A stretch of 38,300 bases of DNA, taken from positions 1-38,300 of the IMG/VR virus record IMGVR_UViG_3300043313_001951, one strand, 5' to 3'. The notes under the pieces were generated by a model. The model saw nothing but the letters and a program-made list of their open reading frames with translations, was not told the origin of the DNA and did not search any database. This document shows, one piece after another, positions 1 through 38,300 of this stretch (positions are counted from its first letter, which is position 1; the number at the start of each line of letters is the position of its first letter). This DNA is from a virus. The translations under genes were made by a program, and so were the position numbers.

Positions 1-283
1 CTCGGTAGAGGTGCTGCACACGACCCTCGACGAGTGGCGCTTCGGCTGCGCCCAGCTTGTTCGAGGCCAGACCGATCGATGGATGCTCGGGCCCACGCCA
101 CGACGTCTCGCCCAACTGGCTGAGCACCTGCTGGCGCTGATGGGTGGCCACGTTGGCGTCGTAAGACGAGGCGTCACTGCGCTTGTCGAGCCAGTCGACG
201 CCGGTGTCGGACCACGGGTGCGACATCAAACCACGCTCCACACCGGGAACTTCCAGGAGGCGCTGGGGGCCGCGAGGGGGCAT
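1..283 (-). CDS. Partial hypothetical protein (C-terminal part off the left edge)
   Basis: An open frame starts at ATG 283 and runs leftward off the window with no stop; 94 codons are visible. The start overlaps the stop of the upstream gene in a TGATG arrangement, the coupling used throughout this operon. The visible part is hydrophilic, with a GVDWLDKR stretch and Gln/Leu-rich helix-like sequence. No family was recognised. Its position downstream of the terminase suggests a phage assembly or accessory role, which is inference only. Confidence 0.75.
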   Translation of the reverse strand, partial: MPPRGPQRLLEVPGVERGLMSHPWSDTGVDWLDKRSDASSYDANVATHQRQQVLSQLGETSWRGPEHPSIGLASNKLGAAEAPLVEGRVQHLYR

Positions 284-885
284 CAGGTGTACTTCCAGCC
301 GCCGCGGCCCTTCTCGGCGTTGGCTCCCTGCATGCGAGCGTCCCCGAAGGACTTGAAGTGGAGGACCGGCATCAACTCGTCGGGCGACTCCTCGCCCATC
401 ACGGCGATGCGGTGGTGGCCACCGACGACCTGCGGCTTGCCCGAGTTGCCGAACTGCTGGCCCAGGCTGACCGGCTTCTGGACGCCGTGCTCCATGATGT
501 CCTCGTGGAGCCCGTAGTCCCCGGCCTCCTCGGCCTTGCGGTTCCACAACTCCTGGTCGGACTCCAAAGCGGGGTATCGGTCGTGCATCTTGCTGCCACC
601 CTGGGAGCGCCGGGTCTCGCCGCGCCAGTTGCGCTGCGTGGGGTTGTTCCCACCGCTCGATGACCACGTCGTGTGGGGATTGGCGTGCTCATCCTCGTAA
701 CCGCCGAGGCGATCGGCGTCGAGCGGCTGGTACTGGTGCTGGATGTCCCGAGCGCTCATGAACATCGGCAACTGGCCGGGGCCCGGCCCAGCCTGGCGTG
801 TTGGGGCCGCCGCTGGCTGGGCCGGGGACTCGGGTCGGCCGTAGCCGCTGAACAGTTGCGGGTGGAGGTGGTCGTGGGCAGCCAT
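283..885 (-). CDS. ParB-like (GHHR motif) phage protein
   Basis: The protein is 200 residues from ATG 885, overlapping the stop of the upstream gene (TGATG). The C-terminal half carries VQKPVSL, a spacer, then QVVGGHHRIAVM and MPVLHF. This is the pattern of ParB/sulfiredoxin-like domains, where a G-x-H-R loop binds nucleotide or phosphate. The N-terminal 70 residues are Pro/Gly/Gln-rich and low complexity. Such single-domain ParB-like proteins are common near phage head genes, with role unproven. A second gene at 34523-35002 ends in the same kind of motif. Catalytic activity is not shown by the sequence. Confidence 0.8.
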   Translation of the reverse strand: MAAHDHLHPQLFSGYGRPESPAQPAAAPTRQAGPGPGQLPMFMSARDIQHQYQPLDADRLGGYEDEHANPHTTWSSSGGNNPTQRNWRGETRRSQGGSKMHDRYPALESDQELWNRKAEEAGDYGLHEDIMEHGVQKPVSLGQQFGNSGKPQVVGGHHRIAVMGEESPDELMPVLHFKSFGDARMQGANAEKGRGGWKYT

Positions 886-2222
886 CAGATGCCCAGGCTC
901 AACTGCTGAGCGCCCTTGCGCTTCACCTGCTTCTTGGGCTGCTCCTCGATGGCCTTCCCGGCCTGTCGCCGGGCCTCGGTCCAGCCACCGGCCTGCACGC
1001 CGATGGAGGGCACGATCTCGCCCGAGCGCCGTGACAGCGTGCGGGCAGCGCGCTGCGTGGCCTCGTTCTGCCAGGCGTGCATGAGTGCTGACGGCTCGGC
1101 CCCCTTGATCCCCGGAACAGCCCGGAGAGTCTTCTGGTTGGCCGAGCCGCCCTCTCCCACGGAGAACTTGGCCGGAGACTGCAACGCAGCCCGACCTTGG
1201 CGTCCCGGGATTGCCATGGCCGGGAGGCTCTGACCCGTGGAGATCGCTTGCTGCCACGTGTCCTCAGCCGTCGGCGCGGAAGGCGACAACGGGCCATGGG
1301 TGGCCGTTCGCATGCCCATGAGGTCCATACGCTGCTGTCCCGGCATCTCACCACCGGTGGCGACGTGCATGCGCTCCATGAACTCGGTGTGCTCGGGGCT
1401 GCCGTGCTCGCTCATCGCGATACCGGCGTGATAGCTCCACACCTTGGGACTTGTCCTGGGGTCGATGGCGCTCTCGACGGGGGTGTTGCCCCGGAGCACG
1501 TCGACCGCCTTCATCACGTTGCCCTTGACGCCGCCCTTGGCCACGGCCCCCAGGTCGAAGCGGGTCGTGCCCACCTTGGCCCGCACGGCGGGCTCGGAGA
1601 GGGCGGCGATGTGCTCGGGCGAGAGGTGGCGGGGATGGATCGACTCCCCGGCCAGACCACCGAGCACGGGGTGCTCGGACATGTCACTGGGCACCCGCAC
1701 CCGGGCGTAGCGATCGGTGTGAGCAGTCGCCAGGGCCCGTACGGCCGTCAACTCCTGCTCGGGGTTGTTCTGAGGCGACATCACGGCTGAGGCAGCGATG
1801 ACCCGGCTCTTGTCGACGCCGGACACGCTGGCTACCTCGGCCAGGCGCTTGTGGTGGTTGAAGTACCAGCCCTGGCCACTGTCGGTGCCCTCGGTGCGCG
1901 AACGCTCTGCGCCCTGCATCGTCAGGTTGACGCGACGGTTCGACGCCCCGGCGTGCGTGATCGGGCGGTCCTGGAGGTGGGGAGCGAGCGCGGCCAGCGA
2001 CGTCTGGCGCTGCTTGGCCTTGTCCCGGGTGCGCTCGTTCCCGGCGTTGGCCTCGGAGCGCTGGAGACGGCCCATCTGCGTGGGGACACCTGACTTGGCC
2101 ATGCCCAGGTCGCGCACCTGCGAGGACAGGTTGGACCGAGCCTCGGCGGGCATGTCCTGCCATTGCAGGGCCTTGGTGGAAGGTGGGGAGGCGGGCCCCC
2201 GGCTGGTGATGCGGGCCATCAC
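885..2222 (-). CDS. Large phage protein, DUF7178-like
   Basis: A 445-residue hydrophilic protein from ATG 2222, overlapping the preceding stop by four bases. Near residues 135-175 it has a WYFNHHKRLAEVA stretch followed by VIAASAVMSPQNNP. This matches the shape of a family of actinophage proteins (a tryptophan/tyrosine helix, then an A-x-x-SP segment) that I associate with DUF7178. A conserved-looking C-terminal block (NQKTLRAVPGIKG) and a Lys-rich tail follow. It lies two genes past the terminase in transcription order, so a virion-associated or DNA-binding role is possible. The function is unknown and the family assignment is by eye. Confidence 0.85.
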   Translation of the reverse strand: MMARITSRGPASPPSTKALQWQDMPAEARSNLSSQVRDLGMAKSGVPTQMGRLQRSEANAGNERTRDKAKQRQTSLAALAPHLQDRPITHAGASNRRVNLTMQGAERSRTEGTDSGQGWYFNHHKRLAEVASVSGVDKSRVIAASAVMSPQNNPEQELTAVRALATAHTDRYARVRVPSDMSEHPVLGGLAGESIHPRHLSPEHIAALSEPAVRAKVGTTRFDLGAVAKGGVKGNVMKAVDVLRGNTPVESAIDPRTSPKVWSYHAGIAMSEHGSPEHTEFMERMHVATGGEMPGQQRMDLMGMRTATHGPLSPSAPTAEDTWQQAISTGQSLPAMAIPGRQGRAALQSPAKFSVGEGGSANQKTLRAVPGIKGAEPSALMHAWQNEATQRAARTLSRRSGEIVPSIGVQAGGWTEARRQAGKAIEEQPKKQVKRKGAQQLSLGI

Positions 2223-2656
2223 TTGCTCCTACTGCGAGGGGCCCGGAAGCCCTTGCTGATCGCCAGGCCACGCCCGTGCTCCAACTCCGGGGAGAGGTAG
2301 CGGGTGGGGCGCAGGTGCGTTGGCAACTCGAACTTCTTGATGAACTGCTCGTGGACCTTGTCGAGGACGTCGGGGGTCTCGTTCAGCATCTCGTAGCCCG
2401 TGATCGATGTGGGGGTGGGCTTGACGAGGTACTTGCCGAGGTTCGACGGGGGACGGCCGACGGGGGCAGAACCCGTCGGCGTCGTCCCTTCCGTCGGTGT
2501 CGTCATCGTCTTCGACACCGGCTTGTTGCGCGCCTTCATCGGCGTGAGCAGGTTGGGTTGAGCGACCCCGGGGCCGAGTGAGCCTCCCCGGCCACCGGGG
2601 ACGCCGACCGTCAGAAACGGCTTCTTCTTCGGCTTCGTCTTGGCCGTGTCGGCCAT
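2219..2656 (-). CDS. Hypothetical protein, Lys/Pro/Thr-rich N-terminus
   Basis: A 145-residue protein from ATG 2656. The first 75 residues are basic and rich in Pro, Thr and Gly (for example AKTKPKKKPF), probably disordered. The rest looks folded, with helix-like sequence around VLDKVHEQFIKKFELP. It ends in a basic tail and overlaps the next gene by ATGA. No family was recognised. A small virion or scaffold-like component would fit the location, but nothing in the sequence proves it. Confidence 0.8.
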   Translation of the reverse strand: MADTAKTKPKKKPFLTVGVPGGRGGSLGPGVAQPNLLTPMKARNKPVSKTMTTPTEGTTPTGSAPVGRPPSNLGKYLVKPTPTSITGYEMLNETPDVLDKVHEQFIKKFELPTHLRPTRYLSPELEHGRGLAISKGFRAPRSRSK

Positions 2657-2662
2657 GGCCGG

Positions 2663-3025
2663 TCAGTCGTTGACGGCAGCGGGGTTGATGCGGATGAGGC
2701 GGCTCTCGCTGCCCATCTCCCGCTCCCACTGCGGACCCCTGCTGCCGATCGATGCGCCGATGACGAAGTCCTGGAGCATGGTGGGCGCTTCGATCCACGA
2801 CGCGCTGCCGACGTGGGCCCGCTCTCGCATCGTCTCGCCCGGATCCTTGCGAGCGGTGAAGGGACGACCACGGGCGTCGCCACCGAAGTCGCCGTAGGCA
2901 CCCTGGCCGAAGTCGTTGGGGATGTCCGTGTCGGTTGCCACGCCCTCTTCGAAGCGCAGCGGACCCCGGCGGACGTTGTTCACGGCGAGAGCATGCTCGT
3001 AGCCGCTGGCGGGCTGGTACGCCAT
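2663..3025 (-). CDS. Hypothetical protein
   Basis: A 120-residue acidic to neutral protein from ATG 3025, preceded by a strong AAGGAGG ribosome-binding site about five bases upstream. It is the first gene after a 150-base gap downstream of the terminase. It contains Gly/Asp/Phe-rich segments (DFGQGAYGDFGG) and ends in an Arg/Ile-rich strand-like segment (SRLIRINPA). No family was recognised. The strong ribosome-binding site suggests high expression, as for a virion component. Confidence 0.8.
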   Translation of the reverse strand: MAYQPASGYEHALAVNNVRRGPLRFEEGVATDTDIPNDFGQGAYGDFGGDARGRPFTARKDPGETMRERAHVGSASWIEAPTMLQDFVIGASIGSRGPQWEREMGSESRLIRINPAAVND

Positions 3026-3035
3026 GGTGGCCTCC

Positions 3036-3104
3036 TTAGATGGCTATGCGGCGAGCATAGACCGCTATCACCTGGTGGTCCGGTGTGGGCTCCCCGGCCG
3101 ACAT
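3036..3104 (-). CDS. Possible 22-residue miniprotein
   Basis: A small frame from ATG 3104 to TAA 3036 with an AGGGGAC ribosome-binding site seven bases upstream. Its TAA touches the AAGGAGG of the following gene, as expected for coupled translation. The product would be MSAGEPTPDHQVIAVYARRI plus two residues. It may be a real leader peptide or chance, since so short a frame has little statistical support. Confidence 0.3.
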   Translation of the reverse strand: MSAGEPTPDHQVIAVYARRIAI

Positions 3105-3154
3105 GCAAGTCCCCTTTACTTGTCGCTCTTGTATGCGCGAACGAAAGCAGAAGG

Positions 3155-3168
3155 TGACGTGACGTTCG
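3155..3168. repeat. Inverted repeat after the terminase stop
   Basis: A perfect inverted repeat of the form GTGACG-TT-CGTCAC lies a few bases downstream of the terminase stop codon, before the next gene. It could be a weak terminator stem without a T tract or a protein-binding site. Only the symmetry is seen. Confidence 0.45.
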
Positions 3169-3173
3169 TCACA

Positions 3174-4775
3174 TCAGCGTCGGTAGAACGGGCTGTTGAT
3201 CTGCTCCACGTACGGCACGGTCTCGATCATCGAGCAGGCGCAGGCCAGCGCGGCGGAGTCGACGTAGTCATCGTGGGCGTCGCGCTCGTTGGGGGCCTCG
3301 ATGAGGAGGTACTGGCCCTTCATGACCTTCTCGGCATCGACCATCTGCTGGCGGAACCGTCGCCACACCCGGGTGCGCCGGGCCTTGGAGTGGCCGGGGT
3401 ACACGAACATCTTGCGCTGGATCAACTGGATGAGGTGCTGCCAGCGCTCGCTCTGGTTCTTCGAGTCCGACGAGAACGCATGCACCTCACAGCGTGAGCC
3501 CATCAGGCGCTTGAACCGGTCGGCCACGGCGCTGCCCATTCCCTGGGCATCCACCCCCATGAAGGCCACGTTGTAGGGATCCAGGAACTCCATGATCTCC
3601 CAGTACTGCTCCTCCCACTCCGTGTTCTGGACCTCCAGCCAGTTGAGGATCCGGTGCTCCCGGTAGCCCGCCGGGTCCGGGAAGTCCCAGTCGACCCACA
3701 TCACCGTCACGACCGTGGAGTCCTTCACCCGGGCCGGGTCGATGCCGACCACTACCGGGGTGCGCGTCCAGCCGTGGACGAGTTGCATGCTCGGATCGGC
3801 CAGGTAGTCCAGGTCGTCCTCGGTGATCAACATGCCTCGGTCGAGTTGCCACTTCAAGGCGAACGACATCTGGAACTCTTCGGAGTCCTCACCGACACGT
3901 CGCTTCTCGTTGACGATGAACCGGGCGTAGTCGGGGTTGTACTTCGAGACCACCCGGTAGTCGAACTCAAAGTGGTTCTGCCGGGACCGCTTGTTGGTGT
4001 GCCGCCGCTTGTTGAGGTTGATGGCCTTGTAGAAGTCGCCCTTGTGGTAGCCGGGCGTGCCGATCTTGACGATGCTCCCGGCGTAGAAGGAGAGCATCGG
4101 GTGGATCGACTTGCGGATCACTCCCTCGTCGGCGTCCTGGCACTCGTCGATCACGATGATGTGGTACGACGCACCCTCGATCTTGGCTCGGGGGTTGGCG
4201 GTTTGACGACGGGCGAACGAGCCGCCCCTGAGCCGGATCAGCTTGGACTTGCCGTCGACGCGCTCGTCGATCTCCGGGTCGAGCAGCATCTCCTGGGCCC
4301 GGTCACTGGTGAGCCGGGTGACGATGCGTCCGAACACGATGTCGGCCTGGTCCTCGACGGGGGCGAAGATGCCGACCATCAGGCCCGTCTTGAAGCGCTC
4401 CAGGATCGGGAACGTCAGGGCCAGCTTGGGCAGCAGGACCATGCACCCGGCCAGCACGGTGGCGATCGTCTCGGACTTCCCACTCTGGCGGGCCTGGAGA
4501 CCGGTGATCTCCTCGGCGTCCTTCAACACCAGGCTCTCGACGATCCGATAGGCCACGGCACGCTGGTAGGGGAACAGTTCGAACCCGGCCAACTCCTCGC
4601 AGAACAAGATGATCCGCTGGATCAGTTGATCGACGAACCCCGCCATATCAGGGTCAAGGTCGATGACCTCTTCTGGCTCCTCATCGACAAGTAGCGCCGG
4701 ATCGACATCGCTCTCGTCGTCATCTTCGGGCGGTGCGTACCCGAGATCGGTGATCAGTGCCACGGAGCACAGCAT
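3174..4775 (-). CDS. terL: Terminase large subunit (packaging ATPase and nuclease)
   Basis: A 533-residue phage packaging motor that translocates DNA into the prohead and cuts the concatemer. The ATPase domain has a Walker A-like QARQSGKSE at residues 94-102 and Walker B IIVIDE at 206-211, followed by CQDAD. The RNase H-like nuclease domain has its first acidic residue in VVVGIDPARVKDST (D346), a second in FMGVDAQGMG (D409) and a last cluster in AHDDYVDSAALA (D502, D503, D506). The length is normal for the family. The N-terminal 45 residues are very acidic. No convincing ribosome-binding site precedes ATG 4775, and GTG 4763 is an alternative start. No small terminase subunit was recognised with confidence; the genes upstream are candidates. 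Confidence 0.97.
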   Translation of the reverse strand: MLCSVALITDLGYAPPEDDDESDVDPALLVDEEPEEVIDLDPDMAGFVDQLIQRIILFCEELAGFELFPYQRAVAYRIVESLVLKDAEEITGLQARQSGKSETIATVLAGCMVLLPKLALTFPILERFKTGLMVGIFAPVEDQADIVFGRIVTRLTSDRAQEMLLDPEIDERVDGKSKLIRLRGGSFARRQTANPRAKIEGASYHIIVIDECQDADEGVIRKSIHPMLSFYAGSIVKIGTPGYHKGDFYKAINLNKRRHTNKRSRQNHFEFDYRVVSKYNPDYARFIVNEKRRVGEDSEEFQMSFALKWQLDRGMLITEDDLDYLADPSMQLVHGWTRTPVVVGIDPARVKDSTVVTVMWVDWDFPDPAGYREHRILNWLEVQNTEWEEQYWEIMEFLDPYNVAFMGVDAQGMGSAVADRFKRLMGSRCEVHAFSSDSKNQSERWQHLIQLIQRKMFVYPGHSKARRTRVWRRFRQQMVDAEKVMKGQYLLIEAPNERDAHDDYVDSAALACACSMIETVPYVEQINSPFYRR

Positions 4776-4870
4776 GCCACCCGAAAACGAGAAGAAGGAG
4801 CCGACCGAAGTCGACTCCTCTCCCCGAACCGATGACTTGCCCCTGACAGCCCGTCACCTAGAGGTCCACT

Positions 4871-5137
4871 CTAGCGCTGACGACGTTTCACGGCAACGGG
4901 GCGGGACCTGTACTCGTCGTAGTAGTCCGCCGCCTTTGCCGTGCATGACACCCCAAGGCACCCCTTCCGCCTGCGGTACAACGAAGCGTGGGGGCAAGTG
5001 GTGGAATCGCTCTCGGGGTCCACTCCACAGACCCCCATCTCGGACACGATGATGGGGAGTGCCTTGCGTCCTGGTCGCTCTCCCTCCAGAGCGGCAACCT
5101 TGCGCTCCAGGGAGGCGACCCGTGCTTCGAGGCTCAC
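4871..5137 (-). CDS. Small protein with coiled coil and Cys/His cluster
   Basis: The GTG at 5137 is chosen because it overlaps the TGA of the upstream gene as GTGA, giving 88 residues. An N-terminal heptad helix (EARVASLERKVAALEGE) is followed by a segment with cysteines spaced as C-G-V, TTCPH, GCLGVSC, which may bind zinc. The C-terminus is basic. The gene lies directly upstream of the terminase with a 95-base gap. The family is unknown; a DNA-binding packaging partner is conceivable but unsupported. Confidence 0.72.
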   Translation of the reverse strand: MSLEARVASLERKVAALEGERPGRKALPIIVSEMGVCGVDPESDSTTCPHASLYRRRKGCLGVSCTAKAADYYDEYRSRPVAVKRRQR

Positions 5138-5418
5138 GTCAGTGGCGGCGACACCGAGATCACGTAGACCAGGGCGTTCGGGCCGAGGCCGTAGAGCTTG
5201 CCCTCCGAGTTGGTCTCCTCGTACTGCCACGAGACGCCGTCGCGCTGGGCGCAGGTGTCTCGCAGCCCTTCGATCAGAGCCTCGGCGTCTTCACGGCTCG
5301 TGGCCGTGTGTTTGCGGGTGACGAGTTCGTCGTGCATGGGGCCCGTACGAAGCTCGATGGTGAAGGTGTCAGCCACGGCAGGCCACTCCAGATCTAGTTG
5401 GGGTTGGACATCGGTCAT
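5134..5418 (-). CDS. Hypothetical protein
   Basis: A 94-residue protein from ATG 5418. The sequence alternates strand-like (DTFTIELRTG, YVISVSPP) and helix-like (REDAEALIEGLRDTC) parts, compatible with a small alpha/beta fold. It is coupled at its stop to the next gene through GTGA. No family was recognised. Confidence 0.78.
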   Translation of the reverse strand: MTDVQPQLDLEWPAVADTFTIELRTGPMHDELVTRKHTATSREDAEALIEGLRDTCAQRDGVSWQYEETNSEGKLYGLGPNALVYVISVSPPLT

Positions 5419-5427
5419 GTCTGCAAA

Positions 5428-5700
5428 CTACTGGTTGCGTTTATCGTTTGCAACCTGCTGTTGCAGAGCGTGCACGACTTGGAGGGCCGTTTGGAGACGC
5501 ACCGTCATGAGCGGCAACACCAGCGCCTTCTGCTCGGCGTCACTACGGCGGTAGACGTCCATCTGCCCCGTCACTTCCATCAGTGACGTCTCCAGGGCCC
5601 CGAACAGATCCTCCTGCCGCCACGTGTTGAAGCGATCCGTCACCGCTTCCTGCGTCGTCGGTTTCGGCGGCTTGCTCCTGCGCCGTATCGGGCCTGCCAC
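5428..5700 (-). CDS. Small helical hypothetical protein
   Basis: A 90-residue protein from GTG 5700 with a GGGAGG-type ribosome-binding site just upstream. It has a basic N-terminus (RRRSKPPKP) and then an almost entirely helical body ending in QVVHALQQQVANDK, likely a coiled coil. Its first 158 bases overlap the tail of the upstream open frame (5543-5932), so either that tail is not translated as drawn or the two are joined by a frameshift. Function unknown. Confidence 0.7.
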   Translation of the reverse strand: MAGPIRRRSKPPKPTTQEAVTDRFNTWRQEDLFGALETSLMEVTGQMDVYRRSDAEQKALVLPLMTVRLQTALQVVHALQQQVANDKRNQ

Positions 5701-5932
5701 CCCACCTCCCGATCTGTCCTGGGTCGAACATCAAGGGCCGGTGCGGATCCTCTCCGTACTCACACAGCCCGAAGTGCAGACCGTAGTTGCGGACACGGAG
5801 TCGCCAGCCATGCGTCGAGCGCCGGAAGGGCGGCAAGTCCTCGACCAGCCAGGCACCGGTCCATATCGACCTATCGACGGGATAGCGCTCGACCCCCCAG
5901 TACACGGGGCCTCTCCCATGAAGTCTGATCAT
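5543..5932 (-). CDS. Hypothetical protein with doubtful C-terminus
   Basis: The open frame from ATG 5932 (ATGA overlap with the GNAT gene) encodes 129 residues. The first 78 look like a real compact protein rich in Trp, Tyr and Arg (WGVERYP, WTGAWLVEDLPPFRR, YGLHFGLCEYGED). The last 52 are Gly/Asp/Ala-rich, typical of an out-of-frame read of the 5428-5700 gene. Either it is a long same-strand overlap or translation shifts frame near 5700. No classical XXXYYYZ slip site is evident there. Confidence 0.6.
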   Translation of the reverse strand: MIRLHGRGPVYWGVERYPVDRSIWTGAWLVEDLPPFRRSTHGWRLRVRNYGLHFGLCEYGEDPHRPLMFDPGQIGRWGGRPDTAQEQAAETDDAGSGDGSLQHVAAGGSVRGPGDVTDGSDGADGRLPP

Positions 5933-6267
5933 GAACGACGGGGCCGCCGACCACCGACGGACTTGGCCCAGGCGTCACCAGCATCAGTGCGGTCAGGCGA
6001 GTGCCTGGGGGCCACGACGTTGCGGTTGTTCGCCGCCTCCTGGTGACCGCGCTGCCACAGTTCGGTGGCGATGCCCTGGCGTTGGTACTGGGGGTCGACC
6101 TCGACGTTGTGGATGCCCTTCTTGGACCACGACATGGTGCCGACCGGCTTCTCCCGGCCAGGGAGGACAGCCGAGACCCGGTGCTGGCTGAACGACAGGC
6201 CCGTCTCCGACGCCAGGTGGTGCTTGACGACGAACTGGATGTCCGACAGGTGCTCGTGCGCTGGCAT
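5929..6267 (-). CDS. GNAT-family acetyltransferase-like protein
   Basis: A 112-residue protein with the GNAT signature: a core strand VEVDPQYQRQGIATELWQRG, in which Q/R-x-x-G-I-A forms the acetyl-CoA pyrophosphate loop, preceded by the strand GTMSWSKKGIHN. The C-terminal HSPDRTDAGDAWAKSVGG is a motif often seen at the end of phage GNAT proteins. It is shorter than typical GNATs (about 150 residues), so the N-terminal substrate-binding part is reduced. The acceptor is unknown. Both ends overlap neighbours, which indicates coupled translation. Confidence 0.82.
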   Translation of the reverse strand: MPAHEHLSDIQFVVKHHLASETGLSFSQHRVSAVLPGREKPVGTMSWSKKGIHNVEVDPQYQRQGIATELWQRGHQEAANNRNVVAPRHSPDRTDAGDAWAKSVGGRRPRRS

Positions 6268-6659
6268 CAGTTCCCCATCCTCGATCGGGTGTCGTTGCTC
6301 GGGGCGTCCAACTCCTCGGGCGTCATCTGACGGTACTCGTAGGCGTTCATGGCACTGTTGATGAACTTGCCCTTGGACCCGGAGCGGATGAAGCTGCGGA
6401 AGCGCTCGTAGGGCACGTCGAGGTAGATGTAGCCCCGGGCCTCAGGCTTGCCGACCCACAGCACCTGCACGGCACGGTTCTGGTAGTCGTAGCGGATTCG
6501 GTCGACACGACTGCTGGTGACCTCGATCCAGGGCCCGCAGTCGTGCTGGTCGACGTCGTACGCCTCGTCGTGGACGTAGGTACCGGCGTGGACCTTGCGG
6601 TTGGCCTTCTGGCCCTTGCCGGTGACCTTGGAGATCTTCTTGGGTGGCGCTGCGGCCAT
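6267..6659 (-). CDS. KTSC-domain protein
   Basis: ATG 6659 is chosen because it overlaps the TGA of the upstream gene, giving 130 residues. A 35-residue basic Lys/Ala-rich start is followed by a KTSC-like domain: SSRVDRIRYDYQNRAVQVLW, a short turn, then YIYLDVPYERFRSFIRSGSKG and INSAMNAYEYR. KTSC domains occur alone or fused to nucleic-acid enzymes and are common in phages, with function unknown. A three-codon upstream start is possible but less consistent with the operon pattern. Confidence 0.85.
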   Translation of the reverse strand: MAAAPPKKISKVTGKGQKANRKVHAGTYVHDEAYDVDQHDCGPWIEVTSSRVDRIRYDYQNRAVQVLWVGKPEARGYIYLDVPYERFRSFIRSGSKGKFINSAMNAYEYRQMTPEELDAPSNDTRSRMGN

Positions 6660-7210
6660 CAGGCGCACTCCTCCTCGTGCAGGTCCAGGGCCTCCAGGCT
6701 CTCACAGACCTTCCCGCAGTAGATGCAGATGCGGGTGCGCTCGTCGGCCTCCCGGCGCTCCTTCTCGTTCAGGGCCATCTTCTCGATCTCGGCCCAGGTG
6801 CGGATCTCGCGCATCTCCTCGAACTCAGCAACGGCCTTGGTGGCAGGCAGCCCGTCCTCGGTGTGGATCACGTACTCCTTGCCGTCGGGCCCGAAGATGA
6901 TCGCGTCCCGCTCGGCCTGCATGGCCAGGTTGACGGCCTCGTCGATCTTGTGGTGGAACTCGGCGTCGGTCTGGTACCGCTGGAGGAAGTGCTCTATCCC
7001 CGCATCTCGTCGAACCCCTGGCGGAAAGACGAGTTGGGCGACGACTTTCGGCTTCGGGGCGCTGATCTTGCGGCGGAGTTCTTCGGCCTGGCTGAGGACT
7101 TCTTCGGCCCGGGCGAGGACTTCTTTGGAGCGGCCCTCTTGGGAGCGGCCTTTCTTACGCCGACGCGGTCCATCATCTGCTTGAGGATGAGGTAGTTCGT
7201 TCGTAGCCAC
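6659..7210 (-). CDS. Coiled-coil protein with C-terminal zinc finger
   Basis: The frame from GTG 7210 gives 183 residues. From about residue 28 it is convincingly coding (KEVLARAEEVLSQAEELRRK coiled coil; HHKIDEAVNLAMQAERDAI). It ends in a zinc finger, CIYCGKVCESLEALDLHEEEC. The first 25 codons are AT-rich at third positions, so the true start is uncertain. The gene overlaps 6994-7386 by 217 bases on the same strand, and both frames look coding there. A minus-one frameshift joining the two is an alternative. Position just before the terminase cluster allows a small-terminase role, unproven. Confidence 0.68.
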   Translation of the reverse strand: MATNELPHPQADDGPRRRKKGRSQEGRSKEVLARAEEVLSQAEELRRKISAPKPKVVAQLVFPPGVRRDAGIEHFLQRYQTDAEFHHKIDEAVNLAMQAERDAIIFGPDGKEYVIHTEDGLPATKAVAEFEEMREIRTWAEIEKMALNEKERREADERTRICIYCGKVCESLEALDLHEEECA

Positions 7211-7386
7211 TGGTTCTCTTCTCGCAAGGTCTTGACCACCACCAACTCCTCGGTGAAGGTGGGGTCAGCCATCAGGGTTGCGAGCGTCATGCAGACCGCT
7301 CGGGTCACCACGTCCCTTTGGTTCAGAGGGACCTGGGTTGACACATAGGCGGCTATCCGGCGGACGAGTTCGTCTTCCGGAGCCAC
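6994..7386 (-). CDS. Helical protein with Lys/Ala/Ser/Pro-rich tail
   Basis: A 130-residue protein from GTG 7386. Residues 1-75 are helical (ELVRRIAAYVSTQVPL, VVVKTLREENQWLRTNYLIL). Residues 76-115 are a histone-tail-like stretch of AAPKK and SSPGPKKSS repeats, which would bind nucleic acid nonspecifically. The long same-strand overlap with the next gene covers exactly this tail. No family was recognised. A small DNA-binding packaging component is a reasonable guess only. Confidence 0.7.
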   Translation of the reverse strand: MAPEDELVRRIAAYVSTQVPLNQRDVVTRAVCMTLATLMADPTFTEELVVVKTLREENQWLRTNYLILKQMMDRVGVRKAAPKRAAPKKSSPGPKKSSARPKNSAARSAPRSRKSSPNSSFRQGFDEMRG

Positions 7387-7390
7387 GGGG

Positions 7391-7549
7391 TCAGGCTCGC
7401 CGTACTTCGCAGCCGTTGACCGAGGTGATGATCTCGGGCCAGTCCTCGTCGCCGCCAGAGACGAGGAACCCGAAGAGATCCATGGCCACGTCAGCCGGAT
7501 CGACGTCCTCGTCGATGCTCAACTCCACGGTGAGGTAGATCGTCTTCAT
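7391..7549 (-). CDS. Small acidic hypothetical protein
   Basis: A 52-residue protein; ATG 7549 overlaps the upstream stop (TGATG). MKTIYLTVELSIDEDVD forms a strand, and the rest is acidic (GGDEDWPEIITSVNG), resembling small alpha/beta phage proteins of the DUF-type with a beta-strand start. Unknown function. Confidence 0.75.
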   Translation of the reverse strand: MKTIYLTVELSIDEDVDPADVAMDLFGFLVSGGDEDWPEIITSVNGCEVRRA

Positions 7550-7869
7550 CACCACACCTCGATGTAGGTGAGGTTGCCGAGGGCCAGTCGCCGGTCGGGG
7601 AACTCCTTGAGGAACGCCATGGCCTGGTCGTTGCCCGCCCGGCACGTCGGGCAGTCGTGGGCAGGCTGGAACTGCTCGACCTCGCGCCAGTCGCTGGTGA
7701 TCTTCCAGTGCGTCTCCATGAACATGATCGCCTTGGGCCGACGGCCCTTGTACTGGTCGATCACCGTCTGCATGGCCAGATGCTCCAGGGCGTCACAGGT
7801 GCCCTCGCTCTCCAGCGTGGCCCCCTCAGGGACGCCGAGGACGATGAAGTCGGTGATGGGCTCAGTCAT
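7549..7869 (-). CDS. Hypothetical protein
   Basis: A 106-residue protein from ATG 7869. It has alternating strand and helix segments (ITDFIVLGVPEGA, LEHLAMQTVIDQY, KAIMFMETHWKI) and a CPTCRAGN knuckle around residue 75 that could hold a metal with the nearby His. No family was recognised. Overlaps neighbours at both ends. Confidence 0.8.
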   Translation of the reverse strand: MTEPITDFIVLGVPEGATLESEGTCDALEHLAMQTVIDQYKGRRPKAIMFMETHWKITSDWREVEQFQPAHDCPTCRAGNDQAMAFLKEFPDRRLALGNLTYIEVW

Positions 7870-8020
7870 CTCGCTCCTCGGGGCACCAGTTCTTGTCGCC
7901 CGTGGTGTGGTTGATCGATCCGCAGTTCACACAGCCGTACTCGGCTCGCTCGGGGAAGCGGGGCTTCTCCCGCTCGTCGCGCTCATAGGCGGCTACGGCT
8001 CGGTCCATGTCGTCAGGCAC
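7862..8020 (-). CDS. Zinc-ribbon miniprotein
   Basis: A short gene ending in TGA 7862. GTG 8020 overlaps the upstream gene by eight bases with a GGAGAG just ahead, giving 52 residues; ATG 8008 (48 residues) is the alternative. A charged helix (YERDEREKPRFPERAEY) precedes GCVNCGS and then NWCPEER, a partial treble-clef or ribbon. One of a series of Cys-rich small proteins in this operon. Confidence 0.65.
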   Translation of the reverse strand: MPDDMDRAVAAYERDEREKPRFPERAEYGCVNCGSINHTTGDKNWCPEERDD

Positions 8021-8354
8021 GGTCTCTCCGATCGTCAGGGAACATGATGTCGGCCACCCGCCACCCCTCCTGCATCAGGAACTGGATGCGGGAGCCCTCG
8101 GGCTTCAACCACTCCATGGGGAACTTCTCGGCCTGGTTGTAGGCCATCGTCCCGGTGACGTGGTAGCCCTCGGACGTACCCACGTGGCCCGATGGGAGCA
8201 CACACAGGTCGTCCGGGCACAGGGGGTTGATCAGGGGGCACTGGGCCCAGTCGCGCTCCTTGTAGAGCAGGTACCACGGCTTCCCGGCCTTGCTGGCCAA
8301 GTCCTCGACCAGATCCTCGATGTCTCGCTGCACCGCAGCCTTGGACCTAGGCAT
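8013..8354 (-). CDS. Hypothetical protein
   Basis: A 113-residue protein from ATG 8354. A basic N-terminal helix (SKAAVQRDIEDLVEDLASKAG) is followed by a segment with three cysteines (AQCPLINPLCPDDLCVL) and an aromatic strand-rich end (GSRIQFLMQEGWRVADIMFP). Coupled to both neighbours by eight-base overlaps. Not recognised. Confidence 0.78.
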   Translation of the reverse strand: MPRSKAAVQRDIEDLVEDLASKAGKPWYLLYKERDWAQCPLINPLCPDDLCVLPSGHVGTSEGYHVTGTMAYNQAEKFPMEWLKPEGSRIQFLMQEGWRVADIMFPDDRRDRA

Positions 8355-8520
8355 CGTGGGCCTCGTAGAACGCCACGGCGGTGCGGAGATCTTGTAGGGC
8401 CTGACGGGCGTCTCGGGTCATCCCACCATCATCCCGAAACTTCACCCGGGCGACGATCTTGGCCATCTCGATCACGTACTCCTTGTCCTGCTCTTTGCTG
8501 ATGCCTTCGCGCTCACCCAC
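8347..8520 (-). CDS. Small charged hypothetical protein
   Basis: A 57-residue protein from GTG 8520, which overlaps the upstream lipoprotein stop; ATG 8466 would give 39 residues. The sequence GEREGISKEQDKEYVIEM is followed by AKIVARVKFRDDGGM and a C-terminal helix DARQALQDLRTAVAFYE. Third positions are GC-rich throughout, supporting the longer form. No family was recognised. Confidence 0.62.
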   Translation of the reverse strand: MGEREGISKEQDKEYVIEMAKIVARVKFRDDGGMTRDARQALQDLRTAVAFYEAHDA

Positions 8521-8854
8521 TGGTGCCAGCGTTCACGATGGCCCGGGGCACGCCGTTGATGATCGTCATGTCGTTCTCCCGGACCGAGCCCTCACATGCC
8601 CAATCGTTGTAGATCCACATCACCGTGCGGTCGGTCGTGGTCCACACGCCGATCACTACTCCGCCCAGGGTGATGCACTTGTGGGTGCTGTTGGGGTAAC
8701 CGTCGGGGAAGACGATGGTCATCGACTCGCTGGTGTCGTTGTGCTGGGCGTCGACCGGCAGGTCGGCCCGGGCGTCTCCGTCATCGTCTCCGCACGAGGC
8801 GACGGCGAGGGCGATCAGCGGGAACAGGAGTGGGATCAGGGGTCGGGCTCTCAC
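8513..8854 (-). CDS. Small lipoprotein
   Basis: A 113-residue protein from GTG 8854 with a basic start, a hydrophobic helix and the lipobox LAVASC at residues 16-21, followed by an acidic linker. It should be exported, diacylated on Cys21 and anchored to the outer face of the host membrane. The mature part is strand-rich (SMTIVFPDGY, GGVVIGVWTTTDRTVMWIYND) with a possible disulfide pair. Phage lipoproteins can serve superinfection exclusion, but that is not shown here. The start region overlaps the upstream gene by 74 bases. Confidence 0.78.
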   Translation of the reverse strand: MRARPLIPLLFPLIALAVASCGDDDGDARADLPVDAQHNDTSESMTIVFPDGYPNSTHKCITLGGVVIGVWTTTDRTVMWIYNDWACEGSVRENDMTIINGVPRAIVNAGTSG

Positions 8855-8984
8855 GGTTCATCATCTCCAGGCAGTTGGGACAGGTCACATCTCGCCACCA
8901 GGCGGTGGTGTCGACCGTCGTGCTGAGCGTGGCTCCGCACTTCGTCCGCACCCCCTTGGGGCTCTGCTCCTTGAGGAGGTGCAT
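8781..8984 (-). CDS. Zinc-ribbon miniprotein
   Basis: A 67-residue protein from ATG 8984, which overlaps the upstream TGA (TGATG). It has KCGATLSTT, then WWRDVTCPNCLEMM, a CxG...CxxC half-ribbon. Its last 24 residues (Pro/Arg-rich) overlap the signal peptide region of the lipoprotein, so that tail is probably unconstrained. Function unknown. Confidence 0.68.
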   Translation of the reverse strand: MHLLKEQSPKGVRTKCGATLSTTVDTTAWWRDVTCPNCLEMMNRESPTPDPTPVPADRPRRRLVRRR

Positions 8985-9136
8985 CAGGCGACGCCGAGTG
9001 TGACGACGGTTCCGCTCTCGTTGAGGTGGATGCTCCGCAGGTCGCCCACGACGCCCGCGTCATGGTCTCCAGCGAGGATCACCTCGGCGTCGGCGGGCAG
9101 GGTGTCGAGGGCGTTGATCAGTTCGTTGACGGTCAT
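8984..9136 (-). CDS. Small hypothetical protein
   Basis: A 50-residue protein from ATG 9136: MTVNELINALDTLPADAEV, then ILAGDHDAG and a terminal strand TVVTLGV. This is a recurrent actinophage small-protein pattern (TVxELIxxLxxLPxDAEV). A longer in-frame reading upstream is rejected because it runs into the tRNA. Unknown function. Confidence 0.78.
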   Translation of the reverse strand: MTVNELINALDTLPADAEVILAGDHDAGVVGDLRSIHLNESGTVVTLGVA

Positions 9137-9165
9137 GCGGCCAGCATACCATTCCGAAACGTTTG

Positions 9166-9238
9166 TGGGCACGGAGGGAGTCGAACCCCCGACAACCTGC
9201 GAGTCATACAGGTGCTCTGCCATCTGAGCTACGTGCCC
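9166..9238 (-). tRNA. tRNA-Val (anticodon GAC, by fold)
   Basis: A complete 73-base cloverleaf on the minus strand. The seven-base-pair acceptor GGGCACG/CGTGCCC is followed by a GCTC/GAGC D stem with the AGATGGCA loop. The anticodon stem CCTGT/GCAGG holds the loop ATGACTC, placing GAC at 34-36. The variable loop has five bases and the T loop is TTCGACT. The discriminator is A and no CCA is encoded. Position 37 would be U rather than the usual purine, which is odd and makes the isotype less sure. It reads the GTC codon, abundant in these GC-rich genes. Confidence 0.88.
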
Positions 9239-9250
9239 CCTGTTACCTCG

Positions 9251-9391
9251 CTATCGCCCTCGCGTGACCACCGGGCAGTGCTTGGGGCAGTAGTAGTAGA
9301 CGTGGTAGCAGGTGGCCCGGTCCCGGCATCCGAACTTCTCACACTTGTGGATCTCGCTCGGGTCAGTCAGGTGGTTGGGACACTCGCTCAT
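9251..9391 (-). CDS. Cys-rich zinc-binding miniprotein
   Basis: A 46-residue protein from ATG 9391 whose start overlaps the upstream TGA (ATGA). It has six cysteines: SECPNH, HKCEKFGCRDRATC, YYYCPKHC. This looks like two metal sites in a tiny ribbon. It ends 13 bases before the tRNA, so the tRNA is probably processed from the same transcript. Confidence 0.72.
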   Translation of the reverse strand: MSECPNHLTDPSEIHKCEKFGCRDRATCYHVYYYCPKHCPVVTRGR

Positions 9392-9561
9392 ACGTGCTGA
9401 TCCTCCCACGTCTCTTCACCAGCCAGCAAGTACTCCCTCCGCTGGGACCACACGAAGATGGTCTTGATGACCTTGTCGGTGTCCCCGGCCCGCAGAGCGT
9501 CCTCGGCGGTGTTGAGCACCTGATGGAGGAGTGCCGCTCGATCGGCCCGGTTGAGGCTCAC
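9388..9561 (-). CDS. Small helical hypothetical protein
   Basis: A 57-residue protein from GTG 9561, overlapping the upstream stop as GTGA. It is mostly helical (NRADRAALLHQVLNTAEDAL, DKVIKTIFVWSQRREYLL). Third positions are strongly GC. No family was recognised. Confidence 0.72.
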   Translation of the reverse strand: MSLNRADRAALLHQVLNTAEDALRAGDTDKVIKTIFVWSQRREYLLAGEETWEDQHV

Positions 9562-9875
9562 AGCGTGGGCAGGCCCCGGGCCTCGTCACCGGCTAGCTCG
9601 CCCTGGCGCTGGAAGTAGTCAGCGATGGCCAGCAGTTCGGCCTTGACCGGCGGCTCGGGGTGGTGCTGGCCGACCATGGAGATCATCGAGGCGTAGGTGA
9701 GGAGGCAGGGGCTGGCGAAGGAGTCCTGACGGCGGATGACCACGGCGTCGGGGAGGGACAGGGCGTTGACGTCGTCCAGGTAGCCGTCCGGCGAGATCTC
9801 ACCCAACCACTCCAGGAAGTCCTGGCGCTTGAAGGTGATGTACTTCTCGTCGGTCGGTTCGGAAAGGTCACTCAC
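9558..9875 (-). CDS. Hypothetical protein
   Basis: A 105-residue protein from GTG 9875 with a GAGGAGGA ribosome-binding site eight bases upstream. Contains an acidic, aromatic N-terminal part (EKYITFKRQDFLEWLGEI), a strand VVIRRQDSFASPC and a C-terminal helix with LLAIADYFQRQGELAGDEA. Common type of actinophage hypothetical; function unknown. Confidence 0.8.
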   Translation of the reverse strand: MSDLSEPTDEKYITFKRQDFLEWLGEISPDGYLDDVNALSLPDAVVIRRQDSFASPCLLTYASMISMVGQHHPEPPVKAELLAIADYFQRQGELAGDEARGLPTL

Positions 9876-10032
9876 GGGTTGGGTCCTCCTCGGGTCGGGC
9901 CGAGGAGTCTACTAGGTAGCAGACGAGAGGCCAGCATGAGAGTGGGGGGCGGGACCTGACGAAGGGGACACCTGGGGCACGTTCCGGACTCTCGATGATC
10001 CAGCAGGTGTACTGGTCGGTGCGGGTGACCAC
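9868..10032 (-). CDS. Small Cys-containing protein, start uncertain
   Basis: The frame ends at TGA 9868 and includes VVTRTDQYTCWIIESPE and a Cys/Trp segment (LSCWPLVCYLV). GTG 10032 gives 54 residues. A CTG at 10071 would overlap the upstream TGA just as ATGA/GTGA junctions do elsewhere and would add a hydrophobic start (LIGPLLP). No ATG is nearby. The gene fills an otherwise empty slot in the operon, but the start and even the coding status are uncertain. Confidence 0.42.
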   Translation of the reverse strand: MVTRTDQYTCWIIESPERAPGVPFVRSRPPLSCWPLVCYLVDSSARPEEDPTRE

Positions 10033-10067
10033 GCAGTCCCGACCGGTGTCGGGCAGAAGAGGCCCGA

Positions 10068-10457
10068 TCAGGGCGCAGGTGAGGGCAACTCCGCTGGGGA
10101 TGAGGACGTGGGGTCGGAGACGACGGGGCCAGGTGAGACGGGTTCGGGGTCCTGGAGTTCGCGGAGACCAGCGGAAGTCGTTGTCCCGCAGTACCCGCAG
10201 ACTTCGTCTGCGTCGGATGCCACGACTCGATAGACCCGCCATGACCGTGGATGATCGCATGGCGGATGGTCGAACGTGGCGATGGCGGCGAGGAGATTCC
10301 GGGTCGGTTCCCACACACCTGTGGATGTCTTGGGGACAAGTCCGGCCCGCCACGTCCGAACGGCGGTGAGGAGGGCTCCGAACGCCTGGGCCTGGCGCAG
10401 GGGGATCTCGACGAAGCCCTCGCTCTCCATCGGACCTTCGGTGAGGTTGTCGCTCAT
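10068..10457 (-). CDS. Hypothetical protein with CGYCG knuckle
   Basis: A 129-residue protein from ATG 10457 (ATGA overlap with upstream). The first 65 residues are helical (IPLRQAQAFGALLTAVRTW). Then follow HPPCDHPRSWRVYRVVA and DEVCGYCGTTT, which give a C-x-H plus CxxC set likely to bind zinc. The last 35 residues are Pro/Ser-rich and probably disordered. Function not recognised. Confidence 0.75.
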   Translation of the reverse strand: MSDNLTEGPMESEGFVEIPLRQAQAFGALLTAVRTWRAGLVPKTSTGVWEPTRNLLAAIATFDHPPCDHPRSWRVYRVVASDADEVCGYCGTTTSAGLRELQDPEPVSPGPVVSDPTSSSPAELPSPAP

Positions 10458-10666
10458 GGCTGGATCCCGAACATCTCGGCCACCTCGTGCTGGGCCCACT
10501 GGCCCATGTGGCGGACCTTGTCGGCGTCGGCCCCGTTGAGGCTGGCCACCAGGCGGGCCTGGACCCCGATGCCGTCGAAGGCGTGCTCGGCGCAGTAGGC
10601 GACGCCGTTGATCACGAAGTTGGTCTCCTCCCCGCACGTGTCGCAGTGGTACTCCTCGATCATCAC
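10454..10666 (-). CDS. Zinc-ribbon small protein, first gene of the leftward operon
   Basis: A 70-residue protein from GTG 10666 (or ATG 10663) with AGAGGA upstream. EYHCDTCGEETNFVINGVAYC plus EHAF is a classic four-ligand ribbon; the C-terminal half is helical. As first gene after the divergent promoter region it opens the long leftward operon that reaches the terminase. Confidence 0.8.
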   Translation of the reverse strand: MMIEEYHCDTCGEETNFVINGVAYCAEHAFDGIGVQARLVASLNGADADKVRHMGQWAQHEVAEMFGIQP

Positions 10667-11635
<969 letters not shown>

Positions 11636-11685
11636 CTACTCCATCCCTACCCCGATACGGGTAGGCCCTTCGATAGGGCACTATC

Positions 11686-11734
11686 AACCCCTGGTCCAGG
11701 GCCCCGCTCACAGGGCTCTGACCAGGGGTTTTGT
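11686..11734 (+). terminator. Intrinsic terminator after the Rpf genes
   Basis: An 11-base-pair stem, AACCCCTGGTC (11686-11696) with GACCAGGGGTT (11720-11730). It is extended inward by AGGGCCC/GGGCTCT and followed by TTTG. It lies 50 bases after the second Rpf stop, so it should end the Rpf transcript. Confidence 0.85.
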
Positions 11735-11879
11735 GCATAGATCGCTATGGATCGGCATCTGGAGTACTCGGCGGAAGGCGATGTAAGCCCTTTGTACGCC
11801 CCTTGTACGCCAATTGTCTCCCTGTCCTATGACCTACCCCTACCGGGTATCAATCTCGGCGTCTTACAAGAGGGGTCGG

Positions 11880-11885
11880 TAGTCT
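11880..11885 (+). promoter_or_regulatory. Leaderless-type -10 (TAGTCT) of the Pro-rich lipoprotein gene
   Basis: TAGTCT lies exactly seven bases ahead of ATG 11893, so transcription would start at or next to the A of the ATG. No ribosome-binding site is present. The 150 bases between the terminator and this element hold no gene; they contain a CTTACAAGA word also seen at 12445. Confidence 0.6.
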
Positions 11886-11892
11886 CCCGGCC

Positions 11893-12444
11893 ATGCGGAC
11901 GGCCCCCCTCCTCTCGATTCTCTTAGCGCTGGCGGCGTGCACCTCGGACAAGGACCCCGCCCAGCTTCAACCGCTCACCGACGACACGATCGCTCGCGTC
12001 GCCAAGGCGTCGGGAACCACGGCTCCCACCACTACGCCTGCCCCCTCGACGACCGCGGTGTTGGTTCCCACGACTCCTGACTGGCGTATCTCACCGCCAA
12101 CTGTCATCATCGAAGTTGCTCCGGAGCCGCCACCCGCCAGGCGAGCCCCGGAGGGGCGGGCCACTACGGCACCGCCTCAGCGGGAGGAGCCGGTGGTGGA
12201 CACCACGACCCCACCGGTTCCCCCGACGCCTCCCGTGGCCGAGCCTGAGCCCGAGCCCGAGCCCGTTCCGGTGACGACGGCGTCCCCACCACCGCCGCCG
12301 CCTACCGACCCTCCCCAGACCCAGCAGACGACAGCAGCGCCGGAGACGCCGCCGCCGGATGCCCCGCCCGAGGAGCACGGCCACGGCCAGAGGACTCCAC
12401 GTACTCCGGACGGAACCGATCCCCCCGAGCAGGACGAGGACTAA
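11893..12444 (+). CDS. Pro/Thr-rich lipoprotein
   Basis: A 183-residue protein whose signal peptide ends in the lipobox LALAAC (Cys16). The mature part is almost all low complexity: Thr/Pro stretches, an EPEPEPEP run, PPPPPPT, and an acidic end. It is a disordered stalk that could span the peptidoglycan. Proteins of this kind are often wall-associated spacers or decoys. No enzymatic domain is visible. It sits between peptidoglycan-active and envelope-stress-type genes. Confidence 0.8.
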   Translation: MRTAPLLSILLALAACTSDKDPAQLQPLTDDTIARVAKASGTTAPTTTPAPSTTAVLVPTTPDWRISPPTVIIEVAPEPPPARRAPEGRATTAPPQREEPVVDTTTPPVPPTPPVAEPEPEPEPVPVTTASPPPPPPTDPPQTQQTTAAPETPPPDAPPEEHGHGQRTPRTPDGTDPPEQDED

Positions 12445-12476
12445 CTTACAAGATTCTCTTAGAGAAAGCGTGTAAG
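12445..12476 (+). terminator. Nested hairpin after the lipoprotein gene
   Basis: CTTACA (12445-12450) pairs with TGTAAG (12471-12476) and encloses TTCTC-TTA-GAGAA. There is no T tract, so termination would be weak. It could instead be a processing or attenuation structure before the PRC-barrel gene. Confidence 0.45.
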
Positions 12477-12524
12477 TGCCGGGTGACGGGGTACATGAAG
12501 GGCTCCCGTGAGGAAAGGAACCCC

Positions 12525-13262
12525 ATGACACAAGCGAACACCAGCTATGCCAGCTACGACGGCTGGATCGGCCGTGACGCCTACGACCCCGCAGGTGAGA
12601 AGATCGGTGAGATCACCGACATCTACTACGACGACCGCACCGGCCGTCCCGAGTGGGTCACCGTCAAGACCGGCCTGTTCAGCGGCAGCACGTTCGTGCC
12701 GATCCACGGCTCGGAGATCCACCACGATCCCGACTCCAAGGGCGACGACGACAGCCTGCGTCTGGCCTTCACCAAGGACCAGATCAAGGACGCTCCCCGG
12801 ATCGACACCGATGCCAACCTGACCCCGGAGCAGGAGCGGGAGTTGTGGGCCTTCTACGGCTACGACTACGCCGACACCCAGGACCACGGCTACGGCTCGC
12901 GCTACGAGCAGCGGGTCGACAAGGAGTTCGCGGTCCGTCCCTACGACCGCACCGCGAACCAGTGGGGTCCTCCGTCGGATCAGACGTGGGCCGTGCGCCA
13001 GGGCCAGCGGGACCAGCGGCTGGAAGAGCACACCGAGGAAGTCCCGGTGAAGACCACGGCCCAGGTCGAGGTCCCCGTCGACACCACGGTGCGCCTGCGC
13101 CGCTACCAGACCCAGGAGCAGAAGACCCGCATGGTCGAGATCCCCTACACCGAGACGACCGAGCACACCGAGGTGGCCGACGTCGAGGCCCGGGCGGGCT
13201 CCCCGACCACGACCAAGGGCGCAGCCCAGGTCGGCAAGTCGAAGCCGGTGACCCGCAAGTGA
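12525..13262 (+). CDS. PRC-barrel protein with DUF2382-like tail
   Basis: A 245-residue cytoplasmic protein; ATG 12525 has GAGGAAAGG eight bases ahead. Residues 10-75 form a PRC barrel (GWIGRDAYDPAGEKIGEITD, PEWVTVKTGLFSGSTFVPIH). Residues 170-235 carry the repeated TTxxVExPV / VEIPYTETTEH pattern of the DUF2382 stress-protein domain. This two-domain layout is common in actinobacterial chromosomes as a desiccation/envelope-stress protein and is unusual for a phage, suggesting acquisition from a host. It is coupled to the next gene by GTGA. Role in infection unknown. Confidence 0.85.
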   Translation: MTQANTSYASYDGWIGRDAYDPAGEKIGEITDIYYDDRTGRPEWVTVKTGLFSGSTFVPIHGSEIHHDPDSKGDDDSLRLAFTKDQIKDAPRIDTDANLTPEQERELWAFYGYDYADTQDHGYGSRYEQRVDKEFAVRPYDRTANQWGPPSDQTWAVRQGQRDQRLEEHTEEVPVKTTAQVEVPVDTTVRLRRYQTQEQKTRMVEIPYTETTEHTEVADVEARAGSPTTTKGAAQVGKSKPVTRK

Positions 13263-13588
13263 CCCGCCGCATCCTCATCCCCTTCGCCGCCGTGGCCGTC
13301 ACCCTGAGCGCTGCCAGCGTTGCCAGCGCTCAGGGTGCAGAGACGGTGCCCGTTCCGGTGACCTCGGTCGTCGAGCGGGACGTCACCGTCAACTCGGTCG
13401 ACAACCAGCAGGTCGACAACGACGACGACGAGTCGGACAAGACCGGACTCTGGGGCTTGCTCGGACTGCTCGGCCTGGCCGGGCTGGCCGGGTTGAAGCG
13501 CCGCAACGACAACACGGGCGGCTACAACACGCCCGTGACCGGCGCAGCCCCCAGGCGATCGGACGGTGCCACCGGTACCGGCCACTAG
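13259..13588 (+). CDS. Exported WGxxGxxG-type membrane protein
   Basis: A 109-residue protein from GTG 13259, overlapping the PRC-barrel stop. A cleavable signal peptide ends at about ASA-QG, followed by a strand-rich acidic segment. Then comes DESDKTGLWGLLGLLGLAGL, which continues AGLKRR: the WGxxGxxG glycine/leucine helix with a basic stop. That element resembles the C-terminal sorting-like signature of bacterial WGxxGxxG proteins. A short polar tail follows. It is cotranscribed with the PRC-barrel gene, and the pair looks host-derived. Confidence 0.82.
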   Translation: MTRRILIPFAAVAVTLSAASVASAQGAETVPVPVTSVVERDVTVNSVDNQQVDNDDDESDKTGLWGLLGLLGLAGLAGLKRRNDNTGGYNTPVTGAAPRRSDGATGTGH

Positions 13589-13607
13589 ATCCTTCTCACA
13601 GGCGCTC

Positions 13608-13640
13608 GGGCCCCCCGCTTCCTCACAGTGCGGGGGGCCC
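13608..13640. terminator. Bidirectional terminator between convergent genes
   Basis: A perfect 11-base-pair stem, GGGCCCCCCGC (13608-13618) with GCGGGGGGCCC (13630-13640), in the 59-base gap between the rightward WGxxGxxG gene and the leftward gene ending at 13648. It can serve both directions. Confidence 0.85.
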
Positions 13641-13647
13641 TTGCGCG

Positions 13648-13962
13648 TCACCGGTCAGGGAAGTAGTCACCCTTCGGGGGGCCGAGGAGGATGTCGACGA
13701 CCTTCATCTTCGAGCGGAGATCCTGGATCCGGGGATCCTTGTTGATCTCGGTCAGTTCGTCGTCGGTGGGATAGCGGAGTTTGGTGGGGACGCTGTCGTC
13801 AAAGATCGATATCCCCTTGCACACCACGCAGAGGTTGACGTCGCCGTTGCTGGGCGCATCGTTGTTGACGGTGTTGGCCATGGCCTCGTGGTGAGCGCCG
13901 CACTGGGGGCAGACACTGGGCATGTCGTGGTCCCAGGGGCGGGAAGGGTCAGGTCCGGGCAC
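13648..13962 (-). CDS. Zinc-ribbon hypothetical protein
   Basis: A 104-residue protein from GTG 13962, overlapping the upstream gene by 14 bases. PSVCPQCGAHHEAM and, 25 residues later, NLCVVCKG form a complete CxxC...CxxC ribbon. The C-terminal half is a charged helix plus an acidic strand ending GDYFPDR. Last gene of a leftward operon of Cys-rich small proteins. Function unknown. Confidence 0.78.
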   Translation of the reverse strand: MPGPDPSRPWDHDMPSVCPQCGAHHEAMANTVNNDAPSNGDVNLCVVCKGISIFDDSVPTKLRYPTDDELTEINKDPRIQDLRSKMKVVDILLGPPKGDYFPDR

Positions 13963-14224
13963 GGGGGTCTCCTACGTTGAAGGGCGGGTCCTCGCCCAAG
14001 AGGATGTACAGGGCGTCGATGTGTCCCATCAGGTCGGCCACGTCCCGGGGGAACTCGGGGATGGTGACCTCCTTGGGAACCAGGCTCTCGTGCCACTGCT
14101 GGTGCTGCCACAGCCCCGAGTCGTTGAGGAGGGCTCCGCAGGCCACGCACTGCTGGAAGGCCATCACCGTCACCTGACCGGGCATGGAGACCGGCGTGAC
14201 ACCACGCCAGGCTTCGTCACTCAT
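13949..14224 (-). CDS. C2H2-type zinc-finger small protein
   Basis: A 91-residue protein from ATG 14224. QQCVACGALLNDSGLWQHQQWH is an almost canonical C2H2 finger (CxxC, 12 residues, HxxxH). The rest has EVTIPEFPRDVADLMGHIDAL and an acidic end. It could bind DNA or protein; a single finger is usually not sequence-specific alone. Confidence 0.78.
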   Translation of the reverse strand: MSDEAWRGVTPVSMPGQVTVMAFQQCVACGALLNDSGLWQHQQWHESLVPKEVTIPEFPRDVADLMGHIDALYILLGEDPPFNVGDPRART

Positions 14225-14543
14225 CGTCGGTCGCCATCCGCACGGTGACGGTGATGTCGACGCGCACGCTCACGCCAGCGATCGCGGCTAGCTCGTCGCA
14301 CAGCGCGCCGACACGGGCGATGAGGTCGTCGCTGTCGGACGGCGGTTCGTCAGCCCGCACCCGGTCCGGGTGCGCGGGGCAGTCGATCGAGCAGTTGTCA
14401 GCACGGCCGTAGTGGTCGTGCCGTGGGAATCGAACGGGCGGTTCGATAGGCGGAACCCGCCGAGGGCATAGCTCGGTGTGGTAGCCCCCGCTCATCCCGC
14501 ACTCGGGACAGCTAATGGACGGCGGCTCGACCGGGTCACTCAT
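14217..14543 (-). CDS. Hypothetical protein with two Cys clusters
   Basis: ATG 14543 is preferred (eight-base overlap with the upstream stop), giving 108 residues. SISCPECGMSGGYHTELCPRR is a zinc knuckle, followed by RADNCSIDCPAHPDR. The C-terminal 45 residues are a helix plus a strand (VSVRVDITVTVRMA). No family was recognised. Confidence 0.75.
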   Translation of the reverse strand: MSDPVEPPSISCPECGMSGGYHTELCPRRVPPIEPPVRFPRHDHYGRADNCSIDCPAHPDRVRADEPPSDSDDLIARVGALCDELAAIAGVSVRVDITVTVRMATDDE

Positions 14544-14769
14544 CGATCCACACGATCCGTGTTCGCCCCTGGTGGCCGTGGATGTGCTCGACGGCGGCGG
14601 CACCCTCCTCGTAGAACACGACACTGGAGGGCCACTCGGTCAACCACCTCATCGAAGCCACCCCGTCCCGGAACACGACCCCCTCGGCCACCACCCCGGT
14701 CCCCGAGACCCCGGTGAGGTCTTCATCTCGGTGCAACTCGAAGCGACGGGCTCGTGGGGAGGTAGGCAT
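14536..14769 (-). CDS. Small conserved-type phage protein
   Basis: A 77-residue protein from ATG 14769: RRFELHRDEDLTGVSGTGVV, GVASMRWLTEWPSSVVFYE, then VEHIHGHQGRTRIVWID. This beta-rich pattern recurs in many actinophages as an uncharacterised small protein. First gene of its leftward run, beside a divergent promoter. Confidence 0.82.
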   Translation of the reverse strand: MPTSPRARRFELHRDEDLTGVSGTGVVAEGVVFRDGVASMRWLTEWPSSVVFYEEGAAAVEHIHGHQGRTRIVWIDE

Positions 14770-14804
14770 GGGGTCAGCCTTGCAGGTGTCCGATCGACCA
14801 CGGG

Positions 14805-14815
14805 AGTATCATACT
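14805..14815. promoter_or_regulatory. AGTATCATACT palindrome between divergent genes
   Basis: A perfect 11-base palindrome in the 47-base gap between 14769 (leftward) and 14817 (rightward). It is followed by GAT as in the 10703 copy. It could be an operator or a shared bidirectional -10. GGGAG at 14802-14806 may also serve as the ribosome-binding site for ATG 14817. Confidence 0.6.
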
Positions 14816-14816
14816 G

Positions 14817-15137
14817 ATGGCGCAGAAGATGGAGTGTCCGATCTGTCGGGGAATGGTCCAGACCTCGTTCAAGGGCCAGACCCTCACCGACGCCCTGGAC
14901 CGCCACGTGAGTCTGACCCACGCCCTCACGAAGCCGGGGGCCCCCAGGTTGCGCCCGAACCCGTCCCCTGACCCGTTCGCCGGGCTGGAGGAGGATCTTC
15001 CGGAGGATCATCCGAATCCGCCCACTTCAACACCGCCAACCCCCAGTCCTCGTCGTCGTCGGAAGTTGGCAACTCCGGTCCCGAATCCGCCGCCACCCGC
15101 CCCACGGCGTCTGGTCCGCAAACCTCGACCCACCTGA
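14817..15137 (+). CDS. C2H2-type zinc-finger protein with Pro-rich tail
   Basis: A 106-residue rightward gene within a leftward region. MECPICRGMVQTSFKG plus ALDRHVSLTH gives a C2H2 finger (CxxC...HxxxxxH). From residue 45 it is Pro/Arg-rich (PPTPSPRRRRK) and probably disordered. The tail overlaps the end of the leftward gene 14926-15357 by about 210 bases on the opposite strand. ATG 14829 is an alternative start. Confidence 0.65.
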   Translation: MAQKMECPICRGMVQTSFKGQTLTDALDRHVSLTHALTKPGAPRLRPNPSPDPFAGLEEDLPEDHPNPPTSTPPTPSPRRRRKLATPVPNPPPPAPRRLVRKPRPT

Positions 15138-15357
15138 GCACCAACAAGGCACTCTGGTGACGGGTCAGGCCAGCATCGGGATCGTGGCGAGGAGCCCCAC
15201 ACCAGTACTCGTGAGCGATGAGGTGGCCGATGCCCCCGGTGACCTCGCGCAAGGAACACTCCCGGTGGGTGAGACGTCGACCTTCCTCGGTCCCCACGGG
15301 AACGGTCGGATCCCACTTCCCGATCCGCTCGTCGCAGTACAGGCAGATTTCCGTCAT
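14926..15357 (-). CDS. Conserved-type phage protein with Cys/His start
   Basis: A 143-residue leftward gene from ATG 15357. ICLYCDERIGKWDP, THRECSLREVTGGIGHLIAH and EYWCGAPRHDPDAGL follow a pattern seen in many actinophage small proteins (CxxC, then a REC-LR-V-GG-GH block). The last 60 residues are acidic/Pro-rich and overlap, antisense, the Pro/Arg-rich tail of the 14817 gene. Function unknown. Confidence 0.78.
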   Translation of the reverse strand: MTEICLYCDERIGKWDPTVPVGTEEGRRLTHRECSLREVTGGIGHLIAHEYWCGAPRHDPDAGLTRHQSALLVLRWVEVCGPDAVGRVAADSGPELPTSDDDEDWGLAVLKWADSDDPPEDPPPARRTGQGTGSGATWGPPAS

Positions 15358-15364
15358 GACGCTT

Positions 15365-15484
15365 TCACCCGCCCCGCCATCCTCGGATGTCCCGGGGCCG
15401 GTGGACCCACCCGTCCCTCGTCCACACCCAGTCGGTGTCCCGGTAGGCCCAGTTCAACACCCGGGCCTTGATCCACTCCCTCAT
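15365..15484 (-). CDS. Trp-rich miniprotein
   Basis: A 39-residue protein from ATG 15484, overlapping the upstream TGA (ATGA). It has six tryptophans in a very basic sequence (REWIKARVLNWAYRDTDWVW, ending RGWRGG). Highly basic Trp-rich peptides may associate with membranes or nucleic acid. Not recognised. Confidence 0.62.
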   Translation of the reverse strand: MREWIKARVLNWAYRDTDWVWTRDGWVHRPRDIRGWRGG

Positions 15485-15678
15485 CCTGGTCCTCTCATCC
15501 CGCCGATGACCCAACCCTGAGGATCCTCAGGCTCGGGGTACGCCCGTCTCCGCTGGTCAGCCAGCTTCCGTCGCTGGCCGACATCCCCATACTCGTTCCC
15601 CATGTCCGTGGTCAACACGGCCCACACGGCCACGGCGGCAATCCCGGCGACCACAAGACCGCCCACTGTCATTCCCAT
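15481..15678 (-). CDS. Small single-pass membrane protein
   Basis: ATG 15678 is chosen because TATGCT lies seven bases upstream, giving a leaderless mRNA and a 65-residue protein. The transmembrane helix (VGGLVVAGIAAVAVWAVL) starts at once, followed by a charged tail with RRKLADQRRR. Upstream ATG or GTG starts in the same frame would cut through the promoter. Confidence 0.72.
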   Translation of the reverse strand: MGMTVGGLVVAGIAAVAVWAVLTTDMGNEYGDVGQRRKLADQRRRAYPEPEDPQGWVIGGMRGPG

Positions 15679-15685
15679 GGTCCTG

Positions 15686-15691
15686 AGCATA
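15686..15691 (-). promoter_or_regulatory. Leaderless-type -10 (TATGCT)
   Basis: TATGCT on the minus strand, seven bases ahead of ATG 15678. The same hexamer and spacing occur at 20176 and 21719. It would drive the leftward run 15678 to 13648. Confidence 0.65.
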
Positions 15692-15738
15692 GGGAGGGGA
15701 GTGTACACACACCTGGTTGAGTCGTGCATAGCACTACC

Positions 15739-16073
15739 CAGTTGCTAACACTACTAGCAACTATGTCCTACGGACCACTACTCCATTAGTCGTAGGGAGT
15801 TGCCAACCACCCGTGGGTGCACCGCCCCCGGAGGGGGGCGGTTGATCATAATGGTGGGGGCGTTGCCCCCACCATTGTGCACAATGGACGTGGCGTAGCC
15901 ACGTCCGAGTTGCTAATGGGCCATGCTCCGCATGGCCCATTAGTTGCTAATGGGGCACGTGCAACGTGCCCCATATGTGTGCATCATGCACGCCGTAGGC
16001 GTGCATGAGTTGCTAATGGCGTGGCTTCGCCACGACATACTGCCCATGATGTGGTTGCCGTAGGCACCCACAT
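15739..16073. repeat. Array of perfect triloop hairpins separated by AGTTGCTAAT words
   Basis: A non-coding stretch with at least seven strong inverted repeats in 230 bases: 15822-15841 (loop of four), 15850-15876 (12 bp, loop GTT), 15886-15906 (9 bp, GTA), 15913-15943 (14 bp, TCC), 15950-15974 (11 bp, GCA), 15985-16007 (10 bp, GTA), 16020-16034 (6 bp, TTC) and 16049-16073 (10 of 11 bp, GTA). Stem sequences all differ. A palindrome ATTGTGCACAAT lies at 15874-15885. AGTTGCTAA occurs at 15740, 15908, 15942 and 16008, with inverted forms near 15755 and 16106. An origin, a cruciform-type promoter or protein-binding region, or a structured RNA are all possible. Confidence 0.85.
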
Positions 16074-16450
16074 GCGCTGGGTGTGGAGGGGTTGGAGGGG
16101 TGCGTGAGCAACTAGGGAGCGTGGACGTGGGCACGTGGGGGTGCATGTCGTGGTCATGGTGGGTGACCATGGGCCACGTCCCATGGCGGCTTGGTGGTGC
16201 TCCCGGGGCTGGGGTGTGTGCGTGTGTGGTGATACCCAGCTATGCCCGGCCATGTGGGTGCCGCTCGATGCGGCGATGTGCGCGGTGGGAGTGTGGACGT
16301 GGGGCGCACGCTGGGGCTCGATCGCTACAGGGCCCTGAGAGCGTTTGGGGTGGCCGTTTGGCATGAGGAGGCCGAGGTGTCTGTTGCGTCGATTGTGGGG
16401 GCACGTGGGGGCCAATGGGGGCATTCTGGTGGGTAGGTCCGGGACGCAAG
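16074..16450. other. G-rich region without a gene
   Basis: About 370 bases strongly biased to G (and T) on the plus strand, with runs such as GGAGGGGTTGGAGGGG near 16085-16101, and GTGGACGTGGG twice (about 16121 and 16293). The open frames here are random in composition, with no ribosome-binding site or codon bias, so I see no gene. G-quadruplex or R-loop formation is conceivable. Together with the hairpin array it makes the largest non-coding gap of the window. Confidence 0.6.
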
Positions 16451-16479
16451 AAACCCCCTGGTCAGCGACCAGGGGGTTT
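16451..16479 (-). terminator. Strong terminator of the SNF2 operon
   Basis: A perfect 13-base-pair stem, AAACCCCCTGGTC with GACCAGGGGGTTT, and loop AGC. Read on the minus strand it is followed by CTTGCG. A second stem CGGGGC-CTT-GCCCCG lies at about 16500-16515, closer to the stop at 16522. Together they end the leftward transcript. Confidence 0.88.
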
Positions 16480-16521
16480 CGAGCATGAACACCGTGATGA
16501 CGGGGCCTTGCCCCGTGCGGG

Positions 16522-18249
16522 TCACGGCTTGCGGGTGCGCCCCTCGAACCACGTGGTCATGGCCTGGAGCATGACCGACTCGTCGGACATGGTGACCGGC
16601 TTCCCGGCGTTCACGGCGTCGCAGATGCGGGCCTTCATCTCCAGGACCGACCACATGGCCATGTCGAAGGTCTCGTCGCCGTTGTCGTAGGCCGCCTGGA
16701 GGACGTGCCAACGCACACCCTCGCCCCGGGCCGCCCGGGCCCGGGACACGTCGTCGGCCCGGAGGATGCGCCGGGCAGCCTGGGCCAGGTCACCGGCCGA
16801 CCAGGGGACCTGGACGAAGATGGCATCGGCGGCGGCGGTCAGGGTGACCCCCACGCCAGCGGTGCGAAGCTGGGCCAGGAGGATGTCGACGTGGCCGGTC
16901 TGGAAGTCGTCGATGATGTCGGTCCGGTGCTGGCCCGTGACCTTGCCGTTGAGGATGCCGACCCGGGCAGGCTTGCCGTCGATCCGCACCTTGCTCAGGC
17001 CCTTGTACAGGCTGGCCAGGGCGTCCTCGTGCCAGTAGAACATGATCACCGGCTTGCCCGCCTCGATGCCCACGGTGTCGACGAGGTAGTCCACGGCGGC
17101 GTCGCCCTTGGCCGCACCGGCCTCGGCCCACAGGGCCTGCATGCGGGTCAGGGCCTCGGCGCGGCTCTTGCGCCACATGGCCTCGGGACCCTGCTCCTCC
17201 AGGACCACGGCCAGGAATTCATCTTCGAGGCGCTTGTACCGGGCCAGCTTGCCGTTCAGGGCGATGGGCTGGACGTGCCAACCGCCGTGGGGCAGGTTGC
17301 CGATGTCGTGGGACTCACGGCGCACGTAGACCGTCTCGCGGAGGTGCATGTGCATCTCGGGCATGCGCTCGGCGTTGCACCCGGCGTAGCTGTAGCCGAA
17401 GCCGTTGTGCTGCGGGTTGCAGTAGCGGAAGGCGAACTGCTGGGCCGTGCCCACACCGGGGAACGACGTCACCAGGCGCTTGCCGCCCAGGATGGTCAGG
17501 GGCAGCAGGGCCTCGATGGGCCGGTTGCTCAGGAGGGTGCCCGATGCGCCCACGATGGGGATGCGGTGGACCCGGCAGGCGTCGCCCACCGTGACCATCA
17601 GCTTGGCCCGGGACGTGGGGCTGCCCGGCTTGCCGTCGGCACCCTTGTCGCGGTGGATCTCGTCACGCACGATGACGGCGGCGTCGAGGACCGTGTTGGA
17701 CAGGACGAACCGCTTGCGGTCGTCGAGACCCGTGGTCATCCAGGCCCGCATGGTCAGGGGGTCGTCGCTCAACCACAGGACGTCGGCCTGGGGCAGGACC
17801 ACGTTGCCAGCGGCGTCGTGCTCGACCTTGCGGCCCTTGATCTGGGCGATGGTCAGCCCGGGGAAGGCAGCCCGGAGGTCGCTCGACCAACCACCGAACG
17901 TGACCGGCGGGGCGATGACGAGGGCGTGCTTGCCCGGGTTGGCGGCGAGGATGGTGGCGATGCGGGCCTGCATGACCTGCGTCTTGCCCAGCCCCATGTC
18001 GTCGCCCACGAAGGCGCAGTCCCACGTGGCCAGGGCCCGGTCGAGGTACAGGTGGGCGACCGCCTGGTGGGGCAGGAACGGCCGGGCCATGCCCGCCACG
18101 CGCACGTCCACGTCGGTGGTCAGGCTGGCGGACAGGGCGGCGATGGCGCTCATGTCCATGATGGGCGACACGGCCGGGGCGACGGCGGCGTCCGCACGTG
18201 CGTTCAGCAGGGCGAACAGGTCGTCGTGGGGGGAAGGGGTGGTGGTCAT
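16522..18249 (-). CDS. SNF2-family DEAD/H-box helicase
   Basis: A 575-residue superfamily-2 ATPase. Motif I is DDMGLGKT (residues 83-90), motif II is DEIH (196-199), motif III is GASGT (234-238). In lobe 2, motif V is LRTAGVGVTLTAA and motif VI is QAARRILR, which holds the arginine finger. The GLGKT/DExH combination with a Q-x-x-R-R-x-x-R end is typical of SNF2/Swi2 translocases and of phage helicases used in replication or recombination. It has no extra DNA-binding domain, so it is a minimal form. The leader has AGAGGAG and a likely -10 TACACT about 40 bases upstream. It is the last gene before the hairpin array. Confidence 0.92.
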   Translation of the reverse strand: MTTTPSPHDDLFALLNARADAAVAPAVSPIMDMSAIAALSASLTTDVDVRVAGMARPFLPHQAVAHLYLDRALATWDCAFVGDDMGLGKTQVMQARIATILAANPGKHALVIAPPVTFGGWSSDLRAAFPGLTIAQIKGRKVEHDAAGNVVLPQADVLWLSDDPLTMRAWMTTGLDDRKRFVLSNTVLDAAVIVRDEIHRDKGADGKPGSPTSRAKLMVTVGDACRVHRIPIVGASGTLLSNRPIEALLPLTILGGKRLVTSFPGVGTAQQFAFRYCNPQHNGFGYSYAGCNAERMPEMHMHLRETVYVRRESHDIGNLPHGGWHVQPIALNGKLARYKRLEDEFLAVVLEEQGPEAMWRKSRAEALTRMQALWAEAGAAKGDAAVDYLVDTVGIEAGKPVIMFYWHEDALASLYKGLSKVRIDGKPARVGILNGKVTGQHRTDIIDDFQTGHVDILLAQLRTAGVGVTLTAAADAIFVQVPWSAGDLAQAARRILRADDVSRARAARGEGVRWHVLQAAYDNGDETFDMAMWSVLEMKARICDAVNAGKPVTMSDESVMLQAMTTWFEGRTRKP

Positions 18250-18356
18250 CGGGGGCTCCTCTTATCGGATGCTGTCAGGGGATGGTCAGTGTATCGGATC
18301 AGGTGGGGTGTGGGGCAGGGTGGGGGCGATTGCTCGCCCCCGCCCATACCCCGGTA
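18250..18356 (-). promoter_or_regulatory. Promoter and leader of the helicase gene
   Basis: On the minus strand, CGATACACT provides a -10 (TACACT). It is followed by a leader of about 35 bases with AGAGGAG seven bases before ATG 18249. This gene therefore uses a normal ribosome-binding site, unlike its leaderless neighbours. Confidence 0.5.
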
Positions 18357-19100
18357 TCAGCCGCCGAACCGGGCGGCGCAGATGGGGCCGATGCCCCGGG
18401 CGACGGAGTCGGCATCCTCCAGGGGACGACCGCAGATGCCGCACGTGCTCGTGAGGTGGCCGTAGGCCGCCATCGCCGCCTGGGGGTCGGCGGCGATCGC
18501 ACGAAGCTCGGCCTCGATCTCGCCCCGGTAGGTGGCCCCCGGCTTCTGGTTGCCGTAGCGCTTGCCCTTGCCGTACTCGGCGGCGTCGGAGACGAACGTC
18601 CACCCGGCCCACTTGCCCGTGGCCACGTTGTCGATCTTGACCTTCAACCGGGTGTCGCCACCGGGGACGGCGTAGCGGCCGCTGGGGACGCTGGACAGGT
18701 CGAGACCGTTGGCCGCACGCTCGGTGGCCACCTCACGGCCCGCCTCGCCCCGCAGGGTCATGAGGGCCTGCTTGGCCAGGAGGAACGTGGCCCGGGACTC
18801 GGCCCCGAGGAAGTCGCGCACCATGTCCTGGACGGGCTGGGGGATGGCCGCACCAAGCTCGGTGATCCGGACGAACAGGCCCCGGATCTGGACGGCGCAG
18901 TCGGCGGCGCAGGCCGGGCAGTACGAGTGCCACGCCTTGGACCCCGTGGCCACGGCGGCGTAGGCCGTGCCCTGCACGAGGACGGCGTTGCAGGTGACGC
19001 AGTGCATCGGGCTGCCGTCGCGCTTCGTGACGAAGCGGGCGACGATGACCTTGCTGTACTCCATCTGGAGGGCGGTGGTGGGGGTCGGGGTGGTGCTCAT
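18357..19100 (-). CDS. Two-zinc-ribbon protein with DUF6011-like end
   Basis: A 247-residue protein from ATG 19100. The N-terminal part has MHCVTCNAVL and, further on, YCPACAADC, a four- to five-Cys ribbon. The middle is helical with a beta segment (RLKVKIDNVATGKWAGWTFV). The C-terminus, TCGICGRPLEDADSVARGIG and then PICAARFGG, is the DUF6011 signature (CxxCGRxL...S...GxGPxC), found widely in actinobacterial and phage proteins. Likely nucleic-acid-associated; activity unknown. The leader has GAGAGGA and a -10 TACATT. Confidence 0.88.
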   Translation of the reverse strand: MSTTPTPTTALQMEYSKVIVARFVTKRDGSPMHCVTCNAVLVQGTAYAAVATGSKAWHSYCPACAADCAVQIRGLFVRITELGAAIPQPVQDMVRDFLGAESRATFLLAKQALMTLRGEAGREVATERAANGLDLSSVPSGRYAVPGGDTRLKVKIDNVATGKWAGWTFVSDAAEYGKGKRYGNQKPGATYRGEIEAELRAIAADPQAAMAAYGHLTSTCGICGRPLEDADSVARGIGPICAARFGG

Positions 19101-19416
19101 GTCAGGGGTGTCCTCTCATCGGATCGGTGAGGTGCTGAATGTATCGCCATGTGGGGCGATCTGCACGCTTGTGGGGCACATTTCAGGAAACCCTTACGCC
19201 ACAAGGGTTTCCCGAGGTAGGCCCTTCCGGCCTTACTGGGAGTAGGGGCGAGACCATGAAACCCTTGTGGCAGTAGGGCCAATCGTCGAGCGAGACACAT
19301 GCCATTTGCCCCAGGATCGACGCAGGGGCGATGTGGGGGCAGTTGGGGCCAAACGGGGGTTTCGAGGCTTAGAACGCCACACAGCGCCGCTTGTGCGCTT
19401 GTGCACGTTGCCCCAC
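19101..19416. promoter_or_regulatory. Intergenic region with mutually exclusive stems
   Basis: No gene seen. It includes the promoter of the 19100 gene (minus-strand TACATT near 19140). GGAAACCCTT (19186-19195) pairs with AAGGGTTTCC (19203-19212). The latter arm, as GCCACAAGGGTTT (19198-19210), can instead pair with AAACCCTTGTGGC (19258-19270), giving 13 perfect pairs. AGGCC-CTTCC-GGCCT lies between. This is terminator/antiterminator-like geometry, or just a terminator of the gene ending at 19417. Confidence 0.6.
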
Positions 19417-19794
19417 TCAGCCCCACGTGTTCAGCCACGGGAAGGCATCACGGGTGCCCATCCGGTAGGCGGTGTGGATGTACGGGTCGTAGTCGACCCG
19501 TTGCCAGGCCGTACGGCGGGCTTCGACGTGTGCGTCGTAGTCGGCCCGTGTCCACACATCGAGCGTGAGGATGTCGGCATCGAGGCGCTGGGCACGAGCG
19601 AGCCGCAGGGCCGAGTCGGGGGCGAACGACAGGCCCCGGTCAGTGACCCACTTGGCCATCGAGGTGGCGGCGGCGGTGACGTCGTCGTACGTGCCGAGCG
19701 CGTGCTCGGTGCTGCCGATGGTGGCGGTGACGTAGTAGCGGCCGGTGCCGCCGGGGCTCCCGTCGTAGAGGAGGGTGGTCGTGGTTCGTTTCAC
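19417..19794 (-). CDS. Hypothetical protein
   Basis: A 125-residue protein from GTG 19794; ATG 19842 would add 16 residues, but that stretch contains a TTGACA-like -35. Strand-rich start (KRTTTTLLYDG, GRYYVTATIGSTEHALG), then helices (TAAATSMAKWVTDRG, DSALRLARAQRLDADIL). The end DAFPWLNTWG is aromatic. The first half recalls DNA-binding N-terminal strands of phage integrases, but no catalytic domain follows. Unknown. Confidence 0.7.
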   Translation of the reverse strand: MKRTTTTLLYDGSPGGTGRYYVTATIGSTEHALGTYDDVTAAATSMAKWVTDRGLSFAPDSALRLARAQRLDADILTLDVWTRADYDAHVEARRTAWQRVDYDPYIHTAYRMGTRDAFPWLNTWG

Positions 19795-19955
19795 ACTCAG
19801 TTGAAGGAGCGTTGCGCCCCGGTGTGTCAAACAAAGATTCATGGCCCCAGGCCCGCATAACGCAACGCATCCCTGATCCCGTCCCCCCCGGGTGCGGTAG
19901 CGGCGTGGCCACCCAGGCTTGCGCCTGGGCGACCCGCCCTCGGGGCCTGCTGGGC
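19795..19955 (-). terminator. Intergenic hairpins after the 19956 gene
   Basis: Two stems: CCCAGGC-TTGC-GCCTGGG near 19912-19929, and GCCTGCTG-GGCT-CAGCAGGC overlapping the stop codon at 19956. They should end the 20168 transcript. A minus-strand TTGACA (19825-19830) may be the -35 of the 19794 gene, though no good -10 is seen at standard spacing. Confidence 0.5.
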
Positions 19956-20168
19956 TCAGCAGGCGACCGCCTCGACCGAGCGGCCCACGGCCGTCCACAC
20001 GGTGGTGGCGATGGTGCGATCGTCGGCACCGGCCGGGACGTCGTAGCCCCGGCTGCGGTAGACGACGAGGAGGTCGGCGCAGCCGGTGCAGCGCTGGACG
20101 GTGATGCCGGAGTCGGAGCCGATCTCGCGGGGGGTGCCCCAGGAGCCGGGGCAGGTGGTCGTGGTCAT
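19956..20168 (-). CDS. Small Cys-containing hypothetical protein
   Basis: A 70-residue protein from ATG 20168, fixed by the TATGCT-seven-base-ATG leaderless promoter. TTTTCPGSWGTP, VQRCTGCADLLVVYRSR and a terminal VEAVAC give four cysteines, enough for one zinc site. Function unknown. Confidence 0.72.
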   Translation of the reverse strand: MTTTTCPGSWGTPREIGSDSGITVQRCTGCADLLVVYRSRGYDVPAGADDRTIATTVWTAVGRSVEAVAC

Positions 20169-20175
20169 GGGGGGA

Positions 20176-20206
20176 AGCATAGCGGGGTATGGGCAGAAGC
20201 GTGCAC
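20176..20206 (-). promoter_or_regulatory. Leaderless promoter with conserved 28-base upstream block
   Basis: Minus-strand TATGCT (20176-20181) lies seven bases before ATG 20168. The 28 bases at 20179-20206 read, on the minus strand, GTGCACGCTTCTGC then CCATACCCCGCTAT. They recur almost unchanged at 21722-21749 and 22580-22607, each ahead of a gene. The GTGCAC sits where a -35 would be. Confidence 0.75.
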
Positions 20207-20222
20207 ATGCCCCCACAACGCA

Positions 20223-20256
20223 ACAGGCCCCCCGCCCGGGTGGACGAGGGGCCTGT
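20223..20256 (-). terminator. Terminator of the 20292 gene
   Basis: Nine-base-pair stem ACAGGCCCC/GGGGCCTGT, followed on the minus strand by TGCGTTG. It lies just beyond the 20-base tandem repeat. Confidence 0.65.
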
Positions 20257-20263
20257 CGAGGCT

Positions 20264-20303
20264 GGGGTGGTTCAGCGTCGCCAGGGGTGGTTCAGCGTCG
20301 CCA
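20264..20303. repeat. Tandem 20-base duplication at a gene end
   Basis: GGGGTGGTTCAGCGTCGCCA occurs twice, back to back (20264-20283 and 20284-20303). The right copy contains the end and stop codon of the 20292 gene (WRR-stop); the left copy repeats it downstream. Looks like a recent slippage duplication. Confidence 0.9.
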
Positions 20304-20957
20304 GTCGACGACCGTGGCCTTGCCGTTCGGGTCGTAGTAGTACGTCCCGCCCTGGGTGTAGCTGCCCCCGTAGTGGCGGGCACCGTGGCCCTGGTCCTGG
20401 TACGTGCGGAACCCGTTGCCCTGGCCCGTGCTCGGGTGAAACTGCGGGGTGACGATGTGCTGCGACCCCGGGCGGAACGTGGGCACACCCTGGGACATGC
20501 CCGTGGCCCCGTTGCGCGCTGCCCAGGCGGGCACCCCGTTGTCGACGACGAACGGGGCCGAGGCGTGGGCCTGCCGGACGGCGTGCTGGACCTGCTGGGG
20601 CGACCACGTGGTCGGGTCGCTGGAGTAGGACACCGAGTACCCCTCGCCACCGCCACCACCGCCACCCATGACACCGGACAGGACGCACAGAATCGGGACA
20701 CCGAAGAACAGGCCCACCAAGGCGACCACGGGGGCCACGTAGATGACCCACAGGGCCACGAAGATCAGCACCCCGAACGAGCACCACAGGGCGGTGCGCC
20801 CCGTGCTGCGTGGTTCGACGGGTGGGCGGCGGTACGAGGGCTTGGACGGCTCCCTCGTCAGGGGTGGGGGTGGGGTGATGGTGCGGGTGCTCGCCCGCAC
20901 CACCTCACGGGTGCCGACAGCGGCACGTCGTCGAGCGGCGTTCTCGTCAGGGGTCAT
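20292..20957 (-). CDS. Membrane protein with Gly-rich extracytoplasmic part
   Basis: A 221-residue protein from ATG 20957 (TAGCTT seven bases upstream). A basic Pro/Thr-rich cytoplasmic start (about 55 residues) is followed by two close hydrophobic helices (FGVLIFVALWVIYV, VVALVGLFFGVPILCVL), then a run of seven Gly. A polar 110-residue tail follows, rich in Gly, Gln and Tyr (HYGGSYTQGGTYYYDPNGK). No catalytic motif was recognised. It might alter the host envelope or be a holin-like accessory, but this is speculation. Confidence 0.78.
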   Translation of the reverse strand: MTPDENAARRRAAVGTREVVRASTRTITPPPPLTREPSKPSYRRPPVEPRSTGRTALWCSFGVLIFVALWVIYVAPVVALVGLFFGVPILCVLSGVMGGGGGGGEGYSVSYSSDPTTWSPQQVQHAVRQAHASAPFVVDNGVPAWAARNGATGMSQGVPTFRPGSQHIVTPQFHPSTGQGNGFRTYQDQGHGARHYGGSYTQGGTYYYDPNGKATVVDWRR

Positions 20958-20964
20958 GACTTAC

Positions 20965-20970
20965 AAGCTA
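20965..20970 (-). promoter_or_regulatory. Leaderless-type -10 (TAGCTT)
   Basis: Minus-strand TAGCTT, seven bases before ATG 20957. No ribosome-binding site precedes the ATG. Confidence 0.6.
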
Positions 20971-20987
20971 CAGCCTGAATGCACAAA

Positions 20988-21020
20988 TGCCCCCCACACC
21001 CGTGCAGGGTGTAGGGGGCA
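20988..21020 (-). terminator. Terminator of the 21031 gene
   Basis: A 14-base-pair stem with one mismatch, TGCCCCCCACACCC with GGGTGTAGGGGGCA, followed on the minus strand by TTTGTGC. It ends 11 bases past the stop of the next gene and protects the following leaderless promoter. Confidence 0.8.
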
Positions 21021-21030
21021 TCAGCCGGGG

Positions 21031-21711
21031 TCACTTGAGGTACAGGTACCGCCCCGACCAGTCGCACTTGCTGATCAGCCGGGCGAAGCTGGCGTCGTCG
21101 AGGAGGTTGAACCGGACGTGCTTGGCCGGGGCCTTCCACCCGGCGGGCTTGAAGATGTCGCCCGTGCGGACGTCCAGGAAGGCGTGGACCGAGCGGGCCG
21201 AGCCGTCGGCGTCGCACTGGACGATCCGGGAGTACTTGCCCCGGGGCGGCTGCTGCTCGAACCGGATGCCGTTGTCGTAGCCCCGCTGGCGGTAGTTGGC
21301 CTCCAGGGCGTCGAGCCAGGCGAAGATGCGCGACGACATGTCGGGCGGGGTGTGGTTGACCCGGCGGGCCTGGGCCAACTCCAGGGCGATCTCCGAGCGG
21401 GCCGTCTCGCAGGCGGCGGACCACAGGGCCGGGCTGGCCTCGTGGGCGTCGACACCCTGGCGGGCCAGGACCACGTGGGCCCGGTCCCGCACGGCGTCCT
21501 CGCCGCTGCCGGTCTCGGCCACGCTGGCGATGGTCGCCCGGACCTCGGGCGACAGGGCGGCGAACACGGGGTGATCCGCGATCGAGGTGGTGGGGGCCGC
21601 AGCCTCGCGAGCGGCCAGGAACTCGGCACGCTCGGCCGGGCCTGCGTCGTCCCGGTCGTACGCCTCGGAGGCGGCGAGGAGGCGGTCGTTGGTGTCAGGG
21701 GTGTCGGTCAT
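21031..21711 (-). CDS. Hypothetical protein
   Basis: A 226-residue protein from ATG 21711, fixed by the leaderless promoter. Residues 1-130 are helical and acidic (NDRLLAASEAYDRDDAGPAE, VRATIASVAETGSGEDAV). Residues 130-226 form a mixed domain: RIFAWLDALEANYRQRGYDNG, SRIVQCDADGSARSVHAFLD, TGDIFKPAGWKAPAKHVRFNL. The latter half resembles a common single-domain phage protein with a GDI-KPAGWK-PAKH-RGNI-type motif of unknown function. Confidence 0.82.
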   Translation of the reverse strand: MTDTPDTNDRLLAASEAYDRDDAGPAERAEFLAAREAAAPTTSIADHPVFAALSPEVRATIASVAETGSGEDAVRDRAHVVLARQGVDAHEASPALWSAACETARSEIALELAQARRVNHTPPDMSSRIFAWLDALEANYRQRGYDNGIRFEQQPPRGKYSRIVQCDADGSARSVHAFLDVRTGDIFKPAGWKAPAKHVRFNLLDDASFARLISKCDWSGRYLYLK

Positions 21712-21718
21712 GGGGGCC

Positions 21719-21749
21719 AGCATAGCGGGGTATGGGCACAACCGTGCAC
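21719..21749 (-). promoter_or_regulatory. Leaderless promoter with conserved upstream block
   Basis: Minus-strand TATGCT (21719-21724), seven bases before ATG 21711, with the second copy of the 28-base block at 21722-21749 (GTGCACGGTTGTGC then CCATACCCCGCTAT). Confidence 0.75.
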
Positions 21750-21778
21750 ACACGTGCACATTCCCCCGGAACGCAGAA

Positions 21779-21802
21779 GGCCCCCCGCTGGAGCGGGGGG
21801 CC
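21779..21802 (-). terminator. Terminator of the 21832 gene
   Basis: Perfect ten-base-pair stem GGCCCCCCGC/GCGGGGGGCC with loop TGGA, followed on the minus strand by TTCTGCG. Confidence 0.8.
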
Positions 21803-21831
21803 GTCGGTGGGGTCGAGATGGGTGGTGGGGG

Positions 21832-22215
21832 TCAGTCGTCCCCCTTCACGAGGTCGTCGTCGGCGTGCAGGCCGCAGTCGATGCACCGGTCGTGCTCCCA
21901 GTACTTGCAGCCGCAGGCGCACCGGGTGACGCCCTCCTCGGCCAGGACGTTGCCGTCCCGGTCCGCCGCCAGGGGCGGGACGATGGTCCGCAGGGCCGTG
22001 TCGATGTGGGCATCGGTCAGGCCCGGGATGTCCCACAGGGGACCGGGGACCGGGATGGCCAGCCACAGGAGGTCCCAGCGGTACCGCTTGTCCAGGTCGG
22101 TGACCCGGTCGGCCCGGGGGAACGTGCCCGCCCGGTAGATCGCACGCCGCTCGAACGTGTCCAGCGGGTGGATGGCCTCGCGCATGGCGGCGAGGTGGGC
22201 CGAGGAGACCTTCAC
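21832..22215 (-). CDS. Hypothetical protein with zinc-ribbon end
   Basis: A 127-residue protein from GTG 22215, overlapping the upstream stop as GTGA. The N-terminal half has an MREAIHPLDTFERRAIYRAG segment and DLDKRYRWDLLWLA, seen in other actinophage hypotheticals. The C-terminal TRCACGCKYWEHDRCIDCGL is a dense Cys cluster (CxCxC...CxxC), probably one or two zinc sites. Function unknown. Confidence 0.8.
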   Translation of the reverse strand: MKVSSAHLAAMREAIHPLDTFERRAIYRAGTFPRADRVTDLDKRYRWDLLWLAIPVPGPLWDIPGLTDAHIDTALRTIVPPLAADRDGNVLAEEGVTRCACGCKYWEHDRCIDCGLHADDDLVKGDD

Positions 22216-22568
22216 TTGCCCTCCTCCTCGAACAGGCCCATGGCCTCGGCCTCGGCCGCAGCCTGGAGGACCCGGCAGGACCGGCACGAGCAGTCGGCGT
22301 ACGTGGGGCCGTCGATGCCCGGGAGGACGACGCAGCCCTTGGAGCCGATCGGCACGATGCGCTCGACCTTGTGCCGGTTGGTGCACACGTGGCCCTGATC
22401 GGCCCACACCAGGGCCTCGACCCGGTTGGGGAACGAACCGTGCTCGACCGTGGAGTCGTGGAGGTGGCGGATCCGCCCGTCCTCGCACCGCACGATGAAG
22501 CGGGGGGCGGGGGAGGTGGAGCGCGCCTGGGCGTTCTCGTAGCGCTCGGAGGGGAAGTGGTAGCTCAT
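22212..22568 (-). CDS. Hypothetical protein
   Basis: A 118-residue protein from ATG 22568. Beta-rich start (RFIVRCEDGRIRHLHDSTVE), middle (HKVERIVPIGSKGCVVLP) and a Cys cluster YADCSCRSCRVLQ, then an acidic helix. Transcribed from the third copy of the conserved leaderless promoter and coupled to the next gene. Not recognised. Confidence 0.8.
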   Translation of the reverse strand: MSYHFPSERYENAQARSTSPAPRFIVRCEDGRIRHLHDSTVEHGSFPNRVEALVWADQGHVCTNRHKVERIVPIGSKGCVVLPGIDGPTYADCSCRSCRVLQAAAEAEAMGLFEEEGK

Positions 22569-22576
22569 GGGGACAA

Positions 22577-22607
22577 ACGATAGCGGGGTATCAGCAGAAG
22601 CGTGCAC
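22577..22607 (-). promoter_or_regulatory. Leaderless promoter with conserved upstream block
   Basis: Minus-strand TATCGT (22577-22582), eight bases before ATG 22568. The third copy of the 28-base block lies at 22580-22607, differing mainly by TG for CC in the middle. Confidence 0.7.
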
Positions 22608-22626
22608 CCTCGTGCATCTTTCCCCA

Positions 22627-22680
22627 CGTGCTTGCAACAGCAAGCGCGGTGGCCGGTGCGTGCTTGCAACAGCAAGCGCG
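22627..22680. repeat. Two 22-base direct repeats, each a hairpin
   Basis: Identical 22-base units at 22627-22648 and 22659-22680 contain GCTTGC-AACA-GCAAGC. The period is 32 bases. They lie between the stop of the 22701 gene and the promoter of the 22568 gene, so they may act as tandem terminators or as protein-binding sites. Confidence 0.8.
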
Positions 22681-22700
22681 CAGCGCGCAGCGCAGGCCCG

Positions 22701-22973
22701 TCAGGGCCACGTGTCGCCGCGCAGCGGCGACACGTCCCACGGCGTGTGGCCCGGGGCGTGCCAGTGCTGCGGCACGGCCGGGCCGACGGCCACCGCCCCG
22801 CAGGCGCACACGTGCACCGGCACCGAGGAGCCCACCCGCCCACGCTCGGCCTCGAACACCACGGCGTGCTCGGCGTGGCTGTAGCGGGGCTCCGTGCACA
22901 CGTGGAGCACGGGCAGGGTCTCGACCTCGGGGCGGCTGGCCTGCCAACGGTGGCCACACGGTGGATCACTCAT
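22701..22973 (-). CDS. Cys/His-containing hypothetical protein
   Basis: A 90-residue protein from ATG 22973; GTG 22991 would add six residues. SDPPCGHRWQAS, LPVLHVCTEPRYSHAEHAV and VPVHVCACGAVAVG contain cysteines and histidines suited to metal binding. Its 3' end is folded into a 12-base-pair hairpin. Unknown function. Confidence 0.7.
   Translation of the reverse strand: MSDPPCGHRWQASRPEVETLPVLHVCTEPRYSHAEHAVVFEAERGRVGSSVPVHVCACGAVAVGPAVPQHWHAPGHTPWDVSPLRGDTWP
22709..22735 (-). terminator. Hairpin with GCA triloop at a gene end
   Basis: Perfect 12-base-pair stem ACGTGTCGCCGC/GCGGCGACACGT with loop GCA, inside the last codons of the 22701 gene. Same stem-plus-triloop architecture as the 15.9 kb array. 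Could be a terminator overlapping the stop. Confidence 0.6.
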
Positions 22974-23057
22974 ACACGGGTATGTGCCCACGCACCCGGG
23001 CGGCAGGGAGGGAGTCCTTGTGGCCAGGTGCGTGGGCGGGTGCGATTCTTACATGTT

Positions 23058-23115
23058 GTTCCAAGGTGTTCCAAGCTCGGGGGTGTTCCAAGGGGTGTTC
23101 CAAGGGGTGTTCCAA
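23058..23115 (+). repeat. Five clustered GTTCCAA repeats
   Basis: GTTCCAA starts at 23058, 23068, 23085, 23097 and 23109, all in one direction. The last three are in a GGGGTGTTCCAAG context with a 12-base period. The cluster lies in the 145-base gap between the 22973 and 23119 genes. Ten more copies occur downstream to 33378. Iteron-like binding sites are the simplest reading. Confidence 0.85.
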
Positions 23116-23118
23116 GGC

Positions 23119-23214
23119 TCAGCCGTGGATGCCCACCCACAGGATGAGGAGGCAGGGGGCCAGAACACCGAGGATCCAGATCAGGGCCACGGTGTCACGC
23201 TCACGAAGCCTCAT
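23119..23214 (-). CDS. 31-residue membrane peptide
   Basis: ATG 23214 to TGA 23119, overlapping the upstream gene by 14 bases. MRLRERDTVALIWILGVLAP then CLLILWVGIHG: a basic start and one hydrophobic helix. A tiny single-pass membrane protein, typical of late or accessory phage genes. Confidence 0.62.
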   Translation of the reverse strand: MRLRERDTVALIWILGVLAPCLLILWVGIHG

Positions 23215-23590
23215 GGCGCTCCACCGGCTCGTAGGGGCCGAAGAACTCCTCGGGCACGTCGCAGCGCACGATGTGCAGGGCCTCCATCATCGCCCCACGT
23301 CGGAAGCCCTCACGGGTGTGCTCGGCGTTCCAAGCGTTGAGTCGTTCCAACGTCTCCAGGCTCAGCGACTCCACGCCCAGCATGTGGGCCAGGGTGCCCG
23401 TGTAGCGCCGCTCACCATCGATCTCGATGGCTGCCAGCGTCATCGGCTTGCGGACCTTGTCGGCCTCGTACTCACGTGTGCGGGCCTTGTGGCGCTCGTT
23501 CAGCACCGGGTAGAGCAGGGCCACACCGAGGCTGTAGCGCAGCCCACGGAGCCACCCATGGGTGTGGATGCGGTGCATGAACAGGCTCAT
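23201..23590 (-). CDS. Hypothetical protein
   Basis: A 129-residue protein from ATG 23590 (ATGA overlap). A basic, partly hydrophobic start (HGWLRGLRYSLGVALLYPVL) is followed by a charged region and MTLAAIEIDGERRYTGTLAH, then helices ending in EEFFGPYEPVERHE. Two GTTCCAA words (read as TTGGAAC in the coding strand) lie inside. No family was recognised. Confidence 0.78.
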   Translation of the reverse strand: MSLFMHRIHTHGWLRGLRYSLGVALLYPVLNERHKARTREYEADKVRKPMTLAAIEIDGERRYTGTLAHMLGVESLSLETLERLNAWNAEHTREGFRRGAMMEALHIVRCDVPEEFFGPYEPVERHEAS

Positions 23591-23772
23591 GACGTCCTCG
23601 CCTCCTCGTTCCAATCCCGCTTCAACAGCCGCAGGCATGACCTGCATGTCACCTGCCTGGAGTTGCGGACCGTCCACACCGCCCAGTCCTCGTAGTCGGT
23701 GCGACACAGGGCGACCTGGCCAGATCCGGCGAAGTGTGTACGCCGCTCGGGTGTTGGCGACGGCCCGTTCAT
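23587..23772 (-). CDS. Small Cys-containing protein
   Basis: A 61-residue protein from ATG 23772: HFAGSGQVALCRTDYEDWAV, then RQVTCRSCLRLLKRDW. One Cys plus CxxC, with His, could bind zinc. This resembles small actinophage proteins with the pattern H...CG...V...V-C-x-C-x-K/R. Coupled to both neighbours. Confidence 0.72.
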   Translation of the reverse strand: MNGPSPTPERRTHFAGSGQVALCRTDYEDWAVWTVRNSRQVTCRSCLRLLKRDWNEEARTS

Positions 23773-24143
23773 GGCCTCGGCTCCAGCGACAGCATGCGGA
23801 GGTTGAGGACGTTGGTGACCATCGGCTGGAGCCGTTCGAGGAACGGGGCCAGGGTCTCGTCGTCGGTGTCGTCACCTGGCACCAGGTCGTTGTGGGCCAG
23901 GAGGGTGAGCAACCTCGGGATCATCCAGTCAGCGTCGCGCAGGATGGCCTCGACCAACCGGTGCGCCTCGGTCTCCTCAGGCTCGATGATGTTGTCACTG
24001 TTGCCAGCGACCGCACCCGTGTCCTCGTGGACCCACGTGGGGCCGTGGCCCCCGGGGACGATGCGGATGGGTCGCAGGCACTCGAAGCACACCTGGGGCT
24101 CGCCCTTGACCCTGGGGTGCGGCGTGGCCTTGTGCACGCTCAT
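23769..24143 (-). CDS. Hypothetical protein with CxxC knuckle
   Basis: A 124-residue protein from ATG 24143. QVCFECLRPIRIVPGGHGPT then WVHEDTG gives CxxC plus two His. The rest is helical and acidic (EAHRLVEAILRDADWMIPRL, LAPFLERLQPMVTNVLNLR). Function unknown. Confidence 0.78.
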   Translation of the reverse strand: MSVHKATPHPRVKGEPQVCFECLRPIRIVPGGHGPTWVHEDTGAVAGNSDNIIEPEETEAHRLVEAILRDADWMIPRLLTLLAHNDLVPGDDTDDETLAPFLERLQPMVTNVLNLRMLSLEPRP

Positions 24144-24301
24144 GGCGTCGCGTCCTTGCCGTCCAGGGCGTCGTTGAGGCCCCGCTTGAACTCGGCCATC
24201 GTGCCCCGCTTGGCATGCTCGCCCATGTCGTAGCGCACGTCGTAGGTGGGGTCCTCGCGACGGATCTCACCGATCTGGTAGCCGTCCTCGTACGGGGTCA
24301 C
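24140..24301 (-). CDS. Small charged hypothetical protein
   Basis: A 53-residue protein from GTG 24301 (GTGA overlap with the upstream stop) to TGA 24140 (overlapping the next ATG). TPYEDGYQIGEIRREDPTYD and AEFKRGLNDALDGKD: a helix-rich small protein with high GC3. Not recognised. Confidence 0.7.
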   Translation of the reverse strand: MTPYEDGYQIGEIRREDPTYDVRYDMGEHAKRGTMAEFKRGLNDALDGKDATP

Positions 24302-24570
24302 GGCTGGGCCTCGTCGATGGCCTTGGACAGGAAGTTGCGGACCTCGTCAGCGATGCCGACGGGGATGAACGTCTCGGCGTCAGCCATGGCGGCGGCGCTG
24401 ATGTACGCCTTCCACGCATCCTGCACGCTCGGGCGGCTGGGCTGGGCTGCCAGCACGGCGTAGTGCTGGGCGAACTCCTGGGCGTCCACGTTGCGCCCGA
24501 TGCCAGCGTCCTGCTGGCCCCAGGCGTACCACGCTGCGGTGATGTGGGGGATGTCGTTGGTGATGCTCAT
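24298..24570 (-). CDS. Helical hypothetical protein
   Basis: A 90-residue, almost all-helical protein from ATG 24570 (HITAAWYAWGQQDAGIG, VDAQEFAQHYAVLAAQ). It has a 40-base leader downstream of a conserved TAGACT promoter. Opens a four- to five-gene leftward run. Function unknown. Confidence 0.78.
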   Translation of the reverse strand: MSITNDIPHITAAWYAWGQQDAGIGRNVDAQEFAQHYAVLAAQPSRPSVQDAWKAYISAAAMADAETFIPVGIADEVRNFLSKAIDEAQP

Positions 24571-24603
24571 GTGTGGTTTCCAGTCAGGTGGAACGGTTGG
24601 TGG

Positions 24604-24622
24604 TGAGTGCAGTCTAGTGGGG
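24604..24622 (-). promoter_or_regulatory. Conserved 19-base promoter element (TAGACT)
   Basis: TGAGTGCAGTCTAGTGGGG on the plus strand, identical to 25435-25453. Read on the minus strand it is CCCCACTAGACTGCACTCA, with TAGACT as a likely -10 and the transcript starting within GCACTCA, about 40 bases ahead of ATG 24570. Confidence 0.7.
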
Positions 24623-24634
24623 GATAGTGGGGTA

Positions 24635-24898
24635 TCAACCCCCTCGGTTGGATTTCCCCATGCCCCAGATCCAGCCCCACCACAGGGTGGGGATGAGGAC
24701 GCAGAACACGAGGATCATGATCAGCCCGGCGAACGGGTTGCGACCGGCCGAGCACAGGATGCTGGCGATGATGAAGCCGAAGAGGATGCACGGGGGCACC
24801 GCACGCCCCAGGGTGCCCCGCGACGAGCGCTGCATGGGCACCCCGGGCGTGGGCACGGGACGGGTGGTGATGAACGCCGTGGTGCGCTGGCCGGTCAT
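24635..24898 (-). CDS. Two-pass membrane protein
   Basis: An 87-residue protein from ATG 24898 (ATGA overlap). A polar start is followed by PPCILFGFIIASILCSAG and FAGLIMILVFCVLIPTLWWG, then a short basic tail. Two helices with a short loop is the class II holin layout. However, no lysis partner is adjacent, so holin is only a possibility. Confidence 0.76.
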   Translation of the reverse strand: MTGQRTTAFITTRPVPTPGVPMQRSSRGTLGRAVPPCILFGFIIASILCSAGRNPFAGLIMILVFCVLIPTLWWGWIWGMGKSNRGG

Positions 24899-25410
24899 GA
24901 CCACACCGATCGCAGGGCCTCGACGAGACGGCCGGTGAACTGGGCGTCGCCGGGCAGCACGTACTCCGGGCTCCAGCGGATGGTGTTGGCGTGGCGCACG
25001 TAGGGCAACTGGATGCCCTCGGAGGTCGTGGGCGTGAGGATGTAGATCACCAGGCACTCCGACACCCCGGGCTCACCGGCCTCGTGCATGGCCTGGAGGC
25101 TGCCGCCGTAGCTCGCCCGGCGGGCCAGGGCCTCGTCAGGGTTGCCCTCGGCGGTCATCATGTAGCTGTCCACGGTGAGACCCAGCGACACCGGGTGCGC
25201 CTCGCGCAGCGCGGGGGCGATGGCCGTGATCATGTCGAACGGGTGGCCACCGACCAGCACCATGACGTCGTACTGACCGTCCGGGTGCTCGGCAGTCACG
25301 TGCTCGACGATGAGGGTCGGCATGAACTCGTCACCGATGGCGGCCTGGGCCTCCATGGCCTCCTTGCCGATGTCGATGAGATGGTCACGGGTGTTCAGCT
25401 TGTCGGTCAT
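24895..25410 (-). CDS. Hypothetical protein
   Basis: A 171-residue protein from ATG 25410. LIDIGKEAMEAQAAIGDEFM then PTLIVEHVTAEHPDGQYDVM, DMITAIAPALREAHPVSLGL and ECLVIYILTP suggest an alpha/beta fold with alternating strands and helices. No catalytic motif was recognised. Expressed from the second copy of the TAGACT element with a GAAGGA ribosome-binding site. Confidence 0.8.
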   Translation of the reverse strand: MTDKLNTRDHLIDIGKEAMEAQAAIGDEFMPTLIVEHVTAEHPDGQYDVMVLVGGHPFDMITAIAPALREAHPVSLGLTVDSYMMTAEGNPDEALARRASYGGSLQAMHEAGEPGVSECLVIYILTPTTSEGIQLPYVRHANTIRWSPEYVLPGDAQFTGRLVEALRSVWS

Positions 25411-25434
25411 GTCAGGGGTCCTTCGTGGTGGGGT

Positions 25435-25453
25435 TGAGTGCAGTCTAGTGGGG
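25435..25453 (-). promoter_or_regulatory. Conserved 19-base promoter element (TAGACT), second copy
   Basis: Exact match to 24604-24622. Its minus-strand TAGACT would start a transcript about 30 bases ahead of ATG 25410. Confidence 0.7.
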
Positions 25454-25487
25454 CATGGTGGGGATTCCTCCCCACCTTACCCAACTA

Positions 25488-26309
25488 TCAGGCGACCTTG
25501 GACTTGCCCTTGCGGGCCTTGGCGGCGTCGATGGACGCCGAGATCGTCGACATGATGTCGTCGCTGATGGCCGGGGTCTCGACCTTGGCCGGGACCGGGA
25601 CACCATCGGCCTTCTGGTTCACGTAGGCGGCGACGGCCGGGGCCGTGTCGTCGGTGATCACCGGGGTGTCGATGCCGATGGCGTCGATCAGCGACGCCAC
25701 CATGTCGACCTCGGCCTTGGCGTAGGACACCGTGATGGCCGGGATGCGGGCACGCACCTGGTCGGCGGTGTGCACGAGGATCAGGTCACCGTCGGCGGTG
25801 AGCAGGGCGTAGCGGGCCGGGCCACGCATGGCCACCTTGACCAGGGCGCAGACCTTGCGCTTGGCCATGCCTGCGAGCAGGACGGCGTACGCCTTCTCGA
25901 TGGCCGGGTTGCTGCGGCCCTTCTCGCGCTTGGGGCGCACCTGGAGCACGTCCTCAGCGAGGTACGCACCCATGTCCTTGACCGGGACGAACGTCTCGAC
26001 CTCGGCCAGGCCCTTGGGGCTGGTGCAGTCAGCGATCTCGTCGTCGGTCAGGACGACCCACGCACCGGAGTCGGCCTCGGCCATCCGCAGCACGTCGGCG
26101 GAGTCGATGACCTCGCCCGTGTCCTTGCGGACCGGCGACCGGCCGACGGCGATGAACTGACCGTCGACCTCGATGAACTCCTTGCGGGCCACCCGGGTGG
26201 ACTCGGTGCCGCTGTACACCGACAGCGGGATGGCGATCAGGCCCACGCTGAGCGTGATCGTGTTGGTGGCCCGCTGCGGGGCCGGTGCGATTGCGGTGTG
26301 CTGTGTCAT
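25488..26309 (-). CDS. ku: Ku homologue (DNA end-binding protein)
   Basis: A 273-residue protein from ATG 26309, with a leaderless TACACT seven bases upstream. It follows the bacterial Ku plan: TITLSVGLIAIPLSVYSGTE at the start (bacterial SISFGLVNIPVKLYSATE), VVLTDDEIADC, VETFVPVKDMGAYLAEDVLQ, then KAYAVLLAGMAKRKVCALVK and ALLTADGDLILVHTADQVR. Ku forms a ring-shaped homodimer that loads on double-strand ends and recruits LigD. The C-terminal 70 residues are Asp/Ala-rich and end in a Lys-rich tail. Actinobacteriophages such as Omega and Corndog encode Ku and use host LigD for end joining. No ligase is seen in this window. Confidence 0.88.
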   Translation of the reverse strand: MTQHTAIAPAPQRATNTITLSVGLIAIPLSVYSGTESTRVARKEFIEVDGQFIAVGRSPVRKDTGEVIDSADVLRMAEADSGAWVVLTDDEIADCTSPKGLAEVETFVPVKDMGAYLAEDVLQVRPKREKGRSNPAIEKAYAVLLAGMAKRKVCALVKVAMRGPARYALLTADGDLILVHTADQVRARIPAITVSYAKAEVDMVASLIDAIGIDTPVITDDTAPAVAAYVNQKADGVPVPAKVETPAISDDIMSTISASIDAAKARKGKSKVA

Positions 26310-26316
26310 GGGGATC

Positions 26317-26322
26317 AGTGTA
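26317..26322 (-). promoter_or_regulatory. Leaderless-type -10 (TACACT) of ku
   Basis: Minus-strand TACACT, seven bases before ATG 26309. It is separated from the AAA+ gene only by a terminator hairpin, so ku has its own promoter. Confidence 0.65.
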
Positions 26323-26326
26323 CACG

Positions 26327-26358
26327 TGTGGGGGGAGATGCCAACATCTCCCCCCACA
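26327..26358 (-). terminator. Strong hairpin between the AAA+ gene and ku
   Basis: Perfect 14-base-pair stem TGTGGGGGGAGATG/CATCTCCCCCCACA with loop CCAA. It starts 11 bases beyond the AAA+ stop. No T tract follows on the minus strand, but the stem is very stable. Confidence 0.78.
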
Positions 26359-26368
26359 TTTGTGCAAC

Positions 26369-27703
26369 TCAGTCGAGCAACGCCTGGAGGGCGTCACGGG
26401 GGTCGTTGTTGTTCAACTCGGCCTGCCGCCGCTCCTCCTCCATCATGAGGTTGATGGAGCGGTCGGTGATGATGGCGTCGACCGTGTCCTGCTCGGTGAT
26501 CTGGAACATGCCCTTGAACACCTCCAGGGCCAGGTCCACACCGAACGCCGCGATGTCCTTCTCCAGGCGCATGAGCGCCGCCGTGCCGACCGGGGTCCGC
26601 AGGCCCCGGCTGTTCATCTTGCGGGCGGTGCGGACGCACTCACCGAGCAGACGCACGGCCGGGCTCTTGATCAGGCGGGACTCGACATCGTCGTCGTAGC
26701 CCCAGGCGATGTGGCGGAACCGGTTGATGAACGCCTCGTTCATCTGGCCCATGCCCCGGTAGTTGCCGTCGTTGTACGTGCCGACGATCCACAGGTCCGG
26801 GTGGGCCGTGACGACCTCGGGCATGAAGAGCCCGCCCTTGGTGACGGCCTTGCCCCGGTTGACGAACTGGTGGCGGCTGTCGCACAGCGGGTGGAGGCTG
26901 GACGTCACGCGCTCGCCCATGGCGTTGATCTCGTCGAGGTACAGGATGCCCCCGCACTCAGCGGCCAGGGCGACGACGCCCGGGAGGTTGACGAGCCGAT
27001 CGATACCGACCTCAGGGTCGGCGTAGGTCACGGCCTGACCGAACAGGTCGAAGTCGGTGACCCCGGACGAGCCCGACAGGGTGAAGATCGGCATCGGCTT
27101 GGGGTAGCCCATGGCGTCGGCCCAGGCGATGGCCAGCACCTCGACGAGGATCGTCTTGCCCGCCTGGGTGTCGCCCTTCAACATGATGTTGGCCGGGTGT
27201 CCCTCGTTCTCGGCCCGGTGGGAGTCACCGGTGAACGTGAGGAGGAACTGGACGTCGGTCATCCCGTTCATCATCTGACGGTTGACGTACCGCTTGACCT
27301 TGGTGCGGCTGGGGCGCAGGTGGTCGAGCCGGGGGTCCATCGGATCGGTGATCGGCGTGACCGGCTGACGGGCCACGGTGATGGCCTCGCCGGTGACCGG
27401 GTTGAGCACGGTGGCCATGGGGCCGATGGCGGTGACCGGGGCCTCGACGGCCTGGACCGGCGCGGTGTGGGCGGTGCCCTGGATGGCCGGGCTGTCGATG
27501 CCCATGGGCTCGTCGCTCAGGAGGCGAGGCAGGATGTAGTCCTGCGTGCCGTCCTCGAACTTGACGGTGATCTTGCGCTGACGACCCTGGGGGTCGTCAT
27601 CGGGGAACGGGTGGTTGTCGACGATCGTGACGATCTCGTCGGCCAGCAGACCCGAGATGACTCGGTACTGGAAGCCGGGGATGAGGAAGTGGGCCTTGGC
27701 CAT
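26369..27703 (-). CDS. MoxR/CobS-like AAA+ ATPase
   Basis: A 444-residue protein from ATG 27703 with GAAGGA upstream. Residues 1-60 form a small beta-rich start and residues 60-135 are a Pro/Thr linker. The AAA+ core has Walker A GDTQAGKT (177-184), DFDLFGQ (217-223), Walker B ILYLDEIN (253-260), sensor 1 VGTYND (307-312) and an arginine finger in NEAFINRFR (322-330). The DFDLFGQ step and NRF finger are typical of MoxR/CobS-type ATPases, which work with a VWA partner to remodel or load proteins. The divergent neighbour at 27855 is such a partner. In CobST the pair drives cobalt insertion; no corrin genes are here, so the substrate is unknown. Confidence 0.9.
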   Translation of the reverse strand: MAKAHFLIPGFQYRVISGLLADEIVTIVDNHPFPDDDPQGRQRKITVKFEDGTQDYILPRLLSDEPMGIDSPAIQGTAHTAPVQAVEAPVTAIGPMATVLNPVTGEAITVARQPVTPITDPMDPRLDHLRPSRTKVKRYVNRQMMNGMTDVQFLLTFTGDSHRAENEGHPANIMLKGDTQAGKTILVEVLAIAWADAMGYPKPMPIFTLSGSSGVTDFDLFGQAVTYADPEVGIDRLVNLPGVVALAAECGGILYLDEINAMGERVTSSLHPLCDSRHQFVNRGKAVTKGGLFMPEVVTAHPDLWIVGTYNDGNYRGMGQMNEAFINRFRHIAWGYDDDVESRLIKSPAVRLLGECVRTARKMNSRGLRTPVGTAALMRLEKDIAAFGVDLALEVFKGMFQITEQDTVDAIITDRSINLMMEEERRQAELNNNDPRDALQALLD

Positions 27704-27854
27704 GTCGGTCGGTGTCCTTCGTGGGGTGTCAGGGGAACGAGGCATACCATACTCTGATATCAGTCGGTCCCCAACCTCGTGCACCATCTTTCTTTCTTCC
27801 CCACTCTCGTGCACAACGTTGCAGTCTGGTTCACAGGGGTGTATCTTGTCATCC
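27704..27854. promoter_or_regulatory. Divergent promoters of the AAA+ and VWA genes
   Basis: Rightward: TTGCAG (27819-27824), 17 bases, TATCTT (27842-27847), seven bases, ATG 27855, a near-ideal leaderless promoter. Leftward: minus-strand TTGGGG, 17 bases, TATGGT near 27745, with a 40-base leader containing GAAGGA. A GATATC palindrome lies between the leftward boxes. Confidence 0.75.
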
Positions 27855-30170
27855 ATGGCCCCTGCAACCACACCCCGTAAGCGCCGCCAGAAGGCGACCA
27901 CTGAGATGGGTCGTCAGATGATGCAGCGTGAGCGCCAGCGTCTGGCCAAGGAGCAGGCTGACCTCGGTGAGAAGATGGCCAAGGAGGCCATCGCCAACCG
28001 TGAGATGGGTCGCCCCATCGAGAAGGCCCCGAAGATCCAGGTCGGCGTCAACCGCTCGATCGTGCGGCGCTGCGCCGCCGTGCTCGCCTCCGAGGGCGTG
28101 GCCGTGCCGATCAAGGCCGTGGCTGCCCAGGGCAACGAGGGCATGCGTGCGTGGACCGACTTCGAGCGCATCGCCATCCGCTTCGTGCCTCACGAGGACG
28201 TGCGCCTGCTCGCCGCCACCCTGCGTGGCCTCATGTACCACGAGGGTGGTCACATCCGCTGGACCGTCCCGTTCCGGGAACTGGCCGCACTGGCCGGGGT
28301 CACCCTGCCCGCCGGTGGTGCCATGAGCACCAGCACCAAGGCGCTGCACACGGCGTGGAACTGCCTGGAGGACCAGCGCATGGAGACCGCCGTGGTCTCG
28401 GACTCACCCCGCAAGGCGGCGTACTTCACCCCGCTGGTGATGACCGAGCACGCGGCGACGCTCGACAACATGGCGGCGAACTGGCCGCTGCTGGTGTGGC
28501 GGCGCTACCTGCCTTCCAAGCTGCGCGTCGAGGCCCGCCGCATGTTCGTGGTCAAGCACAACATGCTGAGCGGTGACGGTGACGAACTGGCCACCATGCT
28601 CGACGACGTCGTGACCCGCTACGTCATGGCCACCGACGCCGCCGACATGTGGGCCTGCGTCGAGGCGATGCTGATCATCCTGCGCCGGTGCCAGCCGTTG
28701 GCTTCCAACATGGAGGACGCCGGGCACACCCAGCAGGGCGGACGTGAACTGCCTGAGGACTTCCAAGGGCTGACCATCCCGGTCTCCCCCAGCATGATGG
28801 ACGACGACGCCGCTCCCGAGATGGACGAGGACGACGATGTCGACATCGACGACGACGAGAGCCTGGCCGACCTCGACGAGGACGAGATCCAGCACGTCAT
28901 GGAGGTGCTGTCGCACTCCATGCTCAGCCCCGAGGTGCTGCTGGAGGTGCGCTACGTCATGGAGGGCTCGGAAGGCTCCAAGGCCGATGAGGGCTCCAAG
29001 GACGAGGACGAGGACTTCGCAGGCTCGCCCGGCGGGCTCCTCGACGACGACGACGAGGACGACGAGGACGACGACTCAGACGGGACAGAAGGCTCCGACG
29101 ACCAGGCAGAAGAGGACGACGCCGATGAGGCTCCAAGCGAGCGCGACGTCCGCCAGGGCAACAGCCCGGCGGACGACAGCCAGCCGGATGACGGTGGCGA
29201 TGAGGACGACGCCGATGACGCCGACGAGGACGATGAGGCTGACGAGGGCGACGACGAGGACCACGGCGGCAGCGACTCTGGCACACACGCCAAGGACGAG
29301 GAGCCCGAGGACGAGTTCACCCAGGAAGATCTCGACGAACTGCTCCAAGACGCCGAGGAGGAGCGCTACAACCAGCGCGATCTCGACGGTGACATGGAGG
29401 CGTTCCATGACGCCAACGACAACAGCGTCACCGACCTGGACACCTACAGCGCCGGGTTCGAGACCAACGACGTCCTCATCTCCCAGGCCGAGTCACTGGC
29501 CCAGGACATCGAGGATGCGTTCCATGCCCACACCATGGACCGTCAACCGGCGTGGGTCGAGCAGCAGCGCCGTGGCGTGCTGAACGTCGGTCGCTACGCC
29601 ACCCGTGCGCCGGGAGACACCGAGTTCTTCCGCCAGTGGACCGAGGACGACCAGCCCGGCTACGACATCGCCGTGTCGGTGCTCCTCGACTACAGCGGTT
29701 CCATGAGCGCCCACACGGCGCAACTGGCCCAGGCGGGCTACGCCTGCAAGCTGGCCTGCCAGAAGCTGGAGATCCCGTGCACCGTGGTCCTGTGGGACAC
29801 CGAGGCCCTGACCCTGTGGGACGCCAACGAGGTGGCCGACGGCCTGCCGACCATCCAGGCTGCCGGGGGCACCGTGCCCGACATGGCCCTGGTCGACCTG
29901 GACAACCAGCGCTGCGACCGTGAGAAGCACCTGGTGCTGATCATGACCGACGGCCAGTGGCAGGGACGCTGGGCCAACGGTGGCGGCACCCTGGCCTGGT
30001 ACAAGGACGACGGGCGCATCATGCTCGGCTTCGGCTTCGCTCGGGACGCCCGGGCGGCTCAGAACCACGCTCGCTCGATGGTGGGCCGGGGCTGCGACGA
30101 GGCGTTCGGCATCGTCGACCTGATGGCCATCCCGGAGTTCCTGGAGTCAGCCCTGCTCGAACTGGTCTGA
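27855..30170 (+). CDS. CobT-like VWA protein with HEGGH motif
   Basis: A 771-residue protein. The N-terminal 60 residues are a basic coiled coil. Residues 100-260 carry YHEGGHIRW (H129-E130-x-x-H133) and, 39 residues on, NCLEDQRME (E172). That is a gluzincin-type HExxH...E layout also seen in CobT-like proteins. Residues 275-560 are extremely acidic, with Asp/Glu runs. The C-terminal VWA domain has the MIDAS start DYSGSMS (D612, S614, S616) and LIMTDGQW. The acidic linker plus VWA is the CobT/ChlD architecture that docks on a AAA+ ring (the divergent 26369 gene). It ends in a hydrophobic helix-like segment. Whether the HEGGH is an active peptidase is unknown. Confidence 0.9.
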   Translation: MAPATTPRKRRQKATTEMGRQMMQRERQRLAKEQADLGEKMAKEAIANREMGRPIEKAPKIQVGVNRSIVRRCAAVLASEGVAVPIKAVAAQGNEGMRAWTDFERIAIRFVPHEDVRLLAATLRGLMYHEGGHIRWTVPFRELAALAGVTLPAGGAMSTSTKALHTAWNCLEDQRMETAVVSDSPRKAAYFTPLVMTEHAATLDNMAANWPLLVWRRYLPSKLRVEARRMFVVKHNMLSGDGDELATMLDDVVTRYVMATDAADMWACVEAMLIILRRCQPLASNMEDAGHTQQGGRELPEDFQGLTIPVSPSMMDDDAAPEMDEDDDVDIDDDESLADLDEDEIQHVMEVLSHSMLSPEVLLEVRYVMEGSEGSKADEGSKDEDEDFAGSPGGLLDDDDEDDEDDDSDGTEGSDDQAEEDDADEAPSERDVRQGNSPADDSQPDDGGDEDDADDADEDDEADEGDDEDHGGSDSGTHAKDEEPEDEFTQEDLDELLQDAEEERYNQRDLDGDMEAFHDANDNSVTDLDTYSAGFETNDVLISQAESLAQDIEDAFHAHTMDRQPAWVEQQRRGVLNVGRYATRAPGDTEFFRQWTEDDQPGYDIAVSVLLDYSGSMSAHTAQLAQAGYACKLACQKLEIPCTVVLWDTEALTLWDANEVADGLPTIQAAGGTVPDMALVDLDNQRCDREKHLVLIMTDGQWQGRWANGGGTLAWYKDDGRIMLGFGFARDARAAQNHARSMVGRGCDEAFGIVDLMAIPEFLESALLELV

Positions 30171-30183
30171 CCGATACGCCGGT

Positions 30184-30215
30184 ATGCCGTCCCCCCACCC
30201 CAGAGGGGACGGCAT
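30184..30215 (+). terminator. Terminator after the VWA gene
   Basis: Eleven-base-pair stem ATGCCGTCCCC/GGGGACGGCAT with a ten-base loop, 13 bases past the VWA stop. No T tract follows directly. Confidence 0.75.
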
Positions 30216-30218
30216 GCC

Positions 30219-30232
30219 AGTAACATACTCAC
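30219..30232 (+). promoter_or_regulatory. AGTAACATACTCAC promoter element
   Basis: Fourteen bases identical to 34998-35011. TAACAT or CATACT can be a -10. Transcription from here would read through the small-gene run 30269 to 34422 with a leader of about 35 bases. Confidence 0.55.
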
Positions 30233-30268
30233 TTGAACCGACCGCCTCACACCTGACGAGACTCCACC

Positions 30269-30529
30269 ATGCCCAAGAAGAAGGCCGCACCGAAGAAGAA
30301 GGCCGAGTCCACTCGGGTCCAGCCCAGCCGACGCAAGGGCTGGCTGGTCTGTGATCGGTGCTCGACGACCCTGGAGTTCGTCGATGGCGGATCCGATGGT
30401 TGGCCGCAGCACCGCTGCACCGACCGCACGTCTCGCATCAGCGAGATCCGCCCGTTCACCACCTGGGTCGACACCGACCCCAAGCCCCCTCTCCCGACCC
30501 GGGAGAGCTACCCAGCCGACTGGCTGTGA
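30269..30529 (+). CDS. Basic zinc-ribbon protein
   Basis: An 86-residue protein from ATG 30269. A Lys/Ala-rich start (PKKKAAPKKKAE) is followed by GWLVCDRCSTTLEFVDGG and PQHRCTDRTSR, a CxxC...HxxC ribbon. The end is Pro-rich. The basic tail and ribbon suggest nucleic-acid or ribosome binding. First gene of a coupled rightward operon. Confidence 0.78.
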   Translation: MPKKKAAPKKKAESTRVQPSRRKGWLVCDRCSTTLEFVDGGSDGWPQHRCTDRTSRISEIRPFTTWVDTDPKPPLPTRESYPADWL

Positions 30530-30538
30530 GAGGAATCA

Positions 30539-30838
30539 ATGACCCTGACCGATGACGCCGTGGCGGCGGTGGAGAGCGCCTACCTGCTCGTCCAGCGCTA
30601 CGAGGAGACTCGTGACGCCGCCCTGAACGACGACCGCCACCTGTGCAACGCGTGGCTACTGGAGGCGACGAGGATCCTCGCCAACAGCCGCAAGGAGCAG
30701 GAGGACCATCCCCATGTGCAGCAGCGCACCAACGGCCTGGAGCCGATGGAGCGCATCGCCAACCTGCTGGAGGCCGTGATGGGTGCGACGGAGGACGGCA
30801 CGCCGTACCTGCGTGTGGTGACGGGGAGCCGGAAGTGA
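30539..30838 (+). CDS. Helical hypothetical protein
   Basis: A 99-residue protein from ATG 30539 with GAGAGGA six bases upstream. All-helical and acidic (DDAVAAVESAYLLVQRYEET, LLEATRILANSRKEQED). Coupled to the next gene by GTGA. Unknown. Confidence 0.78.
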   Translation: MTLTDDAVAAVESAYLLVQRYEETRDAALNDDRHLCNAWLLEATRILANSRKEQEDHPHVQQRTNGLEPMERIANLLEAVMGATEDGTPYLRVVTGSRK

Positions 30839-31299
30839 GCGACGAGATGGATGCACTGATAGGGGACTATGCCCCTGAACCGCTGATCGATGCCGACCGT
30901 GTCGTCGAGATCCTCAAGGACGTCCTCTTCCGGGACGATGAGATCGAGGGCAGCATGACCGACCCGGCCAACCTGCCCGAGGACGCCCTGATCGTCGAGG
31001 GCATCGTCAACCCGTGGGGCTTCAACCGGGAGCGCCTGGAGAGCCACCGCGACGAGATCGCCAAGATGCTCCAGGGCCTGCCCCGGGAGTTCCGATCCCA
31101 GGAGTTCGGCGGCGAGGGTGGCTGGTCGTTCCTCAACGCCTGCAACGACGCCCAGGACGTCCAGTGGACCGGCCTGCACCAGACCGTGGACATCCTGATC
31201 TGCCTCGGCATCGGCCTGGGCCTGGCCGAGTGGCTGCTCCCCCGGGAGATGTGGGGCGCACTGCCCGGCGGCATGCCGTACCTGGTGGTGCGGACGTGA
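30835..31299 (+). CDS. Hypothetical protein
   Basis: A 154-residue protein from GTG 30835 overlapping the upstream TGA. An acidic start (LIDADRVVEILKDVLFRDDE), then LIVEGIVNPWGFNRERLESH and GGEGGWSFLNACNDAQDVQW. A hydrophobic helix near the end (VDILICLGIGLGLAEWLL) could be buried or membrane-touching. This N-terminal pattern is seen in other actinophage proteins. Function not known. Confidence 0.78.
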   Translation: MSDEMDALIGDYAPEPLIDADRVVEILKDVLFRDDEIEGSMTDPANLPEDALIVEGIVNPWGFNRERLESHRDEIAKMLQGLPREFRSQEFGGEGGWSFLNACNDAQDVQWTGLHQTVDILICLGIGLGLAEWLLPREMWGALPGGMPYLVVRT

Positions 31300-31874
31300 T
31301 GGCCATGCTCGAAGTCGAGGGCTGGGTGTGGTGCGACAAGCACCAGGCGGTCCACGAGGAGACCTACCACCCCCGGCACTTCTCAGTCGGTGGCGACTGC
31401 CTGCCCCACCATCACCACGTGATGTACATCAGCAACCCGGCGGTGTTCCAAGAGCCTGAGGTTGTTCCAACGCCGACCCCCGGGTCGGTCCAGCGAGAGG
31501 ATGTCCCAGTGGGCAGCCCCAAGGGTGAGTACAGCGGTGTCGAGGCCGAGCAGGTGCTGGATGGTCACGTTCGTTCCAAGGTCACTCCCATGAAGGTGCG
31601 TCGACACACCGAGGAGTCGCGGAAGATCTGGTTCGACAACCTCTACGAGGCCCTGCCCAACGACCTGCTGCCCGCCGACAAGGAGCGCATCACCGAGGCC
31701 CTGTTGGAGACGACGATCACCATGGGCAACGAGATGCGCCGCAAGCGGCTCATCGACAAGCTGAGGGCTGCATCCGATGAGATGGAGACGTGGGACCCCC
31801 AGATGAACCCACCGATGGCTGACTGGGGCGACCTGATGGACGACGCCGCCGAAGAGATCGAGAGCATGTTGTGA
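31299..31874 (+). CDS. Hypothetical protein, two-part
   Basis: A 191-residue protein; ATG 31299 overlaps the upstream TGA (TGATG). The N-terminal 50 residues are Cys/His/Trp-rich (EGWVWCDKHQAVHEETYHPR, GDCLPHHHHVM), with metal-binding potential. A Pro/Val-rich linker carrying three GTTCCAA words in three different codon phases follows. The C-terminal 100 residues are helical (EESRKIWFDNLYEALP, MRRKRLIDKLRAASDEM). Not recognised. Confidence 0.78.
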   Translation: MAMLEVEGWVWCDKHQAVHEETYHPRHFSVGGDCLPHHHHVMYISNPAVFQEPEVVPTPTPGSVQREDVPVGSPKGEYSGVEAEQVLDGHVRSKVTPMKVRRHTEESRKIWFDNLYEALPNDLLPADKERITEALLETTITMGNEMRRKRLIDKLRAASDEMETWDPQMNPPMADWGDLMDDAAEEIESML

Positions 31875-32122
31875 GCATGGTCGATGCAGAGGCTGTCCGC
31901 CTTACCTTGCTATGGCTGGCCGAGGAGATGCTGCTCGACGACGTGCTCGACGAGGGCCCGCGAGCACCTTGTTCCAAGTGCAAGCACGATCGTCGGGACC
32001 ACGCCGTCAACGGTGACGCCGACAATCCCACACCATGGCCCTGCAACTTCCCCCAGTCACGTGGAGCGCCTGCAATCCTGTGCTATTGTGGGGACTACGA
32101 ACCGATGAGGGAGGACGAATGA
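31871..32122 (+). CDS. Cys-rich small protein
   Basis: An 83-residue protein from GTG 31871 (GTGA overlap). An acidic leucine-rich helix (RLTLLWLAEEMLLDDVLDEG) precedes PCSKCKHDRRDHAV, WPCNFPQSRG and LCYCGDYEP. The set CxxC, H, C, CxC fits a zinc site and resembles phage proteins with a C-x-x-C-x-H-x-x-x-H ribbon. Contains one GTTCCAA at 31971. Confidence 0.76.
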   Translation: MSMVDAEAVRLTLLWLAEEMLLDDVLDEGPRAPCSKCKHDRRDHAVNGDADNPTPWPCNFPQSRGAPAILCYCGDYEPMREDE

Positions 32123-32433
32123 CAACCTGGGCCGAACTGCGAGAAGAGGCAGAGCGCACCATCGAACTGCGCCGTGACGTCGAGTACGCCGGTGGACAGA
32201 CGCTGGCCAACATGATCCTGGAGATGAGGGAAGCCGACGACGAGGAGTTCGCTGAACACATCGCCATCGGCGTGCACACCGGGCTCCGCAAGGGCTCGGA
32301 GGCTCCCAGCAGTGGCCCGCTGTGGCGGGCCATCAGCGAGAGCAGCGACAGCGCATGGCCCGATGCCTGCGCCTACGCGGTGTCCGGCATCAAGTCGATG
32401 GGCTACAAGCTCGTCCGTGAGGTCAAGCCATGA
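32119..32433 (+). CDS. Hypothetical protein
   Basis: A 104-residue protein from ATG 32119, overlapping the upstream stop. Acidic helices (WAELREEAERTIELRRDVEY, LANMILEMREADDEEFAEHI) and a C-terminal AYAVSGIKSMGYKLVRE. No family was recognised. Confidence 0.78.
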   Translation: MTTWAELREEAERTIELRRDVEYAGGQTLANMILEMREADDEEFAEHIAIGVHTGLRKGSEAPSSGPLWRAISESSDSAWPDACAYAVSGIKSMGYKLVREVKP

Positions 32434-32558
32434 AGATCACCGCAGCCTGGTACTGGAGCGACGGTCGGGTGGCCTGGATGGCCGACGGCAAGATGTTCAC
32501 CTGCAACGCCGACACACCGTGGGGCCAGCACCTGATCGAGAGCGGGATCGTCAAGTGA
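32430..32558 (+). CDS. 42-residue hypothetical protein
   Basis: ATG 32430 overlaps the upstream stop and TGA 32558 overlaps the next GTG. MKITAAWYWSDGRVAWMADG then KMFTCNADTPWGQHLIES: a small beta-hairpin-like, Trp-rich protein with GC-rich third positions. Unknown function. Confidence 0.68.
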   Translation: MKITAAWYWSDGRVAWMADGKMFTCNADTPWGQHLIESGIVK

Positions 32559-32821
32559 CCGCCAACAAGTACGAGGAGGCCGTGAACGAGACCCGCAGTG
32601 TCCTGGCCGAGTGGCTGGGCCTGCTGGAGACCGGCCAGCGCATCGACTCGCCACACAGCCGTGACGTCATCGCTCGACGGGTCGTCGATCGGCTGATCGC
32701 CAAGGGCGTCATCCAGTCGACCGAGGAGGACGACCTGGTCGACCGGTACCGCACCGGGCCGTTGAAGCCGGGCCGCAAGATCATCTCGGGCAAGCCCGCC
32801 GGGCCGGTGGTGACGCCGTGA
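32555..32821 (+). CDS. Small helical hypothetical protein
   Basis: An 88-residue protein from GTG 32555. ANKYEEAVNETRSVLAEWLG, RDVIARRVVDRLIAKGVIQS and a basic C-terminal stretch LKPGRKIISGKPAG. Coupled on both sides. Not recognised. Confidence 0.74.
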   Translation: MTANKYEEAVNETRSVLAEWLGLLETGQRIDSPHSRDVIARRVVDRLIAKGVIQSTEEDDLVDRYRTGPLKPGRKIISGKPAGPVVTP

Positions 32822-32970
32822 ACGAACTGAACGTTCCAATCGACCCCATCCACGCCATGTGTGCGGCCACCGTGCGACTGCTCAACGAGACCGTCCAGGC
32901 CCTCAAAGAGCGAGCCTCGAAGTGGGAGCCCGGTGAGATGCCCAAGGACTGGGTCCCACCGAGACGGTGA
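32818..32970 (+). CDS. 50-residue hypothetical protein
   Basis: GTG 32818 overlaps the upstream TGA. NELNVPIDPIHAMCAATVRL then LNETVQALKERASKWEPGEM, ending DWVPPRR. Contains a GTTCCAA at 32833. Helical. Last gene before a 66-base structured gap. Confidence 0.7.
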   Translation: MNELNVPIDPIHAMCAATVRLLNETVQALKERASKWEPGEMPKDWVPPRR

Positions 32971-32989
32971 CCTACATGTGATGATGGAA

Positions 32990-33028
32990 CCCCAGGTGCA
33001 CTCTCCGCCCGAGTGTGCCCACCTGGGA
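32990..33028 (+). promoter_or_regulatory. Hairpin next to a ribosome-binding site
   Basis: CCCCAGGTGCACTC pairs with GAGTGTGCCCACCTGGG with one small bulge. The 3' arm runs into the GGGAGG (33025-33030) of the gene at 33037. Folding could partly hide the ribosome-binding site; a terminator stem is the alternative. Confidence 0.5.
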
Positions 33029-33036
33029 GGTGCAGG

Positions 33037-33201
33037 ATGGAACTCCATCCGATGGTCCTGTTGGAATGGCGAGAGGATCACCACCTCTCTCAACGATCAC
33101 TGATCTGGATCGAGGAGCACGCCGATCCCGGCGACGCTCACCCGATCAACTCCGCCATCGCTCAACTCCGCGCTGAGCATGTCGATCGGCTCGTGTCATG
33201 A
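33037..33201 (+). CDS. Small acidic hypothetical protein
   Basis: A 54-residue protein from ATG 33037 with GGGAGG six bases upstream, ending in an ATGA overlap with the lipoprotein gene. ELHPMVLLEWREDHHLSQRS, then a helix NSAIAQLRAEHVDRLV. Unknown. Confidence 0.7.
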   Translation: MELHPMVLLEWREDHHLSQRSLIWIEEHADPGDAHPINSAIAQLRAEHVDRLVS

Positions 33202-34238
33202 GGGGCCGTCTGTTCAGCGTGTTGGCACCAGCCCTGCTGTTGTCCCAGTGCGCCCCACAATGCGCTCCAGTCCCCGAGGCTGCCGTGGCCCGCCCACCGG
33301 CGTGTGAGGCGAATCCGAACCATCCTCAGTGCGTTCCAACGCCCGTGACGACAGCGCCCGCGACGACGACGGTTCCAACGCCGCCGCCGCCCAGTGGCGT
33401 GCAGTTCTTCGAGGACTTCTCGACGGACACCAGGGCCCGCTTCGACTGGCGGGGGCAGACATCCAGTTCCCCGGGTCTCACCCCAGAGTTCCTGGGTGAG
33501 CACAACATGGACTGCGCTGGTCCGGACACCACCCGTGTGGTCCACGCTCCAGCGCCGCTGCTGGGCCTCCCATGGGGTGGCACATCGAACGTGGATGTCA
33601 CCAACACCGAACTGGTGTGGTGGTGCGCCCCTGGTGGCAACCCGGCCAACGGCCACATGATGACGGCTCTCAACGACGGGGGCATCGGCACCCTCTCGTT
33701 CACGCCGAAGCAGACGCTGACCAACATCCACAGCGTGTGCTGGGACCAGAACATGAACAACCTGGGCGGCGGCAAGTGGCTCAACGTGTTCGTCGTTCCG
33801 GCTGGTGCCTACTCAGGTGACCCGGCCTACGCCGCCACCTCGGGCCTGCCCTTCGGCGGGATCCCGCAGATGCCACCTGACGGCACGGTCGACTTCACGT
33901 GGTTCACCGGGTCGATCGAGGCCAACGTCTGGTCAGGCGGCCACTCGAACCACCTGTTCGACGCCTGGAAGTCTTCACCGGACTACCCGGGCTTCATCGG
34001 GATGGACCCGTCGCCAGCGCCCCGCTACACGATCTGCCTCGACGACGCCGCCGACACGGTGACGTTGGAGCGCCCGTTCGACGGCCTCGACTCGGACAAC
34101 GACGTCTACGCCGTGCCGGGCCTCGACTTCCCCGACGGGAACGTCAAGGTCATCTTCCAGGACGCCAGCTACAACCCGGACAAGCATGAGGGCACAGGTC
34201 ACCTGACCTGGCACTGGGACAACATCACCATCTCGTAA
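33198..34238 (+). CDS. Large secreted lipoprotein with beta-sandwich-like domain
   Basis: A 346-residue protein from ATG 33198. The signal peptide ends in LLLSQC (lipobox-like, Cys18), followed by a Cys- and Pro/Thr-rich linker (TTAPATTTVPTPPPP). From residue 68 a strand-rich domain begins: VQFFEDFSTDTRARFDWRG, ELVWWCAPGGNPANGHMMTA, GGIGTLSFTPKQTL, LNVFVVPAGAY, and the end GHLTWHWDNITI. The FxDDFS start and GHxTWHWDNI end resemble LamG/concanavalin-like sugar-binding folds of secreted actinobacterial proteins. No clear glycosidase acid pair was identified. It would sit on the cell surface and might block adsorption or bind glycans. Confidence 0.82.
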   Translation: MRGRLFSVLAPALLLSQCAPQCAPVPEAAVARPPACEANPNHPQCVPTPVTTAPATTTVPTPPPPSGVQFFEDFSTDTRARFDWRGQTSSSPGLTPEFLGEHNMDCAGPDTTRVVHAPAPLLGLPWGGTSNVDVTNTELVWWCAPGGNPANGHMMTALNDGGIGTLSFTPKQTLTNIHSVCWDQNMNNLGGGKWLNVFVVPAGAYSGDPAYAATSGLPFGGIPQMPPDGTVDFTWFTGSIEANVWSGGHSNHLFDAWKSSPDYPGFIGMDPSPAPRYTICLDDAADTVTLERPFDGLDSDNDVYAVPGLDFPDGNVKVIFQDASYNPDKHEGTGHLTWHWDNITIS

Positions 34239-34239
34239 G

Positions 34240-34422
34240 TTGGCTAGCGTCCCGGCAACGGACGCGGACCAGCAGCAGATCCAAGCCCTTGAGGAGCGTG
34301 TACGGATCCTTGAGGCGTGCATCGCAGAGATCGAGCAGCGCCTCGGACTGCGACGCCGACCGGGTGCCGTGCCGGGGGTGCCTCCGCCACCTCCGGCACC
34401 ACCCCGCTCGAAGACCAGGTGA
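34240..34422 (+). CDS. Small coiled-coil protein (TTG start)
   Basis: A 60-residue frame from TTG 34240, one base after the lipoprotein stop, with no clear ribosome-binding site. QQQIQALEERVRILEACIAE forms heptads, followed by a Pro-rich basic tail. The composition is right for coding; the start is doubtful. Confidence 0.52.
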   Translation: MASVPATDADQQQIQALEERVRILEACIAEIEQRLGLRRRPGAVPGVPPPPPAPPRSKTR

Positions 34423-34510
34423 CCTCGGTCACATTTGGCCATAGTGCGGTATCAGGCGGTGTCTACGGACTTCTCCATGTGCACCTCCTGGCTCATGCCA
34501 CCCAGCCGCC

Positions 34511-34516
34511 TACAGT
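34511..34516 (+). promoter_or_regulatory. Leaderless-type -10 (TACAGT)
   Basis: TACAGT, six bases, ATG 34523. The 100 bases before it hold no gene; they contain GCGGTATCAGGCGG near 34447. Confidence 0.55.
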
Positions 34517-34522
34517 TGGGAC

Positions 34523-35002
34523 ATGCCAGGCGACCCACAACGGAGCCCCTACCCCAAGCCTGAGGAGGCCGGGAACTCACCGTGGAGGACTGCTCACGCC
34601 ATCCATGGTGCGGGCGACGCCGGGGTGTACTTCAAGGGCGCACCAAAGGCTCCAGCGCCGTGGCCGTCGGCCGGGCGCACCAAGTCCAACCCTCGTGGCT
34701 ACGACCCGGCATTGGTCGAGAAGGCGCTGGGCAACCCGGCTCCGCACATGCGCGAGATGGACCCCCGCAACCTCCATGCCGGTCAGCCGTGGGTGACGTC
34801 GGAGGGCGTGAACCATTACATGGGCACCGACTACGAGCGCACGGGCCGTACGTTCGCTGATCAGCACGAAGCGGGCAACCGCTTCCCCGTCGTCTACACC
34901 GACACCCAGGGGCGCAACAAGATCCTCTCAGGGCATCATCGGGCGACGGCTGCGCTGCTCCAGGGGCGGCAACTGCGTGCGATCAACGTCCGGGAAGAGT
35001 AA
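34523..35002 (+). CDS. ParB-like (GHHR motif) protein
   Basis: A 159-residue protein from ATG 34523. The N-terminal 60 residues are Pro/Gly/Ala-rich. The C-terminal part has HMREMDPRNLHAGQPWVT and ends in VVYTDTQGRNKILSGHHRAT then AALLQGRQLRAINVRE, the ParB-like G-H-H-R loop plus strand. The overall plan matches the 283-885 protein (disordered start, GHHR near the end), so the two may be distant paralogues. The function is unknown; nuclease or CTPase activity cannot be claimed. Confidence 0.8.
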   Translation: MPGDPQRSPYPKPEEAGNSPWRTAHAIHGAGDAGVYFKGAPKAPAPWPSAGRTKSNPRGYDPALVEKALGNPAPHMREMDPRNLHAGQPWVTSEGVNHYMGTDYERTGRTFADQHEAGNRFPVVYTDTQGRNKILSGHHRATAALLQGRQLRAINVREE

Positions 35003-35011
35003 CATACTCAC
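34998..35011 (+). promoter_or_regulatory. AGTAACATACTCAC element, leaderless for the 35012 gene
   Basis: The second copy of the 14-base element. TAACAT (35000-35005) lies six bases before ATG 35012 and overlaps the TAA stop of the upstream gene. Confidence 0.6.
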
Positions 35012-35215
35012 ATGCTCTTCTGGATCACGCCGACGCTGGCGCTGACCGATGACCCGTTGGAGGCCATGGACACCGACGATGCTCTGTCCTGCATCCTCAA
35101 CGGGCATGACGGCATCGTGGAGACCCCCACCGAGGTTCACGAGATCCTGGCCACGCTCGGACTGAGCGACGACGAGATCACCAACAAGATCGACTTCGCC
35201 CTCGGCATCGGCTAG
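35012..35215 (+). CDS. Small acidic hypothetical protein
   Basis: A 67-residue protein from ATG 35012. LFWITPTLALTDDPLEAMDT then EVHEILATLGLSDDEITNKI: acidic and helical. Its TAG stop lies in a CTAG shared with the convergent gene 35212-35316. Unknown function. Confidence 0.74.
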   Translation: MLFWITPTLALTDDPLEAMDTDDALSCILNGHDGIVETPTEVHEILATLGLSDDEITNKIDFALGIG

Positions 35216-35316
35216 TAGGCCACGTCGTAGAGGACGTAGGCCAACAGGACCAGGTTGACGACGAGGTAGAGGCCGCACCCGAACCCGATGATCCGGGCTT
35301 CTCGGGACCAGGGCAT
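35212..35316 (-). CDS. 34-residue membrane peptide
   Basis: ATG 35316 overlaps the upstream TGA (TGATG) and the stop is TAG at 35212. MPWSREARIIGFGCGLYLVV then NLVLLAYVLYDVAY: a basic start and one long hydrophobic helix. Tail-to-tail with the 35012 gene. Confidence 0.66.
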   Translation of the reverse strand: MPWSREARIIGFGCGLYLVVNLVLLAYVLYDVAY

Positions 35317-35495
35317 CACTCATCGACCACGGTCACGTGGGCGATGTACCACTCCGCTTCGACCCACGCCGCCATGCCCTCAGCGGCCTCCTCGATGGTC
35401 TCGAAGCGCATGATCTTGTTGTCCCCGTCGGTGGCCACCATGCGCTTCCCGTTGGGGAGGTCTCGCATGATCATGTAGCCCCGGATCTCGGTCAT
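35316..35495 (-). CDS. Small hypothetical protein
   Basis: A 59-residue protein from ATG 35495, overlapping the upstream stop (ATGA). GYMIMRDLPNGKRMVATDGD, then ETIEEAAEGMAAWVEAEWYI and a final strand AHVTVVDE. A beta-hairpin followed by a helix and strand, like small DUF-type actinobacterial proteins. Unknown. Confidence 0.74.
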   Translation of the reverse strand: MTEIRGYMIMRDLPNGKRMVATDGDNKIMRFETIEEAAEGMAAWVEAEWYIAHVTVVDE

Positions 35496-35785
35496 CGACC
35501 GATCGGCTTGCCGCCCTTGCGGTGCTGCGCCCACGCCGTGGAGTGGCGGCTGGGCGGTGTCACGGCCTCACCGGCCTGGCGATAGCGGGGTCTGGGGTCC
35601 TTGCCCATCGTGGGCATGCAGACCGCAGCGCTCATCGAGCCCTTGATCAGGTGGCCACCCCGGTCGTTGGGGTCGCAGACCGAGCCACCACGCACGTTCT
35701 TCAACGGCATGTCGCCCGGATTCACGAAGTTGGAGCCCACCTGGCGGGCCGGGTGGTTGGCGCGATCCGGGGGTCCCTTGGCCAT
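35492..35785 (-). CDS. Basic Gly/Pro-rich hypothetical protein
   Basis: A 97-residue protein from ATG 35785, basic and rich in Gly, Pro, Arg and Asn (GPPDRANHPARQ, NDRGGHLIKGS), with two cysteines. Little predicted order. Not recognised. Confidence 0.7.
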   Translation of the reverse strand: MAKGPPDRANHPARQVGSNFVNPGDMPLKNVRGGSVCDPNDRGGHLIKGSMSAAVCMPTMGKDPRPRYRQAGEAVTPPSRHSTAWAQHRKGGKPIGR

Positions 35786-35797
35786 GGACCAACGGTA

Positions 35798-36070
35798 CTA
35801 GAAGTCGACGTCGACAGGGCCTTCTGCGATGGTCGGCGTGGCCTTGATGTCGGTGTTCTGCGAGAGCCAGTCACGGGCTCGCTTGTTGCTCTCCTCGCAG
35901 CCCGCCCGGTTGTTGCACGTCGTGACCGTGACGGTGCCGAGTGGCGTGCGGATGGCCTGGAAACTGACGAAGCCATCGATGCTGCCGAGCAGGTCTTCGA
36001 TCTCCTCGCTGTTCTCGACGATGGTGTCGAGCACGTCCTGGGTGTCGTAGGTGCGGATGACCGTGTGCAT
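35798..36070 (-). CDS. Hypothetical protein, possible ABM-like alpha/beta fold
   Basis: A 90-residue protein from ATG 36070 (TACCTT six bases upstream). MHTVIRTYDTQDVLDTIVEN, then IDGFVSFQAIRTPLGTVTVT and EESNKRARDWLSQN. The strand-helix-GFVSFQ-strand order resembles dimeric alpha-beta-barrel (antibiotic monooxygenase-like) proteins common in actinobacteria. No active-site residue can be assigned. Confidence 0.75.
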   Translation of the reverse strand: MHTVIRTYDTQDVLDTIVENSEEIEDLLGSIDGFVSFQAIRTPLGTVTVTTCNNRAGCEESNKRARDWLSQNTDIKATPTIAEGPVDVDF

Positions 36071-36176
36071 GGCTCGAAGGTACCCGATACCGAACTATGC
36101 AGAACTATGCAAGATTGCACGGAAGTGGGGGCTAGTGGGGTTGCGTATGATACTTGAGGTGCCTACACTGACTTAC
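36071..36176. promoter_or_regulatory. Divergent promoters with direct repeat and GTATGATACT
   Basis: Rightward: TTGCGT (36141-36146), 17 bases, TACACT (36164-36169), seven bases, ATG 36177. GTATGATACT (36145-36154), nearly the 11-base palindrome of 10703 and 14805, fills the spacer. Leftward: minus-strand TACCTT six bases before ATG 36070. GAACTATGCA is tandemly repeated at about 36093-36112, a likely binding site. Confidence 0.72.
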
Positions 36177-36653
36177 ATGTACGACCCCCTCGCCAAGGAC
36201 CAGATCGGAGCCAACATCTTCGGTGCGGCCGTCGGCCACCACGCCTACCAGAACGGAGCGACGCCGACCCAGGCCCTCAGCACCGGCATCCTGTGGCGGT
36301 ACTGGTACAAGAACATCTCGTTCGGGATCTTCCTGTTCGCCGCCACGTGCGTGGCCACGGGCGTCGGCATCGCCAAGGCGGTCGACGAGGTGCCGGACTG
36401 GGAGTTGTTCCGCTACACCGTGTGGCTGGCCCCGGCCCAGTTGCTGGTCAGCATCCTGGTGTACGGCGTCACCTACGTCAGCCTGGTGGACATGTCGGGC
36501 TTCCGGCAGCGGTTCGTCTACCGGGTGTTCGCGCCGATCCAGCACCGGATGCCCAACGTGGCCCGGTTCTACTGGTACCTCCTCCTGCTGGTGCCGATCT
36601 GGGTCGCTCTGTGGCTCGGCCTCTACTTCTCAGCAGCCCCGGTGGCGTCATGA
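36177..36653 (+). CDS. Three-pass membrane protein
   Basis: A 158-residue protein from ATG 36177, fixed by the leaderless promoter. A polar start (DPLAKDQIGANIFGAAVGHH) is followed by three hydrophobic helices: SFGIFLFAATCVATGVGIA, APAQLLVSILVYGVTYVSL and FYWYLLLLVPIWVALWLGLY. A basic loop (FRQRFVYRVFAPIQHR) lies before the last. The family is unknown. It heads a coupled run of six or seven genes. Confidence 0.8.
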   Translation: MYDPLAKDQIGANIFGAAVGHHAYQNGATPTQALSTGILWRYWYKNISFGIFLFAATCVATGVGIAKAVDEVPDWELFRYTVWLAPAQLLVSILVYGVTYVSLVDMSGFRQRFVYRVFAPIQHRMPNVARFYWYLLLLVPIWVALWLGLYFSAAPVAS

Positions 36654-36853
36654 CCGCCCCCTACTATCCGGACGTCGAGGTCGAGTTGACGGGACGCTCC
36701 AGCAACGCCGGGACGATCATGGGCACCGTGGCCGAGGCTCTGCGTGAGCACGGCGTACCGGTCATCGAGATCGACCTGTTCCGCGAAGAGTGTCTGAGCG
36801 GGGACTACAACTACCTCCTCCAGACGTGCATGGCGTGGGTGACCGTGTCATGA
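36650..36853 (+). CDS. Small acidic hypothetical protein
   Basis: A 67-residue protein from ATG 36650 (ATGA overlap). PDVEVELTGRSSNAGTIMGT, EALREHGVPVIEIDLFREEC. This resembles a recurrent actinophage family (VELVGQDGNAFxIxGxVxxALRxxGV...F). Function unknown. Confidence 0.78.
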   Translation: MTAPYYPDVEVELTGRSSNAGTIMGTVAEALREHGVPVIEIDLFREECLSGDYNYLLQTCMAWVTVS

Positions 36854-37242
36854 CCGAGATCCGCTCCAAGCCCTGCACCGCCTGCCCATACCGGCAGGAC
36901 TGCCCGAGCGGCCTGTGGGCCGCTCACGAGTACGAGAAGCTGCGGGGCTACGACAACATCACCCCGGACCAGCCGTGGGCCCCGTTCATGTGCCACGCCA
37001 CGCCGGACCACCTGTGCAACGGGTGGGCCATCACCCACACCCGCCGGGGCCACGAGTTCGACCTGCTGTCGCTGAGGATGCTGGGATACCCCGATATCCC
37101 CGCCGAGAGCGAGCCGCTGTTCGCCAGCGGCAACGATGCGGCCGACCACGGCCAGCGAGACATCGAAGATCCCAGCCCCGAGACCCGAGCTACGGTCGAC
37201 CGCCTCATGCGGAAGTACCCACGGCTTCGGGACGAGGGCTGA
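36850..37242 (+). CDS. DUF6283-family Cys-rich protein
   Basis: A 130-residue protein from ATG 36850. KPCTACPYRQDCPSGLWAAH then EYEKLRGYDNITPDQPWAPF, MCHATPDHLCNGW: the KPC-x-x-CPYR...PSG-W...EY-KL...F-CH...C-GW signature of DUF6283, common in actinobacteria and their phages. The Cys/His set probably binds a metal or an iron-sulfur cluster. The C-terminal half is helical. Function unknown. Confidence 0.86.
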   Translation: MTEIRSKPCTACPYRQDCPSGLWAAHEYEKLRGYDNITPDQPWAPFMCHATPDHLCNGWAITHTRRGHEFDLLSLRMLGYPDIPAESEPLFASGNDAADHGQRDIEDPSPETRATVDRLMRKYPRLRDEG

Positions 37243-37394
37243 TGCCCGGTGCAGGGAGCGCAACCTTGATCGGGATCGCCCTGATCGTGCTGGTCATCGT
37301 GATCATCGTCGTGTGCCGCCTGCTGGCCGGGGTGATCCGGGACATCAACCGTTACGACGCGGGCCTGCCCGCCCACAAGAGGAAGAACCGATGA
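37242..37394 (+). CDS. 50-residue membrane protein
   Basis: ATG 37242 overlaps the upstream TGA. One very hydrophobic helix (LIGIALIVLVIVIIVVCRLL) lies near the N-terminus with a basic cytoplasmic tail ending HKRKNR. ATGA overlap with the next gene. Confidence 0.72.
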   Translation: MPGAGSATLIGIALIVLVIVIIVVCRLLAGVIRDINRYDAGLPAHKRKNR

Positions 37395-37657
37395 GCGACC
37401 CTGACCCGTACCCCGAGCACACCAAGCTGCGGGCCATCAGCGACCAGTCCCAGGCGTGTGGTGACTTCATCGAGTGGCTGGGCACGGAGTACGAGATCGT
37501 CCTGTGCGAGATCCCCGAGGACTACCAGAGCACGTACTTCCCCATCATGCGGTCGCTGCCCAAGCTGCTCGCTGAGTTCTTCGAGATCGACCAGGACAAG
37601 ATCGAAGCCGAGAAGCGGGCCATGCTCGCTGCGATGAGAGAGGCCAACGGTGGCTGA
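37391..37657 (+). CDS. Small conserved-type phage protein
   Basis: An 88-residue protein from ATG 37391. HTKLRAISDQSQACGDFIEW then LAEFFEIDQDKIEAEKRAML. The pattern HxKLxxIxDxSQxxGxFxEWL...LLAxFFxIDxxKIExEKRxML is widespread in actinobacteriophages and has no known function. Confidence 0.85.
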   Translation: MSDPDPYPEHTKLRAISDQSQACGDFIEWLGTEYEIVLCEIPEDYQSTYFPIMRSLPKLLAEFFEIDQDKIEAEKRAMLAAMREANGG

Positions 37658-38033
37658 CGAACCGACGACCAAGACCCCTGAGACCCTGACCCCGATGACC
37701 GCCGAGGAGATCGTCAAGTACGCCCGAGGCGTCATCACCCAGGAGTACATGCTGGCCGACGCCAACGACCGGGACTGGGCCCACAGCCTGATGCTCCTGC
37801 TGAGCGGCATGGTGGAGCATGGTGGCTACCCGCCCAACGCCAGCAGTCTGTTCCTCGTGCCCATGGCCGAACACCAGAACGGACGGTGGCTCAACGGCCG
37901 GGTCCCTGGGCTGACCATGTCGGCCGTCATGGTGCCGATGGAGAGCGTCGACGCGCTCATCGCCCAACTCGACGACTTCTACTACGCCCTGCATCCCGAG
38001 GAGGAGCGGCCAGCCCGTGATGAACCCGGCTGA
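37650..38033 (+). CDS. Hypothetical protein
   Basis: A 127-residue protein from GTG 37650. MTAEEIVKYARGVITQEYML, HSLMLLLSGMVEHGGY, then a strand-rich part (SSLFLVPMAEHQNGRWLNGR, LTMSAVMVPMESVDALIAQL). Not recognised; overlaps its neighbours at both ends. Confidence 0.8.
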   Translation: MADEPTTKTPETLTPMTAEEIVKYARGVITQEYMLADANDRDWAHSLMLLLSGMVEHGGYPPNASSLFLVPMAEHQNGRWLNGRVPGLTMSAVMVPMESVDALIAQLDDFYYALHPEEERPARDEPG

Positions 38034-38262
38034 GGTCGAGGAACTGGAGCGCAAGGTCGCTCACCTGGAGCGGGAGTCCAAGATCTACCACGCCCACCTG
38101 GAGAACCTGATCGAGCGGGTCTTTGAGTTGGAGCAGACCACCGAGGTGATGGTGTCCCGGCTCGCCGCCGTGGAGCGCGCCACGCCGTTGAGGGACCCTC
38201 TCCCGCCCAAGCCCAAGAAGGGCCCGCCTCGGCTGCCTCCCTCGAAGAGGCCAGTGAGATAG
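38017..38262 (+). CDS. Coiled-coil protein with basic Pro-rich tail
   Basis: An 81-residue protein from GTG 38017 (ATG 38020 possible). EVEELERKVAHLERESKIYH and LIERVFELEQTTEVMVSRLA make a long coiled coil. The tail PPKPKKGPPRLPPSKR is basic. Similar in plan to 34240 and 4871. Confidence 0.76.
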   Translation: MMNPAEVEELERKVAHLERESKIYHAHLENLIERVFELEQTTEVMVSRLAAVERATPLRDPLPPKPKKGPPRLPPSKRPVR

Positions 38263-38282
38263 TCAGGTATGGTGATCTGACC

Positions 38283-38300
38283 ATGGCTACGAAACTCAAG
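38283..38300 (+). CDS. Start of a gene cut by the right edge
   Basis: ATG 38283 begins MATKLK and runs off the window. TATGGT lies nine bases upstream (near 38268), similar to the other short-leader promoters. Too short to identify. Confidence 0.45.

Follow-up and report, generated by a model that had tools for sequence, protein, structure and literature searches.

Palindromes are found in many replication origins, in most cases singly or in small numbers and with conserved sequence, and lambda-type origins contain repeated palindromic initiator sites (iterons). Several described systems share features with the hairpin array analyzed here, a gene-free stretch of phage DNA beside a helicase gene. 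The early promoters of phage N4 combine short stems with a three-base loop, a C-G closing pair and a 5'G..A3' loop, features that determine their extrusion (PMC4496689). However, the N4 hairpins are promoters for a vRNAP of ~3,500 residues and have contact bases in their stems that are conserved, whereas the array, for which no polymerase of that kind was found, lines up as many as eight stems without a common sequence. The hrs of baculoviruses are palindrome clusters in virus DNA that serve as replication origins (PMC6669502), but there a single imperfect palindrome, to which IE-1 binds, is repeated, while the stems of the array are each different and near perfect, and the viruses are unrelated. 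Prophages of the cluster A mycobacteriophages Alma, LadyBird and RedRock provide a further likeness, as these actinophages have a gene-free origin region of ~600 bp with fast-diverging sequence (PMC7157519). In contrast to the array, which is known here from DNA sequence alone, those RNA origins function in the prophage state and have a non-coding RNA expressed next to parABS, and a DNA-type hairpin array is not described there. Lambda-type iteron origins resemble the array in their repeated palindromic sites, and the pT181 double-strand origin in its hairpin extrusion (cruciform) at the origin (PMC5703833); the array differs from these in having many different hairpins instead of one and a bidirectional skew instead of rolling-circle replication, and no initiator gene was identified. 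The nearest named phages by TerL, Streptomyces phage BRock (Borockvirus, ~113 kb) and others (~46% identity), gave no match to the SNF2-type helicase, and BRock has no array of hairpins like this one. In the open-access literature that was searched, which is only part of the whole, no description of an array of this kind was found.

The hairpin array and its interleaved words

The window, by which we mean the whole stretch of DNA that was analyzed, is a 38,300-bp virus record of a tailed phage, and its source is an uncultivated phage of probably ~110 kb. The hairpin array lies in gene-free DNA between the terminator-like hairpin of the helicase gene at 16450-16480 and the next leftward genes, and comprises the following features, listed together with their neighbours:

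3174-4775, minus strand: TerL gene of the window
15740-15762: facing word copies AGTTGCTA-acactac-TAGCAACT, an 8-bp inverted repeat with a 7-nt loop; palindromic initiator-site-like element, palindromic forms of which recur in relatives
15767-15796: imperfect long-loop stem CCTACGGAC / GTCGTAGG, read directly from the sequence
15798-15807, plus strand: AGTTGCCAAC, word copy with one mismatch
15808-15819: CACCCGTGGGTG, counterpart of ACCCATGGGTGCTAC in several relatives
15821-15842: core hairpin H_A, ACCGCCCCC-GGAG-GGGGGCGGT, 9 bp, loop GGAG; contains the cumulative GC-skew minimum at 15829
15842-15854, plus strand: conserved core word TTGATCATAATGG, for which several relatives have TTGATCTTAATGG
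15850-15876: core hairpin H_B, AATGGTGGGGGC-GTT-GCCCCCACCATT, 12 bp, loop GTT
15886-15906: hairpin, 9 bp, C-GTA-G loop
15908-15917, plus strand: word AGTTGCTAAT
15913-15943: hairpin, 14 bp, TCC loop
15942-15951, plus strand: word AGTTGCTAAT
15950-15974: hairpin, 11 bp, GCA loop, T-A closing pair
15984-16008: hairpin, 11 bp, C-GTA-G loop
16008-16017, plus strand: word AGTTGCTAAT
16016-16038: hairpin, TTC loop, 6 perfect bp at 16020-16034, 9 of 10 bp (one mismatch) over longer arms
16049-16073: hairpin, 10 of 11 bp, C-GTA-G loop
16084-16449, plus strand: G/T-rich non-coding DNA separating array and terminator, with positive skew in 11 of 11 phages
16450-16480, minus strand: terminator-like hairpin 3' of the helicase gene, also in relatives
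16522-18249, minus strand: SNF2-type helicase gene, marker of the clade

Consistent with the hairpin array proposed in a preliminary description of this DNA, eight near-perfect hairpins are packed into the 253 bp from 15821 to 16073; all but the first (seven in total) have triloops, and the closing pair is C-G in every array hairpin except that at 15950-15974. Compared to dinucleotide shuffles of 15739-16073, triloop stems were in large excess: six stems of at least 6 bp were observed versus a shuffle mean of 0.16 and a maximum of 3 in 1000, and five stems of at least 9 bp versus 0.005. Folding measured against dinucleotide shuffles, a check that the same description had put forward, was likewise beyond chance, with z-scores of about -11 (RNA, -10.7 for the plus and -10.5 for the minus strand; DNA, -11.8).

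The interleaved word, AGTTGCTAA(T/C), occurs three times as AGTTGCTAAT (starts 15908, 15942 and 16008), with related copies AGTTGCTAAC at 15740 and AGTTGCCAAC at 15798. It had been described as a constant spacer, and it does repeat among the stems, but it is not purely a spacer because its CTAAT part and the partner ATTAG sit within the 14-bp stem at 15913-15943. The likeness to a CRISPR layout in reverse holds for appearance and nothing further. A CRISPR array as such was rejected, as the spacing of the words is irregular (58, 110, 34, 66) and the variable units are palindromes.

Open reading frames overlapping the array were not conserved in relatives, the comparison yielding one 18-residue match (E=0.001) while both flanking-gene controls were clearly matched; the relatives thus have no conserved reading frame across the array, in agreement with its earlier designation as non-coding. 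A search of the window against Rfam matched only a tRNA and gave no match for the array. Elsewhere in the window, adjacent genes for a Ku-like DNA-end-binding protein, a CobS-like AAA ATPase (PHROG 249) and a CobT-like protein occupy 25488-30170, and near the helicase the DUF7717 and DUF6011 proteins, both from families of unknown function, are encoded at 21031-21759 and 18357-19100, respectively.

Conservation of place and architecture in relatives

Megablast and blastn searches against named phages returned no DNA relative. An exact word-pattern search gave no match for a first pattern and, for a second, many contigs with a chance-like word pair, and the window helicase as query had no close match, its alignment covering generic SNF2 motifs. 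Clade contigs were gathered from IMG/VR via TerL relatives and the helicase peptide pattern RDEIHRDKG, which in bacterial genomes hit one unrelated contig; a DNA pattern search for the core hairpins found no members outside the known clade. Ten further contigs, all from metagenomes and without known hosts, carry the helicase, and the aligned ones are 46-53% identical to the window protein. The contig G028 (IMGVR_UViG_3300044699_000165) has a TerL identity of 95% and a helicase with many stops, which probably reflects sequence quality and makes it unreliable.

All 11 helicase contigs carry a hairpin array, and its location is constant: 3' of the helicase gene and past the terminator of that gene. 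The array is weak in two of them, with H_A and H_B degenerate in G046 and H_B lost in G008; relatives that keep the genes and lack the palindromes, a possibility raised in the preliminary description, were not found among them. Distant TerL relatives (G031, G036, G037 and G040; 50-55%) had neither the helicase nor a comparable array. Furthermore, no long-stem cluster is denser than the array in the window or in three of the long relatives (n=4), and in the remaining one, G020, the array ranks second. Only a core of ~50 nt could be aligned, in which H_A, TTGATCTTAATGG and then H_B follow each other in conserved order (examples from relatives are TACGCCCC-CGGA-GGGGCGTA for H_A and AATGGTGCCCC-TTGC-GGGGCACCATT for H_B). 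The non-core hairpins were mostly unalignable, some being duplicated within one phage or shared at other positions. Hairpin duplications were seen in G043 and G045. At 2167-2319 of the G043 locus (L190), a hairpin around CCCTTGC-AGC-GCAAGGG is repeated several times within the array, and because of this recurrence arrays seem to grow by duplication.

Pairs were counted in registers set by hand, starting at the loop in H_A and at the outer anchor in H_B, because the MAFFT alignment of the core hairpins was wrong. In pairwise comparisons of the phages, both sides of a pair had changed with pairing kept 229 times (135 in H_A and 94 in H_B) and one side only had changed in none, while a non-pair was involved in 26 comparisons for H_A and 21 for H_B; the comparisons are non-independent through phylogeny, which reduces the weight of these counts. 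Such two-sided changes across relatives match the earlier suggestion that structure and not sequence is kept. In each phage, the shape, loop type and place of up to eight hairpins are kept while their letters turn over, beside a protein that is itself only 46-53% identical.

Near-perfect arms, every one of a different sequence, could also be a mutational by-product, if template-switch correction perfected inverted repeats and palindromes duplicated with no selected function of the hairpins; the duplicated hairpins of G043 and G045 fit this, and template switching homogenises inverted-repeat arms (PMC8604942, PMC7202029). However, the array has a fixed location in 11 phages and is missing from the other intergenic DNA of these genomes, there is a preference for particular loops and closing pairs, and the core elements are in conserved order, all of which makes a purely mutational origin very improbable.

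Loop chemistry and the question of DNA or RNA hairpins

We compiled 62 hairpins, of which 46 were perfect and in which 571 of 588 pairs were Watson-Crick, with 2 G-T and 2 A-C pairs; the hairpin caller requires Watson-Crick pairs beside the loop and isolated mismatches, so that these numbers are biased towards such pairs. RNA helices normally contain far more G-U. The scarcity of wobble pairs is not decisive alone, because, by inspection, perfect stems are likewise found in the terminator hairpins of these phages.

The loops were significantly different from background. A C-G closing pair was present in 27 of 32 array triloops compared to 161 of 435 background triloops (P=2e-7), and C-GNA-G, read on either strand, in 17 of 32 compared to 33 of 435 (P=4e-10), with 12 on the plus strand; the GNA loops include five GGA loops, most of them from H_A and therefore not independent. 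Among 26 tetraloops, no GNRA or UNCG was present on the plus strand, and three were present if the minus strand was read. DNA mini-hairpins with GNA or GNNA loops and G-C pairs are exceptionally stable (PMC4686876), and extrusion of the N4 hairpins needs a C-G closing pair plus the loop G and A (PMC4496689). Judged by its letters, the signature of the array, C-GNA-G enrichment with near-absent G-T wobble, is that of DNA hairpins, and the C-GNA-G idea of the preliminary description is borne out by these counts.

The strongest rival to a DNA origin is a structured non-coding RNA, either free-standing with a regulatory or scaffold role or acting as the primer of an RNA origin as in cluster A mycobacteriophage prophages, with the hairpins as RNA stems. 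It would accommodate a non-coding region in which both strands fold far better than shuffles and in which paired changes occur among relatives; RNA-based origins of ~600 bp are known in actinophages (PMC7157519), and the G-rich stretch downstream could favour an R-loop. However, only 2 of 588 pairs would be G-U on either strand, folding is without strand bias, and GNRA and UNCG tetraloops are absent on the plus strand while DNA-type C-GNA-G triloops are plentiful. Furthermore, there was no Rfam match, and a search covering sigma-70-like promoters found none. The structured RNA considered in the preliminary description thus keeps some standing, but the G-U scarcity, the lack of strand bias in folding and the missing RNA-type tetraloops disfavour it, and we regard it as unlikely.

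That the array is a group of N4-type hairpin promoters read by an RNA polymerase of the phage was also put forward earlier, and the C-G closing pair and G..A triloop do fit the N4 extrusion rules. The stems, however, have no contact bases or start-site words in common and differ both within and between phages. No single-subunit RNA polymerase was found in a search for RNA_pol (PF00940) run without a positive control, and the longest open frames in four long clade genomes, the records of which may be incomplete, span 1,081-2,021 codons compared to the ~3,500 residues of the N4 vRNAP. These data do not support the promoter proposal, which is scarcely credible.

GC skew, repeated sites and the candidate replication origin

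The preliminary description had also raised the idea of an origin, and skew mapping supports it: in each of the five phages whose flanks were long enough for the test (the window, G045, G046, G020 and G023), GC skew reverses at the array. Using 2.5-kb flanks with non-coding DNA masked (the test was also run unmasked), the largest skew jump was located at the array or at most ~1 kb from it in 5 of 5 phages, which are not independent cases because the phages are related. With 5-kb flanks, the array was the top skew peak in four phages, the array of G045 being too near the contig end. The cumulative minimum fell within H_A both in the window (15829) and in G046 (105272), and the global cumulative minimum was located elsewhere in G045, G020 and G023. 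On a local scale, skew was negative in the 300 bp upstream and positive in the 300 bp downstream in 11 of 11 phages; the left-side skew reaches only 2-5 kb in G020 and G023. Gene direction does not explain the reversal, because the genes on either side mostly run in the same direction, though skew can also arise by other routes. The 300 bp upstream have a GC content of 51-64% across phages, modestly under that of the genome in most, and in the window 60% compared to 66.6% for the whole window, without a strong AT-rich element for unwinding. In linear coordinates, the array is tens of kb away from the genes for DnaB and PolA, and a gene for an initiator was not identified.

Repeated sites accompany the array. 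GTTGCTAG occurs 7-14 times per long clade genome (n=4) compared to 0.9-1.6 expected, with 30-50% of the copies adjoining the array, and is accompanied in these genomes by the palindromes TTGCTAGCAA, TTGCTAGTAA and TTGCTATCAA. GTTGCTAR and its palindromic forms cluster at the array, and sites are also found in other intergenic places; by rough gene calls, about half of the non-array sites are intergenic, although intergenic DNA makes up only 11-20%. As candidate initiator sites, the GTTGCTAR half-sites resemble iterons, and a phage operator would look alike. In the distant relative G040, GTTGCTAR is in ~20-fold excess, apparently within genes, which suggests codon usage and not a regulatory word.

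An operator role belongs to another rival, in which the array would be a boundary between the helicase operon and the leftward operon, formed either by stacked terminators or by an insulator with operators; the hairpins would act in nascent RNA and the words would bind a repressor. The array does lie shortly past the helicase terminator and between two leftward units, the terminator hairpins of these phages are by inspection likewise perfect, short-looped and T-poor, and GTTGCTAGCAAC is also found at other intergenic places. However, none of the array hairpins has a T-tract after its stem, a terminator is already supplied by 16450-16480, and both the skew reversal and the GNA-loop preference would be left unexplained; we consider this explanation improbable.

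The reading we prefer, with moderate confidence, is that the array may well be the origin-of-replication region of a clade of ~100-118 kb phages, combining extrusion-prone hairpins with initiator sites. More tentatively, we propose a tailed-phage origin defined by DNA shape, in which C-GNA-G hairpins with free stem letters would be extruded at initiation and recognized whatever the sequence of their stems, initiator half-sites being interspersed among them. A putative phage initiator would bind the GTTGCTAR half-sites and GTTGCTAGCAAC palindromes in an iteron-like manner (candidate initiator-site DNA, AGTTGCTAGCAACT), and this binding together with negative supercoiling would open the duplex in and beside the array. 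The C-GNA-G stems would then fold into hairpins or cruciforms of DNA, which would keep the two strands separated and/or offer a shape to the helicase loader or primase, and the departure of forks both ways would produce the GC-skew reversal. Under this proposal, stem sequences would drift with pairing kept because only shape is read, perhaps aided by template-switch correction between arms and by hairpin duplication. If it is a true origin, the array would be a natural experiment on whether the structure of DNA, and not its sequence, is what a phage replisome reads, and its independent natural variants could be used to study why hairpins extrude in vivo. An uncultivated phage clade, the nearest named relatives of which are Streptomyces phages, also gains a probable origin.

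Two further features were observed around the arrays of relatives. In G023 (L191), a gene resembling those for cytosine-C5 DNA methyltransferases by eye (~3520-4662, plus strand) separates the array from the helicase terminator and runs against the direction of its neighbours. In addition, a second palindromic word, ATGTCCCTTAGGGACAT / TCCCTTAG, is present near gene starts and at the array in the intergenic DNA of G044, G045, G020 and G023, and is a possible operator.
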